NCBI RefSeq assembly: GCF_003722315.1
Contig: NZ_CP033580.1
Span: 186,001 to 250,000, forward strand
DNA: 64,000 nt
Origin: Thermoanaerobacter ethanolicus JW 200
GTDB taxonomy: Bacteria; Bacillota; Thermoanaerobacteria; Thermoanaerobacterales; Thermoanaerobacteraceae
Direction: 5' to 3'
Below are positions 1-64,000 of this stretch, piece by piece (position 1 is the first letter of the stretch; every line of letters starts with the position of its first letter). Below the pieces are notes generated by a model. It was not told where the DNA came from. It searched no databases and worked only from the letters and a program-made list of their open reading frames with translations. A program made the translations under genes and the position numbers.

Positions 1-523
1 CAGAAAAAGCCCCAGGTTGAAATATAACACCTGCTATAGTTTTTGGAAACCTCGGGTCTCTTACTCTATTCATCACCACAGCTCCAACTGCAACTTTTCC
101 AATATAAGGTTCCCCTCTCGCTTCTCCATTTATAAGCATTGCTAAAAGGTAAACATCGTCATTTGTGGTGACAGAGGAAGAAGCCTGATAAGCCGCTAAA
201 TCTTGAGCAGTAGTTGTAAAACCTAAAGCTACTTTTGTATCGTCATCTACAATTCCAGTAACTCTGAGTCCATTATATGCTTGAAATTTCCGAACTGCCA
301 GCCACGTTCTAACCCCAAAAAATCCATCTACAGCTCCCGTATAATATCCCCAGTCTTTAAGCCGTGCTTGCACTTTTGCAACATCACTACCTGTATTTCC
401 CCAATAAAGGTTAGACATAGCTGTTTTGGTCAAATCATAAGCCGCATACTCAAAAACTGCTGTTATAAAAATAGCCAAAACTGTTATTATAATCTTTATG
501 CGGAGAATAAAATCTATTTTCAT
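1..523 (-). CDS. sleB: Spore cortex-lytic enzyme SleB (C-terminus outside window)
   Basis: Translating the minus strand from the ATG at 523 gives an uninterrupted 174-codon reading that runs off the left edge, so the gene is partial. An N-terminal hydrophobic segment (about residues 7-27) would export or anchor it. A peptidoglycan-binding repeat of the type GSDVAKVQARLKDWGYY..VDGFFGVRT follows (about 45-95). After that comes the start of the hydrolase_2 catalytic domain, with LLAMLINGEARGEP and VGAVVMNRVRDPRFP, the conserved SleB/CwlJ signature that includes the catalytic Glu. SleB is a germination-specific lytic transglycosylase that degrades muramic-lactam-containing cortex. A strong AAAGGAGG lies upstream of the ATG. 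The position next to spoIIR and the ger operon fits. Family assignment is very secure. Confidence 0.93.
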   Translation of the reverse strand, partial: MKIDFILRIKIIITVLAIFITAVFEYAAYDLTKTAMSNLYWGNTGSDVAKVQARLKDWGYYTGAVDGFFGVRTWLAVRKFQAYNGLRVTGIVDDDTKVALGFTTTAQDLAAYQASSSVTTNDDVYLLAMLINGEARGEPYIGKVAVGAVVMNRVRDPRFPKTIAGVIFQPGAFS

Positions 524-591
524 TTTGAACCTCCTTTTCTTTGGTGTTTGTAAATATTTTTTGTAGTAGTAAAAGTATTATACGCTGTTTT

Positions 592-624
592 TAATTTAAA
601 AAATTAAAGCGCCCTTTAAGGCGC
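592..624 (-). terminator. Terminator of spoIIR
   Basis: A GC stem, GCGCC (609-613) with GGCGC (620-624), is followed on the minus strand by a T-rich tail (TTTAATTTTTT). It overlaps the last codons of spoIIR. Confidence 0.75.
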
Positions 625-1251
625 CTTCCATGCCACTTTAAATTTATTGTAATATTCCTCTATAATTTCAACTATTTTAAATTTAACTTTAGGTTTTTCT
701 TTCTCAATAAGTTTCATTTCATCTTGAGAAAGATATTTAGCCACTTCCTCTGCAGTTTGTGTATCTGTAAACCCGTGGGTAACATCAATAAAACAAAGGG
801 GAGGAAATATTACACACCACCAATTTTTACCTTCTCCGTTTCCGATAACTACTTTAAGCGCATTATAATTCCCCGCAGGAAGAGTAATAGTTCCATAATA
901 CCGTGTAGGAAAATCAAAGGTGCCATAGGCAACTTTCACATCATAATTCTTACCCTCTCTACGAATTACTTCCTCTGCAACCTTTTTAATCTCCTCAATA
1001 CTTTGCTTTATAATCCTTTCCGAATCTTTTACATCTTTTACTTTTTCAAATTTAGGCGTTAAATCAACAAGTATAGCATCTCTAACCTTAAGTTTTAATT
1101 CCTGGTCTTCTTCGGAATCGCTGTTGGCAATCACATGAAACCTTATTAATTTGCGGGATAGGTCTTCTCTTTGCAAATTAGAAGCTTTAGCTCCATAAAA
1201 ATTTGCTGCTATAATAATTGCTAATACCATCAATGCAATTAACCTTTTCAT
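616..1251 (-). CDS. spoIIR: Stage II sporulation protein R (SpoIIR)
   Basis: This is a secreted signalling protein, made in the forespore, that triggers processing of pro-sigma-E in the mother cell through SpoIIGA. The 211-residue product has an N-terminal signal segment (MKRLIALMVLAIIIAANFYG) and the family core LIRFHVIANSDSEEDQELKLKVRDAIL at about residues 34-60. It ends with the conserved WWCVIFPPLCF block. I chose the ATG at 1251 because GGAGG lies 8 nt upstream; an in-frame codon at 1269 has no comparable site. A sigma-F-like promoter sits just upstream (1288-1317), as expected for this gene. The identification is secure. Confidence 0.93.
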   Translation of the reverse strand: MKRLIALMVLAIIIAANFYGAKASNLQREDLSRKLIRFHVIANSDSEEDQELKLKVRDAILVDLTPKFEKVKDVKDSERIIKQSIEEIKKVAEEVIRREGKNYDVKVAYGTFDFPTRYYGTITLPAGNYNALKVVIGNGEGKNWWCVIFPPLCFIDVTHGFTDTQTAEEVAKYLSQDEMKLIEKEKPKVKFKIVEIIEEYYNKFKVAWKAP

Positions 1252-1273
1252 AATTTTATCCTCCATCACAAAT

Positions 1274-1290
1274 CTTTAGTTTAACTAAAG
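1274..1290. repeat. 17-bp perfect palindrome at the spoIIR promoter
   Basis: CTTTAGTT-T-AACTAAAG, an 8-bp inverted repeat with a single centre base. It overlaps the -10 region and presumed start site of the spoIIR promoter. It could be an operator. It has no T-tract, so it is not a terminator. Confidence 0.5.
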
Positions 1291-1317
1291 TATTACCAAA
1301 TATATTAAAAAATATAC
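1288..1317 (-). promoter_or_regulatory. Sigma-F-type promoter of spoIIR
   Basis: On the minus strand GTATA (1313-1317) is followed after 15 bp by GGTAATACTT (1288-1297). This matches the sigma-F pattern GYATA / GGNNANANTR except for the last base. spoIIR is a known sigma-F gene in Bacillus, so position and sequence agree. Confidence 0.6.
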
Positions 1318-1321
1318 CCTT

Positions 1322-2473
1322 CTACCTGAAAAGCCCTATCCTTCGGACATGAGAAGTAACATCTACTTTTATCTCTACCTCCGGAAAAATTTTATCCCAA
1401 TCTTTCCCCACCTTTTCCCATAAACTTGGATGATATTTTTCAATATAATCTCCTATACCTAGCATGTCTACTTTTAATTCTTTTTGAAATCTATTTATAG
1501 CTTTTTGTGTCATCTTCTTTATTTCGTCACTAGTTTTTCTTTCTATGACGTTTAACAAGTCACCTTTCATCATTTCTCCGTGCTTTTCAAAAGTATATTC
1601 CGTTATATCTCCTTCCACCTCCAGTTTAACTCTATAAATAATTTTCCCATTTTCTTCTTTAACATCTCGCCTTCTAATAACATTTGAAATATTAAAAGGA
1701 ACCTTTATTTCTTCTCCATCTCCTGGCATATTTATAGAAATATCTCCTCCCTTCACAAGACCAGTCAGCCACATATATCCCATGTTTTCATCATCTTCCA
1801 TCCAACCTACTAATTTATAATTTTTAATAATAGCAGAACCTGCTATTTTAATTTCATCTTTTCCTGCAATTATTTTTGGGATTATCGCATTGCCGTTCGT
1901 CTCATGAAGAGACTTAGTAATTTTATTATAGTCAATTGTTGGAAATTTTGATGTCAAGTTGTAATGTTTGAATATATCTCTAATATAAGCTCCTGTATTT
2001 GGTTCCATCTCGTATTTTTTTAGAAGAATATCCTGAGCTTTTTGTGGAGTTACAAGAAGGTAAACTTTACGGCTCAATTCATAACTCCTGTCAAGAGAAT
2101 CTAAAACTTGTTGAAATTTATCCTTGTTTTCCACTACGTCTTTGCCAAAAATAATAGCTTGTGTATGACCTAAATACAGCGCTTTATTAATTCTTGTACT
2201 TATATGACGGGAAGCAGAAAAAATCGTATCAGCAACTTCTGAAACAGCAAAACTTGGCTTTTCACTTCCTCCTCCACCGCCACTGGTACCTTTTGTAATT
2301 TGAGCAGCATTAGGAAATTGAAAAGTCACAACATATCTTTTATTCGAAGAAGATAAATCTATACCAATTGCCATCACAAAAGCCCTGTCTTCTATTTCAA
2401 TTTTATCCCAACAGCCTGTCAACATGAGAGCAATTAAAACCCATAATATCACTATTTTAAGTTTTCTCTTCAT
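1322..2473 (-). CDS. gerAC: Ger(x)C-type germinant receptor lipoprotein
   Basis: This is the C subunit of a nutrient germinant receptor in the spore inner membrane. It has a lipoprotein signal with lipobox LTGCW near residue 20, then the family block DKIEIEDRAFVMAIGID. Its 383 residues fit the GerAC/GerKC family. The ATG at 2473 has AGGTGAT just upstream; a GTG three codons earlier is a weaker choice. It overlaps the end of the permease gene by 17 nt, so the pair is probably translationally coupled. It is the last gene of an A-B-C operon. The ligand cannot be told from sequence. Confidence 0.9.
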   Translation of the reverse strand: MKRKLKIVILWVLIALMLTGCWDKIEIEDRAFVMAIGIDLSSSNKRYVVTFQFPNAAQITKGTSGGGGGSEKPSFAVSEVADTIFSASRHISTRINKALYLGHTQAIIFGKDVVENKDKFQQVLDSLDRSYELSRKVYLLVTPQKAQDILLKKYEMEPNTGAYIRDIFKHYNLTSKFPTIDYNKITKSLHETNGNAIIPKIIAGKDEIKIAGSAIIKNYKLVGWMEDDENMGYMWLTGLVKGGDISINMPGDGEEIKVPFNISNVIRRRDVKEENGKIIYRVKLEVEGDITEYTFEKHGEMMKGDLLNVIERKTSDEIKKMTQKAINRFQKELKVDMLGIGDYIEKYHPSLWEKVGKDWDKIFPEVEIKVDVTSHVRRIGLFR

Positions 2474-3566
2474 CTTTATCACCTAATCTTTTAACTTTTA
2501 AAATAATAAACAATAGTATTGGCAATATAGCTATAAAAAACACTGACATGTACTGGGAAACATATCCCGCATATTTATAAACTGTAACAATAGAATCGGG
2601 AATTAAAGCCATTAAATACATTATAGGAACTGCCGGCAATACAAAATAAGAATGTTCTCTGGTCTTTAAAAGCTTTGAAAGAGCCAAAGTAGCAAAATAG
2701 TGAAAAGAATAAATAGAAGTAAAAATGGTGAATGTCCATATTCCCATTACAATTCCCTCTACATTTTCAATGAAAAACACAGGAAAATTAATAGATTTAA
2801 TGAGGGTCAAAAAAGGCCACAGCTGTTCCCTTGTTTCCTTGTATCCAAATATGCCAACTACAAAAAAAGTTATATACATGTAAAACAACATCGTAGAGAT
2901 TATTGCTGAATTGACACTTCTTTTCAATTTGTTTGTATTAATTATATATGGAAAAAGCAAATACAATATCTCAAAGCCAACAAAACTATATGTAGTCACA
3001 AGCATTCCTTTAAAAAACTTAACTAATGAAACCCTCATAAATGGAAGAAAATTACTTAAATCTATATCAGTTAAAGTCGGTAAAAAAAGTAATACAAGAG
3101 GTATCACTATTATGGGAAACAAAATTTCTGACATTCGTGCAATTGGCTCAAGTCCATATCGCACTAAATAGGCAGAAGTAAAAAGCATTGTAATAATTAT
3201 CGTTTCAATAGGGGTACTTGGCAAAAGATATATTTTCAAAACTTCCCCAAAAATCCTTACATCAAGGCTTGCAAATATTGTGAAGTAAAAAACAAGTATA
3301 ATACTTATAACAATAGAAATAGGTCTTGTTATAAGTTTACCGGTATATTCGACAAAAGTTTCTGTAGGAAATTTAGAAGATAGATAAAGTATCAGCCTTG
3401 CAAAAAAAAGAGAAGCTATTCCTCCTCCCAAGATAGCTATAAGCCCATTAGGTCCTACCTCTTTGGAAACATCTGCAGGAAGACTTAATATTCCAGCTCC
3501 TACCATAGTAGTGAAAAGCAATATTGATACTTGATTTGCAGAGATTTTATCATTGTTTTTTATCAT
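2457..3566 (-). CDS. gerAB: GerAB-type spore germination permease
   Basis: This is the B subunit of the germinant receptor, a membrane protein of the amino acid/polyamine/organocation transporter fold (spore permease family). Its 369 residues contain about ten hydrophobic segments. The N-terminal stretch QVSILLFTTMVGAGILSLP is typical of the first transporter helix, with its broken GxG segment. The ATG at 3566 has an AGGAGAG site. It overlaps gerAA upstream and gerAC downstream by 17 nt each. The last residues (KVKRLGDKDEEKT) are cytosolic and charged. Confidence 0.92.
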   Translation of the reverse strand: MIKNNDKISANQVSILLFTTMVGAGILSLPADVSKEVGPNGLIAILGGGIASLFFARLILYLSSKFPTETFVEYTGKLITRPISIVISIILVFYFTIFASLDVRIFGEVLKIYLLPSTPIETIIITMLFTSAYLVRYGLEPIARMSEILFPIIVIPLVLLFLPTLTDIDLSNFLPFMRVSLVKFFKGMLVTTYSFVGFEILYLLFPYIINTNKLKRSVNSAIISTMLFYMYITFFVVGIFGYKETREQLWPFLTLIKSINFPVFFIENVEGIVMGIWTFTIFTSIYSFHYFATLALSKLLKTREHSYFVLPAVPIMYLMALIPDSIVTVYKYAGYVSQYMSVFFIAILPILLFIILKVKRLGDKDEEKT

Positions 3567-5154
3567 TGTTGTCTCTCCTATCGTCTTCTATGCTTTCTAT
3601 TTTTTCTTCTCTTAAATCTTTCATCTTTTTTCTATCAGGAGTATCTAAAATTTCTGGTCGGTTTTTAAAATACATTATAGGAGCTTTTATTAAAGTATCC
3701 GCAAGGTCACTTAGGTCTATTTCCACAAAAGGAGAAAGATAAGGAACTCCAAAACTTTTTAAAACAACCAAGTGAGTGAGAACTATCATAAATCCCAACA
3801 TTATACCATACAAACCAAAAACAGCTGCAAGAATCATAAATATAAATCTTAGCATTCTAAAAGCAATGGCAGCGCTGTAACTGGGTATTGCAAAAGAAGC
3901 TACAGCTGTAACGGCTACCACTATTACCATCAATGGGCTTACAATACCCGCTTGGACAGCAGCTTGTCCTATAATAAGACCACCTACAATGCCAATAGTT
4001 TGCCCTATAGGTACGGGAAGTCTAACTCCTGCCTCTCTTAAAAGCTCAAAAGTCGCTTCCATAATAAAAGCTTCAAAAAAGGCAGGAAAAGGCATACCTT
4101 GTCGTGTTGCTGCAACATACAAAGTCAATTTAGTCGGTATAAGGCCTGGATGATAGGCTGTAAAAGCTATGTAAACAGCAGGCGAAATTAATGCGACGAT
4201 TGCTGCAAGAAATCTCAAAATTCTTAAAAGTGAAGATATCATCCACCTTTCGTAATAATCTTCAGGCGATTGAAAAAGAGTAGCGAGAGTAGTAGGTATT
4301 ATGAGAGCAAAAGGAGTATTATCTGTCAAAATTGCCACTCTTCCCTCTAAAAGAGAAGCTGCAACCTTGTCAGGCCTTTCTGTACTCAAAACTTGAGGAA
4401 ATGGTGAATGCCAATCTTCTTCAATCAATTGTTCTATATACCCGCTTTCAAAAATACCGTCTATTTTTATATTTTTGAGCCTTTCCATCACTTTATTCAA
4501 AACATTCCTATCGACAATATCTTCTATGTAAAGCACTGCTACATCTGTATGAGTCCTTTCTCCAATCTGCATCTGCTTTATTTTTAACTTGGGATCTCTA
4601 ATCCATCTCCTTACAAGAGCAGTGTTAACCCTTATTGTTTCTGTAAACCCTTCTCTCGGTCCTCTTACAACCGTCTCTGCCTCGGGAGGTGAAATTGACC
4701 TCATCTGCCATCCTTTACTAGAAATGATGACTATTTCAGGAGAACCATCAAAAAGCAAAGCAGTGTCTCCACTCAAAATTGACAAAATACACTTGTCTAA
4801 ATCTGTAATCTCTTTTATGTCTCCTCCTGTTATAGTCCCTTTCTTTATGACCTCATACAAATTTCTCTTTATCTTTTCAATAGAAGGGTCTGCTTGTCTT
4901 GAATCCAAAAGCAAAGAGTGGAGTACATGGTCATTTATGAGGTCTTTATCCACAAGCCCGTCTATAAATACAATTGCAAGGTTATACTGCTGGTTTTCTC
5001 CCACCCAAATATCTCTATATATTACATCATCACAATCTTTTAATTTATTTTTTATATAATCTAAATTTACCTTAAGACTATTTGAAGCTAGTGTACCATT
5101 TTTTTCTTCTTTTTTATCGTTTTTTTTGCCAAATATCTTATCAAAAAATCTCAT
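3550..5154 (-). CDS. gerAA: GerAA-type spore germination protein
   Basis: This is the A subunit of the germinant receptor. From the chosen ATG at 5154 (AAGGAGGAG upstream; an earlier in-frame start at 5199 has no such site) the protein has 534 residues. It has a soluble N-terminal half with the family motifs YIEDIVDRNVLNKVMERL and ESGYIEQLIEEDWHSPFPQ. About five membrane spans follow, including FPAFFEAFIMEATFELLREAGVRLP. GerA-family A subunits assemble into ligand-gated ion channels in the spore inner membrane. It is the second gene of the operon, after a 70-residue membrane protein. Confidence 0.93.
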   Translation of the reverse strand: MRFFDKIFGKKNDKKEEKNGTLASNSLKVNLDYIKNKLKDCDDVIYRDIWVGENQQYNLAIVFIDGLVDKDLINDHVLHSLLLDSRQADPSIEKIKRNLYEVIKKGTITGGDIKEITDLDKCILSILSGDTALLFDGSPEIVIISSKGWQMRSISPPEAETVVRGPREGFTETIRVNTALVRRWIRDPKLKIKQMQIGERTHTDVAVLYIEDIVDRNVLNKVMERLKNIKIDGIFESGYIEQLIEEDWHSPFPQVLSTERPDKVAASLLEGRVAILTDNTPFALIIPTTLATLFQSPEDYYERWMISSLLRILRFLAAIVALISPAVYIAFTAYHPGLIPTKLTLYVAATRQGMPFPAFFEAFIMEATFELLREAGVRLPVPIGQTIGIVGGLIIGQAAVQAGIVSPLMVIVVAVTAVASFAIPSYSAAIAFRMLRFIFMILAAVFGLYGIMLGFMIVLTHLVVLKSFGVPYLSPFVEIDLSDLADTLIKAPIMYFKNRPEILDTPDRKKMKDLREEKIESIEDDRRDNNDKKQ

Positions 5155-5164
5155 ATTCTCCTCC

Positions 5165-5377
5165 TTACATAGGAAAAAAGGTTCGTAAAATAATAGCAAC
5201 TATCCCAATAAAAATATAAAACAATCCAATCCATTTACACAGCTTAGAATCCCTATCTAATCCTTTCCTCTCTAAAAATTTAGGCTCTATAAAAGCTTCA
5301 TAAATCCCTACAATGAATACATTAGCAAACATATAAACAGTAAAGTATTGTCTTACAAAATGCAGTAAACTATACAT
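5165..5377 (-). CDS. Small two-span membrane protein heading the ger operon
   Basis: The 70-residue protein has two hydrophobic segments (about 12-32 and 49-68) joined by a charged loop, EPKFLERKGLDRDSKLCKW. The ATG at 5377 is preceded by AGAAGGTGAT, a better start than the in-frame codon at 5407. It ends 10 nt before gerAA and shares its direction, so it is probably the first gene of the operon. Similar small proteins occur next to ger genes in clostridia, but I cannot assign a function. It could be an accessory subunit of the receptor, as small D-type subunits are elsewhere; that is inference only. Confidence 0.7.
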   Translation of the reverse strand: MYSLLHFVRQYFTVYMFANVFIVGIYEAFIEPKFLERKGLDRDSKLCKWIGLFYIFIGIVAIILRTFFPM

Positions 5378-5423
5378 ACCATCACCTTCTGAATATATAT
5401 TTTGCACTCAGAAGAAAAATATA

Positions 5424-5451
5424 CAAAAAAAATAGGCCTATGCCTATTTTT
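5424..5451 (-). terminator. Terminator after the MobA-like gene
   Basis: A perfect 10-bp stem (5428-5437 with 5442-5451, loop CTAT) is followed by a T-run on the minus strand. It separates the nucleotidyltransferase operon from the ger operon. Confidence 0.85.
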
Positions 5452-6172
5452 GACTAAGATATTTAGTTGCCATTACTACATCTTCTTCTTTATCAACATC
5501 GTTACCTATTTCTGGATATTTAGATATGATAGCCTTTCCTTTTATGTTAAATAACTCTTCTGCTTTTTTCTCAATATGAGAAATTGAAAGTCTCCCTATT
5601 AAAAATAAAAATAATATCTTTCCTCCTAATAATTTTCCTAATTTCCATGGTTTTTTTCTATAAGCTATAAATTGTTTCGCATCTTTTATTAATCTATCTA
5701 TGATTCCAGGGTTAACATAAAAAATATTGCCACCTGTAAAAACTCCTTCTTTCACCCGTGCATAAGTCCTTTTAGCCTCAGGAAACTTTTTTAAATTATC
5801 TTCTTTTCTAACAATAGGATAACATAAGTCCGCTCCTGTAGCCTCTGACTTTTCAATAAAATCGCAAACAGCTTCTTTAGTCAACATAGGAATATCACAA
5901 GTAAGAATCAAGACTCTTTTGTCATTTTTAAAAGGCTCTACTCCTTTCAAAACATTGTCCATTATATTGTCAGCTTGTTCAATGATAACATCTATCCCTG
6001 CTACTTTTTTAAGTTTTTCGGGATCTCCAACTACTGCAATTTTATCTATTTTATCACAACCTCTTAAAGCCTCAATTACATAAGAGACCATATACTTCTC
6101 ATTTATTTTAACAAAAGCTTTATCAGGCAATTTGTCCTCTTTAGTACTGCCGGCCAAAATTATGGCATTCAC
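5444..6172 (-). CDS. MobA-like NTP transferase domain protein
   Basis: The 242-residue protein opens with NAIILAGSTKEDKLPDKAFVKINEKYM, the nucleotide-binding loop of the GT-A nucleotidyltransferase fold. ILTCDIPMLT (about 88-97) supplies the metal-binding Asp. These enzymes move a nucleotide onto a sugar, alcohol or cofactor phosphate. The substrate is not evident. A GTG start at 6172 sits behind AAGGAGTG, 5 nt from the end of the GntR regulator gene. Co-transcription with that regulator and ispE is likely. A link to isoprenoid IspD chemistry is possible from position but not shown by the sequence. Confidence 0.75.
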   Translation of the reverse strand: MNAIILAGSTKEDKLPDKAFVKINEKYMVSYVIEALRGCDKIDKIAVVGDPEKLKKVAGIDVIIEQADNIMDNVLKGVEPFKNDKRVLILTCDIPMLTKEAVCDFIEKSEATGADLCYPIVRKEDNLKKFPEAKRTYARVKEGVFTGGNIFYVNPGIIDRLIKDAKQFIAYRKKPWKLGKLLGGKILFLFLIGRLSISHIEKKAEELFNIKGKAIISKYPEIGNDVDKEEDVVMATKYLSQK

Positions 6173-6177
6173 TCAAA

Positions 6178-6855
6178 TCACTCCTTGTAACTAAAATACT
6201 TTATGTCTTTTACAACCTCTGTCTGGAAATTGCGTATATGCTTCTCTGCCCATCTTCTTGCAGCATCTGTATCTCTTGCTTCGATAGCTTCTGTAATTTT
6301 TTTATGCTCTTGATGTATCTTTTTCGCTTTTTTCTCTTCGTTTATATACCTAACTCTAAATCTGTGTACATGTTCTTGTAAATTATTCATTATTTGAATT
6401 AATTTGTCATTTCGTGAAGCAGTAAAAATTAAATCATGAAATTCTTTATCCAACTTCACTAGCCCTTCATTATCACCTTCTTCTATCTTTTTTTGAAATT
6501 CCTCTACAATTTTCTTTAATTTATCAATTTCTTCATCCGTTATCCTTTCAGCAGCTAGGGAAGCAGCTAATCCTTCTAACGAACTTCTTACTTCTAAAAC
6601 ATTCAAAAGGTCTTTTGCATCCAAATCTGCCACATAAGCTCCCTTTCGAGGAACCATAACAACTAGCCCCTCAAGTTCTAATTTTCTAATCGCCTCTCTC
6701 ACTGGAGTCCGACTTACTCCCAGCTTTTCTGCCAGCTGAACTTCCATAAGTCTCTCTCCAGGTTTTAACTTGCCTGTAATTATGGCATCTTTCATGTAAT
6801 CAAAAACTACATCTCTTAGCGGTTTATAATTTTCCAATGGAAGAAAATCATTCAT
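6178..6855 (-). CDS. GntR-family regulator with FCD domain
   Basis: A winged-helix N-terminus (about 10-75) carries the GntR signature ITGKLKPGERLMEVQLAEKLGVSRTPVREAIRKLELEGLV. A helical FCD effector domain follows (about 85-215), with the usual acid/His ligands in KLDKEFHDLIFTAS and the C-terminal HQEHKKITEAIEARD. This is a FadR-subfamily repressor or activator responding to a small organic acid or metal-bound ligand; the ligand is unknown. It overlaps the end of ispE by 8 nt and precedes the MobA-like gene by 5 nt, which suggests one operon. Confidence 0.88.
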   Translation of the reverse strand: MNDFLPLENYKPLRDVVFDYMKDAIITGKLKPGERLMEVQLAEKLGVSRTPVREAIRKLELEGLVVMVPRKGAYVADLDAKDLLNVLEVRSSLEGLAASLAAERITDEEIDKLKKIVEEFQKKIEEGDNEGLVKLDKEFHDLIFTASRNDKLIQIMNNLQEHVHRFRVRYINEEKKAKKIHQEHKKITEAIEARDTDAARRWAEKHIRNFQTEVVKDIKYFSYKE

Positions 6856-7717
6856 ACAATTCTAACCCCTTATCTATAGTTTTTGAAAAAAACACAAAAC
6901 TGTAAACTTCTTTTAAATCCTCATAAGCTCTCTTAAGTCTTTCTAAATCGTCAAAAATTCCGTAAACAGTGGGACCACTACCTGACATAGCACATCCTAA
7001 TGCGCCTTTTTTAAGCAATTCCTCTTTTATTTGATTAATAACTTCACATTCCCGAGAAGTTACCAATTCTAAATCGTTTTTTATATTTTCTGCAATTTTG
7101 TATATGTTTCCTTCTTGTATAGCTTGAGCAACTAAAAAAGTAGCATGGTGACTTTTAAAATTAAGTCTGTCCCATTTATCATAAATTTCTTTTGTGGAAA
7201 TTTCAATATCAGGTTTTACAAGAAGTAAACTCATAGAGGGAACCTTTAAATTTTCAAATATTTCCCCTATGCCTTTCGCAAGCTTTGTCCCACCTTCCAG
7301 ACAGAAAGGAACATCTGCTCCGACTTTCAGAGCAATTTCTTTTTTTTCTTCTTTTGACATATTCAAATTCCATAATTTGTCTAATGCCACAATTGTAGCA
7401 GCAGCATCAGCACTTCCCCCAGCAAGGCCGGCAGCTAAAGGAATTTTTTTATTAAGCCTGACTAATATCCCTTCTTTTTTTTGGTATTTTTCTTTCAAAA
7501 GATTAATAACCTTTACTATCAAATTATCTTCTCCTACAGGCACCTTTGGGTTATCGCACAAAATTTCGATTGTGTCGCTTTTTTCAAACTCCAAAATATC
7601 AGCCAAATCAATTGATTGCATTATTGTAGAAATTTCATGATATCCATCTTCTCTCTTTCCTAATACATCTAAAGATAAATTAATTTTAGCATAGGCCTTT
7701 ACTTTGATTTTTTTCAT
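6848..7717 (-). CDS. ispE: 4-diphosphocytidyl-2-C-methyl-D-erythritol kinase
   Basis: This enzyme phosphorylates CDP-ME in the non-mevalonate isoprenoid pathway. It is a GHMP kinase of about 289 residues. The N-terminal VKAYAKINLSLDVLGKREDGYHE and the ATP loop PLAAGLAGGSADAAA (about 88-102) are diagnostic, as is the C-terminal CAMSGSGPTVYGIF. Two starts are possible. The ATG at 7717 has GGATGGAG very close upstream. A GTG at 7729 has only a weak AAAGAG. I prefer the ATG, but the difference is four residues. The spoVG-purR-ispE neighbourhood of Bacillus is split here, with spoVG and purR 16 kb away. Confidence 0.92.
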   Translation of the reverse strand: MKKIKVKAYAKINLSLDVLGKREDGYHEISTIMQSIDLADILEFEKSDTIEILCDNPKVPVGEDNLIVKVINLLKEKYQKKEGILVRLNKKIPLAAGLAGGSADAAATIVALDKLWNLNMSKEEKKEIALKVGADVPFCLEGGTKLAKGIGEIFENLKVPSMSLLLVKPDIEISTKEIYDKWDRLNFKSHHATFLVAQAIQEGNIYKIAENIKNDLELVTSRECEVINQIKEELLKKGALGCAMSGSGPTVYGIFDDLERLKRAYEDLKEVYSFVFFSKTIDKGLELYE

Positions 7718-7783
7718 TTCTCCATCCACGCTCTTTCAATAATATTATAGTTATATATTATACATTATACAATAAATTTTCTG

Positions 7784-7811
7784 TAAAAAAAATACGCAGT
7801 CTCCTGCGTAT
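7784..7811 (-). terminator. Terminator of sipL
   Basis: Perfect 8-bp stem ATACGCAG (7792-7799) / CTGCGTAT (7804-7811), loop TCTC, followed on the minus strand by eight T residues. It overlaps the sipL stop codon. Confidence 0.88.
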
Positions 7812-9337
7812 CATTCTTCCATAGGTATTATTAATTTCATTCCCTCTGAAACTTTTTCTTCTTCTAAACCATTGGCAGAAATTAATTCTTCAAGGCTCAC
7901 CCTGTACCTTTTAGCAATATCCCATAGGGTTTCATCTTTTTGCAGCATGTAGATAACAATGCTGTGTTTATTATCGATTTCTCTTGGAGCTTCGATTTCC
8001 TTAAGGTCTACAATAACCTCTATTTCTTTCTCTGCAAGTAAATCAACAGTATTATCAATTGCAAACTTTAATTCAATTTCTTTCATAGCTATTATTTCAT
8101 AGGAAACATGAGAAATTTTTATATCAACCAACATAGGTCCTTTAACTTGACTTATCTCAACAAAAGTCTTAAAAGGATATTCATCTCTATAAGACTTTAC
8201 ACTACCTTCTTCAGACAAATATAAAATAGTATAATCTAATATTCCTTCTAAAACCAATTTATCTACATCTACACTGTAGTCAGATATAACAGGAATAACC
8301 ACAACATCTATAAATCTTTTTAAGAAAGAAGGTAATTCTACATTAGTTTTGACTACAAATTGAGATTTAAAAGATTCTAATTTCTCTATCACCGTTAAAT
8401 TTTCTTTTATGGGTTGAATATAAGCTTTTGTACCATAGGCATCAACAGGAAGCTCTCTATCCTCCGTCTCCAGCACTTGAACTTTTACTCTTATTGTGAC
8501 TTCTATATCTAAAATAGTATTTTCTCCCTTTTCATCCTCCAATATGGTTGTAACTACGTCCACGACTTCCTCTTGAGTTTTAGCAGACATATAACTTAAA
8601 GCCCCAGGAATATCTACAAAATTTGCATAATTTAAATCTGTTTCTAAATTTCCAAATTCTCCTCCCTGGGAAATATATAAAATATTACATTGTACACTTC
8701 CTTGAACTATTACCTTGTTATCAGTGACTTTAATTTCTTCCGGTTTTACTGCGACATCTGTTTTTATGACTTTTTGAATAGGTGCCTCTCCATCAGGAAC
8801 TTTTATTTTATCTTTTACAAAGACTTCTACACTATTTTGTCCCACTGTATGCATTAACTTCACATTTTTCTTTAGAGACTCCACTTTTATCGAATCTTCA
8901 GCTCCTATTACTACTTCTTTTTTATCAGATACTACTAATCTGCATTGTATCTTTATTACAGCTCTCATACTTATTTTTCTACTGTTTACCAACTTGTAGT
9001 CAACATTTTCGATATTTGCAACTAACATGCATCTGCTTCTCTTATCAATGCCTTCATCCTCAATGACATGGGAATAGTCAATTTCTTTTTCAATCCTTTC
9101 AAGCTCTCCATTTTTTTCGCCTAAATACAAAATATCTAATGCTAATTTACCTTCAAACTGAACTTTTCCTTCTGTCACAAAAACTTCACTAATATATGTC
9201 CGGGGATTTACCGCCAAAAGTACCAGCACGTCCGGTTCATTCTCAGGAACAATTATATCACTCTCTACCAGAAGTTGAGTATCATATGTACCTGATACAG
9301 AATCAAACTCTAAAATATCTTTATACACCTGTGGCAT
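7811..9337 (-). CDS. sipL: SipL-like spore coat morphogenetic protein (DUF3794 + LysM)
   Basis: The 508-residue protein has repeated DUF3794 (SPOCS-like) modules over about residues 30-440. A C-terminal LysM domain (about 460-505; IYMLQKDETLWDIAKRYRVSLEELISANGL) follows. This is the architecture of clostridial SipL, which binds SpoIVA and tethers the coat to the forespore in place of Bacillus SpoVID. The ATG at 9337 has AAGGAGG. It lies between veg and ispE, in a stretch with yabG and spoVT, all sporulation genes. The architecture match is clear; interaction with SpoIVA is inferred from the family. Confidence 0.85.
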   Translation of the reverse strand: MPQVYKDILEFDSVSGTYDTQLLVESDIIVPENEPDVLVLLAVNPRTYISEVFVTEGKVQFEGKLALDILYLGEKNGELERIEKEIDYSHVIEDEGIDKRSRCMLVANIENVDYKLVNSRKISMRAVIKIQCRLVVSDKKEVVIGAEDSIKVESLKKNVKLMHTVGQNSVEVFVKDKIKVPDGEAPIQKVIKTDVAVKPEEIKVTDNKVIVQGSVQCNILYISQGGEFGNLETDLNYANFVDIPGALSYMSAKTQEEVVDVVTTILEDEKGENTILDIEVTIRVKVQVLETEDRELPVDAYGTKAYIQPIKENLTVIEKLESFKSQFVVKTNVELPSFLKRFIDVVVIPVISDYSVDVDKLVLEGILDYTILYLSEEGSVKSYRDEYPFKTFVEISQVKGPMLVDIKISHVSYEIIAMKEIELKFAIDNTVDLLAEKEIEVIVDLKEIEAPREIDNKHSIVIYMLQKDETLWDIAKRYRVSLEELISANGLEEEKVSEGMKLIIPMEE

Positions 9338-9385
9338 GCTTTTACCTCCTTAAAATAATTGTCCTTCACAATAAGATATGCTAAT

Positions 9386-9414
9386 ATAATATATAGTTAT
9401 TGAGATAAAATTAT
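9386..9414 (-). promoter_or_regulatory. Possible sigma-E promoter of sipL
   Basis: On the minus strand ATAATTT (9408-9414) is followed after 14 bp by TATATTAT (9386-9393). This resembles the mother-cell sigma-E consensus (ATAATTT / CATACAAT type). The region is very AT-rich, so chance is a real alternative. Confidence 0.35.
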
Positions 9415-9417
9415 GCC

Positions 9418-9445
9418 AAAAAAATAAGACCGAATATCTTCGGTC
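9418..9445 (-). terminator. Terminator of veg
   Basis: Stem GACCGAA (9428-9434) / TTCGGTC (9439-9445), then a T-rich tail on the minus strand. It overlaps the veg stop codon. Confidence 0.85.
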
Positions 9446-9713
9446 ATTGGAGACACTGGATTTTTTTATTTCCTTCCATCACGGTTAGCTCTACTGTATC
9501 TGTTAAAATATCTGAATAACTGTAAGAAACCCTCCGGGTCGCTCCTTGTCCATCTAATACCACAATAAAAATGCTCGGATATGTCTTTTCTAATAATCCC
9601 TCTTTTATTATGGTCTTTTTTCTGCCACCATTTGTTTTAAGGCGAACTCGAGCACCTATATGTTTATCCAATTGTTTTTTTATTTCATCAAGGGTTGATC
9701 TATCTGCCACCAC
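9444..9713 (-). CDS. veg: Veg family protein (DUF1021)
   Basis: The small protein carries the family core IGARVRLKTNGGRKKTIIKEGLLEKTYPSIFIV and VSYSYSDILTDTVEL. In Bacillus Veg is about 86 residues and affects biofilm matrix gene expression. The open frame begins further up at 9770, but the true start is almost certainly the GTG at 9713. AAGGAG lies 6 nt before it, and the resulting 89-residue length matches the family. Two near-consensus sigma-A promoters lie directly upstream, so strong vegetative expression is likely, as for Bacillus veg. Confidence 0.92.
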   Translation of the reverse strand: MVADRSTLDEIKKQLDKHIGARVRLKTNGGRKKTIIKEGLLEKTYPSIFIVVLDGQGATRRVSYSYSDILTDTVELTVMEGNKKIQCLQ

Positions 9714-9741
9714 TATCAACTCCTTAACACATGCTGTAAAT

Positions 9742-9770
9742 ATTGTACCACAATTTTCAGACAATGTCAA
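9742..9770 (-). promoter_or_regulatory. veg promoter, proximal
   Basis: TTGACA (9765-9770), 17-bp spacer, TACAAT (9742-9747) on the minus strand. This is a near-perfect sigma-A promoter about 30 bp before the GTG start. Confidence 0.82.
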
Positions 9771-9779
9771 GGGTATAAT

Positions 9780-9809
9780 ATTATATCAGTGCACCTGCCT
9801 ATTTGTCAA
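9780..9809 (-). promoter_or_regulatory. veg promoter, distal
   Basis: TTGACA (9804-9809), 18-bp spacer, TATAAT (9780-9785) on the minus strand. It is a second consensus sigma-A promoter in tandem with the proximal one. Confidence 0.75.
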
Positions 9810-9826
9810 TAATGATTTTTGTGCAA

Positions 9827-9865
9827 AAAACAAAAAAAATATGCAAATCTCAGAGATATTTGCAT
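9827..9865 (-). terminator. Terminator of yabG
   Basis: An inverted repeat ATGCAAAT...ATTTGCAT (9841-9865) is followed on the minus strand by a long T-run interrupted by one G. It separates yabG from the veg promoters. Confidence 0.8.
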
Positions 9866-9901
9866 TTAATCAGTAATTTTTAGCTTACGGAGTAAATTAA
9901 T

Positions 9902-10756
9902 TTAATATTTGCCTTTTGGAACGCCATATCTAAATTTTCCCATTGTCTGCAATCCTCCAATTCCTGGCGCTCCCGTTATAGTGTTTTCTATTAATTCTTC
10001 AATTTTTACAAGCTCATTTATATGGGAAAAAGCCACTTTTTCACTCACCAAGACTGGATCAAGGCAGTGTATTAAAACCCTTTCTGGAGAGCTGGCATAA
10101 TTAGCTCCCGCCTTTATAAGAGCTTCGTAATTTGATTGACAAGCTCCTGCAAAAATCACTAAATTGTCAAGTGCTGGTTCGTACTTCCTTGCATTTTTAA
10201 CCGCTTCCACAAAATATTTAGAATTTCTGTAGTTATTTATATCGCTATAATCTCTGGTGTTGCTTCTTATACTATCATGACCTGTAAGAACTAATATATC
10301 AGGCCTATATTTTTCTAAGAGGTCATACACTTTATCTGGTTGTTCTTCTTCCTTTACCACTACTCCTACGACTTCCATACCTACCTTTTTATAGGCATCA
10401 AGACATACATTTAAATATTCCTCATCTCCGTCTATGTGAAGAACTTTTCCTGGCCTTCCGTAAGGCTCTTGTCGACTTGCACGCACCATCCCTTTTTTTC
10501 GCTGAAGGCTTTTTGAAGAGGCAATTTTTTTTAAAAGGTATTCTGCCTTTTCTCTATAAGGCCTATCATATTCCACAATTTTGGCGCGAGAAACCTCTAT
10601 AAGGTCGTCTTCTGGTGCATCTGCAATTATTCTCATGTTTAAACCGTGTAAAAGATAATGCCTTACTCCTTTATTATCTATAACATTAATGACTCTAAAC
10701 AAAATGTCAGAGCCATAAGACTTTCTCATTACAATGTCATTAATGCGAAAAGCCAT
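9902..10756 (-). CDS. yabG: Sporulation-specific protease YabG
   Basis: YabG trims and prepares coat proteins for cross-linking in late sporulation. The 284-residue length matches the family. The N-terminal block FRINDIVMRKSYGSDILFRV and ARASRQEPYGRPGKVLHIDGD-like middle (about 91-113) are typical. The family's clan CD-like catalytic pair appears as LTGHDSIR (His about 160) and FAGACQSNYEA (Cys about 206). The ATG at 10756 has a GGGGGG Shine-Dalgarno. A sigma-K promoter match lies upstream, as expected for a late mother-cell gene. Confidence 0.92.
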   Translation of the reverse strand: MAFRINDIVMRKSYGSDILFRVINVIDNKGVRHYLLHGLNMRIIADAPEDDLIEVSRAKIVEYDRPYREKAEYLLKKIASSKSLQRKKGMVRASRQEPYGRPGKVLHIDGDEEYLNVCLDAYKKVGMEVVGVVVKEEEQPDKVYDLLEKYRPDILVLTGHDSIRSNTRDYSDINNYRNSKYFVEAVKNARKYEPALDNLVIFAGACQSNYEALIKAGANYASSPERVLIHCLDPVLVSEKVAFSHINELVKIEELIENTITGAPGIGGLQTMGKFRYGVPKGKY

Positions 10757-10790
10757 AAATTAACCCCCCTGCGCAGCTTAATTCATAGTT

Positions 10791-10820
10791 TATAATATGC
10801 AGAGGGGTATATATAGGTGT
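10791..10820 (-). promoter_or_regulatory. Sigma-K-type promoter of yabG
   Basis: On the minus strand CACC (10816-10819) is followed after 16 bp by CATATTATA (10791-10799). The latter is an exact match to the sigma-K -10 pattern CATANNNTA. yabG is a sigma-K gene in Bacillus. Confidence 0.6.
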
Positions 10821-10828
10821 ATATAAAT

Positions 10829-11380
10829 TTATTCTTCCATCTGTTTACCCAAAAAAGCAGCAGCTGTTTCAGCGATTTTTGCTTCAACTTCTGTAACTGC
10901 TTCACCGGCTTCTTTAGTAAAAATCACCACACTTCCTATTGTATCTCCTCTTGAAATAATAGGAACTATAACTTGAGATGTAATGTTAAATTCCTGTCCA
11001 TCTGCTATTTTAATCGGTCCTTTATCTTTCCCAGTCCCAAGCATTATCGTCTTTTTTTCTTCCAAATATTTTTCTAATTCTTGACTTATTGGTTTATCAA
11101 TTAATTCTTTTTTTGCAACTCCGGAAACAGCTATTACATTATCTGTATCTGTAATGCATACAGGGTGTTTTGTAGATTGATATATGCTATCAGCGTACTC
11201 TTGCGCAAAATCGCTTAATTCACTTATTGGAGAATATTTCTTTAAAATTATCTCTCCTTCTTTATCTGTAAAAATTTCTAAAGGGTCTCCTTCCTTGATT
11301 CTTAATGTTCTTCGGATCTCTTTAGGAATAACAACTCTCCCTAAATCATCTATTCTGCGTACAATTCCTGTAGCCTTCAA
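10829..11380 (-). CDS. spoVT: Stage V sporulation protein T
   Basis: SpoVT is a forespore transcription factor that modulates the sigma-G regulon and spore germination. An N-terminal AbrB swapped-hairpin domain (KATGIVRRIDDLGRVVIPKEIRRTLRI, residues 2-28) precedes a C-terminal GAF-like domain. The total of 183 residues is close to the Bacillus protein. An upstream ATG at 11395 opens the frame, but it lies within the Shine-Dalgarno region. The TTG at 11380 has GGAGG 8 nt upstream and begins exactly where family members begin (M/L-KATGIVRR), so TTG is the start. Confidence 0.94.
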   Translation of the reverse strand: MKATGIVRRIDDLGRVVIPKEIRRTLRIKEGDPLEIFTDKEGEIILKKYSPISELSDFAQEYADSIYQSTKHPVCITDTDNVIAVSGVAKKELIDKPISQELEKYLEEKKTIMLGTGKDKGPIKIADGQEFNITSQVIVPIISRGDTIGSVVIFTKEAGEAVTEVEAKIAETAAAFLGKQMEE

Positions 11381-11419
11381 AGTAAATACCTCCATTTCCT
11401 AAAATTTTTAGCTCAAGAT

Positions 11420-11449
11420 TAGTATTTATATTTTTCCATAAATTTATTC
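11420..11449 (-). promoter_or_regulatory. Sigma-G-type promoter of spoVT
   Basis: GAATA (11445-11449), 18-bp spacer, AATACTA (11420-11426) on the minus strand. This agrees with the sigma-G pattern GHATR / CATWHTA except for the first -10 base. spoVT is a sigma-G gene in Bacillus. Confidence 0.6.
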
Positions 11450-11451
11450 GC

Positions 11452-11478
11452 AAAAAAACCCGGCAACTAAACTGCCGG
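11452..11478 (-). terminator. Terminator of prsA
   Basis: CCGGCA (11460-11465) / TGCCGG (11473-11478) with a seven-T tail on the minus strand, just after the stop codon of the foldase gene. Confidence 0.88.
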
Positions 11479-11482
11479 CTTT

Positions 11483-12388
11483 TTACCCCACTGTTACTTT
11501 TATATTTTGAGGAAACTTTTGTATTTTTGCTGCTTTCTCAAGTGCATCATATTTTTCTTTAATAACTTGATTTTTCTTATCATTTAACAAATAGCTTTCT
11601 ATCGCATCCTTTACTTCATTAAAAGGTTTTATTGCAACACCCTCTGACTTTATTATATGGTATCCATAATCAGTCTTAACAGGTTTTGATATTTCACCTT
11701 TCTTAAGTGAAAAAACTACTTGGTCAAACTCGGAAACCATAACGCCATGAGGAAATTCTCCCAAATCTCCTCCTTGGTCTTTTGTAGCAGTATCAATAGA
11801 ATACTCTTTTGCTAATGTAGCAAAATCTTCGCCTTTCATAAGTCGATTGTATATATCTTCTGCTGTTTTTTCATCAGCCACTAATATATGACTAGCCTTC
11901 ACCACTTCAAACTGCTCTTTATTATCCTCATAATACTTTTTTAACTCTTCTTCTGTAACTTTTACATCTTTTGTATATTCGTCAAAGAGCTTATTTATTA
12001 AAAGATAATTTTTCACATCTTCTTTTGTAATATCTTTATTAACTTCTTTTTCTTTTTGATACTCATCCGCTATTTCTTTGTCTGTAACTGTAATATTATT
12101 TTTTAGGGCCTCCTGCACAAGTAATTTTTGAGCAATCAAACTATCAAGCACATTTTCTTTTACTACATCTAAAAACTTTTTCCCTTGATAATCCTGATCC
12201 CATATATCTTTTGTATATTGGGGACTACTTTCAATTTGAGCCTTTACTTGGTCAAAAGCTTTTTTGTATTCAGCATTAGTAATGTTTTCACCATTAACAG
12301 TTGCAACAACGTCTTTTTTGGTAGAGCAGGATACTGTTAAAAATACTATAAAAACAAAAAATAAAAGTAATGCGATTTTCCTTTTCAA
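11483..12388 (-). CDS. prsA: PrsA-like lipoprotein foldase (parvulin PPIase)
   Basis: This is an extracytoplasmic peptidyl-prolyl isomerase and chaperone for secreted proteins. A lipoprotein signal ends in the lipobox LTVSC (about 17-21). A SurA-like N-terminal chaperone region follows. A parvulin domain lies at about 160-255, with ASHILVADEKTAEDIYNRLMKGEDFATLAKEYS and GGDLGEFPHGVMVSEFD..GYHIIK. The start is a TTG at 12388 with AGGAGG upstream. It follows mfd by 53 nt in the same direction, as in many clostridia. It may help fold the large SLH-anchored exoenzymes in this window; that is inference. Confidence 0.92.
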   Translation of the reverse strand: MKRKIALLLFFVFIVFLTVSCSTKKDVVATVNGENITNAEYKKAFDQVKAQIESSPQYTKDIWDQDYQGKKFLDVVKENVLDSLIAQKLLVQEALKNNITVTDKEIADEYQKEKEVNKDITKEDVKNYLLINKLFDEYTKDVKVTEEELKKYYEDNKEQFEVVKASHILVADEKTAEDIYNRLMKGEDFATLAKEYSIDTATKDQGGDLGEFPHGVMVSEFDQVVFSLKKGEISKPVKTDYGYHIIKSEGVAIKPFNEVKDAIESYLLNDKKNQVIKEKYDALEKAAKIQKFPQNIKVTVG

Positions 12389-12441
12389 TATAACATCCTC
12401 CTGACTTTAAAAAGTTTACATAGACATAACTTAATTATATA

Positions 12442-15400
12442 TCATTTCTCCACTAACTGCAAACTTTTTATTTTTTCTACTAATTCAATAAGTTCCTTTT
12501 GTATAGTCTCTTTTTTATTGAATCTATAAGTAAGATATGGTTGTACTTGACTTGAAAATATTAAATTCCCTCCATATTCTTTTATTGCCTTCTCTATAAC
12601 CTCCATATTTACTGATTCCATATCTTTAAACTTTAAAATAACGACGTTTCCTTTTTCCGTTATTTCAGTAATATAGAGCTGAGAGGCAATAGCCTTTAAA
12701 TAAGCAATTTCCAATAGTGCCTCTACAGGCTTTGGATAATCGCCAAACCTATCTACAAGCTCTTCTGAAATCTCTATCATATCTTCTCTAGATTCTATAG
12801 AGGCTATTTTCTTGTACATCTCTAATCTTAAATTTTCGTCTTCAATATAGGAAGAGTCAATATAAGCATTGACTTTTATGTCTATTGTGGTAGTAATCTC
12901 TTCTTTGGGAGCTTCTCCTTTTAAATTCCGTATAGCCTCCTCTAAAAGCTTTAAATACAAGTCATAACCAATTGCATTAATATGACCATGTTGTTCTGCT
13001 CCAAGGAGATTTCCTGCACCTCTTATCTCCAAATCTCTCATGGCAATTTTAAATCCAGAACCAAATTCAGTAAACTCTTTTATCGCCTCCAACCTTTTTT
13101 CCGCCACTTCACTTAAAACTTTATCCTTTCTATAGGTAAAATAGGCATAAGCAAGTCTATTTGACCTACCTACTCTTCCTCTTAATTGATACAATTGGGA
13201 AAGCCCTAACTTATCCGCATCATAAACTATAATAGTATTTACATTTGGTATATCAAGCCCTGTCTCAATTATTGTAGTACTTACTAAAACATCGTATTCC
13301 CCATTTAGAAAGTCAATCATCACTTTTTCTAATTGGCTTTCTTCCATTTGCCCATGAGCCACAGCTACTCTACAACCAGGAACTAAATCTTTTACCAAAG
13401 AAGCCATCTTTTCTATGCCATTTACTCTATTGTAAACAAAATAGACTTGTCCCCCTCTTCCAATTTCCCTTAAAATAGCATCTTTTATTAATTCTTCATT
13501 AAATTCCATCACATAGGTTTCTACTGGAAATCTGTCTTCAGGAGGATTCTCCAATACGCTCATATCCCTTATACCAATCAAGGACATGTGCAAAGTTCTA
13601 GGAATAGGAGTTGCTGACAATGTCAAAACGTCTATATTTTCCTTAAGTTTTTTTATTTTCTCTTTATGAACAACTCCAAACCTCTGTTCTTCGTCTATAA
13701 TTAAAAGTCCTAAATCTTTAAATTTCACGTCATTCTGTAAAAGCCTGTGAGTACCAACAATAATATCGATAGTCCCTTCAGCTAGGCCTTTAATTATTTG
13801 CGCTTGTTCTTTGGGAGTCCTAAAACGGCTAAGCATTTCTATCTTTACAGGAAATTCTTTGAATCTTTCTATGAAATTAGTATAATGCTGATAAGCCAAG
13901 ATAGTTGTAGGACACAAAAAAGCAACCTGTTTTCCATCAGCCACCGCTTTAAAGGCAGCCCTTAAAGCTACTTCTGTTTTACCATATCCCACATCTCCAC
14001 AAAGAAGTCTATCCATTGGCCTGTCTTTTTCCATATCCTCTTTAATTTCTTTTATACACCTTAACTGGTCTTCCGTCTCTTCATAGGGAAATTGCTCTTC
14101 AAACTCCTTTTGCCATGGAGTATCAGGAGAAAAAGCATGTCCTTTCACCATCTGCCTTTTGGCGTAAAGTTGTATCAAATCCTTAGCAAGGTCTTCTACT
14201 GCTTTTTTGGCTTTTCTTTTTGCTCTAAGCCATTCACTACCCCCTAATTTATTTAACTTAGGTGGATTGTCTGTAGGCCCCACATATTTTTGCACAAGGT
14301 CTAATTGTTCTACTGGTACAAAAAGGGTATCTCCCCCTGCATAAATTATTTTTAAATAATCCCTTATAATCCCATCTACTTTTATCTTTTCTATGCCTTC
14401 ATACTTTCCTATACCATAATTTACATGCACAACATATGACCCTACTTCTAATTCAGTAAAGCTTTTTATCTTGTCGGCATTTCTAATTTTTACAGTTTTT
14501 TTGCTCCTTTTAGTCTGACCAAAAATTTCTCCATCGCTTATAACCGCAAATTTTGCATCCACATACTCAAATCCCTTGCTAACAGAGGCAGGATATATGA
14601 CCACTTGCCCTTTTTGTATATCGTATTCACTGTCTTTAATCACTACAGTATCAATATTAAAACTGTCAAGCGTATCTTTTAAAATTCTTGCTCTTTCTTG
14701 ATTCCCACTTAAAAGCAATACTTTATATCCTGCGTTTTTGTAATACTTCAAATCGTCTACTAAAATATCCATTTTGCCGTGAAAAGGGTGCATAGACCTT
14801 GATACAAAATTAACAATTGTTTGAGGCTGTAGTTCATTGTCAGGCTTTGCTAAAGTATTCATTATGAGTAAAAAGTTATTTTTCACTCTTTTTAATATCT
14901 CCTCATAATCAAAAAAAAGCTTACTTTGCTCTGGCAAAACCTCTCCTTTTTCTAACAAAACCTTGAAATTTTCATTAAATTCCATTTGAAGGTTATTTAC
15001 CCTTTGTTTAATGCGACTGCTTTCATCTAAAATAATAACTGCCTCTTCTCCCATATAGTCAACAATAGAATAGACATCATCATAAAAATAATCTATAAGC
15101 TCATGAATATTTTCCACCCTTTTAGATTCTGTAATCTCCTCCATAATTTCTTCAAATTTTTGCTGTAACTTTTCTGCAATGCCACTTTTCGATTTTTTTA
15201 TTTTTGACAAATAGGAATTTAAATAGTTCGAAACTGCCGAAATCCCCTTTTTGATGTGCTCTGCCTCTGCGATAAACTCTGTAGCTGGAAAAATATTTAT
15301 TTTATCAATATTTTCTAAAGACCTTTGGGTAATCACATCAAAAGTCCTTATGGAATCTATTTCATCGTCAAAAAGTTCAATCCTATAAGGATATTCTTCC

Positions 15401-15951
15401 GTAGGAGAAAAAACGTCAATTATTCCTCCCCTCACACTAAATTGCCCTTTTCCTTCCACCATTTGAACCCTTTCATACCCCATGGTCACCAAATTTTTTA
15501 TAACTTCTTCTAAATTTACAGTATCACCTAATTTAAAAACAAATTGATACTTTTTAAACAAATCCATAGGTATGAGCTTACCTACTGCTGCGTCTATAGA
15601 AGTAACTACAGCATGGGGACTTCCTTCTGACAATTTTTTAATTACCTGCAATCTCTGAGACACCACTTCTTGACTCGCAGCATCTATTTTATAAAACAAG
15701 GCTTCTCTTTTGGGAAATAAAGAGGCATTGCCAAAATTAAAAGAATACAAATCTTCGTATATTTTTCTTGCTTCCACCTCATCAGGAGCAATAACTAACA
15801 CCTTTTTGTTAAACTTAGTCATTATATAATGGGCAATATGGGCTTTTTGAGAATCTGTAAGCCCATAAGCCAAAATAGGTCCTTTCCTCTGTTGTAGAAA
15901 TTCTTCTATTGTTTTAATCTCTTTTAATTCTTCTATTTGACGAGTAAACAT
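12442..15951 (-). CDS. mfd: Transcription-repair coupling factor Mfd
   Basis: Mfd displaces RNA polymerase stalled at DNA lesions and recruits UvrA. The protein is about 1169 residues, a normal length. Visible parts are the UvrB-homology N-terminus (RGGIIDVFSP), the RNA-polymerase interaction domain (ELEVGSYVVHVNYGIGKYEGI, about 495-515), and the RecG-like translocase. The translocase has Walker A GDVGYGKTEVALRAAF, the DEEQRFGV box and motif VI QLRGRVGRS. A C-terminal TRCF domain follows. The ATG at 15951 is preceded by GAGGTGAT; alternatives three codons upstream are less well placed. It directly follows the small PrsW-like gene and pth. Confidence 0.96.
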   Translation of the reverse strand: MFTRQIEELKEIKTIEEFLQQRKGPILAYGLTDSQKAHIAHYIMTKFNKKVLVIAPDEVEARKIYEDLYSFNFGNASLFPKREALFYKIDAASQEVVSQRLQVIKKLSEGSPHAVVTSIDAAVGKLIPMDLFKKYQFVFKLGDTVNLEEVIKNLVTMGYERVQMVEGKGQFSVRGGIIDVFSPTEEYPYRIELFDDEIDSIRTFDVITQRSLENIDKINIFPATEFIAEAEHIKKGISAVSNYLNSYLSKIKKSKSGIAEKLQQKFEEIMEEITESKRVENIHELIDYFYDDVYSIVDYMGEEAVIILDESSRIKQRVNNLQMEFNENFKVLLEKGEVLPEQSKLFFDYEEILKRVKNNFLLIMNTLAKPDNELQPQTIVNFVSRSMHPFHGKMDILVDDLKYYKNAGYKVLLLSGNQERARILKDTLDSFNIDTVVIKDSEYDIQKGQVVIYPASVSKGFEYVDAKFAVISDGEIFGQTKRSKKTVKIRNADKIKSFTELEVGSYVVHVNYGIGKYEGIEKIKVDGIIRDYLKIIYAGGDTLFVPVEQLDLVQKYVGPTDNPPKLNKLGGSEWLRAKRKAKKAVEDLAKDLIQLYAKRQMVKGHAFSPDTPWQKEFEEQFPYEETEDQLRCIKEIKEDMEKDRPMDRLLCGDVGYGKTEVALRAAFKAVADGKQVAFLCPTTILAYQHYTNFIERFKEFPVKIEMLSRFRTPKEQAQIIKGLAEGTIDIIVGTHRLLQNDVKFKDLGLLIIDEEQRFGVVHKEKIKKLKENIDVLTLSATPIPRTLHMSLIGIRDMSVLENPPEDRFPVETYVMEFNEELIKDAILREIGRGGQVYFVYNRVNGIEKMASLVKDLVPGCRVAVAHGQMEESQLEKVMIDFLNGEYDVLVSTTIIETGLDIPNVNTIIVYDADKLGLSQLYQLRGRVGRSNRLAYAYFTYRKDKVLSEVAEKRLEAIKEFTEFGSGFKIAMRDLEIRGAGNLLGAEQHGHINAIGYDLYLKLLEEAIRNLKGEAPKEEITTTIDIKVNAYIDSSYIEDENLRLEMYKKIASIESREDMIEISEELVDRFGDYPKPVEALLEIAYLKAIASQLYITEITEKGNVVILKFKDMESVNMEVIEKAIKEYGGNLIFSSQVQPYLTYRFNKKETIQKELIELVEKIKSLQLVEK

Positions 15952-15956
15952 GTTCA

Positions 15957-16325
15957 TCACCTCAACATAAGCCTATTCCATAAGCCATGTATTAAAGAAG
16001 TTACAATAATAGCCAAAAAAATATTTGTTTGCATCACTAATATGTAAGAGGTTATACCAAAAAAGCTGTGGCTTAAGATACTTAAAATAGAAGCCCTTAA
16101 ATTGATTTTATAGGAAGCTTTTATGTAATCATTTACTGCCTCTGCAATTCCAAATATCAAATGAGACAAAAGAATAGAGGAAGTCAAATACCCTGCCACT
16201 GTCTTACAAGTTTCTTCAATGGCTGGTACAAGATAAATTATAGCTCTTCTCTTATATTTAGTTACTGCCATCCTATTTAGAAAATATGCTAAAATTACAC
16301 CACCAATTCCAGATAATAGCCACAT
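15957..16325 (-). CDS. Small PrsW-like intramembrane protease homologue
   Basis: The 122-residue, almost wholly hydrophobic protein has about four predicted spans. In order it carries EE-x2-K (E37, E38, K41), FG-x2-E (F58, G59, E62), H86-x2-FG and H113-x2-WN. This series of Glu/His motifs is what defines the PrsW family of membrane metalloproteases. Known PrsW proteins are roughly 200 residues or more, so this would be a minimal core version. Bacillus PrsW cleaves the anti-sigma factor RsiW. Nothing here shows the substrate. It sits between pth and mfd, its stop is 5 nt before the mfd ATG, and co-expression is likely. I rate the family link as probable, activity as unproven. Confidence 0.55.
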   Translation of the reverse strand: MWLLSGIGGVILAYFLNRMAVTKYKRRAIIYLVPAIEETCKTVAGYLTSSILLSHLIFGIAEAVNDYIKASYKINLRASILSILSHSFFGITSYILVMQTNIFLAIIVTSLIHGLWNRLMLR

Positions 16326-16356
16326 GTATTCATTTTTCTCCTTTATTGCCTTTTTA

Positions 16357-16911
16357 TCAACCGTTAAATTTGCTCATAGAATGTTCTATCCCATTTTCTA
16401 TAATATCTATCACCGCATCTGCTGCTTTTATAACAGCTTCATCAATTAGTTTTTTCTCTGACTCTTCAAACTTTCCTAATACATGACTTACTAAATCCTC
16501 TTGCGGTTTTCCAATTCCTATTCTAACTCGTGGAAATTCTTCGCTATTTAAAAGATATATGATAGACTTCATTCCATTGTGACCGCCTGAACTTCCTTTT
16601 GTTCTTATCCTTATTTTGCCCACATCCAAGTCTTTATCGTCATAAATCACAATTACATTTTCAAGTGGAATTTTATAAAAATTTACAGCATCGTATAAAG
16701 CTTCACCACTTGAATTCATAAATGTCTGAGGCTTTAAAAGAATTATTTTCTCTCCTTTAAAATTCCCTTCACCCACAAGGGATTTAAATTTTAATTTTGT
16801 GACATTCATACCTAATTTTTTTGCCAATTCATCTATTACCATAAACCCTATATTATGTCTCGTTCCTTCATATTCTTTACCAGGATTCCCTAAACCCGCA
16901 ATTACGTACAT
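16357..16911 (-). CDS. pth: Peptidyl-tRNA hydrolase
   Basis: Pth releases tRNA from prematurely dropped peptidyl-tRNA. The 184-residue product shows VIAGLGNPGKEYEGTRHNIGF with catalytic His19, FMNSSGEAL, the YDDKDLDVGKIRIR block with the catalytic-site Asp, and GGHNGMKSI. The ATG at 16911 has an AAGGGTGG site; an in-frame codon at 16932 is less likely. It leads a pth / PrsW-like / mfd / prsA series, an arrangement with pth-mfd order typical of Firmicutes. Confidence 0.95.
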   Translation of the reverse strand: MYVIAGLGNPGKEYEGTRHNIGFMVIDELAKKLGMNVTKLKFKSLVGEGNFKGEKIILLKPQTFMNSSGEALYDAVNFYKIPLENVIVIYDDKDLDVGKIRIRTKGSSGGHNGMKSIIYLLNSEEFPRVRIGIGKPQEDLVSHVLGKFEESEKKLIDEAVIKAADAVIDIIENGIEHSMSKFNG

Positions 16912-16951
16912 ACGACCACCCTTCCTTATCAAATTAATTATACATAATTAA

Positions 16952-17013
16952 ACAAAAAAAAGCTATAGCATCTACAAAAGATTACCGACAAGTTGTAGCT
17001 TGCCGGTAATCTT
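16952..17013 (-). terminator. Terminator region of htrA
   Basis: A 10-bp stem AAGATTACCG (16978-16987) / CGGTAATCTT (17004-17013), extended inward with one mismatch, has a short T-tail on the minus strand. About 10 bp further, GCTATAGC is followed by eight Ts. Together they look like a two-part terminator. Confidence 0.75.
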
Positions 17014-17039
17014 ATATGCGAGGGAGGCATTTATTTCAT

Positions 17040-18413
17040 TTATTGAAAGTTTGCGCTGCTTTGCAATTTTACAGGAACTGTAAATGTTTTGCCATTTCTC
17101 CAAACTGTTACATTTATTACATCTCCAACTTTGTGGTTATTTATTATGCTTTGCAAATCCTCAAAGGAAGTAATGTTTTTGCCATCAGCCTTTATTATCA
17201 CATCTCCTGGTTGGATACCAGCTTTTTCTGCTCCACTATTTGGCTGAACTTGAACTACATACACTCCTACAGGCAAATTATATCGGGCTGCATCTTGTTG
17301 TGTAATAGTTTGAGCACCTATTCCCATCATAGGCCTTTCTACATAGCCGTGTTTTATTATCTGGTCAATTATAGGTTTTGCTTCGTTTATTGGAATTGCA
17401 AAACCCATACCCTCAACAGGGGTTCCTTGGCTCTGGAACATTCCAAAAGGATCTTGAATACTTGGTCCTATTGAAGTGAGCTTAACACTTGTTATACCTA
17501 TAACTTCTGCTTTACTGTTCACAAGAGGTCCGCCGCTGTTGCCAGGATTTATAGCTGCATCTGTTTGTATGAGTTTGACAGGCCCATAATCACTTTGGAG
17601 GTTTCTGTTAAGTCCGCTTATTATACCCGCTGTGACTGTACCTGCAAAGGAATCTCCAAGAGGATTGCCTATAGCAATTGCCAATTCCCCAGGTTGGAGT
17701 TTTGAAGAGTCTCCCAGTTTTACAACGGGTAAATTAGGAAGGTTTATTTTAAGTACTGCGAGGTCTGTTCTATCATCTTTTCCTACAAGTTTTGCATCAG
17801 CACTTCTTCCATCTAAAAGTTTTACTGTGATTTTTGATGCTCCGTCAATTACATGGTTATTTGTGACAATATATCCATCCGAACTTATTATAAAACCAGA
17901 GCCACTGCCTTTAGGGACATATTCTGTTCTATAGCCATTTGTATAAGCAACGTTTGTATCAATTTCTACAACAGCTGGGCTGACAATTTTGTATATGTTA
18001 GGTATCAAATTTAAAATACCGCTTTCGTCTGATGAAGTAGCATCTAGAGGCAAATATCTTGTAACAACCTGGGCTGATGCATCATTTTGGGTTCCATAGT
18101 ATTTCATCACAGCACCTGTAACTCCTCCGCCAATTAAAGCTGCCACTAGCGCTACTGCAATAAAAGATGCTACCATCTTCCTTCTAAATCTTTTTACCAT
18201 CTTCCCAAGACTCTTTTTGTTGTTTCTAAATTCCACTTTAGGAATTGGTGCAGTAGTTTCCAATTCCTCTTGCTTTTGTTCCTCTGCCTTTAATATTTCG
18301 CTATTTAATTCTTCTGTTTGATATAGCTCTTCTTTTTCATTTTCTTCTGGAGGAACTACATTCTCCGGATCATTTTTTTCAATTTTATCTTCAAAGTCTT
18401 TTCCGTAATCCAT
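17040..18413 (-). CDS. htrA: HtrA/DegP-like membrane-anchored serine protease
   Basis: This is a quality-control protease of the cell envelope. The 457-residue protein has an acidic cytosolic tail (1-75), one membrane span (about 81-103), a trypsin-like domain and a single PDZ domain (about 360-455). The catalytic triad is visible as His187 (VTNNHVIDGA), Asp217 (DRTDLAVLK) and Ser293 (NPGNSGGPLV). The ATG at 18413 has AAAGGAG; a GTG two codons upstream is closer to the site and cannot be excluded. It follows a two-component system in the same direction, and in Bacillus htrA-type genes are controlled by the CssRS envelope-stress system. A similar link here is plausible. Confidence 0.94.
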   Translation of the reverse strand: MDYGKDFEDKIEKNDPENVVPPEENEKEELYQTEELNSEILKAEEQKQEELETTAPIPKVEFRNNKKSLGKMVKRFRRKMVASFIAVALVAALIGGGVTGAVMKYYGTQNDASAQVVTRYLPLDATSSDESGILNLIPNIYKIVSPAVVEIDTNVAYTNGYRTEYVPKGSGSGFIISSDGYIVTNNHVIDGASKITVKLLDGRSADAKLVGKDDRTDLAVLKINLPNLPVVKLGDSSKLQPGELAIAIGNPLGDSFAGTVTAGIISGLNRNLQSDYGPVKLIQTDAAINPGNSGGPLVNSKAEVIGITSVKLTSIGPSIQDPFGMFQSQGTPVEGMGFAIPINEAKPIIDQIIKHGYVERPMMGIGAQTITQQDAARYNLPVGVYVVQVQPNSGAEKAGIQPGDVIIKADGKNITSFEDLQSIINNHKVGDVINVTVWRNGKTFTVPVKLQSSANFQ

Positions 18414-18546
18414 AATCACTCACTCCTTTTGTTTTTTCTTGCTTTTAATTATAACCACTTTTTATTAACAAATTATGAACATGATGTAAAGATTTTAAGT
18501 AGTTTTTATTAAAAAATTTTTTGCACTGTTTTTTATAAATAAATGT

Positions 18547-18572
18547 GCGGCCCAAGTATTCACTTGGACCGC
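18547..18572 (-). terminator. Strong stem-loop after the histidine kinase gene
   Basis: An 11-bp stem, GCGGCCCAAGT (18547-18557) / ACTTGGACCGC (18562-18572), has one position that is a G-U pair in minus-strand RNA and loop ATTC. The tail on the minus strand is T-rich but interrupted. It probably ends the two-component operon. The remaining intergenic DNA (18420-18678) holds no gene I can support. Confidence 0.6.
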
Positions 18573-18678
18573 TATGATAAGGGAGGTCAAGGAGAGGCAT
18601 TTGTCGCTCTCAAGTATCATTATATCCTTTATTTATGAATAAAGTGTTAACAAAGTGTAAATATTTTATTGTGATTTT

Positions 18679-20091
18679 TTAAAATTTTTTCATCGGTAAA
18701 GTAAAAGTAAATGCTGTACCTTTACCGAGTTCACTTTCTACCCATATCTCCTCATTATGAGCATTTATAATGCGCTTTACTATATAAAGTCCAAGGCCTG
18801 CTCCATCTTTCCCTCTCGATTTGTCCGCTTTATAAAATCTATCCCATATATGCTCTTGGTCTTCTGGAGAAATACCTATTCCATTATCTTTTATAGTAAT
18901 AAATGCCTTGTCATCTTTTATTTCAGTAAAAATATGAATTATACCCTTTTCTTTAGAAAATTTTATTGCATTGTCTATAAGATTTGTCAAAACTTGTTCT
19001 ATCTTATCTTTATCAGCTATAACTATTCTTCTGTCTTCTTCAAAATCGACTTTAACAGTTAGATCTTTTTCCACTATCCTTTTTTCAAACTTTATAACGG
19101 CCAGTCTTATAAGTTCATTTATATCAAATTCAGTCTTATTAAGTGGGAATTGCCCTGACTCAAGTTTAGTCATTTCAAGGAAATCATTTATGAGTCGAGA
19201 CATCCTCCTTGTTTCTTTTTGCACTATTTTAAGATAATCGCAAGCTTTTTCCTTTGGAATAGTACCATCTAATATCCCATCTATATATCCTTGTATAGAG
19301 GTCAATGGAGACCTCAATTCATGGGAAACATTTGCCACAAAATCTTTTCTCATATCTTCTAATTGTTCTAATTCTTTTGCCATAACATTAAAGGATTTAG
19401 CTAAATCCCCTATTTCATCTTCTTCTTTATGTTGCACCCTTGCTGAAAAATTCCCCTTCGCTACCTGCTGAACAGCCAAGCTCATTTCTTTAAGAGGCTG
19501 AGATATTTTACTGGAAGTATAAGAAATGAGCACAAAACCTATTATAAGAGCTACTCCTCCAGATAAAAGCATTAAAATAAAAATGTTTATAATGGTTTTA
19601 TTCATTTCTGTCAAAGGTGCATGCATAAATATAGCCCCTTCAATACGGCCATTTATAACAAGAGGCACTCCTACTGTCAAAACAGGCTGATTAAATTTAC
19701 CACCAAAATATCCTTTTTTTACAACAGATTGTCCATCTAAAATGCTTTTTATTTCTTCTTTACTGAGGCTTACTCCTGTCCACGCTTTGCCCTGCTGCTG
19801 TGATTGACTGTAAATTAGCCCTTCTTTATCCACGATCCATACAGTAGCATTAATCAACCTAGTAACAACATTTAATTCTTGATTCCATTTATCTATATTT
19901 ATGTCACCTACTGCAAATTCATTTAAAATTGCATTTATTTCTTGAGCCTCTTCCAACATTATTTTTTCTTTGTCGGCAAAATAATAGTTTTGAAACATCA
20001 GATAAAACATCCCTGAAAGGATAGACAAAGTAATAAGGATGATAATTATATTGCTTATAAAAAGTTTTTTAAAGAGTCTATTTTTGCTCAA
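18679..20091 (-). CDS. Membrane sensor histidine kinase
   Basis: The 470-residue kinase has TM1 (about 11-31), an extracellular sensor loop of about 135 residues, TM2 (about 167-191) and a HAMP domain (about 192-245). A HisKA domain with phospho-acceptor His257 in VSHELRSPLTS follows. The HATPase domain shows the N box NLIDNAIKFS, the G1 box DNGIGISPEDQ and GAGLGLYIVK. The start is a TTG at 20091, 2 nt after the response regulator's stop, behind GAGGTG. The signal is unknown; the position just before htrA suggests envelope stress or cell-wall sensing. The overall layout is like ResE/PhoR kinases. Confidence 0.92.
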   Translation of the reverse strand: MSKNRLFKKLFISNIIIILITLSILSGMFYLMFQNYYFADKEKIMLEEAQEINAILNEFAVGDINIDKWNQELNVVTRLINATVWIVDKEGLIYSQSQQQGKAWTGVSLSKEEIKSILDGQSVVKKGYFGGKFNQPVLTVGVPLVINGRIEGAIFMHAPLTEMNKTIINIFILMLLSGGVALIIGFVLISYTSSKISQPLKEMSLAVQQVAKGNFSARVQHKEEDEIGDLAKSFNVMAKELEQLEDMRKDFVANVSHELRSPLTSIQGYIDGILDGTIPKEKACDYLKIVQKETRRMSRLINDFLEMTKLESGQFPLNKTEFDINELIRLAVIKFEKRIVEKDLTVKVDFEEDRRIVIADKDKIEQVLTNLIDNAIKFSKEKGIIHIFTEIKDDKAFITIKDNGIGISPEDQEHIWDRFYKADKSRGKDGAGLGLYIVKRIINAHNEEIWVESELGKGTAFTFTLPMKKF

Positions 20092-20093
20092 AT

Positions 20094-20777
20094 TTAGTTC
20101 ACCTCAAATTTATAGCCTACACCCCATACGGTGGTAAGTTTCCAATTAGGACCATCTCCCATTTTCTCTCTAAGCCGCTTTATATGAACATCTACTGTAC
20201 GACTATCTCCCATATAATCATAACCCCATACATTTTCTAATAGCTGGTCTCTCGTGAAAACCCTGTTGGGATGTGTACATAAAAAATATAAAAGTTCTAA
20301 CTCTTTGGGAGTTAAATCCACATTTTGCCCTTTATAAACAACTTTATATTCGCTCAAACTTACATAAAGGTCTGGATAAGAAACAGCCTGTTTTTCATCA
20401 CTTTCCGGTTCATATCTTCTTAAAACCGCTTTAACTCTTGCTACTAATTCTTTCCCGTCAAAGGGCTTTACGATGTAGTCATCAGCGCCAATCTCTAAAG
20501 CCAATACCTTATCAAGTGTATCCCCTTTTGCGGTAAGCATTATTATAGGTACTTTTGAGAATTTTCTGACTTCTCTGCAAAGAGCTATACCATCAATTCC
20601 TGGCAACATTATGTCAAGTATGACGAGCTTTGGTGGTTTTTCTTGTATTTTCTTTAGTGCGCTTTGCCCATCGTATATCTGCTCTACATCAAAACCTTCT
20701 TTTTCAAGGTACAAAGAAACTATTTCACATATATTTTTATCATCATCCACCACATAAATTTTTTCATTCTCTCCCAC
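20094..20777 (-). CDS. OmpR-family response regulator
   Basis: The 227-residue regulator has a receiver domain with acidic pocket DDD (11-13), phospho-acceptor Asp55 (LVILDIMLPG) and the conserved Lys in YIVKPFDGKEL. A winged-helix DNA-binding domain follows, with LTPKELELLYFLCTHPNRVFTRDQLLENVWGYDY and the RTVDVHIKRLREKM recognition helix. The start is a GTG at 20777 with GAGGGTGG upstream. It is translationally adjacent to the kinase gene. A TATAAT is present about 50 bp upstream, but I see no good -35. A transposable element sits between this operon and prs. Confidence 0.93.
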   Translation of the reverse strand: MGENEKIYVVDDDKNICEIVSLYLEKEGFDVEQIYDGQSALKKIQEKPPKLVILDIMLPGIDGIALCREVRKFSKVPIIMLTAKGDTLDKVLALEIGADDYIVKPFDGKELVARVKAVLRRYEPESDEKQAVSYPDLYVSLSEYKVVYKGQNVDLTPKELELLYFLCTHPNRVFTRDQLLENVWGYDYMGDSRTVDVHIKRLREKMGDGPNWKLTTVWGVGYKFEVN

Positions 20778-20844
20778 AAAACCACCCTCTACTTCAAGTT
20801 TCCTTGTTTAAATTATATCATAAAATTTAAAACAAAATATAAAA

Positions 20845-20863
20845 AAGGCACATAAAGTGCCTA
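20845..20863. repeat. Target-site duplication (left): prs terminator hairpin
   Basis: AAGGCACATAAAGTGCCTA, repeated exactly at 21131-21149. It is a stem-loop (GGCAC/GTGCC). On the minus strand this copy keeps the T-tract (TTTTTT), so it is the functional original terminator of prs. Confidence 0.88.
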
Positions 20864-20885
20864 CAGACTGTAGACAAACTTTCGT

Positions 20886-20903
20886 AAAGGAGATATTTTG
20901 CAT
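20886..20903. repeat. Inner inverted repeat, left arm
   Basis: AAAGGAGATATTTTGCAT, the perfect reverse complement of 21083-21100. In RNA the two arms would close the whole structured core as an 18-bp stem. Confidence 0.9.
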
Positions 20904-20943
20904 AAGGAGCGACTTGTTACAAAGCGGTAACAAAACTTAGCAA

Positions 20944-21044
20944 GACCGAGGGGGGAGGCAGGGCCGAAGCCATGGATGGCGGAGGCGGGCACCTTAAGGC
21001 ATGGATGCCGATTGTGCCCGGTACCCTGCCGGAGCCCGAAGGTC
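20944..21044 (+). ncRNA. TwoAYGGAY-motif structured RNA
   Basis: The core is strikingly GC-rich against AT-rich surroundings. On the plus strand it forms nested stems: GACC (20944-20947)/GGTC (21041-21044) and GGCAGGG (20957-20963)/CCCTGCC (21024-21030). Within these are hairpin 1, GCCA-UGGA-UGGC (20969-20980), then GGGCAC (20987-20992)/GUGCCC (21014-21019) enclosing hairpin 2, GGCA-UGGA-UGCC (20998-21009). Both hairpin tips read AUGGAU, i.e. AYGGAY. Two such hairpins define the TwoAYGGAY RNA motif known from Clostridia, gammaproteobacteria and gut metagenomes (Weinberg et al. 2010, from memory). The reverse strand lacks the motif, so the RNA is on the plus strand. Function is unknown for the family. 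I see no clear promoter. Confidence 0.8.
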
Positions 21045-21082
21045 GAGCTTTAGTTTTGTCGCTTTGGAACATCGGAGCGACG

Positions 21083-21100
21083 ATGCAAAATATCTCCTTT
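21083..21100. repeat. Inner inverted repeat, right arm
   Basis: ATGCAAAATATCTCCTTT, pairing with 20886-20903. Confidence 0.9.
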
Positions 21101-21130
21101 TGAATATTTTTTAACTTTGTCAACAAACTG

Positions 21131-21149
21131 AAGGCACATAAAGTGCCTA
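21131..21149. repeat. Target-site duplication (right), overlapping the prs stop
   Basis: Second exact copy of AAGGCACATAAAGTGCCTA. It contains the prs stop codon (21147-21149). On the minus strand its T-tract has been replaced by the element end, so it should terminate prs less well than the left copy. Confidence 0.88.
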
Positions 21150-22097
21150 CACAAACAATTTACTGACAGACATGCCTTCGTGGATTCTCAAAATTGCTTC
21201 TGCAAATAAAGGAGCCACAGACCGAACTTTAATTTTATCAATTTTTTTCTCTTCAGGAAGAGGGATTGTATCTGTTATAACCAATTCTTTTATTGGTGAT
21301 TCTTTTAACCTTTCAATCGCAGGACCTGACAGCACTCCGTGGGTCGCGCAAGCATAAACTTCAGTAGCACCACTGTCAAGAAGAGCCTCTGCACCTTGCA
21401 CCAAAGTACCAGCAGTATCAATAAGGTCATCTACCAAAATAGCCTTTTTCCCTCTTACATCACCTATTATATTCATTATCTCTGCTACATTAGCCTTTGG
21501 CCTTCTTTTGTCAATAATAGCAAGAGGAGCATTCAATTTTTCTGCAAAATACCTCGCCCTTGTAACACTGCCGTGATCAGGGGAAACAACTACTACATCA
21601 TCTCCCAATTCTTTGTCAATAAAATATTTCGCAAGAATAGGTCCTCCTAACAAATGGTCAACAGGAATATTAAAATAGCCTTGTATTTGAGGAGCATGGA
21701 GATCCATTGTAACAACTCTATGAGCTCCTGCTGCAGTTATAAGGTCAGCTACAAGCTTTGCAGTAATTGGGTCCCTCGCCTTTGCTTTTCTGTCTTGTCT
21801 TGCATAACCATAGTAAGGTATAACTGCATTGATTTCAGCCGCAGATGCCCTTTTAAAAGCATCAATCATTATCAATAATTCCATTAAGTTGTTGTTAACA
21901 GGTGCACAAGTCGACTGAATGACAAAAACGCTTGCACCTCTTACACTTTCTCCAATCCTTACACTAATCTCACCATCACTAAAAGTCCCTACTTCTGAAT
22001 CGCAAAGCTTGAGTCCAAGATGCTCTGCTATTTCACTGGCTAACTTAGGATTTGAATTTCCTGAAAAAATTTTTAGAGAATTAGTATATCTCGCCAT
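21147..22097 (-). CDS. prs: Ribose-phosphate pyrophosphokinase
   Basis: This enzyme makes PRPP from ribose 5-phosphate and ATP for nucleotide, His and Trp synthesis. The 316-residue protein shows the N-terminal [21 protein letters not shown], the [11 protein letters not shown] loop, the metal site [15 protein letters not shown], and the PRPP loop [13 protein letters not shown]. It follows glmU by 5 nt, the classic Firmicute glmU-prs pair. Its stop lies inside a terminator hairpin that was duplicated by a mobile-element insertion. Confidence 0.97.
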
Positions 22098-22102
22098 TTA
22101 AT

Positions 22103-23476
22103 TTAAAGCCTCCCTTTTTTTATTCTTTCCTGTACCCAGCCCTCTTTATTAGTTTGCCTACTTCTAGCTATGGCAAGTGCTCCTTCAGGAACATCCTCTG
22201 TTATAGTTGAACCAGCAGCAATATAAGCATTATTTCCAATCTTTACTGGCGCTACAAGATTTACATTACACCCCACGAAAACATTATCTCCTATCACTGT
22301 CTTGTATTTTTGTTTACCATCATAATTAACTGTAATAGAGCCACATCCCATATTGACATTTTTACCAACTTCCGCGTCTCCCACATACGTAAGATGAGGA
22401 ACTTTACTTCCTTCATCAATTATTGACTTCTTTATCTCCACAAAGTCCCCTATTTTGACATTACTCTGTATCACAGTTTCTGGTCTTATGTGGGCAAAAG
22501 GTCCTATTTTAACATTATTTTCTATTTTTGAAGAGAGTATTACCGAATACGTGACACTACATCCATCTCCGATTTCCGAATCTACAATCCTACAATTAGG
22601 CCCTATCTCACAATCACTTCCTATTTTCGTTTTCCCTTCTATAACACAACCAGGCAATATTACAGTATCAGCTCCAATCTCCACTTCAGCTCCTATATAA
22701 GTGGTATCAGGGTCCACTATTGTTACTCCGTTTTCCATATGACGATAATTAATCCGCTTTCTCATTATTTTCTCTGCTTCAAAAAGCTGCACCCTTGAAT
22801 TTACTCCCGTTATCTCCTCTGAAGGTACAGTAAAAGCGCCAATTTTTCCATCCATATCTCTTATAATTTCCACAGCATCCGTCAGATAATATTCACCCTG
22901 TGCGTTATTATTTGTTATCATTCTTAGCGCTTTTTTTAGTTTGGCTATATCCATAACGTACATGGCAGAATTTATCTCATGGATGCTTTTTTCTTCTTCC
23001 GATGCATCTTTATCTTCCACAATCTTTATAACGTTTCCACTTTCATCCCTTATTATCCTCCCATAACCTGTAGGGTCCTCTAATACTGAAGACAAAATTG
23101 TAACACTGTTGCGCTCTTTAATATGAAAATTTATTAATTCTTTTAAGGTATTGGAGGTAATAAGAGGTGTATCTCCTGTCAAAATCAGCACATTGCCTTC
23201 CTCAGGGAGTAAGTCTTCTGCCATCATCACAGCATGACCTGTGCCTAACTGCACTTCTTGATAAGCATACTTGACTCTTTCTTTTAAAACTTCCTTTACC
23301 TCTTCTGCTTTGTGGCCGACTACTACAATTACTTCTTTACTGCCTATCTCTTCTACCGCATCTACTACCCATTCTATCATCGGTTTACCACAGACTTTAT
23401 GAACCACCTTTGGATGCTTAGATTTCATCCTTTTTCCAAGCCCCGCTGCTAAAATAAGCGTCACTAGCCCTTCCAA
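22103..23476 (-). CDS. glmU: Bifunctional GlmU (uridyltransferase / acetyltransferase)
   Basis: GlmU makes UDP-GlcNAc for peptidoglycan and other envelope polymers. The 457-residue length is normal. An N-terminal pyrophosphorylase domain (LILAAGLGKRMKSKHPKV; LTGDTPL) is followed by a left-handed beta-helix of hexapeptide repeats and the acetyltransferase region (RPETVIQSNVKIGDFVEIKKS; GCGSITVNYDGKQK). The start at 23476 is a TTG behind AGAGGGTG. A GTG four codons later has GGAAGGG close upstream and gives MTLILAAG; I cannot decide between them. Confidence 0.96.
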   Translation of the reverse strand: MEGLVTLILAAGLGKRMKSKHPKVVHKVCGKPMIEWVVDAVEEIGSKEVIVVVGHKAEEVKEVLKERVKYAYQEVQLGTGHAVMMAEDLLPEEGNVLILTGDTPLITSNTLKELINFHIKERNSVTILSSVLEDPTGYGRIIRDESGNVIKIVEDKDASEEEKSIHEINSAMYVMDIAKLKKALRMITNNNAQGEYYLTDAVEIIRDMDGKIGAFTVPSEEITGVNSRVQLFEAEKIMRKRINYRHMENGVTIVDPDTTYIGAEVEIGADTVILPGCVIEGKTKIGSDCEIGPNCRIVDSEIGDGCSVTYSVILSSKIENNVKIGPFAHIRPETVIQSNVKIGDFVEIKKSIIDEGSKVPHLTYVGDAEVGKNVNMGCGSITVNYDGKQKYKTVIGDNVFVGCNVNLVAPVKIGNNAYIAAGSTITEDVPEGALAIARSRQTNKEGWVQERIKKGRL

Positions 23477-23551
23477 TTTTCCACACCCTCTATACTAAAT
23501 TTAATTTTCATACCCTATACTATTTTAACTATAATTGCAATAAAGTTCAAC

Positions 23552-23583
23552 AAAAAAAATAAAAAGGAGACCAGCTCCTTTTT
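23552..23583 (-). terminator. Terminator of spoVG
   Basis: Perfect 9-bp stem AAAAAGGAG (23561-23569) / CTCCTTTTT (23575-23583), loop ACCAG, followed by a T-rich tail on the minus strand. Confidence 0.88.
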
Positions 23584-23860
23584 ATTCCTTATGTGCAGAT
23601 TCTTGTTCTTTTGCTTTTTCATATTCTTTTAAAATAGCGCTTTGTAATCTATTTCTTGTGTCTGAATTTATAGGGTGAGCAATATCTTTAAACTCCCCTT
23701 CGGGAGTCTTTCGACTTGGCATAGCAATAAACAACCCATTTTGGCCCTCTATAACCTTTATATCGTGAACCACAAACTCATTGTCAAAGGTTACAGAAAC
23801 TACAGCCTTCATTTTGCCTTCTTCATTAATTTTTCTCACCCTTACGTCTGTAATCTCCAT
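23582..23860 (-). CDS. spoVG: SpoVG RNA-binding regulator
   Basis: SpoVG is a small nucleic-acid-binding regulator affecting septation, sporulation and envelope genes. The 92-residue protein matches throughout: [34 protein letters not shown] and [17 protein letters not shown]. The Shine-Dalgarno is AGGAAGGTGGTG. A full sigma-H promoter match lies about 70 bp upstream. In Bacillus the order is purR-spoVG-glmU-prs, and here purR, spoVG, glmU and prs are kept in that order. Confidence 0.96.
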
Positions 23861-23928
23861 AAGCTCACCACCTTCCTGAAGCTTAACCCAAAGTTTGCGT
23901 TTGTGGAACTGCTCTTACACTAATAAAT

Positions 23929-23955
23929 ATTCGCCATAAAATCAAAATTTCCTTC
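23929..23955 (-). promoter_or_regulatory. Sigma-H promoter of spoVG
   Basis: On the minus strand GAAGGAAAT (23947-23955), an 11-bp spacer, then GGCGAAT (23929-23935). Both boxes fit the sigma-H consensus RNAGGAWWW / RNNGAAT exactly. spoVG is a classic sigma-H gene. Confidence 0.75.
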
Positions 23956-24004
23956 AGGAAAAACAAAAATTCCGAAAAATTTTTAAAAAAATTTTTTACT
24001 CTCT

Positions 24005-24829
24005 TTAACCCTTCAATATCCAGTCGCTTATTTCAATATCAATTATATTTTTCTCCTCCTCCATATTTTTTAACACAAAAACTGAAATGTAATTATCCAC
24101 CAGCTTATTCTCCGGTTTTTCCGTCGAAATCATAACTCCTGCACCAACTACTTCAGCATCAAATTCCTCCATAAGTTCCATCATACCTCTAATCGTTCCG
24201 CCTGCTTTCATAAAGTCATCTATCAACAATACTCTAGAACCTTTTTGCAAAGACCTTCTAGCCAAAGACATAGAACGTATGTGTCTTTGAGACCCAGAAA
24301 TATAATTAATAGATACAAAAGAACCTTCTGTAACTCTACTATCTTTTCTGATTATTACTAGTGGAACGTTAAGCGTCCTTGCGCACATCAAGGCAATAGG
24401 TATACCCTTGGTCTCCACAGTAACAATCGCGTCAACGTTTTTATCCAAAAAAGGAAACACTAAAATTTCACCAATTTTTGTTACAATATTGGGAGAATAA
24501 ATCAAATCGGCAGTATACAGAAAACCTCCGGGAATTATTCTCGACGGGTCCTTTAATTTTTCCTTTATTTCTTGTACAAAAGGCAAATAACTTTTAATAT
24601 TAGCTATAGGAATGTATTTTACTCCACCACCAGCCCCAGGTAATGTAATTAATTTACCAAAATTAAATTTTTCTATTACACTCTTTAAAATATCGATATC
24701 TTCCGAGGCAGTAGATTTAGCTATACCAAAAAAATTCATAAAATACTCCAAATTTATTAGTGTATTAGGATTTTCACTAAATATCTTAACGATTGCTGCC
24801 AATCGTTCATAACGTTTGTACTTATCCAT
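24005..24829 (-). CDS. purR: Purine operon repressor PurR
   Basis: This is a Bacillus-type PurR, a winged-helix N-terminus fused to a phosphoribosyltransferase-like domain that senses PRPP; it is unrelated to LacI-type PurR. The 274-residue protein shows YERLAAIVKIFSENPNTLINLEYF and a C-terminal PRPP loop VLLIDDFMKAGGTIRGMMELM. The ATG at 24829 has GGAGG upstream; an open frame further up to 24853 lacks a site. A sigma-A promoter (24868-24896) overlaps the divergent murC promoter. It sits near prs, whose product is its effector. Confidence 0.95.
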   Translation of the reverse strand: MDKYKRYERLAAIVKIFSENPNTLINLEYFMNFFGIAKSTASEDIDILKSVIEKFNFGKLITLPGAGGGVKYIPIANIKSYLPFVQEIKEKLKDPSRIIPGGFLYTADLIYSPNIVTKIGEILVFPFLDKNVDAIVTVETKGIPIALMCARTLNVPLVIIRKDSRVTEGSFVSINYISGSQRHIRSMSLARRSLQKGSRVLLIDDFMKAGGTIRGMMELMEEFDAEVVGAGVMISTEKPENKLVDNYISVFVLKNMEEEKNIIDIEISDWILKG

Positions 24830-24867
24830 AAAAAATAACCTCCGCACATACAAACTTTTATACCAAA

Positions 24868-24896
24868 ATTATATTTAAAAGTTCACTTTTCTGCAA
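24868..24896 (-). promoter_or_regulatory. purR promoter
   Basis: TTGCAG (24891-24896), 17-bp spacer, TATAAT (24868-24873) on the minus strand. Confidence 0.65.
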
Positions 24897-24909
24897 CATG
24901 TGATATAAT
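24882..24909 (+). promoter_or_regulatory. murC promoter, overlapping the purR promoter
   Basis: TTCACT (24882-24887), 16-bp spacer, TATAAT (24904-24909) on the plus strand. The two divergent promoters share about 15 bp, so they may compete for polymerase. Confidence 0.55.
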
Positions 24910-25003
24910 TTTTTTATAAATATAGTTGCTTTTGACAAGCTTTAATCATATTTTAACCATGAAAAGGCAATAATAACAATAGGAACTGAGAGGAGCGTAA
25001 ACT

Positions 25004-26398
25004 ATGGATATAAATCTTGAAAACTTTAAAAGAGTGCATTTTATAGGAATTGGCGGTATAAGTATGAGCGGTTTAGCTCATATACTTTTGAATAACGGCC
25101 ATATAGTAACAGGTTCAGATATAAAAAATTCTCATATAATCGAAAGGTTAAGACAAGAAGGAGCAGTTATAACAATACCTCACAATGAAAACAGTGTCAT
25201 AGGTGCTGATTTAGTAGTGTATACAGCTGCTATTCATGAAGATAATCCTGAATATCAAAAAGCTAAAGAATTAAATATACCTACTATAGATAGAGCTACC
25301 CTTTTAGGTCTCATTATGAAAAAATACAAATACGGCATTGCTGTTGCAGGAAGTCATGGAAAGACAACTACTACTTCTTTAATATCTGTAATACTCGATG
25401 GTATGGGATTTGACCCAACAGTTTTAGTAGGAGGAGAAGTAGATGTAATAGGAGGAAATGTGAGAGTTGGAAACAGTGAATATTTTCTCACAGAAGCTTG
25501 TGAATATACAGATAGTTTTCTAAAGTTTTATCCTTACATAGCTGTTATACTAAATGTCGATTCAGACCACTTAGATTACTTCAAAAATATTGACAACATA
25601 AAACAGTCTTTTAGGCAATTTGCTAATTTAGTTCCACCAGATGGATTTGTGGTAGCATGCAAAGATGATGCAAACACCATGTATGTTGTAAATGGGTTAA
25701 ATAAAAACATTGTGACCTATGGTATTTACCAAGATAGTGATTGGAAAGCAAAAAACATAAGTTTTGATGACAAAGGCTGTGCAATTTTTGACGTTTATTA
25801 TAAAGAGGAATATATGGGCAATTTTAAATTATCAATACCCGGAAAACACAATGTTTACAACGCCTTAGCTGCTTTGGCAGTAAGTCACCTTGTAGGAATT
25901 GACATAAAAAAAGCTTCTCATTATTTAACTGAATTCAAAGGCACTCATAGAAGATTCGAAATAAAAGGAATAGTTGACGGCATAACAATTGTGGATGACT
26001 ATGCTCATCACCCTGCTGAAATTAAAGCAACTTTAGAAGCAGCAAAAAATTATCCTCATAAAAGAATTATTTGTATATTCCAGCCACATACTTACTCAAG
26101 AACTAAATCTTTGCTTAATGATTTTGCAGGGTCCTTTGACAATGCGGATAAAATAATAATAGCTGACATATACGCCGCAAGAGAAAAAGACACAGGAATT
26201 GTTTCTTCTAAAGATTTAGTGGAACTAATCTCTCAAAGAGGAAAGGATGTTTTGTACTTAAAAGACTTTGACTCTATAGTTGAGTATTTAAACAAAAATG
26301 CAAAAACAGGCGATTTAGTATTAACAGTTGGAGCAGGAAATATCTACGAAGTAGGAGAAATGTTTTTAAAAGGCCATAAAAAAACTGTAGAAGCATAG
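25004..26398 (+). CDS. murC: UDP-N-acetylmuramate--L-alanine ligase
   Basis: MurC adds the first amino acid of the peptidoglycan stem. The 464-residue protein has the N-terminal UDP-binding VHFIGIGGISMSGLAHILL, the ATP loop VAGSHGKTTTTSLI, the central NVDSDHLDYF and the C-terminal ligase domain with FQPHTYSRT. GAGAGGAGCG precedes the ATG. It is one of the few plus-strand genes here and ends at a strong terminator. Confidence 0.96.
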   Translation: MDINLENFKRVHFIGIGGISMSGLAHILLNNGHIVTGSDIKNSHIIERLRQEGAVITIPHNENSVIGADLVVYTAAIHEDNPEYQKAKELNIPTIDRATLLGLIMKKYKYGIAVAGSHGKTTTTSLISVILDGMGFDPTVLVGGEVDVIGGNVRVGNSEYFLTEACEYTDSFLKFYPYIAVILNVDSDHLDYFKNIDNIKQSFRQFANLVPPDGFVVACKDDANTMYVVNGLNKNIVTYGIYQDSDWKAKNISFDDKGCAIFDVYYKEEYMGNFKLSIPGKHNVYNALAALAVSHLVGIDIKKASHYLTEFKGTHRRFEIKGIVDGITIVDDYAHHPAEIKATLEAAKNYPHKRIICIFQPHTYSRTKSLLNDFAGSFDNADKIIIADIYAAREKDTGIVSSKDLVELISQRGKDVLYLKDFDSIVEYLNKNAKTGDLVLTVGAGNIYEVGEMFLKGHKKTVEA

Positions 26399-26410
26399 AA
26401 TTTATTTAAA

Positions 26411-26455
26411 ATGATTTCACCAATTATTTCTAGTAAGGTGAAATCATTTTTGTTT
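26411..26455 (+). terminator. Terminator of murC
   Basis: An 11-bp stem ATGATTTCACC (26411-26421) / GGTGAAATCAT (26437-26447) followed by TTTTTGTTT. Its right arm overlaps the end of the truncated HEPN frame on the other strand. Confidence 0.85.
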
Positions 26456-26533
26456 AATTTTACATATGTCAGCAGCTTTCAGGTCTTGTTCCGCTTTTTT
26501 AAACCAGTCCTGATAATACTTACTGTCTGTCAT
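26444..26533 (-). pseudogene. Truncated HEPN-domain protein (29 residues left)
   Basis: The minus strand encodes MTDSKYYQDWFKKAEQDLKAAD, then a stop after 29 codons. This is the typical N-terminus of a HEPN toxin; a complete one is usually over 100 residues. It overlaps the 3' end of the MNT gene by 14 nt, as HEPN/MNT pairs often do. The rest of the gene is missing: the frame ends in the murC terminator hairpin. It looks like the stub of a deleted toxin. Confidence 0.7.
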
Positions 26534-26858
26534 ACAAAACAACTCCTTCTGAATTTATTACATAGGCAAAACTTTGCTTGCTTTTTATGTGTTTATTCCA
26601 TTCTTCCGGTGTGTAAACTATTATATCTATTGGAATACTGTGTTCTATACCATATATCTCAGTTTTAATTTTTCTTTTATTTTCAGTATCAATAACAATA
26701 CATAAATCTATATCGCTATCAAACTTCATTGTATTTGCAGCACACGAGCCGAATAAAATTATTTTTTCTGGATTAAACTGTCTAATGATCTGATTTTTTA
26801 TTTTTTCTATTTCACTTTTATAAATTTCATCAATATATATTAACTTTAGTAGCTTCAA
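26520..26858 (-). CDS. MNT-type minimal nucleotidyltransferase (antitoxin half)
   Basis: The 112-residue protein carries the Pol-beta nucleotidyltransferase signature IILFGSCAANTMKFDSDIDLCIVID (GS...DxD), plus the third Asp in IPIDIIVY. MNT proteins partner HEPN RNases and can neutralise them by adding AMP. Here the adjoining HEPN frame is only a 29-codon stub, so the MNT gene appears to be an orphan. All three acidic residues are present, so enzymatic activity is possible. Confidence 0.85.
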   Translation of the reverse strand: MKLLKLIYIDEIYKSEIEKIKNQIIRQFNPEKIILFGSCAANTMKFDSDIDLCIVIDTENKRKIKTEIYGIEHSIPIDIIVYTPEEWNKHIKSKQSFAYVINSEGVVLYDRQ

Positions 26859-26889
26859 TCATAAAAAAACACCTCTTTATAATTTTTTT

Positions 26890-26922
26890 AAAAGCAGACT
26901 CTAAACTTAGAAGTCTGCTTTT
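26890..26922 (-). terminator. Terminator of the LacI-type regulator gene
   Basis: Perfect 11-bp stem AAAAGCAGACT (26890-26900) / AGTCTGCTTTT (26912-26922). The T-tract on the minus strand is short. Confidence 0.75.
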
Positions 26923-27935
26923 TATCTTGCAACACAAGATTTCCTCTCCACAAGCTTTACAGGTACAATGATGTGGTCTATGTCTACATCCTTTTGCTTT
27001 AACCTTGCAATCAAAAGTTCTGCAGACTTAATCCCCAAATCAAATGTAGAAATATCTATTGTCGTAAGGGGTGGGTTTGCAAAAGCTGACAAGGGAATGT
27101 TGTTAAACCCTACTATTGATATATCCTCAGGAACTCTATATCCTTTATCTATTGCAGCCCTTATAACACCAAATGCCATAACATCATCAGTAACCACAAC
27201 TGCAGTAGGTTTTTCTCTTTCTAATATTCTCATCATCGCCCTGTATCCACCGTCTTCTGAAAACTCGTCTTGTTCCACCAACTCTCTCTTAAAAGGTATT
27301 CCATTTTCCTCAAGGGCAAGTTTATAACCATCTAACCTATCTAAACTCACTACATATTCCAATGAACCACTTATAAAAGCAATTTCTCTATGCCCATGTT
27401 TAATAAGGTAATTAGTAGCAAGCTTAGAAGCCCCTATATTGTCATTGTCAACCCAATATACACCTTTAGCATCAAGAGGCTTACCTATTACCACAAAAGG
27501 AAATTTTTCATCTCTTAACCAAGGTATAAGTTCATCGGTTGTACGGGAAGATAAAAGAATTATTCCATCTACTCGTTTGCCTTTTACCATATTTATAACC
27601 GCTTCTTTTTCCTCTTCTTGATTTCCAGATGTCGACAAAAGCAAATCATACTTTTCTCTATGGGCAACAACACTTATGCCCCTCATAACTTCTGGGAAAA
27701 AAGGATTTGAAAAAGCTTCTTCTGTGGAGCGAGGCATTATAAGTCCCAAAGTATTTGTCACCTTACTTGCAAGGCTTCTGGCAATGGCATTTGGATAATA
27801 CCCCAATTCCTCCATCGCCTTCCAAACTCTTTCTTTTGTCTCTTTACTTATACGTGGATTATCAGCAATAACCCTCGATACAGTAGAAGGAGCAACATTT
27901 GCCCTCTTTGCCACATCTTTAATCGTTACATTCAT
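26922..27935 (-). CDS. LacI/GalR-family transcriptional regulator
   Basis: The 337-residue protein has the N-terminal helix-turn-helix and hinge VTIKDVAKRANVAPSTVSRVIADNPRIS...NAIARSLASK and a periplasmic-binding-protein-like effector domain (LGLIMPRS, GFDD-like IVGFNNIPLSAFANPPLTTI). The effector is probably a sugar but cannot be named. The ATG at 27935 has AAAGGTGGTGAT. A LacI-type operator stands about 20 bp upstream of the start, so it probably represses itself. No sugar-use operon lies next to it, so it may act elsewhere in the genome. Confidence 0.92.
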   Translation of the reverse strand: MNVTIKDVAKRANVAPSTVSRVIADNPRISKETKERVWKAMEELGYYPNAIARSLASKVTNTLGLIMPRSTEEAFSNPFFPEVMRGISVVAHREKYDLLLSTSGNQEEEKEAVINMVKGKRVDGIILLSSRTTDELIPWLRDEKFPFVVIGKPLDAKGVYWVDNDNIGASKLATNYLIKHGHREIAFISGSLEYVVSLDRLDGYKLALEENGIPFKRELVEQDEFSEDGGYRAMMRILEREKPTAVVVTDDVMAFGVIRAAIDKGYRVPEDISIVGFNNIPLSAFANPPLTTIDISTFDLGIKSAELLIARLKQKDVDIDHIIVPVKLVERKSCVAR

Positions 27936-27955
27936 GTATATCACCACCTTTAAAA

Positions 27956-27970
27956 TGAAACCGATTGCAT
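27956..27970. promoter_or_regulatory. LacI-family operator, autoregulatory
   Basis: TGAAACCGATTGCAT fits the TGNAANCGNTTNCA-type operator of LacI/CcpA proteins with its central CG. It lies just upstream of the Shine-Dalgarno of the regulator gene. Binding by CcpA itself is an alternative. Confidence 0.65.
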
Positions 27971-28040
27971 TTCTTCTATTTATTATTCTATCCTATTCTT
28001 TTATTTACGTCAACAGTTTTCATTTTCTTTTAAGCATTCT

Positions 28041-28949
28041 TTATATAACCCCAGCTATTTTTAATATCTGTTCAGTAATTCTATACAAAAATACTAACAC
28101 TGATAAAAGTACAGGCCAATGCAAGAAAATATATAAGTCTTCTTTTAACTTTGTAGTACCGCGGATAACATATGGGTCAGTTACTTTCTTCAAATATCTT
28201 AATAGCACATACAAAAGAATAGCAGCAAATAATGCAAAAATCCCATAACCAATGACAACAATAAATGGAATATCTACCTGTTGTAATGGAGTTACTTTTC
28301 CTAAGTTTTGTTGTGCTATAAAATAGGATAACAATACAGAAATAGTGTTATTTGTAAAATGGCCTATCATTCCTCCATATATGGAATTAGTTCTATACAC
28401 CACATATCCCAATAAACTACCGAGAAAAAGTATACCTAAAAAATTTTGCACATTTAAATGAAGCATTGCAAAGAATATAGCGGTTATAAAAATACTCTTT
28501 ATAGAACCTCTCATTTCAAAACTTCTCATAACAAGTCCTCGCATAAATATTTCTTCACAGCAGGCAGCTACAGCTCCAAATATTAGAATTTGCATAAAAA
28601 GTTCTTGTGTATTGGAAGCTGCAGGTATTGGCATAACCGGAATTTTACCTAATTTAGATAGAAAGTAATTTGTTAAAAGTGCAAAAAAACCTGATACTAT
28701 CCAACCTAAAGCAGCTATTATTATCACTAAAAAAGCTTGATCACCCTTTATAGGATTTAACCTTAAAACATATTTTACATCATATCTTTTAAAAAGAAGG
28801 TAAAGAATAACAGGCAGTAAAACAAGAAAAAATTCTGTGATTAGTATACCTATATATAAAGAAGCCTTTTGCACCAAATATCCCACTGTTATGAGAAGTA
28901 ACATGACAAAAAAGTACAACTTACTTACATCTTTTTCATCTGGTCGCAT
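28041..28949 (-). CDS. CPBP-family intramembrane metalloprotease
   Basis: The 302-residue membrane protein has about eight spans. It has the CPBP (Abi) motifs CEEIFMRGLVMRSFE (EE-x3-R), FAMLHLNVQNFLG (F-x3-H) and MIGHFTNNTI (H-x3-N). Related enzymes process prenylated or other membrane proteins, and some bacterial members give bacteriocin self-immunity. The substrate here is unknown. Shine-Dalgarno AAGGAAGTG. It is divergent from the original hsp20 promoter. Confidence 0.88.
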   Translation of the reverse strand: MRPDEKDVSKLYFFVMLLLITVGYLVQKASLYIGILITEFFLVLLPVILYLLFKRYDVKYVLRLNPIKGDQAFLVIIIAALGWIVSGFFALLTNYFLSKLGKIPVMPIPAASNTQELFMQILIFGAVAACCEEIFMRGLVMRSFEMRGSIKSIFITAIFFAMLHLNVQNFLGILFLGSLLGYVVYRTNSIYGGMIGHFTNNTISVLLSYFIAQQNLGKVTPLQQVDIPFIVVIGYGIFALFAAILLYVLLRYLKKVTDPYVIRGTTKLKEDLYIFLHWPVLLSVLVFLYRITEQILKIAGVI

Positions 28950-29054
28950 TTAATCACTTCCTTTTTTACATCGTCAATTTCACCCTTATAGATTTTAACA
29001 TAAAAAGAATAAAAAAGTAAGAATTAAATGTGAGGATTTTGTGAAACCTAATAA

Positions 29055-29082
29055 TTGAAAATTTCAATCAATGTGATATAAT
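29055..29082 (+). promoter_or_regulatory. Ancestral hsp20 promoter, now cut off by an IS
   Basis: TTGAAA (29055-29060), 16-bp spacer, TATAAT (29077-29082). The IS duplication starts at the very next base. If the IS were removed, the -10 box would be 30 bp from the hsp20 ATG, an ordinary distance. ATTGAAA-A-TTTCAAT (29054-29068) is a palindrome over the -35. Confidence 0.7.
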
Positions 29083-29093
29083 AAATAATAGAA
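29083..29093. repeat. Direct repeat left of the IS4-type element
   Basis: AAATAATAGAA, identical to 30745-30755; target-site duplication. Confidence 0.85.
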
Positions 29094-29094
29094 T

Positions 29095-30744
29095 AGGGAT
29101 GTGCAAAATTAATAAAAATAATCACGAACAAAAGCCAAAATATGTATGACATACAATATATAGTAATTAGGACTGACAATCGAACATAAAGAAAGTGGTA
29201 AAGGAAAAGAAAAGACAAAAAGAGGAGCTAAAAAAGGGCATAAATATCCTGTAGAAGTCAAATGTTAAAAAGTGGCATGAACCAAATTCAGCAAAAGTTA
29301 AGCCGATTGCATCAGACCAACAAGGGACTTAAACTCATCAAATTTACCCAGTTTAATAGCTACAATAGCGACAGTAAGCAAAGTAATATGGCCAAAAGTA
29401 TTAAGGTTGCTGACAGAATTAATATTTCTGACATAAGCTTTTTCAAAATCCAGAGCTTTAAAGCGGGAATTATATCTTTCTGATTCAATCCTCAATTTAT
29501 AGACAGCCTTAAAATATAGGGAGTCTCTATTAATAGAGGACCTATAATCAGAAGATATAATAGCATACTTAGTACAGCCTCTATGCTTTTTGCCATTAAA
29601 ATATTTAGGATGCTTTATAGGGCAGGCAGAATCATCCTTAGAATTACAGAACTTGCAAACAAATTTTTGCTTAATAAAACCATCAAAATATTGCTTGCCA
29701 TCTTTAAGCATTTTAATACCCGCTTCACAGACCATATAACCATCATCAGTCAGAGGGGGATTTTTAGAATTACGCTTGTTAAGAGGAATAAAGCAATGAC
29801 CGTGGAGAATATTTCTAACATAATTATAAAGTTTCTTAACATCATAGCCTTTATCAGCAATAAAATTAACATACTTAAGGTTAAACCACTTATTAGTCTT
29901 TTCAAGTAAAGACAAAGCAACTTCAAAATCAGGGACATCAGCGGGAGTAGTAGTTTCAGCGATAGGTAATCCAGAGATAGCATCAACAATAATATGATTT
30001 TTATAGCCCCAATAAAACTTATAACGTTTATTAGAAGAATCATTAGAAGCAGAATAAACGCCTAATTTACAATCCTTATCAGACTTAGGCTGATTATCTT
30101 TAGAGAATTTATTTTTAGAAAAAGACTTAGGGTTATTTAACCTAGTGTTAGTTTTAATAGGGGTAGAGTCCATGGAAATAAACTCACCAGAGATAATGCC
30201 CATATTTTTGAGGATATTGACTTGATTTTGAAAGATAGTGGTTAAATAATCATGAGAGAACTCATTAATAAAACGGCGGAAAGTCCAATAAGAAGGAAGA
30301 GGTTTAAGGATGTTAAAGCCACAAAGATGAGCAATGATAAGATTATTGTGGAGATAATCTAAAAGGTCAGAAATTGTACCGAATCTTTCAGCTTGCATAA
30401 CAATAAAAGCTCTAAACATTGCATGATGAGAGTAACCCTTACGGCCAGGACTAGAGGAAGGGAATTCAGGTATTGAAGACAAGTCTAGATTTTTAAGCAT
30501 AGAAGAATAGAAATCAATTTTAGACTGGGAAGTAAAGAGTTCAGGTATATTTAAAAGTAATTGAAGCTGGTACATGTAGGATTTCCTCCTCCTTAAAAAA
30601 TATTTTCATGCTGTATATATAATAAAATAATTCGACAAATGGGAGGGGAAATCCTACATAAAAGATAAAAAATTCAAGAGTGATAGAAAAAAAGCATGTC
30701 TGTGGAATGGCTTAAATGAAGGCTTTTGAATTTTGCACAAGTCT
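29095..30744 (-). mobile_element. IS4-type insertion sequence, about 1650 bp
   Basis: The ends AGGGATGTGCAAAATT and, read inward from the right, AGACTTGTGCAAAATT are imperfect inverted repeats (13 of 16 identical). An 11-bp direct repeat flanks them. The single transposase gene has the IS4 YREK signature, and duplications of about 10-13 bp are usual for that family. The left 200 bp (29095-29297) holds no complete gene; a short Lys-rich open stretch on the plus strand (about 29165-29265) is not recognised. The element is inserted between hsp20 and its promoter. Confidence 0.88.
29298..30575 (-). CDS. IS4-type DDE transposase
   Basis: The 425-residue protein looks intact. The first catalytic Asp is in FISMDSTPIKT, the second in VNFIADKGYDVKKLY. 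The glutamate lies in Y-(2)-R-(3)-E-(6)-K, written here as YKLRIESERYNSRFK, an exact YREK signature. A Cys cluster between the second Asp and the Glu (CKFC...C..K) may be a zinc-binding insertion. A CCTCCT region just upstream of the ATG on the minus strand reads AGGAGG, a good ribosome site. Confidence 0.9.
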   Translation of the reverse strand: MYQLQLLLNIPELFTSQSKIDFYSSMLKNLDLSSIPEFPSSSPGRKGYSHHAMFRAFIVMQAERFGTISDLLDYLHNNLIIAHLCGFNILKPLPSYWTFRRFINEFSHDYLTTIFQNQVNILKNMGIISGEFISMDSTPIKTNTRLNNPKSFSKNKFSKDNQPKSDKDCKLGVYSASNDSSNKRYKFYWGYKNHIIVDAISGLPIAETTTPADVPDFEVALSLLEKTNKWFNLKYVNFIADKGYDVKKLYNYVRNILHGHCFIPLNKRNSKNPPLTDDGYMVCEAGIKMLKDGKQYFDGFIKQKFVCKFCNSKDDSACPIKHPKYFNGKKHRGCTKYAIISSDYRSSINRDSLYFKAVYKLRIESERYNSRFKALDFEKAYVRNINSVSNLNTFGHITLLTVAIVAIKLGKFDEFKSLVGLMQSA

Positions 30745-30755
30745 AAATAATAGAA
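30745..30755. repeat. Direct repeat right of the IS4-type element
   Basis: AAATAATAGAA, second copy, followed directly by the hsp20 leader. Confidence 0.85.
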
Positions 30756-30774
30756 AAATATGGAGGTGATGTAA

Positions 30775-31212
30775 ATGAGCCTTATGAGGCGAGGACGCGA
30801 CTGGTGGGATTGGCCCTTTGATTTCAATATTAGAAATTTGCCAAGCATTTTTGATGTGAATTTCCCATCTATTTCAGGTCTATTTTCTCGGCCAAGAGTG
30901 GACATCACCGAATCTGAAACAGAAATAGTGGCAACAGCTGAACTACCCGGCGTTGACAAAAAAGACATTGAAATAAATGTTTATGACAATATATTGGAAA
31001 TAAAAGGGCAAACCACAGTAGACGAAGAAAGAGAAGATAAAAATTATTACATGAGAGAAAGATATTACGGAAGTTTTGCCAGAAGAATAGAACTACCAGC
31101 AGAAGTAGACCCTGAAAGAACTACTGCTAAATTTGAAAACGGCATTCTAAAAATCACAATGCCAAAATTACATCCAAGTAAGCCAAAGGGAAGGCGAATT
31201 AATATTGAATAA
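30775..31212 (+). CDS. Hsp20 / alpha-crystallin small heat-shock protein
   Basis: This is an ATP-independent holdase chaperone. The 145-residue protein has an aromatic N-terminus (RRGRDWWDWPFD). The alpha-crystallin domain (about 42-133) includes IVATAELPGVDKKDIEINVYDNILEIKG and the A-x-x-x-NGIL motif as AKFENGILKITMPK. The C-terminus is short and lacks the usual I-x-I/V tail, although RRINIE may serve. The Shine-Dalgarno GGAGGTGAT is strong. No CIRCE operator is present. An IS has separated it from its promoter, so expression may be low or depend on the IS. Confidence 0.94.
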   Translation: MSLMRRGRDWWDWPFDFNIRNLPSIFDVNFPSISGLFSRPRVDITESETEIVATAELPGVDKKDIEINVYDNILEIKGQTTVDEEREDKNYYMRERYYGSFARRIELPAEVDPERTTAKFENGILKITMPKLHPSKPKGRRINIE

Positions 31213-31251
31213 AAATTAAGGGGTAAGTTCCGGTTTACCCCTTAATTTTTT
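31211..31251 (+). terminator. Terminator of hsp20
   Basis: Perfect 16-bp stem (31211-31226 with 31235-31250), TTACCCC arm ending in TTTTTT. It may also end transcripts from the other side. Confidence 0.9.
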
Positions 31252-31261
31252 CACGTTTGCT

Positions 31262-31630
31262 TTATTCGTTTAGTAATTTTTGTAGCTGTTTATCGAAAGT
31301 ATAAACTTCATAATTTTTTACTTTATGATAAGCATAAAGTAGCGTGTCCACAAAATCTAATTTCCTTTTGCTATAAAGCTTTAATGCTTCTTCTATTACT
31401 TCAAAATCATCAACTTTTAAATTTTCATACTCAATAAGTTCTCTCAAAGTGTCGCTTATCTCATCATTCTTTACTTTATATACTTTTTCAAGCACATATA
31501 CAATTTCAGCTATTACTTCAGTTGGAACAAACACTTCATAGTTTTCCAATATCTCCGCAGCTTTTTCCGCTAATTCTTCTGTATCATTTAAAAGATACCT
31601 TAAAATTATATTTGCATCAACTATTTTCAT
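31262..31630 (-). CDS. vapC: VapC-type PIN-domain toxin
   Basis: This PIN-domain RNase has 122 residues from the ATG at 31630 (GGTGGTGG upstream; an open frame to 31687 lies inside vapB and is not used). It has MKIVDANIILRYLL with the first Asp, PTEVIAEIVYVL with the central Glu, DFVDTLLYAYHK and VYTFDKQLQKLL with the distal Asps. VapC toxins cleave tRNA or rRNA. It overlaps the antitoxin gene by 14 nt. Confidence 0.9.
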   Translation of the reverse strand: MKIVDANIILRYLLNDTEELAEKAAEILENYEVFVPTEVIAEIVYVLEKVYKVKNDEISDTLRELIEYENLKVDDFEVIEEALKLYSKRKLDFVDTLLYAYHKVKNYEVYTFDKQLQKLLNE

Positions 31631-31841
31631 ACTTTTCCACCACCGTATTTGCCCAAGCTTCATCTTCCTTTTCTTGAAACTCCTCATTTTTATATCTTGC
31701 CAACGCTCCCCGTACTATTTTCTTTTTTTGCTCCTCATATGGCAATATGATTATTTCAACTTTTTTGCCTTTTAGCTCTTTTGGAATATCTATTACATTA
31801 GCCAAGATATCACTATTTGCAACTTTCCTAACAAATTTCAC
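31617..31841 (-). CDS. vapB: VapB-type antitoxin
   Basis: The 74-residue partner of vapC has an N-terminal AbrB-like or ribbon element (KVANSDILANVIDIPKELKGKKVEIIILPYEE). Its helical, acidic C-terminus (about 40-74) would wrap the toxin. It starts with GTG at 31841 behind AAGGGGTGAG. Gene order and overlap are those of a type II pair. Confidence 0.82.
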   Translation of the reverse strand: MKFVRKVANSDILANVIDIPKELKGKKVEIIILPYEEQKKKIVRGALARYKNEEFQEKEDEAWANTVVEKYENS

Positions 31842-31966
31842 GATTTCTCACCCCTTTCAACTCAAGTAAAATCTTTATTTAAATATATTATACCATGTAA
31901 TCTGACATCGCCATACTGGCACCTGCGAATAATTATAATTTTCATCGGTACCTAAACTATCTTTCA

Positions 31967-32000
31967 AATAAAAAATTAGGGGCAAGCTCTTGCTTACCCC
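31967..32000 (-). terminator. Terminator of the fru operon
   Basis: A stem GGGGCAAGC (31979-31987) with GCTTACCCC (31992-32000), one mismatch, is followed on the minus strand by a T-run. Confidence 0.8.
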
Positions 32001-32006
32001 AATTTT

Positions 32007-33365
32007 TTATTCAACTTTCTTTTTAAGCACTGCTATCATAAGAGCAGTAACTACTGTACCAACTGCTATTACTCCAATATAAAGAAGAGGATTTGACACA
32101 GCTATCGGTATTACAAATATTCCTCCATGAGGAGCTCGAAGTTCTAAGTGGAAAAGCATTGAAAGAGCACCTGTCACAGCAGAGCCCACCATTATAGAAG
32201 GTATTACCCTGAAGGGATCTGCTGCTGCAAATGGTATAGCACCTTCTGTTATAAAGGAGGCACCTAAAACCCATGCAGCCTTACCTGCTTCTATCTCTTC
32301 CTTTGTAAATCTATTCTTGAAAAGAACAGTTGCAAGTGCAAGGCCAAGAGGAGGTGTCATACCAGCTGCCATGACCGCTGCCATTGGAGCAAAAACATTT
32401 GATGCTAAAAGACCTGTTGCAAAAGTATAAGCTGTCTTGTTTACAGGACCACCCATATCAAAAGCCATCATAAGTCCTAATATCGCTCCAAAAATCACTG
32501 CATTTGTAGAACTCATACCTTTGAGCCAGGCAGTCAAAGATGTCATTATGGCTTTCATTGGAGAACCAATTACATATATCATTAAAAGTCCAACTATCAA
32601 AGTTGATAATACTGGCAATATGAGTATTGGCATTAAACCTTCTAATGTTTTAGGAAGCTTTATTGATTTTTTTAGATAAGCTACTGTATATCCTGCCAAA
32701 AATCCTGAAATGATACCGCCTAAAAATCCTGCTCCAGTGGATACTGCCAGCATACCGCCTACCATACCGGGAACAAGACCAGGCCTATCTGCTATAGAAA
32801 ATGCTATATAGCCTGACAAAATCGGCACCATCAATGCAAAAGCTGAACCACCGCCAATTTTCATCAAAGCCCAAGGAAGAGTTCCTTCTACCTCAAAGGC
32901 TTTATATCCCCAGAAAAAGGAAAGTGCAATTAAAATACCACCTGCAACTACAAAAGGTATCATGTAGGAAACACCTGTCATAAGGTGTTTGTAGGCACCT
33001 GTCCTTTGCGCTGACCTTTCTTTATGAATTTCTTCTACTTTTTCTACATAATCTTTTGGTTTTTCCATCTTAAGAGCCTTTTCAATAAGCCCTTTTGCAT
33101 CCTTTATAGCCTCTTCAACTGGTACCTCAAGTACAGGTTTACCGGCAAATCTTGATCTATCAACTTTTGTCGCAGCTGCTATTATGACAGCATCAGCAGC
33201 TTTTATATCTTCTTCAGTAAGCTGGTTTTCTGCACCTATTGACCCTTGAGTCTCTACCTTTATGTCTACTCCCATTTCTTTGGCTGCCATCTGAAGATTT
33301 TCCGCCGCCATATATGTATGAGCAATACCTGTAGGGCAGGCTGTAACAGCAACTACCTTTTTCAT
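32007..33365 (-). CDS. fruA: Fructose PTS transporter EIIBC
   Basis: This protein imports fructose while phosphorylating it to fructose 1-phosphate. The 452-residue protein has a IIB domain (1-100) with phospho-Cys in [15 protein letters not shown] linker and a IIC domain of about eight to ten spans follow (from about 120; [39 protein letters not shown]). The IIA domain is a separate gene just upstream. Order fruR-fruK-IIA-IIBC forms one operon. Confidence 0.95.
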
Positions 33366-33388
33366 AATTAATCCCCTCTCTTAAAAAT

Positions 33389-33835
33389 TTACTTATTAAA
33401 AGCATTTATGACTTCCTCAGGTGTCAAAGCTTTTTCTAACTCTTCTCTCACCTCCTTATGCATTAAAGACCTTGAAAGCTCAGCCAAAACTTTAAGGTGC
33501 AGCTCATCAGAGTTGTCTGGCACAGCAATTAAGAAAAATAAATGGGCAGGTTTGCCATCCATTGAGTTATAGTCTATTCCTTGGCGAGACTTTCCAAATA
33601 CTATTGCTGGCTTTTTCACAAGACTGCTTTTGCCATGAGGTATTGCAACCCCATAACCTATACCTGTAGAAAACTCCTCTTCTCTTTTTTTCACCACTTC
33701 TAAAAAGCCTTCTTCATCATCTACAACTTCATTTTCTTTTAAAACACTCACTAACTCTTCCAACACTCCATTTTTGTCCTTTGCCTTTAGGTCAAAAACC
33801 ATCATTTTTTCGTTCAATACATCTTTTATTTCCAT
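33389..33835 (-). CDS. Fructose PTS EIIA component
   Basis: The 148-residue phosphocarrier belongs to the mannitol/fructose class IIA. The active-site His lies in GIGYGVAIPHGKS (about residue 63). The ATG at 33835 has AAAGGTGAGG; a GTG three codons upstream is less likely. It starts 5 nt after the stop of fruK. It passes phosphate from HPr to the IIB domain of FruA. Confidence 0.93.
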   Translation of the reverse strand: MEIKDVLNEKMMVFDLKAKDKNGVLEELVSVLKENEVVDDEEGFLEVVKKREEEFSTGIGYGVAIPHGKSSLVKKPAIVFGKSRQGIDYNSMDGKPAHLFFLIAVPDNSDELHLKVLAELSRSLMHKEVREELEKALTPEEVINAFNK

Positions 33836-33840
33836 TTCCC

Positions 33841-34773
33841 TCACCTTTCTATCCTCTCTATTTCAATCTTATCCTTTAATATATTTACCTCCTCAAGAGT
33901 GCCTGCTCTTGTGCCTTCTTTCATGACAACGGAGGTAGATAAAGCTGCTGCTATTTTTATTGTCTCCTCAATCGGAAGTCCTTTGTATATTCCATGGGCA
34001 AAGCCTGCAACAAAGGCATCTCCTGCCCCAACTGTCCCTTTTACTTCAACTTTTACTGGCATTACCCTATATATCCCTTCCTTTGTTATCACAACACTGC
34101 CGCGGCCTCCCATAGAAATCGCAACTATTTCTATGCCTGAATCCTTCAGCTTTTTCCCTTCTTCAATAACCTCTTCTAAACTTTCAAGCTTTTTGCCTAC
34201 TGCATCTTCTAACTCCTGCACATTAGGTTTTATCATGTAAGGCTTTTCTTCTATGCCGTATAAAAGCGCTTCTTTGTCAGCATCAAGAATTATTTTTAAA
34301 TCACCGCTTTTTACTTCTCTAATTATGTCTTTGTAAAAAGTCTTTGGCACTCCTTGTGGTAAACTTCCTGAAAGCACAAGCACTTTTGACTCTTTAGCAT
34401 ATTTACATATACTTTTTTTAAGTAGCTCTATTTCTTCTTCGCTTACATGAGGGCCATATTCATTCAAATCAGTAACTTCCATCCTTGAAATATCAGAAAT
34501 CTTTATATTTGTCCTCGTCTCATTTTTTATTTTCACAAAGTCAGTTTTTATGCCTTCATCTTCCAAAGAATCGATTATATATTTAGCATTAGGTCCTATA
34601 AATCCGAGAGCAATAACATCGTCTCCAAAATTTTTAAGGTTTTTAGCGACATTTATACCTTTTCCCCCAGCGTCTACTCTTGATCGAATTACCCTATTTA
34701 CATAACCAAGTTTCAAATCCTCAACAATTATTGTCCTGTCAATTGCTGGATTCGCCGTTACCGTCGTTATCAT
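33841..34773 (-). CDS. fruK: 1-phosphofructokinase
   Basis: FruK phosphorylates the fructose 1-phosphate made by FruA to fructose 1,6-bisphosphate. It is a PfkB-family sugar kinase of about 310 residues. It has TVTANPAIDRTI, the GGKGINVAKNLKNFG sugar-binding motif, LSGSLPQGVP and the catalytic VKGTVGAGDAFVAGFAHGI. The ATG at 34773 is 9 nt after AAAGG. Its start overlaps the end of fruR by 35 nt. Confidence 0.95.
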   Translation of the reverse strand: MITTVTANPAIDRTIIVEDLKLGYVNRVIRSRVDAGGKGINVAKNLKNFGDDVIALGFIGPNAKYIIDSLEDEGIKTDFVKIKNETRTNIKISDISRMEVTDLNEYGPHVSEEEIELLKKSICKYAKESKVLVLSGSLPQGVPKTFYKDIIREVKSGDLKIILDADKEALLYGIEEKPYMIKPNVQELEDAVGKKLESLEEVIEEGKKLKDSGIEIVAISMGGRGSVVITKEGIYRVMPVKVEVKGTVGAGDAFVAGFAHGIYKGLPIEETIKIAAALSTSVVMKEGTRAGTLEEVNILKDKIEIERIER

Positions 34774-35569
34774 TATTTTCATCCTTTCCAAAGCTTACTA
34801 TATCTATATTTGCCTGTTCATATTTTCTCACTATCTCATAATCAATTTCATCATCTGTTATTATTGCCGTAATGTCCTTTATATCTGCAAATTTAACAAA
34901 AGATTTTTTCCCAAATTTAGTGTGGTCTGCTACTATATAAACTTCACTTGCCACATCACACATGGCCTTTTTTGTATTGGCCTCAATTAAGTCTGGAGTC
35001 ATAAGCCCATCCTCAAAAGATATAGCATTTGTGCCTATAAAAGCCTTATCCACTTTAAACTGTCTTATCACCATTTCAGCAATAGGACCAACTAAAGCCT
35101 TAGTCCTCCACCTCTGTATACCCCCTGTCACAATAAGCTCAATATCCTCGTGTTTTGAAAGTTCTATAGCAATAAGAGGTGAATTTGTGACAACAGTAAG
35201 TTTCATATTTTTTAGATTTCGCGCTATCTCAAGAGTAGTCGTACCAGCATCTAAAATTATAGAATCTCCTTCTTCTATCATTGAAGCAGCAATTTTACCT
35301 ATCTTCCTTTTTGCCTCAAGTTCTACATCTTCTTTTTCAAAAAATGCAGGCTCATAATGAGTGCCAGCATTCAATATCGCACCACCGTGAGTCCTCTGTA
35401 TGAAACCCTTTTCCTCCAGTACATGCAAATCTCTTCTTATTGTAGATTCAGAAACATTAAAGAGTTTGCTAAGCTCAGAAACACTGATACTTTTATCCTT
35501 ACTTATAATTTCCGCAATCTTTAAGCGTCTCTCCTCACCAAACATTCTATCAGATATACTCATATTCAT
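34739..35569 (-). CDS. fruR: DeoR-family fructose operon repressor
   Basis: The 276-residue regulator has a DeoR winged helix (about 12-65; RRLKIAEIISKDKSISVSELSKLFNVSESTIRRDLHVLEEKG) and a sugar-phosphate sensor domain (SIILDAGTTTLEIARNL; VADHTKFGKKS). FruR proteins bind fructose 1-phosphate. Starts at 35569 and at a second ATG two codons later are both possible, each with only a GGATGTGA-like site. A consensus promoter and twin repeats lie upstream. Confidence 0.93.
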   Translation of the reverse strand: MNMSISDRMFGEERRLKIAEIISKDKSISVSELSKLFNVSESTIRRDLHVLEEKGFIQRTHGGAILNAGTHYEPAFFEKEDVELEAKRKIGKIAASMIEEGDSIILDAGTTTLEIARNLKNMKLTVVTNSPLIAIELSKHEDIELIVTGGIQRWRTKALVGPIAEMVIRQFKVDKAFIGTNAISFEDGLMTPDLIEANTKKAMCDVASEVYIVADHTKFGKKSFVKFADIKDITAIITDDEIDYEIVRKYEQANIDIVSFGKDENNDNDGNGESSN

Positions 35570-35592
35570 TCACATCCATTCAATATTATCCC

Positions 35593-35623
35593 GCTCAAAT
35601 GTGATTGATTTTGCTCAATTTTG
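35593..35623. promoter_or_regulatory. Paired repeats at the fruR promoter (probable FruR operator)
   Basis: GCTCAAATGTG (35593-35603) and GCTCAATTTTG (35613-35623) are direct repeats spaced 20 bp, two helical turns, just downstream of the -10 box. Confidence 0.55.
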
Positions 35624-35652
35624 ATTATATATTATCATTTTGGTTTTGTCAA
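35624..35652 (-). promoter_or_regulatory. fru operon promoter
   Basis: TTGACA (35647-35652), 17-bp spacer, TATAAT (35624-35629) on the minus strand: a consensus sigma-A promoter. Confidence 0.85.
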
Positions 35653-35655
35653 TAG

Positions 35656-35685
35656 GCAAAAAAATAAAACAGGCAATGCCTGTTT
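35656..35685 (-). terminator. Second terminator after the S-layer gene
   Basis: AAACAGGCA (35667-35675) / TGCCTGTTT (35677-35685) followed on the minus strand by TATTTTTTT. It backs up the stem at 35700-35722. Confidence 0.75.
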
Positions 35686-35699
35686 GAGAGAAAATAAAA

Positions 35700-35722
35700 G
35701 AGTCCCCCAAGGAGGAGGACTC
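35700..35722 (-). terminator. First terminator after the S-layer gene
   Basis: GAGTCC.. / ..GGACTC stem with a TTTTATTTT tail on the minus strand. Confidence 0.8.
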
Positions 35723-35739
35723 ATTATGGTTGTTTGATG

Positions 35740-38139
35740 TTATTTTATGACTATTACTGCTATTCTACCTGTTGAATCCTTGTACAGGTCAACTGTAGTA
35801 CCCGCTGCAAGATCGCCAAGTTGTGCTAATACATAGTTACCGCTGCTGTCTTTTGTTACAACTGTCACATTTGGACTTAATGCAAAGGTGCCTTTGTCAG
35901 TTGTAATGCCATATACATTGTAGCTATTAACTTTGGCATCTTGTACATCAGCAGAGGCTTTAGACGCAAAGCTGACAATAACATTATTGCTGTCAAGACC
36001 TATAGCAGCCGCTCCTGTAGAAGGTGTAGGTGTCAAGTTAACTTTTGTTGTGTATGTTTGCTCTGAACCATTCACTAATACATTTAGCTTGTACTGAGTA
36101 TTACCACTGCCAAGGTCTATTGTTGTCACTCCTGTTACATATCCGTATACTGTTGATGATACGCTTTGCTCAGCTGTTAAGCTGCTTTCATTGAGGTATA
36201 TAGCTTTAACATAGCCATATTGATCAGCAACTAACTGCTTTACATTTAATGTATCTTTTGTTATGTCTGACAATTTAACTGTTGAGTAGCTATCATCAGT
36301 AGAATTGTAATTAAATATTACAGTATTGTTTGTCATATAGTAAGTTGTTCCACTTACTGTTAAGACATGTGTATCTTTATTGTAAGCAGCAGAAGCATTA
36401 ATTGCTACTACATTGTCAGTATCGGCTGTCTTCGGACTATTGATAGCTGTAACAACATTGTTTGAATCAATTGAGTAAGTTATTATGTCATTTGTTCCAT
36501 AGGTAGTGCTTGTAACAGTTGTGGAATATACATTTACTTTTCCATCAGCAGTTAATAGTTTTACTTTGCCGTTATTCCATACGTCGTTCGCATTAAATGC
36601 AAGCAATACTGCATAATTTGCTGTAGCTTGTTTGCCTATAAATCCAACGATATTGCCATCTTTGTCAAGAACAAAAGTACCTTCTTGACCAACTGTAGCT
36701 TTTGCACCACTTGCATTACCGTTAATGTATTGAGCTACTGTATAATCTTTATCGCCGATTGTTGCGGTTGTTGTACTTCCATCATATGCAACTTTTGTTA
36801 TCTTTCCTTCTACTTTGTTTCTTACAACAAGAAGTGTAACTTTCGAACCGTCTATTGTTGAAGCATAGTATACAACATCACCAGCTTTAATATCTGTCAA
36901 GCTAGTAACTGATCCAATAACCACAACAGTCTTTACCGGATCTCCAGCTATTCTATAGCTGCTATTATAAACATTGTTAACATTGAGGAACTTGTCAGTT
37001 GATTTTACATCAGCTGTAACAACAACAGAAGCTTTGTAAGCACCTGTAATAACCGCATAATCATATTTACCGTCGTTATTTGTATCTGTCAATGCTACAT
37101 TCGCACCATCATATACTTTAGTTGCTACCTGATCCAATGTTGTTTTTCCACCGTTATAAATTACAGTTACATTAGCAGGAGTATCAATATCTACAACTTT
37201 ACTTCCATCATTATATACACTATTTGATACTACGTTAAAGCTCTTTGCTGTAAATGTTTTGTCTGTAGATACTACATCAACTGATACAGGGTCTCCACCT
37301 TTTATTGAATAAACATCTACAACTTTACCAAGGTATTTGTTAAAATCAACAGTACCAGCATTTATAGTTGTGGCAGCTTTAAATGTAATTACGCCATCTG
37401 AATTTACATCTTTGATTCCTTGAACCAAAACTTTACCTTGGGCAACATTGCTGTCAACGTCAGGGGTTGCAACTACAAGATATCTTGTAACATCTGCAAC
37501 TTTTGATATAAGTTTGTTTCCTAATACAGGATTACCATTTGTATCATAGGATGTTACTATTTGCTGATCTAATGCTTTATCCATTATTAAAGCCAGGTCT
37601 CCACGAGTTACAACATCATTGTAAGCACGATTTAAACCTGCTGTCAATCCAAGATCTTGGGCCTTTGCAACAACGCCATATGGCCATGAGAGATTCTTAT
37701 AGCCAAGGGCATTGAGCATGAAGCCAAGAGCTTGTGCATATGTTACTTTTCCTTCTGGGTCAAACATGCCATTGCCTACACCATGTGTAAGGCCAAGTTT
37801 AGCTGCTAAGTTGATGTCACCAACTGCCCAATAATTCTTTGAAACATCTTTGAAGGCTGGTGTATCATTCTTAGCCATTTCAGCTAAATTTCTGTAGCCA
37901 GATAATCTGTTTACGAAAACAGTCATCATGGCTCTTGTAACTGGCTGATCTACGCCATATGTGCCGTCTGTATTACCATTTGTAATGTTTAGAGCATACA
38001 GACGAGCCACTGCTGATGCATAAGGTGCATCATCTTTCACATCGGTGAACGGTGTCGTTGCAGCAAAACCTACTGCCATCGCGCTGAACACCAATGCGAA
38101 TGTAAGAACCACTGCTATTAACTTTTTGAGGTTCTTCAT
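35740..38139 (-). CDS. S-layer protein with N-terminal SLH domains
   Basis: The 799-residue secreted protein starts with a signal peptide (MKNLKKLIAVVLTFALVFSA...GFAA). Three SLH domains follow (about 30-210), with TPFTDVKDDAPYASAVARLYALNI, TRAMMTVFVNRLSGY, VTYAQALGFMLNALGY and TRGDLALIMDKAL. SLH domains bind pyruvylated secondary wall polymers. The rest is a Thr/Val/Asp-rich beta-type surface region. It is probably the main S-layer subunit: a strong promoter, a hairpin leader, AAGGAGGAGG and tandem terminators all point to high output. Confidence 0.88.
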   Translation of the reverse strand: MKNLKKLIAVVLTFALVFSAMAVGFAATTPFTDVKDDAPYASAVARLYALNITNGNTDGTYGVDQPVTRAMMTVFVNRLSGYRNLAEMAKNDTPAFKDVSKNYWAVGDINLAAKLGLTHGVGNGMFDPEGKVTYAQALGFMLNALGYKNLSWPYGVVAKAQDLGLTAGLNRAYNDVVTRGDLALIMDKALDQQIVTSYDTNGNPVLGNKLISKVADVTRYLVVATPDVDSNVAQGKVLVQGIKDVNSDGVITFKAATTINAGTVDFNKYLGKVVDVYSIKGGDPVSVDVVSTDKTFTAKSFNVVSNSVYNDGSKVVDIDTPANVTVIYNGGKTTLDQVATKVYDGANVALTDTNNDGKYDYAVITGAYKASVVVTADVKSTDKFLNVNNVYNSSYRIAGDPVKTVVVIGSVTSLTDIKAGDVVYYASTIDGSKVTLLVVRNKVEGKITKVAYDGSTTTATIGDKDYTVAQYINGNASGAKATVGQEGTFVLDKDGNIVGFIGKQATANYAVLLAFNANDVWNNGKVKLLTADGKVNVYSTTVTSTTYGTNDIITYSIDSNNVVTAINSPKTADTDNVVAINASAAYNKDTHVLTVSGTTYYMTNNTVIFNYNSTDDSYSTVKLSDITKDTLNVKQLVADQYGYVKAIYLNESSLTAEQSVSSTVYGYVTGVTTIDLGSGNTQYKLNVLVNGSEQTYTTKVNLTPTPSTGAAAIGLDSNNVIVSFASKASADVQDAKVNSYNVYGITTDKGTFALSPNVTVVTKDSSGNYVLAQLGDLAAGTTVDLYKDSTGRIAVIVIK

Positions 38140-38188
38140 ACAGTCAATCCTCCTCCTTGTATTTGTATTTTAATTTTTATATTTTTTG

Positions 38189-38215
38189 TTTTGAAAGGCA
38201 TAATGCCTTTCAAAA
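38189..38215 (-). promoter_or_regulatory. Hairpin in the S-layer mRNA leader
   Basis: A perfect 12-bp stem (38189-38200 with 38204-38215, loop of 3) lies between promoter and start codon. On the minus strand it is followed by A-rich, not T-rich, sequence, so it does not look like a terminator. A stabilising leader hairpin fits a highly expressed gene. Confidence 0.6.
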
Positions 38216-38279
38216 ATTTTTTACCTATGTAAGTACATTTTAGAGCATGTAGTATGTTTTGGATAAACAACCTGATTAT

Positions 38280-38308
38280 ATTATAGCATCAGGTATTTAA
38301 TGAGTCAA
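38280..38308 (-). promoter_or_regulatory. S-layer gene promoter
   Basis: TTGACT (38303-38308), 17-bp spacer, TATAAT (38280-38285) on the minus strand, leaving a leader of about 130 nt. Confidence 0.8.
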
Positions 38309-38352
38309 TAAATGTTACCAATTTGTAATATTTCTGTAATATTAATTTAACA

Positions 38353-39939
38353 TTACGAACCCTGTTGTAATATTATTTTAGGTAAAACTTCTATTTCAAA
38401 CATTCTGTTCCAAGGGTATCTCACTTTCACTTCTATGTCTTTTATGCCAACAGAACTATTTCCCGCCTTTACTAGTTCTCCAATATATTTTCCCTTTATT
38501 GTATTAATAAGGGGCTTCATCTTTATTGAAAGTTCTTCATCTGCAGTTTTTTTGTCTATGTTATCTTTTGCCATGTGGTTTGACTCTGCCCATTTGTACA
38601 TTTTATTTCTTACATCAGCTTGATAGGCAAAGTCGTCCGCATAACGTATAAAGGAGAAAGCTATAAAACTTTTTATAGCATCTTCTTCTTTGTAAGAAGG
38701 AAGTATGCTTTTGTCAAGGACCATTTTTAAAGACATTTCAGATATAACTGTCCCTATTGCGTTGCTGGGAGTATTCCAGCCCGCATAGAGAAAGCTTAAG
38801 GGATTTAAGTCAAAGAGCAGGTCGATTAATTTTTTATCCGCCATATTAACATATGCAACATCTGCTATTCCGAAAATTTGTCCTTTATTTTTATATTTTT
38901 GTATGTCGTTTTTTATTCCTAAATTTTCATGTGTATGGACATACAATATACATTCGCCACTTGAATCGGTTTTTCCTCCTATAAAATTAATTTTTTCTTC
39001 CACAATTTTCTTAAGGTCTGCTCCTTCATAAGGCAAAATAACTTTATCAGGGTCTTTTACGTCATAAACGACATTAAAACGAGGAATTTGCTTGTAGTAC
39101 TCATTTGCAAGCCTTGCCGTTATCTCCATGCCAATTTCATCAGCGCCATGGAGTACGTATACTTTATTCGATATTTGCTGTGTTTTCGCATATTGGTTAA
39201 GTTTTCGCGCTACCATATTTGACATGCTAAACTTCTGTGTGTCGTCAATGCCTATTACTAATGTTTTTATATATCCTTCTTTTGTCCAATCAATGAGCTT
39301 TTCATTTATTTCTTTATTTAACTCAAAAAGTTCAGTGTACTTAGTAAGCACATCAGGTGGTATGCTTTTTTTTATTTTTTCAAGCCTGGCTTTATCCTTT
39401 TCTTGATTAAAAAGGTCAACTTTATCAGTTAACTCTGAAAATTCTTTTAGTTTGTCACTGTATTTTACATACTGGTAGTCGGAAAATTGTGTAGGCGTAA
39501 GGCGAGGTATTATCGAAAATATGATTATATTTTTGTTTTCATTCTCTGTCAAAAATTTATAAAGGAGCGAAAGTCTTTCTTCATAATCTTTATAGTTTTT
39601 GATATCACGGGATGCTATAAGGCCTCCATTCAAATACTGTTGCAGTGATATTACAACAGCATAAACGTTACTTCTAGGAATAACCTCATTAAGCCATTCA
39701 TTAAGCCCTTCAAAGTTTCCCGGCTTTGTGTAGTCATCAAGTACATTTTGTGGAGGCAAAATCAAGTTTTTCCCCCACATATTTGTCAGAAGGCTTACAT
39801 TTTGGGTATTTACAGGCCGGCTGTCAAGAGGAATAAAAATTATGTCTTCTTTTGGCATTGTAAATTTTTCATTGTAAGTAGAAGCTGGCAAGGAAAATAT
39901 ACATAAAGTCAGTACAAACCACAAAGCTTTTTTAAACAT
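38353..39939 (-). CDS. DUF4127 family exported protein
   Basis: The 528-residue protein has an N-terminal signal segment. It has the family opening IIFIPLDSRPVNTQNVSLLTNMWGKNLILPP and conserved acidic/His stretches such as VIGIDDTQ, HGADEIGMEITARLANEYY and LLYAGWNTPSNAIGTVIS. DUF4127 proteins are uncharacterised; the DSRP and DEIG motifs suggest a sugar- or polymer-acting enzyme, but that is a guess. Shine-Dalgarno GGAGAAGGAT. It lies between S-layer and wall-modifying genes. Confidence 0.82.
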   Translation of the reverse strand: MFKKALWFVLTLCIFSLPASTYNEKFTMPKEDIIFIPLDSRPVNTQNVSLLTNMWGKNLILPPQNVLDDYTKPGNFEGLNEWLNEVIPRSNVYAVVISLQQYLNGGLIASRDIKNYKDYEERLSLLYKFLTENENKNIIIFSIIPRLTPTQFSDYQYVKYSDKLKEFSELTDKVDLFNQEKDKARLEKIKKSIPPDVLTKYTELFELNKEINEKLIDWTKEGYIKTLVIGIDDTQKFSMSNMVARKLNQYAKTQQISNKVYVLHGADEIGMEITARLANEYYKQIPRFNVVYDVKDPDKVILPYEGADLKKIVEEKINFIGGKTDSSGECILYVHTHENLGIKNDIQKYKNKGQIFGIADVAYVNMADKKLIDLLFDLNPLSFLYAGWNTPSNAIGTVISEMSLKMVLDKSILPSYKEEDAIKSFIAFSFIRYADDFAYQADVRNKMYKWAESNHMAKDNIDKKTADEELSIKMKPLINTIKGKYIGELVKAGNSSVGIKDIEVKVRYPWNRMFEIEVLPKIILQQGS

Positions 39940-40142
39940 ATCCTTCTCCTGCTTGTCTTTTTGTATAAATTATACCATAACAAAAGGGAATTTTCATTTT
40001 ATTATTAATCTTTTTTTGGGCTTCGGGATTCTTCTAAGTGCTTCATACTCCTTATAATTACATAAAAAGAAAACTTGGCTCAGAATTACAAATATTTCTT
40101 TTATAAAAAATTTAATGTTTTGTTAACTTTTTTGTAACATAT

Positions 40143-40171
40143 TTGTGATAATTATGTGATATATTTATGAT
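40143..40171 (+). promoter_or_regulatory. Possible promoter of the SLH deacetylase gene
   Basis: TTGTGA (40143-40148), 17-bp spacer, TATGAT (40166-40171), 25 bp before the start codon. The sequence is AT-rich, so confidence is limited. Confidence 0.4.
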
Positions 40172-40196
40172 AAATTTGTGTGAGAGGTTGGAAAAC

Positions 40197-41627
40197 ATGA
40201 GCAAAAAAGCGTTAATCATCCTTACAATCATGGTAACAATTGTACTTGCTGTATCAATTCCAGTGCTACATTCAAAGGCACAATCTAAAAAGCCATTTGT
40301 GCCTGTTTTAATGTACCATCACCTTCAAAAAGAAGGTACATTTGATTCTAAAAAGTATGGTGGTGTGATAATCGACCCAGAAAGATTTGAAAAGCAAATG
40401 CTTTACCTTAAAGCGGCAGGATATCACACTATAACTTTAGAACAGCTCAGAGATTTTGTACTGTACAACAAGCCTTTGCCACCAAAACCTATTGTAATAA
40501 CTTTTGATGACGGATATTTAAGCAATTACACGTATGCATATCCTATACTTAAAAAATTAGGAATGAAAGCTGAAATAAATATTATAGTAAGTTATGTGCC
40601 AGATGAAGTAAACAAGCAAAAACCCGAAGTTGTTATACCGCATTTTACGTGGCAACAAGCAAAAGAAATGGCAGACAGCGGAATAATAGAGATTGAGAGT
40701 CACACATATGACCTCCACGGTTACAGGTCAAATGATTTTAAGAAAATCCCAATGGTAATGGGACCTGTAATCATTGATGGACATCTTGAAACAATGGAAC
40801 AGTATAAAGAAAGGCTTTATCTAGATTTCTTGCGCTCACGAGAAATAATTAAAGAAAAAATAGGTAAAGCGCCTATATGTTTAGCATATCCTTTTGGTTC
40901 GGGAAATAAAATAAGCGACGAGATAGCAAAAAAAGTAGGTTTTGAAATGGCATTTGGCATTAAAGAAGGAGTAAATTATTATGGCGATAATATTATGAAG
41001 TTAAAACGAATTACTGTGAGGGATTCCGATACAGGTCAAGACATTGTTGAAAAAATAAACAAGTTAAGTAGGGATACAGGGTTTATTCCTTTTTGGGATA
41101 TTAAAAATATGTGGTCTGAAAAGAATATACTTAGTTCGGTAATAAAAGGGATTTTTGCAGGATATGAAGACGGATCTTTTAGGCCAAACAAAATTATATC
41201 TAGAGCAGAATTCGCTTCTTTGATAGATAGAGCATTTTTAAAAGATAAACCGGTATTGCAGCAAGAAATTTCCTTCAAAGATGTTTCTCAAAATGCATGG
41301 TACTATAAACCTATTGCAAATATAGTAAATAATGGAATTATGAAAGGATACGAGGATAACACTTTTAAACCTCATAATCCCATAACGCGAGAAGAAGCCA
41401 TTAGCGTTCTTATGAAATTTTATGAGCCAAAAGAGAATATTGATTTTATTTTTGATCCTGCAGACAAAAATGACATTTCATCATGGGCATATGATTTCAT
41501 TAAAAAAGCTTATGAGAATAATTTAATAGCTGGTACAAATAAAGATGGTAAAATATACATTTATCCTAAAAAGCCTTTGACACGAGAAGAAGCAGCAGTA
41601 CTATTAGATAAAATAGTGAAGGAGTAG
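40197..41627 (+). CDS. SLH-anchored polysaccharide deacetylase
   Basis: The 476-residue secreted protein has a signal/anchor (about 5-25) and a NodB-type deacetylase domain (about 35-270). The domain has PVLMYHHL, the metal-binding TFDDGYLSN, and SHTYDLHGY with the second metal His. Three SLH domains follow (about 305-476; KGIFAGYEDGSFRPNKIISRAEFASLI and two more). It would remove N-acetyl groups from wall or surface polysaccharide while bound to the wall. The ATG at 40197 follows GAGAGG; an open frame from 40167 has no site. SLH domains are C-terminal here, opposite to the S-layer protein. Confidence 0.9.
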   Translation: MSKKALIILTIMVTIVLAVSIPVLHSKAQSKKPFVPVLMYHHLQKEGTFDSKKYGGVIIDPERFEKQMLYLKAAGYHTITLEQLRDFVLYNKPLPPKPIVITFDDGYLSNYTYAYPILKKLGMKAEINIIVSYVPDEVNKQKPEVVIPHFTWQQAKEMADSGIIEIESHTYDLHGYRSNDFKKIPMVMGPVIIDGHLETMEQYKERLYLDFLRSREIIKEKIGKAPICLAYPFGSGNKISDEIAKKVGFEMAFGIKEGVNYYGDNIMKLKRITVRDSDTGQDIVEKINKLSRDTGFIPFWDIKNMWSEKNILSSVIKGIFAGYEDGSFRPNKIISRAEFASLIDRAFLKDKPVLQQEISFKDVSQNAWYYKPIANIVNNGIMKGYEDNTFKPHNPITREEAISVLMKFYEPKENIDFIFDPADKNDISSWAYDFIKKAYENNLIAGTNKDGKIYIYPKKPLTREEAAVLLDKIVKE

Positions 41628-41651
41628 CGAAAAAGCCACTCCTTCATTTTT
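41618..41651 (+). terminator. Bidirectional terminator between convergent genes
   Basis: GAAGGAGT (41618-41625) / ACTCCTTC (41638-41645) with ATTTTT after it. It serves the deacetylase gene and possibly the facing gene. Confidence 0.8.
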
Positions 41652-43620
41652 AATAATTAGCAAATACGTCTTTTAATTCATCATTTAGTGTATTCCAAGT
41701 ATATATTGAATATCCAACTGCATCTTTTGAAGCATCAAGAGCTCCCTTTAATTCATCTACAGATGGAAGTCCATAGCCATCATCATAACCGTGCAAAATA
41801 ACTTCTATGTTGACGTTGTTTCCTGCTAAAAATTGTACTTTTTTAATGGAATCAGATACAAAATTTTTTGCATCATCATAGGTGTAGTTTGCGCTTGATA
41901 CGTGCCAGTAGTCCATTAAAGCAATTGCATCAAAATACTTTGCCATTGTAGCATAAGGGTAGTTGGGCCTGTATTGGGGCGGATAAGTGATCGCGATAAA
42001 AGGCATTTCTGCAGGTAAATTTTTTAAAGTTTGTGTTGCATAGTCTTCTACCATCTTTGAAGCTGTAACTGGATCTTTTTGAGGCAATTCTTCAATATCT
42101 GCAGCAATCCCATCTACGCGATAACCACTTGTGGTAACATAGTTGGCAACTTGCGCCGTCAAAGATGCATCATATGTGGTGTCTTTCAAGTCTGTGTACA
42201 GCCATGCTATGACCTTTATTCCAGCTCTATGTGCAGCAGGAAGCAAGTCATCCAGCCATTTTTTCCATTTGTCTGGAAATCCCGCTTTTGATGTAGCAAC
42301 TTCAAGGTAAATATGAGTTACTCTGGCATTTACAAAGCGGCTTAAATCATTTGTAGTAGGCATCGTAGAATATATACTGTACCATACTCCTTTTCCTGCA
42401 TAGGGTAAAGACGTAAGAGCTTGGCCGATATTTCCTCTTGAAGATTGACTGCCACCAGCTGTCAGCGTCCTTCTATCGGAAAGATTATCAGAAGTATCAC
42501 TCGTTATTTGATTAGGATTGTTATATGCAATTGTAAGCCATCCTGCAATCCAGCCTACTACTCCATTTTGAAGTTTGACTTTATACCAATCGCCTGATTT
42601 GTCAATTACACTTAATATGTCCCCGTTATTGACCTGCGTTATAATGTCATACTGTGTACCTGGGCCTGTCCGTATATTTACTACATCAGCGTTTACCATT
42701 AAAGAGGAAGGTAGAGTTGTAATAATCGGTTGTATGTTAATTATCAATTTGCCATCCTGTTGCGCTACGGAATACTCAGCATCACTGCTCAAGGTAATAA
42801 TTACTCTCACCGTGTTAGGAGTAAGCTGTGTCGGAATAACACCTTTTACAACTTTATCATCAAGGGCAAATCCATATACTCCATTTTTTAAAACTGCATT
42901 GTTTAGATCTACAAAAATTGCGTCCTTATTTGGCGATTTTGAAATGTTATAGTTAGAATCTTGAGTTAAAATAATTACACTTCTTGCATCATTCATATTA
43001 GTAAATCCTATACTATCTACAGTATACGGTTTGACAGAGGTATCTTGTGTATTTTGATTTGTGGAAGTATTGTTTAAATTAGATTGGGAAGTCTTGGTAG
43101 TATTTGAAATTTGATCACTCAATTTTGCAGAAGCAATTTGCGTGTCTGTCCCTGTTTTACTGTCTATATACACAGTGTTTGTATTTTCGTCCCAATTGAC
43201 GTTATTTTTGAAAGCTTCACTTATAAATCGCAATGGGACATATGTATAGCCATAGTTTACAAGTTTAACAGATGAGTCAAGTTTTACAGGCTTATCATTT
43301 ACATAGGCAGTGTCTTTGTAAAAATAGAGGACGATTTTATCTCCATCGTAAGTAATCCACACTTTAGTGCTGTCATAACCTATTTGCGCCCCCATTTTTT
43401 CTGAAATAAACCTTACTGGCACAAATACATGATTGTCAATCATGAGGGGCTTCATATTCGGATTTTGTTTTACCCCGTCTATGATGATATTTATAGATGG
43501 GTAATTGTAGGAGATGTTTTTTCCGTCGATGTTATAAGTTTCAGCCGCATATGCAAATGTTCCACTGTAAATTAGAAAAATTAATAAAAAAATAAACAGA
43601 TACTTTCCCTTTCTTCCCAT
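41650..43620 (-). CDS. Modular wall protein: copper-amine-oxidase-N, AMIN, SH3b and glycosidase-like domains
   Basis: The 656-residue exported protein has a signal peptide (1-25). Two tandem copper-amine-oxidase N-terminal-like repeats follow (about 40-155; VPVRFISEKMGAQIGYD, VPLRFISEAFKNNVNWD). Next come a Ser/Thr/Asn-rich linker, an AMIN domain (about 200-300) and a bacterial SH3 domain (about 305-365; NIRTGPGTQYDIITQV). A TIM-barrel glycoside-hydrolase-like domain ends it (about 410-650), with THIYLEVATS, VIAWLYTDL, VDGIAADIEELP and IALMDYW. The acidic IAADIEE probably marks the active site. Binding domains suggest it works on the cell wall; the substrate is unknown. Confidence 0.8.
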   Translation of the reverse strand: MGRKGKYLFIFLLIFLIYSGTFAYAAETYNIDGKNISYNYPSINIIIDGVKQNPNMKPLMIDNHVFVPVRFISEKMGAQIGYDSTKVWITYDGDKIVLYFYKDTAYVNDKPVKLDSSVKLVNYGYTYVPLRFISEAFKNNVNWDENTNTVYIDSKTGTDTQIASAKLSDQISNTTKTSQSNLNNTSTNQNTQDTSVKPYTVDSIGFTNMNDARSVIILTQDSNYNISKSPNKDAIFVDLNNAVLKNGVYGFALDDKVVKGVIPTQLTPNTVRVIITLSSDAEYSVAQQDGKLIINIQPIITTLPSSLMVNADVVNIRTGPGTQYDIITQVNNGDILSVIDKSGDWYKVKLQNGVVGWIAGWLTIAYNNPNQITSDTSDNLSDRRTLTAGGSQSSRGNIGQALTSLPYAGKGVWYSIYSTMPTTNDLSRFVNARVTHIYLEVATSKAGFPDKWKKWLDDLLPAAHRAGIKVIAWLYTDLKDTTYDASLTAQVANYVTTSGYRVDGIAADIEELPQKDPVTASKMVEDYATQTLKNLPAEMPFIAITYPPQYRPNYPYATMAKYFDAIALMDYWHVSSANYTYDDAKNFVSDSIKKVQFLAGNNVNIEVILHGYDDGYGLPSVDELKGALDASKDAVGYSIYTWNTLNDELKDVFANY

Positions 43621-43699
43621 CGGTCCCCTCCTCTTTTGTTTTTTATAACTTTTGAGTTTTATTTTATTACATTTATATTACAGGTATATTTCAGAGCGA

Positions 43700-44113
43700 T
43701 TACAATATGGTTACAAATCCTTCTGCTTTTACTATTTTAATATTTTTATACTCTTTAAGTTGAAGCAAATGATTGTCACCTGTGACTATGAAGTCACAAC
43801 TTCCTTCTAAAGCACACTCTAAGAAAATATTATCTTTTGGGTCTTCTTTTATAACCTCTATTTTTTGTTTTGGATATACAAATAAAACCCAATCAAAAGA
43901 TAAAAGCCTATTTAGCAAGTCAAGTCTTTTCTCAATAGTGCCAAAAACAGCAAACTTATCTCGTGTCAACACATCAGCATATTCTTCCACAATTTCTTTA
44001 CTTACTACCGGGTTAAATTTATTTAAGACCCAGTAATCAATAACTTTTGCAGGATAGCTTTTTTTGCTAATAAAAGCTGAAATTAAAACATTAGTATCAA
44101 TTACTGCCCGCAT
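43700..44113 (-). CDS. PIN-domain toxin (PilT-like)
   Basis: The 137-residue putative RNase opens with AVIDTNVLISAFISKK (first Asp), then VSKEIVEEYADVL (Glu), DNIFLECALEGSCDFIVTGDNHLL (distal Asps). It overlaps the preceding Phd-type gene by 13 nt. This is a second PIN-type toxin pair in the window, of a different subfamily from VapC at 31.3 kb. Confidence 0.87.
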   Translation of the reverse strand: MRAVIDTNVLISAFISKKSYPAKVIDYWVLNKFNPVVSKEIVEEYADVLTRDKFAVFGTIEKRLDLLNRLLSFDWVLFVYPKQKIEVIKEDPKDNIFLECALEGSCDFIVTGDNHLLQLKEYKNIKIVKAEGFVTIL

Positions 44114-44382
44114 TTTCGTGCTTCCTCTATCTCTTTTTGTACGTCTTCTTCAGATAAGCCTGCTGTTTCGGCTTTACTTCTAAATTCGTTTAAAATTTGC
44201 ATAATCTCTAATTGTTTTGCCTTCTTTTCAAGTTCTTTTAATTGATTGTACATAGAATAACTTATTATAACTCCTTTGGGTTCAGATCGAGAAGAAACTA
44301 TTATCACATCGCCTTTTTCTACTTTTTCTAAATATTCACCCAATTTGGGCCTTAATTTGTCTACTCCAATGACTTCTTCCAT
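44101..44382 (-). CDS. Phd/YefM-type antitoxin
   Basis: The 93-residue protein begins with EEVIGVDKLRPKLGEYLEKVEKGDVIIVSSRSEPKGVIISYSMYNQL, the DNA-binding Phd/YefM fold. A charged helical C-terminus for toxin binding follows. It has Shine-Dalgarno GGAGGTGAAA and is coupled to the downstream PIN toxin gene. Confidence 0.88.
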   Translation of the reverse strand: MEEVIGVDKLRPKLGEYLEKVEKGDVIIVSSRSEPKGVIISYSMYNQLKELEKKAKQLEIMQILNEFRSKAETAGLSEEDVQKEIEEARKCGQ

Positions 44383-44464
44383 TTGTTTTCACCTCCAGAT
44401 TAATTTTAAAATTAATTTCTAGATATATTATAGCTTTTTTGTTCATAACTATCAAGTAAAATTT

Positions 44465-44487
44465 AAGGGCTGGATATTCACCAGCCC

Positions 44488-44489
<2 letters not shown>
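44465..44489 (-). terminator. Terminator of pyrG
   Basis: AAGGGCTGG (44465-44473) / CCAGCCCTT (44481-44489), with a weak AAATTTT tail on the minus strand. Confidence 0.75.
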
Positions 44490-46119
<1,630 letters not shown>

Positions 46120-46151
46120 TTATGATTAATTTTTAATGGTTTATAACCCAT

Positions 46152-46181
46152 AAAAAAATCTCTATTTTGGAAAAATAGAGA
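46152..46181 (-). terminator. Intrinsic terminator (attenuator) in the pyrG leader
   Basis: Perfect 10-bp stem TCTCTATTTT (46159-46168) / AAAATAGAGA (46172-46181), loop of 3, followed on the minus strand by seven Ts, about 65 nt before pyrG. It lies downstream of a good promoter, so it is inside the leader. It could instead be the delayed terminator of the UPF0175 gene. Confidence 0.7.
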
Positions 46182-46239
46182 CTCGTATCCCTTTAAGTTT
46201 AAATAAATTTTTTGATTTTTTACAATACCGCCAGTACAT
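46162..46239 (-). CDS. 25-codon leader ORF before pyrG
   Basis: The ATG at 46239 has GAGGTG seven nt upstream. The frame encodes 25 residues beginning MYWRYCKKSKNLFK and ending VSIFPK. Its stop codon (46162-46164) lies in the leader terminator hairpin, so a ribosome finishing this ORF would cover the stem. This fits translation-linked attenuation. It may also be a chance ORF; no homologue is known to me. Confidence 0.45.
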   Translation of the reverse strand: MYWRYCKKSKNLFKLKGIRVSIFPK

Positions 46240-46272
46240 AAAAAAGCACCTCGTGAAAATAAATACTTATTT

Positions 46273-46301
46273 ATTATATAGGATTTTAAAGTGATTGTAA
46301 A
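46273..46301 (-). promoter_or_regulatory. pyrG promoter
   Basis: TTTACA (46296-46301), 17-bp spacer, TATAAT (46273-46278) on the minus strand, starting 8 bp after the UPF0175 stop codon. Confidence 0.72.
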
Positions 46302-46308
46302 GAGTGCA

Positions 46309-46614
46309 TTATTGCTTTTTATTAATTCTAATAAGCTCCTTATATTTTTCTATTGCTTGTAGATCCATTTCGTAATCTTCTTCAGTATAATTTATAACCG
46401 GAATTCCATTATTGTTTAATAACTTCATAAAATCAACTAAATTATAACCTGCTAATTCTGCAGCTCTTCCTAAGCTTATTACTTTTTCCACATATAGGCC
46501 AATTGCAAGAGCTTCTCTTAATATTTTATCCGATTTTACAAAAGAAGAAAATGCATTTATTTCTGTAAACAATTGTATAGGTATTTTTAACTCTATAGTT
46601 TTTTGTTCCTCCAT
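46309..46614 (-). CDS. UPF0175 family protein (antitoxin-like)
   Basis: The 101-residue protein has the UPF0175 pattern: a hydrophobic strand (KTIELKIPIQL), a helical ILREALAIGLYVEKVISLGRAAELAGYNLVDFMKLLNNNGIPVINY, then an acidic tail. Members resemble small DNA-binding antitoxins and often sit beside PIN-domain toxins. No toxin gene adjoins it here, so it may be an orphan. Shine-Dalgarno GAGGTGAT. Confidence 0.82.
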   Translation of the reverse strand: MEEQKTIELKIPIQLFTEINAFSSFVKSDKILREALAIGLYVEKVISLGRAAELAGYNLVDFMKLLNNNGIPVINYTEEDYEMDLQAIEKYKELIRINKKQ

Positions 46615-46749
46615 AAATTAATCACCTCACAAATTAAATCAATCACTTTAAATTATTATAACACAAATTGCATTAGTTTTTGCAAAATATTATAATGTTG
46701 TAAGATATTAAAATCTCAAAACTTTATCTTATTGAAAAGGAGGAAAAAT

Positions 46750-47568
46750 ATGGCTGCAGATTATCACGTCCACATAGAAAACGGCCCTTATACTATAGAA
46801 TGGCTTAAGAAGTTTATAGATTCTGGTTTAAGTAAAGGTCTGGTTGAGATTGGCATTTCTGAACACGGACATAGATTTAAAGAAGGATATAGCGCTTATA
46901 AAAGTGACGGTTTCAGAGGAGAATGGATAAAAAGTTACATGGACCAAAGCATTTCTAATTATGTTGAATTGATAAAGGAAGCAAAAGCAATGGGACTACC
47001 TGTAAAATTAGGTATAGAGGCAGACTACTTCCCCGGAAAAGAAAAAGAATTGAAAGAATTTCTTGAACCTTATCCATGGGATTATGTTATAGGGTCTGTT
47101 CATTGGATTGAAGATTGGGGAATAGACCTTGAAGAATCTATAGAAGAGTGGAAAAGTCGTGATACTGATGAGGTTTATCTTGAGTATTTTAATATAATTG
47201 AAAAAATGGCTAAAACAGGTCTCTTCGATATTATAGGGCATATTGACCTTGTAAAAATTTTTGGATTTAGGGCAAAGCCTTATACTTTTGATAAAATAAG
47301 GCAAAATATTGAGGAAATCTCTAAAACAGGTATAGTAATTGAAGTTTCTACGGCAGGGCTTAGAAAACCCGTAGGAGAAATCTATCCTTCAAAAGAAATA
47401 ATGGGAATGATCAAGAAATATAATATACCTATTGTAGTAAATTCTGATGCCCATAATCCTTACGATGTGGCAAGAGATTTTGACAAAGCTTATGCTTATG
47501 TAAAATCATACGGGATAAATACTCTTTATTATTTTGAAGGGAGAAAAAAACTACCCTATAATATCTAA
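46750..47568 (+). CDS. PHP-domain phosphoesterase (HisK-like histidinol phosphatase)
   Basis: The 272-residue protein has the PHP metal motifs DYHVHIENGP, ISEHGHRF, KLGIEADYFPG, GSVHWI, DIIGHIDLVK and NSDAHNPYDVARDF. This is the polymerase-and-histidinol-phosphatase fold with a trinuclear metal site. Histidinol-phosphate phosphatase is the closest known role, but no his genes are near, so another phosphoester is possible. The ATG at 46750 has AAAGGAGG; an upstream codon at 46732 does not. Confidence 0.85.
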   Translation: MAADYHVHIENGPYTIEWLKKFIDSGLSKGLVEIGISEHGHRFKEGYSAYKSDGFRGEWIKSYMDQSISNYVELIKEAKAMGLPVKLGIEADYFPGKEKELKEFLEPYPWDYVIGSVHWIEDWGIDLEESIEEWKSRDTDEVYLEYFNIIEKMAKTGLFDIIGHIDLVKIFGFRAKPYTFDKIRQNIEEISKTGIVIEVSTAGLRKPVGEIYPSKEIMGMIKKYNIPIVVNSDAHNPYDVARDFDKAYAYVKSYGINTLYYFEGRKKLPYNI

Positions 47569-47600
47569 AAGGAGCAAGAAAGACCTTGCTCCTTTTTCAT
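47567..47600 (+). terminator. Terminator of the PHP gene
   Basis: Perfect 12-bp stem AAAAGGAGCAAG (47567-47578) / CTTGCTCCTTTT (47585-47596) followed by T. Confidence 0.9.
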
Positions 47601-47605
47601 TTTAT

Positions 47606-47767
47606 TTATTTATATATATCTCCTCTTGTATCAAAAGCTTTCACTTTAATAGCAAAATCTACGTTGTCAATCTCAAAAATCAATCTATAGTCTCCAACTC
47701 TTAACCTATATAAACGCTCCTTTTTAGATGTTTTTAGTTTTTTTATATCTCCCTCAAAAGGCAACTT
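47606..47767 (-). pseudogene. RelE/ParE-type toxin remnant (C-terminal part only)
   Basis: The minus strand encodes about 53 residues, KLPFEGDIKKLK...RLYRLRVGDYRLIFEID...KVKAFDTRGDIYK, then a stop. This is the C-terminal half of a RelE-type mRNA interferase. The N-terminal helices are missing: the frame is joined directly to the end of the antitoxin remnant, with no start codon. It looks like a deletion of roughly 30-40 codons. Confidence 0.75.
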
Positions 47768-48008
47768 ACTGCCTTCTTTGCTTCTTCTAAAGTTATATAT
47801 TCTCCCTCGCTTTCTTTTAACAATTTTTCCTCTTCATGGGTCATTTGTTCTACTTCTAAAGATTTATCCCAATCGTTAAATTTTTTTATAAGCTCTTTCT
47901 TTTTTTCTCTTTAAGATACTCAGCAAAGTCAATCGCTTCAGCAATTTCCTTCTCCGTTAAAGAATCTATAATTTCATTTAATTTTTTTATCATGCTACTA
48001 TTTTGCAT
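47743..48008 (-). pseudogene. Frameshifted RelB-like antitoxin
   Basis: The ATG at 48008 (after AAGGTGAT) opens MQNSSMIKKLNEIIDSLTEKEIAEAIDFAEYLKEKK, then hits a stop at 47886 after 40 codons. Adding one base at the A7 run (about 47900-47907) restores a frame reading KELIKKFNDWDKSLEVEQMTHEEEKLL...EEAKKAV to 47743. So the gene is split by a one-base deletion in a homopolymer. Transcriptional slippage could in principle restore it, but its toxin is also truncated, so decay is more likely. Confidence 0.72.
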
Positions 48009-48082
48009 TTTTATCACCTTAATAAAATTTACTTTACATATATTATATCATCTTTACAATATTCTGACAACAATCCATATCT

Positions 48083-49684
48083 CTATATCAATCCTTTAAC
48101 TGCTCTTGCTTTTATTATGCTATTTAATTTATTTAGAGACTCTACTGCTTCATCAGGGATTTCTTTGTCTGTGCTTACAATCATTAATGCTGTTCCATCA
48201 TTTTTATTTGGGCTTACTTGCATGGTAGAGATGTTTATGCCAAAGTCTCCTAACACATTCCCTATGTGACCTATAACCCCTGGTATGTCTTTATTCTTGA
48301 CAAATAGCATATACTCCGTAGGTTCAAAATTTACTTTATGTCCCATATACTCTACAATCCTCACTTCTTCTCCGTATGTGGTTCCTGCAAATTGTGTTGT
48401 TTTGCCATTGGTATCTGTAATCTTGAGAATGATAAGGCTTGAATAGTGGTTTATTTCTTCGATTTTACCCTCTACAACTTCTATTCCCATTTCTTTTGCC
48501 CTTAATTTTGCATTTACAACACTTACATCCTCCTCTAATACAGGCTTTAAAAAGCCTTTAAGAGCATAGAGAGTAACAATATCTGTATTAGTTTTCGAAA
48601 TTTCTCCTCTATATATCACTTCAACTAATCTAACAGGAGTATCATTTATTTGATAATAAAATGCTCCCATGGCTTCAGCCAATTTCATATAAGGTTTGAG
48701 CTGTGAAAATTCGTCGGATTTTACCCCGGGTAAATTTACTATATTTCCGTACAGATTACCGTTTAAAGCCGAGATTACTTCTTGCGCAATGGATATACCT
48801 ATGTTTTCTTGCGCTTCATAAGTTGAAGCTCCAATATGAGGCGTAAAAACGACATTTGGCAGTTCAAGAAGTGGATTGTTAAAATCTTGTCGTTCTACAT
48901 TATATTTGGGTTCTACTTCAAGAACGTCTAATCCTGCTGCCGCTACAATGCCCTCTTTAATGGCATTGTAAAGGGCTTTTTCATCAATGATGCCTCCTCG
49001 TGCGACATTTACTATTCTAACTCCCTTTTTCATTTTTTTGAACTCTTTTTCGCTGAGCATTTTTTTGGTCTCTTCCGTTTTCGGGAGGTGAATTGTTATA
49101 AAGTCTGATTGCTGAAGCAATTCATCTAAAGTAACTTTTTCCACACCGTATTTTTCAAAACGGCTATCAGGCATATAAGGGTCGTAAGCAATTACTCTCA
49201 TGTTGAATGCTGCCAACCTTGCAGCAACAAGGGAACCGATTCGACCCAAACCTATTATGCCTACAGTTTTTCCGTTCAATTCAACGCCTTTGAATTTATC
49301 CCTTCTAAAGTCTCCATTAAGGCCAGCATGATATGCCTGTGGTATATTTCTGGCTATAGCCAGCATAAGACCAATGGTCAATTCCGCGGCAGCAACGATA
49401 TTTCCAGCAGGAGTATTTACAACAAGGATTCCTTTTTCAGTAGCTGCTGTTACATCAATGTTGTCAACGCCATTTCCCGCACGACCTATGACTTTTAATC
49501 TTTCACCTTTTTCGATGAGTTCTCTATCCACTTTTGTAGCACTTCTAACAATAATAGCATCATAATTTTTAATAATTTCTAAAAGCTCATCTCTTGAAAT
49601 ATTAGTTTTCACGTCTACGTCAGCGTGTTTTTTTAGATATTCAATGCCATTTTCTGATATTTTCTCTGTGACAATTATCCTCAA
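48083..49684 (-). CDS. serA: D-3-phosphoglycerate dehydrogenase
   Basis: SerA performs the first step of serine synthesis. The 533-residue long form has the D-2-hydroxyacid dehydrogenase domain with the NAD loop TVGIIGLGRIGSLVAARL, RIVNVARGGIIDEKAL and FTPHIGAST. An intervening domain and a C-terminal ACT domain (about 460-530; FVKNKDIPGVIGHIGNVLGDFGINISTMQV) follow. The ACT domain usually binds serine for feedback. The start is a TTG at 49684 behind AAGGAGGG. It lies 13 nt after the aminotransferase gene. Confidence 0.96.
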   Translation of the reverse strand: MRIIVTEKISENGIEYLKKHADVDVKTNISRDELLEIIKNYDAIIVRSATKVDRELIEKGERLKVIGRAGNGVDNIDVTAATEKGILVVNTPAGNIVAAAELTIGLMLAIARNIPQAYHAGLNGDFRRDKFKGVELNGKTVGIIGLGRIGSLVAARLAAFNMRVIAYDPYMPDSRFEKYGVEKVTLDELLQQSDFITIHLPKTEETKKMLSEKEFKKMKKGVRIVNVARGGIIDEKALYNAIKEGIVAAAGLDVLEVEPKYNVERQDFNNPLLELPNVVFTPHIGASTYEAQENIGISIAQEVISALNGNLYGNIVNLPGVKSDEFSQLKPYMKLAEAMGAFYYQINDTPVRLVEVIYRGEISKTNTDIVTLYALKGFLKPVLEEDVSVVNAKLRAKEMGIEVVEGKIEEINHYSSLIILKITDTNGKTTQFAGTTYGEEVRIVEYMGHKVNFEPTEYMLFVKNKDIPGVIGHIGNVLGDFGINISTMQVSPNKNDGTALMIVSTDKEIPDEAVESLNKLNSIIKARAVKGLI

Positions 49685-49697
49685 GTTATATCCCTCC

Positions 49698-50780
49698 TTA
49701 CCCCTCTATTGCGTCTTTCAACGCCTCAAGAGTTTTAATAAGCATTTCTTCAGTCACATAACCCATATGACCTATTCTTATAATTTTCCCTTTTAAAGGT
49801 CCTTGTCCTCCTGTTATCAATACCCCATGTTTTTCTTTCATATAGTTTATAATTTCTGATGCTTTGTATTTTTCAGGAACTTTTATGGCAGTTATTAAAT
49901 CAGAAGCTGTGTCTTCTTCCGGCAGTAGCTCTAATCCTAGGCTCTTTACGTATTCTCTCACTCTTTTTCCATAGTCGGCTTGCCTTTTGTATACATTATC
50001 CAGTCCCATTTCTAAAAGCATATTTGTCGCTTTTGCTACAGCCATTATTATGGAAACAGCAGGAGTAGCAGGAGTATCGGGGTTGGGCTTTAAAACGCCT
50101 TCTCTTGCTTTTTTTAAGTTAAAATAATATTTTGGAAGATTAGAAGTTTCAGCCATTTTCCATGCTCTTTCACTTAAAGCAACAAAGCTAAGTCCAGGAG
50201 GCGACATAAGGCATTTTTGAGAACAGGTTATTACTGCATCAATACCCCATTCGTCCATTTCAAGTGGTATACCGCCTAAAGAGCTTACAGCATCAACGAC
50301 AATTGCCACCCCGTATTTATTAGCAATTTTTGCAATTTCTTTTACATTATTTGTAACTCCTGTAGAAGTTTCATTATGAGTGACTAAAAGGGCTTTGTAA
50401 TTACCATTTCTTAATTTGTCTTCTAATACGTTAAGGTCTACGGCGTTTCCCCAGCCAAAGTCTTGAAGTTCTGCATCAAGGCCATAAGCTTTTGCTATAT
50501 CATAAAACCTTTCTCCAAAGTAACCTATACTGGCTACTAATACTTTATCACCGGTGGAAAAAAAATTCGCAATGACAGCTTCCATTCCACCTGTTCCTGA
50601 TGAGGTCAAAGTTATAACTTCATTTTTAGTTTTAAATATTTCTTTTAAATTTCTATTGAGATTAGAAAATAATTCATAAAATTCTTCCGTTCTATGGTGT
50701 AATGGCTGTGCACCAGCAACTTTTTTTACCTCTTCCGGTACCATTGTAGGCCCCGGTGTCATCAATGTCATCTCTTTCAT
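49698..50780 (-). CDS. Class V aminotransferase (serine-pyruvate / alanine-glyoxylate type)
   Basis: The 360-residue PLP enzyme has LMTPGPTMVPEEV, the substrate loop TLTSSGTGGMEAVIANF and VDAVSSLGGIPLEMDEWGIDAVITCSQKCLMSPPGL, with the PLP-binding Lys about residue 193. The family includes serine-pyruvate, alanine-glyoxylate and phosphoserine aminotransferases. Pairing with serA suggests it serves the phosphoserine transaminase step (SerC role) or serine-glyoxylate exchange. Sequence alone does not settle the substrate. GGGAGTGAT precedes the ATG. Confidence 0.9.
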   Translation of the reverse strand: MKEMTLMTPGPTMVPEEVKKVAGAQPLHHRTEEFYELFSNLNRNLKEIFKTKNEVITLTSSGTGGMEAVIANFFSTGDKVLVASIGYFGERFYDIAKAYGLDAELQDFGWGNAVDLNVLEDKLRNGNYKALLVTHNETSTGVTNNVKEIAKIANKYGVAIVVDAVSSLGGIPLEMDEWGIDAVITCSQKCLMSPPGLSFVALSERAWKMAETSNLPKYYFNLKKAREGVLKPNPDTPATPAVSIIMAVAKATNMLLEMGLDNVYKRQADYGKRVREYVKSLGLELLPEEDTASDLITAIKVPEKYKASEIINYMKEKHGVLITGGQGPLKGKIIRIGHMGYVTEEMLIKTLEALKDAIEG

Positions 50781-50859
50781 CTTATCACTCCCTGTTACTA
50801 GATATATATTTAATATGATAAATCAATAAAGTAAAAAATGCAATAGCAAAAAATACATT

Positions 50860-50878
50860 TGTCCACGCAAAGTGGACA
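50860..50878. other. Stem-loop in the intergenic region after the IS
   Basis: TGTCCAC (50860-50866) / GTGGACA (50872-50878), loop GCAAA. On the minus strand a TATTTTTT run follows a few bases later, so it may be a fallback terminator or part of the aminotransferase leader. Nothing else is visible between 50781 and 50928. Confidence 0.4.
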
Positions 50879-50928
50879 TTGTTAAAAAAATATCGATTAC
50901 TGATATGCAAAAATGAAAAAATATATTA

Positions 50929-52473
50929 TCACGAAAGGTAAGAATTATTAAAAATTATCCATAATAATAAAATAAAAAGAAAGCGCCCGTTAGGGCGCAT
51001 CAGTTTGTTGACAAAGCAAAATTTAAGCCCCTGTTTTCCTATTTCCGAAAACAGGGGCTGTATGTATCTGGATAAAATTTTCTTTAAAACTCCAAATAAT
51101 GGATAAAAATTCAAAGTACCCAAAGGGCTCTTGCCCCTCCTCCATAACCATGTTGCCATTTTCTTTAAATTCATGGCAGCAAAAACAAGCATCGCTTGCA
51201 TGGACAGTTTTTCTTTTCCTCTTAATGTTGTCCATCGCAAACCATGCTTCTCTTTCATATCAGCAAATACTCTCTCTATTGTCTCTTTCCTTCTTTCATA
51301 TACTTCCTTACAATAAGGTGTATGCCTTAGGTGTTCTGCTTCTTCTACATATCCTTCCCATATGTGCCTGAATATCCTCTTTGTGTAGTCTTTACTTTGG
51401 GTACACTTTTCTCTTAAAGGACAATTTTTACATTTTTCTGGATTTGATTTGTACTCTCTATATCCTTCTCTATTGGTTGTAACATATGTTAATATTTCAT
51501 TTTGTGGGCATATGTAACAGTCATAATATTCATCGTATACGTACTGCTGCTTTTTCATGAAACCATCTTTTGTCATTGGTCTTGTATACGGCACTGCTGG
51601 TATTATTTCTTTATCAAATATTGTCTTTAATATGTACGGATTTTTATAGCCTGCGTCTACTGCTATTGCTTTCGGTTTTCCTACTCTCTTTTCAACTTCT
51701 TCTAATACTTCTTGAAACATTACACTGTCGTGGACATTTGCAGCTGTTACTTTTACTCCTAATACAAATCCATTTTTATCGCAGGCTGTATGAAAAGAAT
51801 ATGCAAAACATTTTTCTTTTCCGTTTTTGTTTAACATTCCGCTATCTGGGTCTGTTTTGCTTACTTTCACTTCTTTCGTCTTTATTTTCTTGATTTTCTT
51901 TAATGGCTTTTTGCCATGAGCTTCTCTATCTTTGTTTATTTCTTCTTCTAGTTTTTCTTGATAAGTCCTGGCTTCTTGTTCTACTATTTCTTTGGTGTAT
52001 TTCTTCTTGTTGGCACTTGCTTTTACATGGGTTGAATCTATGAATACTTCCTCCGCATTTACTAGCCCATGCCTTATTGCTTCTTCTAAAATCTTCGTAA
52101 ATATTTTCTCAAATATGTCTGTCCCTTTGAATCTTCTTATGTAGTTCTGGCTAAATGTTGAAAAATGAGGTATTTCTTCTGTTAGCCCATACCCTAAAAA
52201 CCACCTATATGCCACATTTGTTTTTATCTCTGATATTGTCCTCCTTATTGAGGGTATGCCAAAAAGATACTGAATAAACAGGATTTTTATTAATACTACT
52301 GGATCTATGCTTGGTCTGCCGTGATCTTCGGAATATTTGTCTTTTACTAAATCATATATGAAACTAAAATCTATAACTCTTTCTATCTTCCTTAAAAGGT
52401 GATCTTTTGGAACTAACTGATCTATGCTTACAAATTCTATTTGATGTCTGGCATCCTGTTTCTTTGATAACAT
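50929..52473 (-). CDS. IS1182-family transposase, reading out of its element
   Basis: The 514-residue DDE transposase has an N-terminal domain (QIEFVSIDQLVPKDHLLRKIERVIDFSFIYDLV; GRPSIDPVVLIKILFIQYLFG). The catalytic core has FIDSTHVKASANKKK, AIAVDAGYKNPYIL and ETIERVFADMKEKHGLRWT. A Cys cluster is present (CYICPQ..., CKNCPLREKC). The ATG at 52473 follows GGAGAGGAG. No stop occurs before the IS end at 51001: the frame crosses the terminal repeat and the target duplication and stops in flanking DNA at 50929, adding about 24 host-encoded residues. Otherwise it looks intact. Confidence 0.9.
   Translation of the reverse strand: MLSKKQDARHQIEFVSIDQLVPKDHLLRKIERVIDFSFIYDLVKDKYSEDHGRPSIDPVVLIKILFIQYLFGIPSIRRTISEIKTNVAYRWFLGYGLTEEIPHFSTFSQNYIRRFKGTDIFEKIFTKILEEAIRHGLVNAEEVFIDSTHVKASANKKKYTKEIVEQEARTYQEKLEEEINKDREAHGKKPLKKIKKIKTKEVKVSKTDPDSGMLNKNGKEKCFAYSFHTACDKNGFVLGVKVTAANVHDSVMFQEVLEEVEKRVGKPKAIAVDAGYKNPYILKTIFDKEIIPAVPYTRPMTKDGFMKKQQYVYDEYYDCYICPQNEILTYVTTNREGYREYKSNPEKCKNCPLREKCTQSKDYTKRIFRHIWEGYVEEAEHLRHTPYCKEVYERRKETIERVFADMKEKHGLRWTTLRGKEKLSMQAMLVFAAMNLKKMATWLWRRGKSPLGTLNFYPLFGVLKKILSRYIQPLFSEIGKQGLKFCFVNKLMRPNGRFLFILLLWIIFNNSYLS
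50981..51000. repeat. Target-site duplication, left of the IS1182-type element
   Basis: AAGCGCCCGTTAGGGCGCAT, identical to 52561-52580. It is a terminator hairpin (GCGCCC/GGGCGC). On the minus strand this distal copy keeps the T-rich tail TCTTTTTATTTTA. Confidence 0.92.
51026..51059. other. Subterminal 13-bp stem-loop of the IS
   Basis: AGCCCCTGTTTTC (51026-51038) / GAAAACAGGGGCT (51047-51059), perfect, inside the 3' end of the transposase gene. It could block incoming transcription or take part in end recognition. Confidence 0.75.
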
Positions 52474-52502
52474 CTTTCTTCTCCTCTCCTCTTTTGCTTC
52501 AT

Positions 52503-52539
52503 AAAAAAACAAGGAACCCTTCTCATAATAACGGGTTCC
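52503..52539 (-). terminator. Entry terminator inside the IS right end
   Basis: GGAACCC (52513-52519) / GGGTTCC (52533-52539) followed on the minus strand by TTGTTTTTTT. It lies upstream of the transposase start and would stop transcripts entering from the protease gene. Confidence 0.8.
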
Positions 52540-52560
52540 CGATATTTTGTCAACAGTCTG

Positions 52561-52580
52561 AAGCGCCCGTTAGGGCGCAT
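52561..52580. repeat. Target-site duplication, right of the IS1182-type element
   Basis: Second copy of AAGCGCCCGTTAGGGCGCAT. It lies just after the protease gene; its T-tract on the minus strand is interrupted by the IS end. Confidence 0.92.
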
Positions 52581-52597
52581 TTTTCTTTAGCTCCATC

Positions 52598-55500
52598 TTA
52601 TATGTTTCCTGTTTTCTCTAAAATTCTGTAAAGCATAGCTGCTGCCTCTGCTCTTGTAGCGTTGTCTTTTGGCTTGAAAGTGTTATCTTCATATCCTCTT
52701 ACTATTCCAAGTTTTACTGCATTCGCTACTACATTCTTTGCCCATTCGCTTATCTTGTTGTTATCACTGAAAGTGGTATTCCCTATACTGTCCTCTTTGT
52801 ACTCTGCAAGCTTTCCGTATACCCTCATTATTACTGCTGTCATCTCTTCTCTTGTTATTGGGTCATCCGGCCTCATATTCTTGCCGTCTCCTAACATTAT
52901 CCCTGCTTTGTATGCTGCTTCTATTGCGTTAGCATACCATGTTCCTTCTTTTACGTCATTGAATTCTCCTTTGTATGGCTCTTCTTCTATTCCTAATGCC
53001 CTTATCATTAATGCTGCAAATTCTGCTCTTGTTATTTTTGCGTTCGGTACAAATGTTTCACTGTCTACTCCTTTTATTATGTGCCTTGATGCAAGGACAT
53101 TTACTACGTCATATGCCCAATTGTCTTTTGTTACGTCTTTGAATTCTTTGTTGTATTCAAAGACTTCATAGGTTGAGAAGTGTTTGGCTTCAAAGGTTAT
53201 TGTGTTTGTTCCTTTGTCAATTTTTCCTCCTACGTATTCCCATTGATTTGTCTTCTCGTTTAAGTAGTATACTCCTATTTTTCTTATGTCTTTTCCACCT
53301 TTTATGTTAAATGTCATTTTTACTGGTGACCCTATTTTTATGTCTTTGTCTCCTGCTTTTATTGTTATGTCATAGGCGCTTGTTATTGGCTCGAAAGATG
53401 ATGCGGTTATTTTGCCTTTGTTGTGTATGTTAAGTTTTATTGTTCCTGCTTTGTTTATGAGGTCAATTGCTTCTTGTGATACTCCCAAAGTTTTTGCATC
53501 AAATTGAAGAGCTACTTCGTCTGATTTTACTACTACGTTTTTGTTGTTCTCTGCTATTAAATTAAGTACAGTTACAGGTATTTCTAATGCTTTTTGAGGT
53601 GTAGTTCCTATATTTGTTAAGTCAAATTGTATTTCTTTCTTTGAAGTGTCTTTTATGTCTTTTGCCACTTTGTTTTCGTCTACTGTAAGTGTTGTTGTGT
53701 TATTTTCTACAACTACTTTGCCTTGTGATACTTCTTGAGTTGGCTTTGCTGTTTCTTCAGTGCTTGCAGGTGGAGTCACTGGGGGTATAATAGGTGTAAT
53801 ACCTACGCCTCCGCCAGAAGAAGGTACTTCTTTTACTGTAACATTGACAGATGTAGTTTTGTCGTCATAACTTATTTCAATTGTGGTACTGCCTGCTTTA
53901 ACCCCTTTAACAAGCCCTTGGTTTACTGTAATTATATTTGGATCAAAATTATATTTAGCATCTTTTGTCACGTCTTTTGTTGTGCCATCAGAATAGTTTG
54001 CTGTAACTTCTATTTGTGTAGTTTCTCCCACTTTTATTTCAATAGAAGAAGGTTGAACTTGTATATTTTCAAGAACTGGGTCTGTTACTGTAATTGGAAC
54101 ATTTAACGCACTATTGTTATACACGGCAGTAAGCACAGTGCTTCCTTTAGAAAGGCCTTTTACAACTCCCATAGTGTAGTCAGCAATAAGCGGATTTGCA
54201 ATTATAAATTTAGTGTAATTTGTCACATCTACTTGACTGCCATCTGAGAAATGATTATAAACTGCAATTGGCATTGCTTTGCCTGCTGGAACTGTTATTG
54301 ATGGCGGGTCAACACTTATCCCCAATGGTACAGCTTCTGAAACTACAACTTTTATATCAACAGATTTACTATCATATGTGGCAGTTATTGTAGTCTCACC
54401 TGGATTCATTCCAACTACAATTCCATTACCCTCTACTTTTGCAATGTCCCCATATACAGATTCAAACACTGCTTTATCTGTTATATCTTTTGTTGTACCG
54501 TCTGTATATATTGCATTAACGGTTATTTTGCCTGTTCCCCCAACCGGTATATAAAGTGGATTTGGATTAGCATTAAGTGAGTCAAGCGTGACTTTTGCAA
54601 GTTGTATTGTCTTTTGTGTTCCATTGTAGGTTATTGTAACGTAATTTTGTATATCTGAAGTATACACATTTGCAGCTACTGTAACTTCGGCTTTATTTGT
54701 TGCCACATCTACTGCACTTATCGAAATGATATTATTTCCCACGTTAAGAGGTACTCTGGCAATAAAGTTATCATTAAATGTTGTGTAATCATCAGCTTCT
54801 TTGTTAAGTATATTGTTGCCATTGATAAACAGTTTGTATCCAAATCCTGTATCGTACACATTGCCTGCTACTGTAAGGCTTACTCCTTCAGGTGAAATAA
54901 AGCCTTTGAAATTATCTACATTTAAAGTAATTTCGGGTTTTGTAGTATCTATATAAATGGGTATTGCAAATTCTGTCTTGTGTTCATATGTTGAAGGGTC
55001 GTCTGCATTATACAAATTATCAAATGCAAGGAATTTTATCTCTTTCTTTCCATCACTGTAAAAATGTATTGTCGTTGAGAAAGTATTGTCTGGATTGACC
55101 GTTACTTTTTCATCATTAATATAGAGTTCACCCATAAATGTCGTCTCATCTTCTATGGTTCCTGAAACAACAATATCTCTTGTATTAAATATTTGTGCTA
55201 CTTGAGGTTCTTTTACAGTAATTACAGGTCCAAAATTGTCTTTTATTTCTTGGTTAAATGCAATACATTCATTCTTTGGTGTTATATCAGAAATATTTCC
55301 TGCATAGTCTACACCAAGTACAGCAATAAATGTATAGCGGTTTGGAAGAGGGACTTCTGCTGAAACAGCATCACTTGGCAGTGATTTTGCTTCAATATTT
55401 GTGACATTAAGTGTCACAGGGTCAATTTTCCCCGTAACTAGAATATAGGACTCTATACCCGAACCTTTATCACTACCTGCCCACGCCATTGTTGCTTTTC

Positions 55501-58500
55501 CGTTTGAAATGTAATTTTCGTTTAAATATCCATATTGATCGACATAGCCATCATTTATCATAACTTCAGGCAATATTGTATCGACTTTAACAGGCATTTG
55601 AAGAACTTGGGTTCTAGCATTCGGATAATCTATCTTAGATTCAAAGCGCATATAATATTGTCCATCAGGAACTGCTTCAAATTCTCCTGTCGCAGGGTTA
55701 AATGCTTTGCCGTCCCATATCCAAGAATCAGAAATCTGAGCTTTGGATGTCTCTGCTACGTTCTTTCTTAAATATTCCTCTTGGGATATTTCTCTTATTA
55801 CATTTCCATTGCTGTCTACAACGCTTACTTTAAATTCTCTTGCATTTCTCATAAATGAAAGCACTGGCTGTGCAAAATCAAATACACCATCGTTATTAGG
55901 AGATATGGCAATTGTAGATGGATCAGTTTTTTCTTCCTCGCGTCCCAAGTTACCTAAGAAATACAAATCTTCATCTATAACTCCTGCCATACCTGTAAGT
56001 CCATAATAAGTGTCATCTTCCCAAAGAGGTGAATCTATAATTCTCGGTTCATCCCAACTTCCATAAAAAGCTATATAAGGTACGCTTAGTTTGGGAAGAT
56101 TGCTATCTTCTGGAATAAAGCTTAAAAATCCTTCCGCAAAAATATTTTGTGGAGCATTTTGAGGAATTATCAATGTAACATTGACAGTCGCTTGTCCGTT
56201 CGCAGGCACTGTCACAGTATCTTTATCAAATTTAACTGTCGCCCCTGTAAGGGTTGTTGTTTCAGCAAAGTTAAATCCCCAAAGAACATAATCTGTCAAA
56301 ACTCCATACTCGTCCTTTAAGGTATACGTAACATCACTGTTGCTATGATTTTTAAGAGTCAAGGTAAAGGTCGCACTATTTCCAATACTGCCAAGGGCAA
56401 TACCTGCTTTTCCATTTGCATCTGTAATTGTCACAGGTGTCTTGATTGCCTTATCTATTTGAATCATACCTGCCCCTTGTTGTCTCGGTGAATAAGGCTT
56501 AGGACTTCTTAAGATTTTACCTGTATAAAGAGCAGCATTGTCGTTTGTATCAATTATAACTTTGGCTGTATTCATAGCCATTATTTTAGCCATTTCAACA
56601 AAGTCTCTGCCATCTTTGAAAGTTAATTCACCTTTAGATACTTTATCTTTAAGAGCTTCAGCAATTAACGCCATTGCACCTGCCACATGAGGTGATGACA
56701 TAGATGTACCGCTCATCAAACCGTAGGAATCTTTGTTAAGTGTTGAATATATTCCACCGCCAGGTGCCATTATTTCCGGTTTAAAGTCAAAGCTTGGTGT
56801 AACGCCCCAGGATGAAAAGTCTGTTACATTGTCTCCCGGAGGAACTCCTAATTTATTTGTTCCTATAACACCATCAAATTTTACTGTGACTTTTTGCCCT
56901 TGATCTAACAAAGCTTTAATTGCAAGACCTGCATCTCTTAAAATAGACACAGAAGGAATTTTCGTACCTTCTCCTAATGCCATTGAAATTGTTCCTGTAG
57001 TATTATTGAAAATTACTGCAGCTACAGCACCAGCATTTTGTGCATTTATCGTCTTTGCGTTAAATGTAATAGAACCTCTTGAAATAAGGGCAACTTTACC
57101 TACTACATCTTTACCTTGAAAATCCTCGGGTCTACCTAATCCACAGTATACTACCTCATATTCTCCTTTCAAGACATCTGCAGGGTCAATAGGGTCATGG
57201 TCTGTAGGACTTCCTACAGAATATACTACTCTGTCAAAATCTTGTGGAGCAGGATTTACAGAAAAGCTTTTTCCTGTAAGTCCAGGATTTATAGAAGCAG
57301 CCACTTGAATAGCATCAAGCCACAATCCAGGCGAGCCGACAGTTCCTATATCTGGATCCATTGCATATGGATAAAATTCTGCGCTCGTCGAATAACTGGA
57401 GTTACCAGCTGAAACGACAACTATTACGCCATTGTCAACAGCATTTTTTATCGCCAGATGCTCAGGGTCATCTGGACGGACAAAACCTGCTGTTGAACCT
57501 AAGCTCATGTTTATGACATCTGCTCCAAAAGCGACTGCGTGGTCAATACCTGCTACTATATCGTCTGAAAAAGCAGATGCAAAATTAGGGTTATTTGAAA
57601 ATACTTTTTCAGCTATAAGCTGCGCCTCAGGTGCAACGCCTTTAATATTGCCATTTGCTGCAACTATACCTGCAACGTGCTGTCCGTGCATTGACTGTGT
57701 AGCACCAATATCTATAATTTGATCATTGTTGTCTGCCCAGTTCCAACCAACCGGCACTTTATCTGTGAAATATTTATAAGGTTTTCCAGTTTCCTTCGCT
57801 ATTTCTTCTACTTTTTCCTTTGTCAACTTCACTTTTGTGGGATCTGTAATCTTCATATCTTGATGTCTATAGTCTATTCCTGTATCAATTATAGCAACAA
57901 CCATTCCTTCACCTTTATATCCCAAGTCATTCCACACGGTTGGTGCATTTGTTGAATAGATTGCTGTTGTCATGTCAAGGAAATACTCATTTACAATTCT
58001 TACATCTTTTACTCCAGGCAATGTTTTAATTTTTTCTATGTCTTTAACTTTTACCTCGCCACTTATGCCATTCAAAACAGTTTTATATGTATGTCTTGGT
58101 TTAAAATTGAAATTTTTGCTCAATACGCTTTTTAATTGAGTTTGTTCTTGAGTAATTTTGTTTAAAACAGTCGTTTTTTCATTTTGCGTCAAAGTTTTGA
58201 GAGTCTTGTTAGACTTTAATGCAAAAGAAGCAAGACTATCCTTTTCTAATTCCACAATAACTCGTACAGTTTCATCAGGATTATATTTTTCAATCTCTTG
58301 CTTGGAACCATCTCTTAAATTTTGCATCTCTTCTCCAAATTGTTCCACAACTTTTGACTTGCTTTGATAGGGTTTAGCAGTTTCTTTAAAATTATCTTTA
58401 GCAATCTGTTTTACAAGATTATAATCGATTTTTAGCGAATCTAACGTAAGTTTTGGGTTATCTGATGATGGCATTTGTTGAGAATAACCAAAAGAGCTAA

Positions 58501-58555
58501 AAGCACTAAATACCAATGTAAATGCAATCAGAAAAACTAAAAACCTTTTACCCAT
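52598..58555 (-). CDS. Giant SLH-anchored subtilisin-like serine protease
   Basis: The 1985-residue secreted S8 protease is of the Vpr/C5a-peptidase type. It has a signal peptide (1-25), an inhibitor-like propeptide (about 90-195), and a subtilase domain with Asp224 (VAIIDTGIDY), His293 (MHGQHVAG), Asn385 and Ser618 (SGTSMSSPHVAGA). A PA domain (about 430-560) is inserted. Fn3-like and Ig-like regions follow, then three Big_2-type repeats (about 1390-1650; VGMNPGETTITATYD, VKGLSKGSTVLTAVYN, VKGVKAGSTTIEISYD). A Pro/Thr linker and three SLH domains (about 1800-1985) close it. It would sit on the cell surface and digest external protein. Its terminator carries the IS insertion. Confidence 0.93.
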   Translation of the reverse strand: MGKRFLVFLIAFTLVFSAFSSFGYSQQMPSSDNPKLTLDSLKIDYNLVKQIAKDNFKETAKPYQSKSKVVEQFGEEMQNLRDGSKQEIEKYNPDETVRVIVELEKDSLASFALKSNKTLKTLTQNEKTTVLNKITQEQTQLKSVLSKNFNFKPRHTYKTVLNGISGEVKVKDIEKIKTLPGVKDVRIVNEYFLDMTTAIYSTNAPTVWNDLGYKGEGMVVAIIDTGIDYRHQDMKITDPTKVKLTKEKVEEIAKETGKPYKYFTDKVPVGWNWADNNDQIIDIGATQSMHGQHVAGIVAANGNIKGVAPEAQLIAEKVFSNNPNFASAFSDDIVAGIDHAVAFGADVINMSLGSTAGFVRPDDPEHLAIKNAVDNGVIVVVSAGNSSYSTSAEFYPYAMDPDIGTVGSPGLWLDAIQVAASINPGLTGKSFSVNPAPQDFDRVVYSVGSPTDHDPIDPADVLKGEYEVVYCGLGRPEDFQGKDVVGKVALISRGSITFNAKTINAQNAGAVAAVIFNNTTGTISMALGEGTKIPSVSILRDAGLAIKALLDQGQKVTVKFDGVIGTNKLGVPPGDNVTDFSSWGVTPSFDFKPEIMAPGGGIYSTLNKDSYGLMSGTSMSSPHVAGAMALIAEALKDKVSKGELTFKDGRDFVEMAKIMAMNTAKVIIDTNDNAALYTGKILRSPKPYSPRQQGAGMIQIDKAIKTPVTITDANGKAGIALGSIGNSATFTLTLKNHSNSDVTYTLKDEYGVLTDYVLWGFNFAETTTLTGATVKFDKDTVTVPANGQATVNVTLIIPQNAPQNIFAEGFLSFIPEDSNLPKLSVPYIAFYGSWDEPRIIDSPLWEDDTYYGLTGMAGVIDEDLYFLGNLGREEEKTDPSTIAISPNNDGVFDFAQPVLSFMRNAREFKVSVVDSNGNVIREISQEEYLRKNVAETSKAQISDSWIWDGKAFNPATGEFEAVPDGQYYMRFESKIDYPNARTQVLQMPVKVDTILPEVMINDGYVDQYGYLNENYISNGKATMAWAGSDKGSGIESYILVTGKIDPVTLNVTNIEAKSLPSDAVSAEVPLPNRYTFIAVLGVDYAGNISDITPKNECIAFNQEIKDNFGPVITVKEPQVAQIFNTRDIVVSGTIEDETTFMGELYINDEKVTVNPDNTFSTTIHFYSDGKKEIKFLAFDNLYNADDPSTYEHKTEFAIPIYIDTTKPEITLNVDNFKGFISPEGVSLTVAGNVYDTGFGYKLFINGNNILNKEADDYTTFNDNFIARVPLNVGNNIISISAVDVATNKAEVTVAANVYTSDIQNYVTITYNGTQKTIQLAKVTLDSLNANPNPLYIPVGGTGKITVNAIYTDGTTKDITDKAVFESVYGDIAKVEGNGIVVGMNPGETTITATYDSKSVDIKVVVSEAVPLGISVDPPSITVPAGKAMPIAVYNHFSDGSQVDVTNYTKFIIANPLIADYTMGVVKGLSKGSTVLTAVYNNSALNVPITVTDPVLENIQVQPSSIEIKVGETTQIEVTANYSDGTTKDVTKDAKYNFDPNIITVNQGLVKGVKAGSTTIEISYDDKTTSVNVTVKEVPSSGGGVGITPIIPPVTPPASTEETAKPTQEVSQGKVVVENNTTTLTVDENKVAKDIKDTSKKEIQFDLTNIGTTPQKALEIPVTVLNLIAENNKNVVVKSDEVALQFDAKTLGVSQEAIDLINKAGTIKLNIHNKGKITASSFEPITSAYDITIKAGDKDIKIGSPVKMTFNIKGGKDIRKIGVYYLNEKTNQWEYVGGKIDKGTNTITFEAKHFSTYEVFEYNKEFKDVTKDNWAYDVVNVLASRHIIKGVDSETFVPNAKITRAEFAALMIRALGIEEEPYKGEFNDVKEGTWYANAIEAAYKAGIMLGDGKNMRPDDPITREEMTAVIMRVYGKLAEYKEDSIGNTTFSDNNKISEWAKNVVANAVKLGIVRGYEDNTFKPKDNATRAEAAAMLYRILEKTGNI

Positions 58556-58926
58556 AAAATCTTAACCCCCTTGTTTTTCATCTTCCTTATGTTTCGACAA
58601 AAAGATACAATTTTCTCCCCTTCATCCCCCCATTTTATGAAATATCTATAATCCAAGGGAATAAACCCTTAGATAGCATATGTTTAATAATTATAAATAA
58701 AATTTGTAATTATTGTTGAATTTGAGACATTTTATTTAAAATATAATATACTAATCCTTTGTATATCTTTTGCTTGGCTATTTGAATGATTACTATTTAA
58801 TGTTGCATAAATTTCATATTCAATATTATTCTACATAAATTACATTTTTCCTTCTCTGGAAAAATAAAATTTTTTATTTATAAAACACACTCTTTGCAAG
58901 AAATTATTCATTTTATAAAATTAAGA
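58556..58926. other. Gene-free AT-rich region before the large protease gene
   Basis: About 370 bp with no supported gene. It contains a 9-bp stem-loop, ATCCAAGGG (58651-58659) / CCCTTAGAT (58666-58674), that would lie in the protease leader. The stem is fully paired only if read as minus-strand RNA (one G-U). I find no convincing promoter or known riboswitch. Confidence 0.5.
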
Positions 58927-58951
58927 AAGCTACATGCAAAGCATGTAGCTT
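58921..58951 (-). terminator. Terminator of ctpA
   Basis: Perfect 11-bp stem AAGCTACATGC (58927-58937) / GCATGTAGCTT (58941-58951) followed on the minus strand by TTCTTAATTTT. Confidence 0.8.
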
Positions 58952-58952
58952 G

Positions 58953-60326
58953 TTACATTTTCTTTAGCACTTCTATTGCCTTATCTAATTGAATATCCTT
59001 ATTGTTTAATTCTTCAAGCAGTTTAACCAATGCATCATAAGTGTTTTTATCAAAAACCCCTGTCGGAGTTAATCCCGCTTTCTTTTGCAGTTCTTTTACA
59101 GCGTTCGCCGTTTTAGGTCCAAAAATACCATCTTCTGGGCCCGCATTAAACTTCAATATATTTAAATTCTTCTGTAAAATTTTCACATCATTTCCTCTGG
59201 AACCTACCCTCAATGTGCCATTAAATTTAATTGAAGGAGTATATTGAGTATTTACCACATATATATCCGGTTTCAAGCCTTGTTTGTCAATATATCTGCC
59301 TGAAGGGAGTTTATACCTTGCAATTGTAAGCTTAAAACCACTTCCATCTGGCAATGGCACTACTGATTGGACAGTCCCTTTTCCAAAAGATTTTTCTCCC
59401 ACTAATGTACCCGCTTTGGTATCCTGTATAGCCCCTGCTAATATTTCAGCTGCAGAAGCAGTATTGCCGTTAATTAAAACTGCTAATTTATACTTAGGAT
59501 TATTGAGATAAGAATAATATATTTCATTTTCTCCATTTTTTGTCTCTACAGTCAATACAGCTCCTTTTGGAACAAAAAAGTTTGCAACGCTTACCGCCTC
59601 TGTAAGGAGTCCACCGGGATTATCTCTTAAATCAAGGACGATTTTATTTATGCCGTTATTATCCATATACGTGAGGGCATTTGCTATATTAGATGTGGTA
59701 TTTTCATTAAATTCTCCTATTTTTATATACCCAACTCCATCGATTATTTTATAAGAAACTGGATTGACCCGAATTATTTGTCTCGTAAGCTCAAATTCTT
59801 TTATAGAACCTCCTACGTCAAAAGTGACCTTTACTTTTGTGCCTTCTTCTCCAATTATCATATTTACTACGTCGTTTATATTCATTCCCTCAACGCTTTT
59901 GTCGTTTACTGCTTTTATAATATAACCACTTTTGATTCCAGCTTTTTCAGCAGGCGAACCTTCTAAAACGGAAGTTACAACAATTTTTCCGTCCTTTTCA
60001 GTCAAGACCATTCCTGTCCCACTGAAAGTTCCGGAAGTATTTTTGGTAAAATCTTTAAACTCTTCTTTTGTAAAATATGTACTATATTCATCAAGGCTTG
60101 AAAAAATTCCTTTTAAAGCTGCTTCTTTGAGTTGATCGTACGTCACATCTCCAATGTAATTATCTGTTATATACTTCATAATGGAACCAATGTCTGCAAG
60201 GTTATCATAAAGTTGTTGATCTGTCGTGGTTTGCGTTGAAGATTCAGCAAAAACATGTACTGGAACAGTAAAAGCAAGACTTGCAGCAATTAAAAATGTC
60301 AAAATTAGCGTCAAAAATCTTTTCAC
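58953..60326 (-). CDS. ctpA: C-terminal processing peptidase (S41) with PDZ and peptidoglycan-binding domains
   Basis: The 457-residue exported protease has a signal/anchor (1-25). A PDZ domain follows (about 95-180; FSGTGMVLTEKDGKIVVTSVLEGSPAEKAGIKSGY). The S41 catalytic domain has Ser in NGNTASAAEILAGAIQD and Lys in GEKSFGKGTVQ. A C-terminal peptidoglycan-binding repeat ends it (about 375-435; GSRGNDVKILQKNLNIL..GPEDGIFGPKTANAVKELQ). The GTG at 60326 has GGAGG 8 nt upstream; the ATG at 60341 overlaps that site. Relatives cut signalling or wall proteins. The substrate is unknown. Confidence 0.93.
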   Translation of the reverse strand: MKRFLTLILTFLIAASLAFTVPVHVFAESSTQTTTDQQLYDNLADIGSIMKYITDNYIGDVTYDQLKEAALKGIFSSLDEYSTYFTKEEFKDFTKNTSGTFSGTGMVLTEKDGKIVVTSVLEGSPAEKAGIKSGYIIKAVNDKSVEGMNINDVVNMIIGEEGTKVKVTFDVGGSIKEFELTRQIIRVNPVSYKIIDGVGYIKIGEFNENTTSNIANALTYMDNNGINKIVLDLRDNPGGLLTEAVSVANFFVPKGAVLTVETKNGENEIYYSYLNNPKYKLAVLINGNTASAAEILAGAIQDTKAGTLVGEKSFGKGTVQSVVPLPDGSGFKLTIARYKLPSGRYIDKQGLKPDIYVVNTQYTPSIKFNGTLRVGSRGNDVKILQKNLNILKFNAGPEDGIFGPKTANAVKELQKKAGLTPTGVFDKNTYDALVKLLEELNNKDIQLDKAIEVLKKM

Positions 60327-60425
60327 AATATATACCTCCATTTCTAATATATTAAGTTATAATTTCTTCGCTACTACAGTTTAATTATATCACATTGGTT
60401 AATCATAAAAATTTATCACATAATA

Positions 60426-60471
60426 AAGTTTCAAAGGTTTCCCTATACTGATAGAGAAACCTTTGAAACTT
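60426..60471 (-). terminator. Terminator of the threonine operon
   Basis: A perfect 16-bp stem (60426-60441 with 60456-60471) overlaps the 3' end of thrB. The T-tract after it is weak. Confidence 0.8.
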
Positions 60472-61357
60472 GAGCACCGTTATTTTCACAATGGAGTTTA
60501 TATACTCTATAATCTATCTCCATGCTAGTATACACACTTCCTACTCCTTCTACTACTGTATCTACCTTATCTTCCGAGCAAATAGCCATAATTGTAGGAC
60601 CTGCTCCACTTAAAAAAGCAGAATAAGCACCTGCTTCTAAAGCTTTTTCAAAACAGGCATACATTTCAGGTATAAGTTTAGAGCGGTATTTTTGATGGAG
60701 CATATCTTGAGAGGCAATCTTTAACAAATCGTACCTTCCACTAAACAAAGCAGCTGTCAAAAGAGAAGACCTACCTGTATTGAATACAGCATCTTTAAAA
60801 TCTACTTTTTTGGGCAATATACTCCTTGCTATTTCCGTCTTTAAAACTTTTTTTGGAGTAAAAGTGATAAATTTTAAATCATTTTCTAATTCTTTTTTTA
60901 CATAATAAGTACTTACCCCGTCAAAAACAGTTATATTTAATCCACCATTTAGAGCAGGACCTACATTATCGGCGTGTCCTTCCATGGAAGCTGCAAGGTT
61001 TAAAATCTCTTGGGATGTTAAAATACCTCCTGCAAGTTCATTTGCTGCTAACATCCCACCAATTACCGCCGCCGCACTACTTCCAAGACCACTGCCTATG
61101 GGAATACCATTTCTTATCTCTATTTTTAATCCCTCATATTGTGTCTCAGTTTTTTCAAAAACTCTTTTAGCCGCTTTATAGACGAGATTATCCTCAGTTG
61201 TTTCTATTTCTTTATAGTCATCTCCTGAAACCTCTATCAAGAGCCCTTCTTCTATAAATCCCATAGAAATTTCTGTATACAAATTTAGTGCCACTCCTAT
61301 GCAGTCAAAACCCGGTCCCAAATTTGCTGAAGAAGCGGGAATTCTCACTTTTACCAT
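60443..61357 (-). CDS. thrB: Homoserine kinase
   Basis: ThrB phosphorylates homoserine for threonine synthase. It is a GHMP kinase of about 304 residues with VRIPASSANLGPGFDCIGVAL, the ATP loop IPIGSGLGSSAAAVIGGMLAAN and FLSGAGPTIMAI. The ATG at 61357 comes 1 nt after the thrC stop and follows GGAGAGTG, so the two genes are coupled. It is last in the hom-thrC-thrB order known from Bacillus. Confidence 0.95.
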   Translation of the reverse strand: MVKVRIPASSANLGPGFDCIGVALNLYTEISMGFIEEGLLIEVSGDDYKEIETTEDNLVYKAAKRVFEKTETQYEGLKIEIRNGIPIGSGLGSSAAAVIGGMLAANELAGGILTSQEILNLAASMEGHADNVGPALNGGLNITVFDGVSTYYVKKELENDLKFITFTPKKVLKTEIARSILPKKVDFKDAVFNTGRSSLLTAALFSGRYDLLKIASQDMLHQKYRSKLIPEMYACFEKALEAGAYSAFLSGAGPTIMAICSEDKVDTVVEGVGSVYTSMEIDYRVYKLHCENNGAQVSKVSLSV

Positions 61358-61358
61358 G

Positions 61359-62414
61359 TCACTCTCCATATAAAACTTCCTCCAATGCTTTTAGATTCGC
61401 CTCTATCGTTTTTATCTCTCCACCTAATTTAACAGCAGTATCTGGATCCTTTAATCCATTTCCCGTTAAAACACAAACAACAGATTCTCCTTCTTTAAAA
61501 AATCCTTCCTTGTATTTCTTAATAACCCCTGCAATAGAAGCTGCTGAAGCAGGCTCTGCAAAAATACCTTCCTTCTTGGCTAAGAGCGCATAAGCCTCCA
61601 GTATTTCTTCATCTGTAACTTTGTCAATGAGTCCACCCGACTCATCTCTCGCAGCGACAGCCTTTTCCCAGCTAGCAGGGTTACCTATTCGTATCGCTGT
61701 TGCAATAGTCTCAGGGTTTTCAATTACTCTGTTTTCAACTATAGGTGCAGCCCCAGCTGCCTGAAAACCTAACATTTTAGGAAGTTTCTTTATTTTCCCC
61801 GCATTATAATATTCTTTAAAGCCCATCCAATAAGCTGTTATATTCCCTGCATTCCCCACAGGAAGCGCAACATAGGAAGGAGCATCTTTAAGTTCGTCAC
61901 ATATTTCAAAAGAAGCTGTCTTTTGTCCTTCTAACCTATAAGGATTTATAGAATTCACCAGCGTTATGGGAAATTTTTTTGAAATCTCTCTAACTAACCT
62001 CAAAGCATCATCAAAGTTTCCATCTATAGCAATAACCTTAGCACCATAAGCAATGGCTTGAGCAAGCTTTCCTAAAGCAATTTTGCCGCCAGGTATAAGT
62101 ACAATGCTCTTGAGCCCTGCCTTTGCTGCATAGGCGGCGGCAGAAGCGGAAGTATTCCCTGTTGAAGCGCACACAACTGCATTAGAACCCTCTTCTTTTG
62201 CCTGCGACACTGCTACAGTCATACCCCTGTCTTTAAAAGAGCCTGTTGGGTTTAACCCTTCGTATTTCAGATATATTTTTATGCCTGGAAAAAGTTTTTG
62301 AAGATTTACAGCCTCATAAATTGGTGTATTGCCTTCTTTTAATGTAACTATGTTTTCCTCTTTTATTTTAGGCATAAACTCTCTATAAGCTTTTATTAGG
62401 CCTTCCCACCCCAT
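61359..62414 (-). CDS. thrC: Threonine synthase
   Basis: ThrC turns O-phosphohomoserine into threonine. The 351-residue PLP enzyme shows [11 protein letters not shown], the PLP-lysine motif [36 protein letters not shown] and the phosphate-loop region [26 protein letters not shown] precedes the ATG, which falls 3 nt after the hom stop. Confidence 0.95.
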
Positions 62415-62417
62415 TGA

Positions 62418-63674
62418 CTATTCCCCCTCTACTCTTATGACACTTTCTATACTTTCTACTTCCCTCAGATTTTGTATTTCTTCCAGGGCTTCAAATACTT
62501 TCCCTGTATTCGCGATATGAGTGATCAAAACAATCTCCGCAGTATCCCCTAAAACCCCTTTTTGTACTACCGACAAAAGACTTATTCCTTTGTCTCCTAA
62601 TATACCAGTAATTTTGCTCATTACGCCAGGTTTATCAAAGGCTATGAGCCTTATATAATATTTGGATACAGTATCCACAATAGGAAGAAGGTCTGCATCT
62701 TCGCACCCATTTTGAATTACAATATGGTTTTTTACATCCATTATGTCCGCAACAACTGCACTGGCAGTAGGCATCATACCTGCACCTTGCCCATAAAACA
62801 TAACTTCCCCTACTGCATTTCCATCAACTAAAATAGCGTTAAAGACCCCATTTACCCCGCTTAAAGGATTGTCTTTTTTTATCATGACAGGATGTACCCA
62901 TGCTTCTAAACTGTCTCTTTCATCAATTTTTGCGTAAGCTATAAGTTTTACATTGTACCCCAATTCTTCTGCATATTTTATGTCAAATTTAGAAATAGAC
63001 TTTATACCTTTTGTGTAAATTTTTTCAGGCAAAATGAATTTGTTAAAAGCTAAAGTGCATAGTATGGCAAGTTTTCTTGCCGCATCAAAACCTTCCACGT
63101 CATCTGTCGGATCTGCTTCTGCATAACCTTTTTGCTGAGCTTCCTTTAAAACTTCTTCAAAGTCTAAACCTTTTTCTTTCATTTCTGTCAATATATAATT
63201 TGTAGTTCCGTTTAATATTCCTTTGATTTCGTATATTTTATTTGCTGCAAGACATTGTTTTAATGGCCTGATGATGGGAATACCACCACCAACTGAGGCC
63301 TCATAGAGAAGACTAACTTTATTTTCTGTCGCAAGTTTTATTAGCTCTTTACCGTGAACTGCTATGACTTCTTTGTTGGCAGTGACGACGTGCTTACCAC
63401 TTTTGAGAGCTTTTATAATATAATCCAGAGCGGGATGTTCTTTCCCCATCACTTCTACTACTACATCTATTTCTTCATCTTCTAAAATGTCATCTGCATT
63501 AAAAGTTATTTTTCCTTCTGCAAGGGGTGTCCTCTTTTTATTGGGGTCTTTCACAAGTATCTTTTTTATCTCGATTTTCTCCCCTATCTTTTTTTCAATG
63601 TTTTTGCCGTTTTGGTTGATTAAATGAACTACGCCTGTTCCAACTGTTCCAAGCCCCATTAGTCCTATTTTCAT
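62418..63674 (-). CDS. hom: Homoserine dehydrogenase with ACT domain
   Basis: This enzyme reduces aspartate semialdehyde to homoserine. The 418-residue protein has the NAD(P)-binding start KIGLMGLGTVGTGVVHLI, VVTANKEVIAVHG and LLYEASVGGGIPIIRPL. GILNGTTNYILTEM and the catalytic-region DPTDDVEGFDAARKLAIL follow. A C-terminal ACT domain (about 345-418) is the usual site of threonine feedback. It precedes thrC and thrB and follows an ACT-domain protein by 11 nt. Confidence 0.96.
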   Translation of the reverse strand: MKIGLMGLGTVGTGVVHLINQNGKNIEKKIGEKIEIKKILVKDPNKKRTPLAEGKITFNADDILEDEEIDVVVEVMGKEHPALDYIIKALKSGKHVVTANKEVIAVHGKELIKLATENKVSLLYEASVGGGIPIIRPLKQCLAANKIYEIKGILNGTTNYILTEMKEKGLDFEEVLKEAQQKGYAEADPTDDVEGFDAARKLAILCTLAFNKFILPEKIYTKGIKSISKFDIKYAEELGYNVKLIAYAKIDERDSLEAWVHPVMIKKDNPLSGVNGVFNAILVDGNAVGEVMFYGQGAGMMPTASAVVADIMDVKNHIVIQNGCEDADLLPIVDTVSKYYIRLIAFDKPGVMSKITGILGDKGISLLSVVQKGVLGDTAEIVLITHIANTGKVFEALEEIQNLREVESIESVIRVEGE

Positions 63675-63685
63675 TCATATCCCCC

Positions 63686-64000
63686 TTATTCTCCTAAAAT
63701 TTCTATTTTCCTAACTCCGTTTTGACTGGATAGTTTCTCAAGGAAATTTTCCAAACTCATTTCCATGTACTGGGTATCAATAGAAATAGTTACGCTCGCA
63801 ACCCCCATCGAAGGTATACTTTGATTTATAGTAACAACATTGCACCTCGCATCTGCCACAACGTCAAGAATAGAAGAAAGCACTCCTGGCATATGCTCTA
63901 ATACCATAGATAAAGTTATGATTTTCCCTTTGCTAAATTTAGAAAAAGGGAAAACATAATCTCTATACTTGTAAAAAGCACTGCGAGATATGCCTACTTG
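63686..64000 (-). CDS. ACT-domain protein (UPF0735/PheB type; N-terminus outside window)
   Basis: The minus-strand frame runs uninterrupted from the right edge to a stop at 63686, so the visible 104 codons are the C-terminal part. It reads [18 protein letters not shown], then an ACT domain ([46 protein letters not shown]). This matches the PheB/UPF0735 family found before hom or pheA in Firmicutes. The HTH-like [11 protein letters not shown] suggests a DNA-binding N-terminus with an amino-acid-sensing domain, so it may control the threonine operon. An internal ATG at 63907 is not the start. Confidence 0.88.

Follow-up and report, generated by a model that had tools for sequence, protein, structure and literature searches.

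A conserved, pyrG-specific leader in Thermoanaerobacter ethanolicus and its relatives with the predicted anatomy of an attenuator

The window analyzed here is a 64,000-nt stretch of the genome of Thermoanaerobacter ethanolicus JW 200 (NZ_CP033580.1), in which the CTP synthase gene pyrG and its leader lie on the minus strand. The leader consists of a promoter, a small reading frame with its own ribosome binding site, a conserved 22-nt element and an intrinsic terminator, as follows.

46273..46301, minus strand: pyrG promoter, TTTACA-17-TATAAT, 11 of 12 consensus matches
46266, minus strand: inferred (unmapped) transcription start, the G of a conserved GTATKTAT and the seventh base after the -10
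46247..46252, minus strand: Shine-Dalgarno sequence GAGGTG of the leader ORF, 7 nt before the ATG at 46239
46162..46239, minus strand: leader ORF, MYWRYCKKSKNLFKLKGIRVSIFPK, 25 codons plus TAG (46164-46162), derived by frameshift from a conserved ORF of 13-17 codons
46173..46194, minus strand: conserved element AAAGGGRTANRAGTCTCYATTT, window version AAAGGGATACGAGTCTCTATTT, a single copy per genome, in pyrG leaders
46173..46194, minus strand: candidate antiterminator or pause hairpin, AAAGGGAU-ACGA-GUCUC-(UA)-UUU, 8 pairs
46152..46182, minus strand: intrinsic terminator, stem 46182-46159 plus U-tract 46158-46152, -9.8 kcal/mol at 37 C
44488..46089, minus strand: pyrG, CTP synthase, 533 aa, Pfam CTP_synth_N plus GATase

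The promoter, the GAGGTG-7nt-ATG start, the 25-codon frame and the U-tailed hairpin named in the initial annotation are all found in the window where it had placed them. The stop codon of the frame sits in the 3' arm of the terminator hairpin, whose 5' arm, GUCUC, is shared with the 22-nt element. A single window sequence alone proves little. A pattern scan found 6 promoter-like sites versus 4.8 expected in shuffled sequence, a generic scan that requires at least three G-C pairs did not list the terminator, and the whole leader folded no better than its shuffles (z -0.90). The window leader rises above chance because its promoter, Shine-Dalgarno-ATG pair and hairpin are kept in all 21 leaders of this type described below. 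Just 5' of the promoter lies a gene for a UPF0175 protein (46309-46614, minus strand); by eye, the sequence at this place differs in most relatives and the pyrG promoter stays constant. Directly 3' of pyrG, a PIN_3 toxin-like and Phd/YefM antitoxin-like pair occupies 43700-44382 of the same strand.

Among 61 genomes searched, pyrG was found in 59, and the same pyrG leader was present in 21 of the 24 genomes of the order, spanning two families. With up to two mismatches allowed, the 22-nt element was found in 20 of the 61 genomes, one copy apiece; its exact form was found in 21 of the 37 genomes of the class, always before pyrG. Since it occurs as a single copy per genome, a role as the mark of a genome-wide regulon was rejected. 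The three members of the order without the element are an 89%-complete genome with no pyrG match (G018) and both genomes of family f3, in which pyrG (L019, L020) appears by eye to follow directly after another reading frame. A scan of one genome per species, covering 84,980 species, yielded 12 matches, nine of which are pyrG leaders of this type (three read directly, six assigned by position) and three of which are unrelated. Matches outside the order were rejected at L058 and L062, where they fall inside long ORFs, and at L061, where the match is close to the beginning of a contig and this leader is missing. In 398 genomes of the phylum, nine further matches outside the order, each with two mismatches, had no pyrG start nearby; a reversed control pattern matched 15 of the 398, and additional element matches with two to three mismatches were about as frequent as those of the control. 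By eye, this leader type was absent from 19 more distant pyrG leaders (L065-L083) and from families f3 and f4. The comparison defines a compact, order-wide, pyrG-specific element of 22 nt for which this analysis returned no Rfam match, and no such pyrG leader was found in the open-access literature searched.

The 21 leaders share a consensus that runs from TTTACA-17-TATAAT through a Shine-Dalgarno sequence and ATG, a short ORF closed by UAA and the 22-nt element to a terminator built on the GUCUC of that element. The promoter hexamers and their 17-nt spacing are identical in 20 of the 21 (G003 has TTTACT), and a Shine-Dalgarno sequence G(A/G)GGTG lies 5-9 nt 5' of the ATG in every one. The initial annotation had suggested that translation of the small ORF could decide terminator folding, and the lack of conservation that would speak against this was not seen: ORF start, Shine-Dalgarno sequence and terminator are conserved across both families. 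Conservation is concentrated in the signals, with identities between genus groups of 98% (-35), 96% (-10), 88% (Shine-Dalgarno sequence) and 92% (element), as against 45% in the promoter spacer, 49% in the ORF body and 37% in the downstream spacer. Relative to the distant family f2, the element retains 90% identity, compared with 43% for the ORF body, 25% for the promoter spacer and 34% for the rest of the terminator; the f2 terminator has a different 3' arm and loop, yet the element is kept, including an invariant AUUU that there lies merely in the terminator loop. Most leaders also preserve the inferred 5' end, GTATKTAT (46266-46259), with no obvious reason for doing so.

The 25-codon frame ending inside the terminator stem, which the initial annotation took as the arrangement of this leader, holds for the window strain and for G061 (a member of the same species by computed kinship, with a leader identical to that of T. 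wiegelii Rt8.B1, L063), and for these two of the 21 leaders only. The conserved form is a frame of 13-17 codons abutting the 22-nt element, which had gone unseen. ORF lengths are 13 codons in seven leaders, 14 in eight, 15 in three, 17 in one and 25 in two; in the 19 leaders with 13-17 codons the frame ends no more than 8 nt from the element, just 5' of the terminator, with the UAA overlapping the first element bases in 12 and beginning 7-8 nt upstream in seven. Measured from the first base of the stop to the first base of the stem, the distance is 13 nt in those 12 leaders and 19-20 nt in the seven, and in the remaining two the stop is inside the stem. When ORF bodies were dinucleotide-shuffled, a stop arose at that place in 7-16% of shuffles per leader, figures that are not freely multipliable because the leaders share ancestry. 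The 25-codon form results from one A fewer in the A-run before the stop; it appears to be a species-level exception, and one that would still be compatible with a ribosome suppressing the terminator. The leader peptides themselves diverge (by eye, MNWRDDKNLKKFI, MSHYRRKFKKPSKN, MDKDKVLKQKSTPKIFY and MANRCAKSLKFTYKK, with Lys-richness as the sole common trait), and inspection by eye found no conserved regulatory codon or arrest motif among them. This lack of amino-acid conservation points to the position of the ribosome, and not to a peptide signal, as what matters. Taken together, the 90% identity of the element between families and a stop held beside it by the reading frame suggest selection. 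In the window strain and G061 (L051), the ORF has the frameshifted 3' half in common but differs in codons 5-9 (MYWRYCKKSK versus MYWRDDKNLK), as if by recombination inside this short frame.

Judged by its sequence, the pyrG leader is thus a conserved and pyrG-specific one with the apparent anatomy of an attenuator, and the contact between ORF stop and terminator has the predicted geometry of translation-dependent attenuation. The reading that we prefer, although we hold it tentatively and at somewhat less than even confidence, is a translation-coupled, terminator-based attenuator in which CTP-sensitive pausing would let the leader ribosome suppress the terminator. When CTP is plentiful, polymerase would cross the element undelayed and outrun the leader ribosome, so that the terminator would form and pyrG would be switched off. 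When CTP is low, polymerase would halt short of the invariant C's in GGGAUANRAGU^CUC, and during the halt the ribosome would translate the short ORF and close up behind it; once polymerase resumed, a ribosome that had reached the stop or its vicinity would hinder the hairpin, and transcription would run on into pyrG. In 12 leaders, the halted polymerase would stand about 15 nt past the first stop base, where a ribosome could close up but hardly pass. What the leaders show is conservation; CTP sensing, pausing and translation are proposed.

The consensus elemental pause has GG at -11/-10, G at -2, a pyrimidine at -1 and G as the next base. The corresponding GG-N7-GU^C is found at the element in all 21 leaders and arose by chance in 1-6% of the shuffles of each of six leaders; GG-N7-GY alone arose in 18-40% of shuffles. 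GGGRUANRAGU^C resembles such an elemental pause, but its next base is C rather than G. The existence of a consensus, though not its letters, is mentioned in PMC6336406. The preferred model needs few invariant bases, and the fixed AAA, UA and AUUU of the element are left unexplained by it.

The closest parallels to such a mechanism are the E. coli rph-pyrE and pyrBI attenuators, in which a frame with a ribosome binding site ends near or within a terminator, and in which the proximity of the ribosome depends on pausing by polymerase. These systems sense UTP, through a long upstream frame or a 44-codon leader; here CTP is proposed instead, and the E. coli systems lack the conserved 22-nt element. 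According to a study of E. coli, termination at an intrinsic terminator falls to less than 10%, versus about 90%, when a ribosome occupies a nearby stop codon, this suppression is fully relieved only beyond 27 nt, and in pyrBI the pause sites set the coupling and make it strict (PMC4824070); it is by analogy with the latter that pausing is proposed to decide ribosome closeness here. The E. coli logic presumes a coupled organism, whereas the present leaders belong to Bacillota, which are classed as runaway transcribers (PMC13323073). A survey of terminator-to-stop distances covering 45 of the 52 ORFs of the window (seven antisense-overlapping ORFs were dropped) identified seven terminators whose starts lie between -11 and +17 nt relative to a stop codon; several of these overlap the ORF end, as expected under runaway transcription. 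These ordinary terminators beside stops presumably work in the window strain, so a nearby stop codon is not in itself enough to inactivate a terminator in this strain. A role for the ribosome would require polymerase to be delayed, and we infer that a CTP-sensitive pause would supply that delay.

A different role for the element is suggested by its folding. It can form a hairpin, AAAGGGRU-ANRA-GUCUC-(YA)-UUU, that is mutually exclusive with the terminator, and a protein or ligand that signals scarcity of CTP might hold this hairpin and so exclude the terminator, with the ribosome clearing or protecting the site; BglG/LicT-type proteins, which hold RNA targets, offer an analogue. All variable positions of the element are tolerated by the fold (an A/G that keeps its U pair, two loop bases and one bulge base), and pairing is complete in 100% of 88 alignment cells from 11 distinct rows, compared with at most 77% when the mask is slid. 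Before the terminator 3' arm is made, the five core pairs all reach P>=0.5 in 19 of the 21 leaders, and the AUUU that is invariant in f2 despite its place in the terminator loop would find a reason in this hairpin. There is, however, no covariation (seven of the eight pairs never vary in the 11 rows), and the alignment is compatible with the structure, not proof of it. The hairpin core amounts to -4.9 kcal/mol at 37 C, the ensemble energy at 65 C is no better than -0.5 to -1.4 kcal/mol across the four leader types folded, and P drops to no more than 0.053 after the 3' arm has been made, so that the hairpin would need help. Its formation is poor in G003 and G008. The terminator stem, with a pyrimidine-rich 5' arm, is paired in 90.2% of 102 alignment cells and includes one pair with a double change. 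An anti-antiterminator, in which a 5' part of the leader would pair with the element, was rejected, as the best duplexes differ in position among species. The hairpin might form only in passing and assist pausing, or it might be an antiterminator that requires a factor; the latter leaves the conserved ORF without a reason and depends on a factor that is itself hypothetical, and we regard it as possible but rather unlikely.

The overlap of stop with hairpin and of hairpin with terminator would also suit an attenuator of the trp or vmlR kind, in which a stop-bound ribosome masks the hairpin's 5' half so that the terminator folds, and slow or absent translation allows the hairpin to form and pyrG to be read. 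B. subtilis vmlR provides a precedent from a Bacillota leader, with a uORF, an antiterminator overlapping the terminator, pausing and attenuation; it differs in having an antibiotic-stalled tripeptide uORF, a resistance gene and unrelated sequence (PMC9226507). That the peptides, judged by eye, have no codon or arrest motif in common speaks against such a mechanism, its sign and its specificity for pyrG make little metabolic sense, and a ribosome translating a T. wiegelii-type leader would move into the terminator itself. We consider it unlikely, and equally so its corollary that the leader senses translation and not CTP. Slightly less likely still is a terminator that leaks at a constant level without regulation, the leader peptide being incidental, which would accord with a leader that folds no better than its shuffles, but not with an element conserved at 90% between families or with a stop kept beside it by the frame.

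In B. subtilis, pyrG transcription starts at GGGC with CTP-sensitive reiteration of G, and the G-rich strand pairs with the pyrimidine-rich arm of a leader terminator; reiteration of G at the start and a leader terminator are likewise described for Streptococcus pyrG (PMC4448216). The present leaders share with these attenuators the gene, the leader terminator and presumably the signal. As the initial annotation had remarked for the window, a GGGC start is not evident: with +1 as inferred, none of the 21 leaders has GGGC between the -10 and the element, GGG at +1..+5 or C within +1..+10, in contrast to Bacillus and Streptococcus, and CTP sensing at initiation is therefore unlikely. A start at the GGG of the element was rejected as unsupported, given an upstream promoter conserved in all 21 leaders and, by eye, no -10 before AAAGGG in g2 leaders. 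Unrecognized G-tract stuttering of the B. subtilis type is thus very improbable, even with the same gene and a pyrimidine-rich terminator arm in its favor.

Here the G-rich AAAGGG is instead encoded beside the terminator and touched by the ORF stop. A speculative extension, to which we assign a low probability, is that the antiterminator strand made by stuttering in Bacillus would here be hard-wired and gated by the ribosome, with CTP-dependent pausing imposing coupling on demand in a runaway-transcribing bacterium. If true, CTP would be sensed in front of pyrG in a second, distinct way that does without reiterative transcription, and the leader would offer a natural test of conditional ribosome-polymerase coupling in runaway-transcribing Bacillota.

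PyrR-dependent control was also considered, as the PyrR RNA (RF00515) is likewise a pyrimidine attenuator, and was rejected for this leader, in which the match scores 19.4 bits against a gathering threshold of 54, covers the terminator only and lacks the binding loop; no RF00515 match at E<=1 was obtained in L050, L041, L038 or L031. Three PyrR-like sites occur elsewhere in the genome (L093-L095), with scores of 43.6-53.4 bits, just below that threshold.
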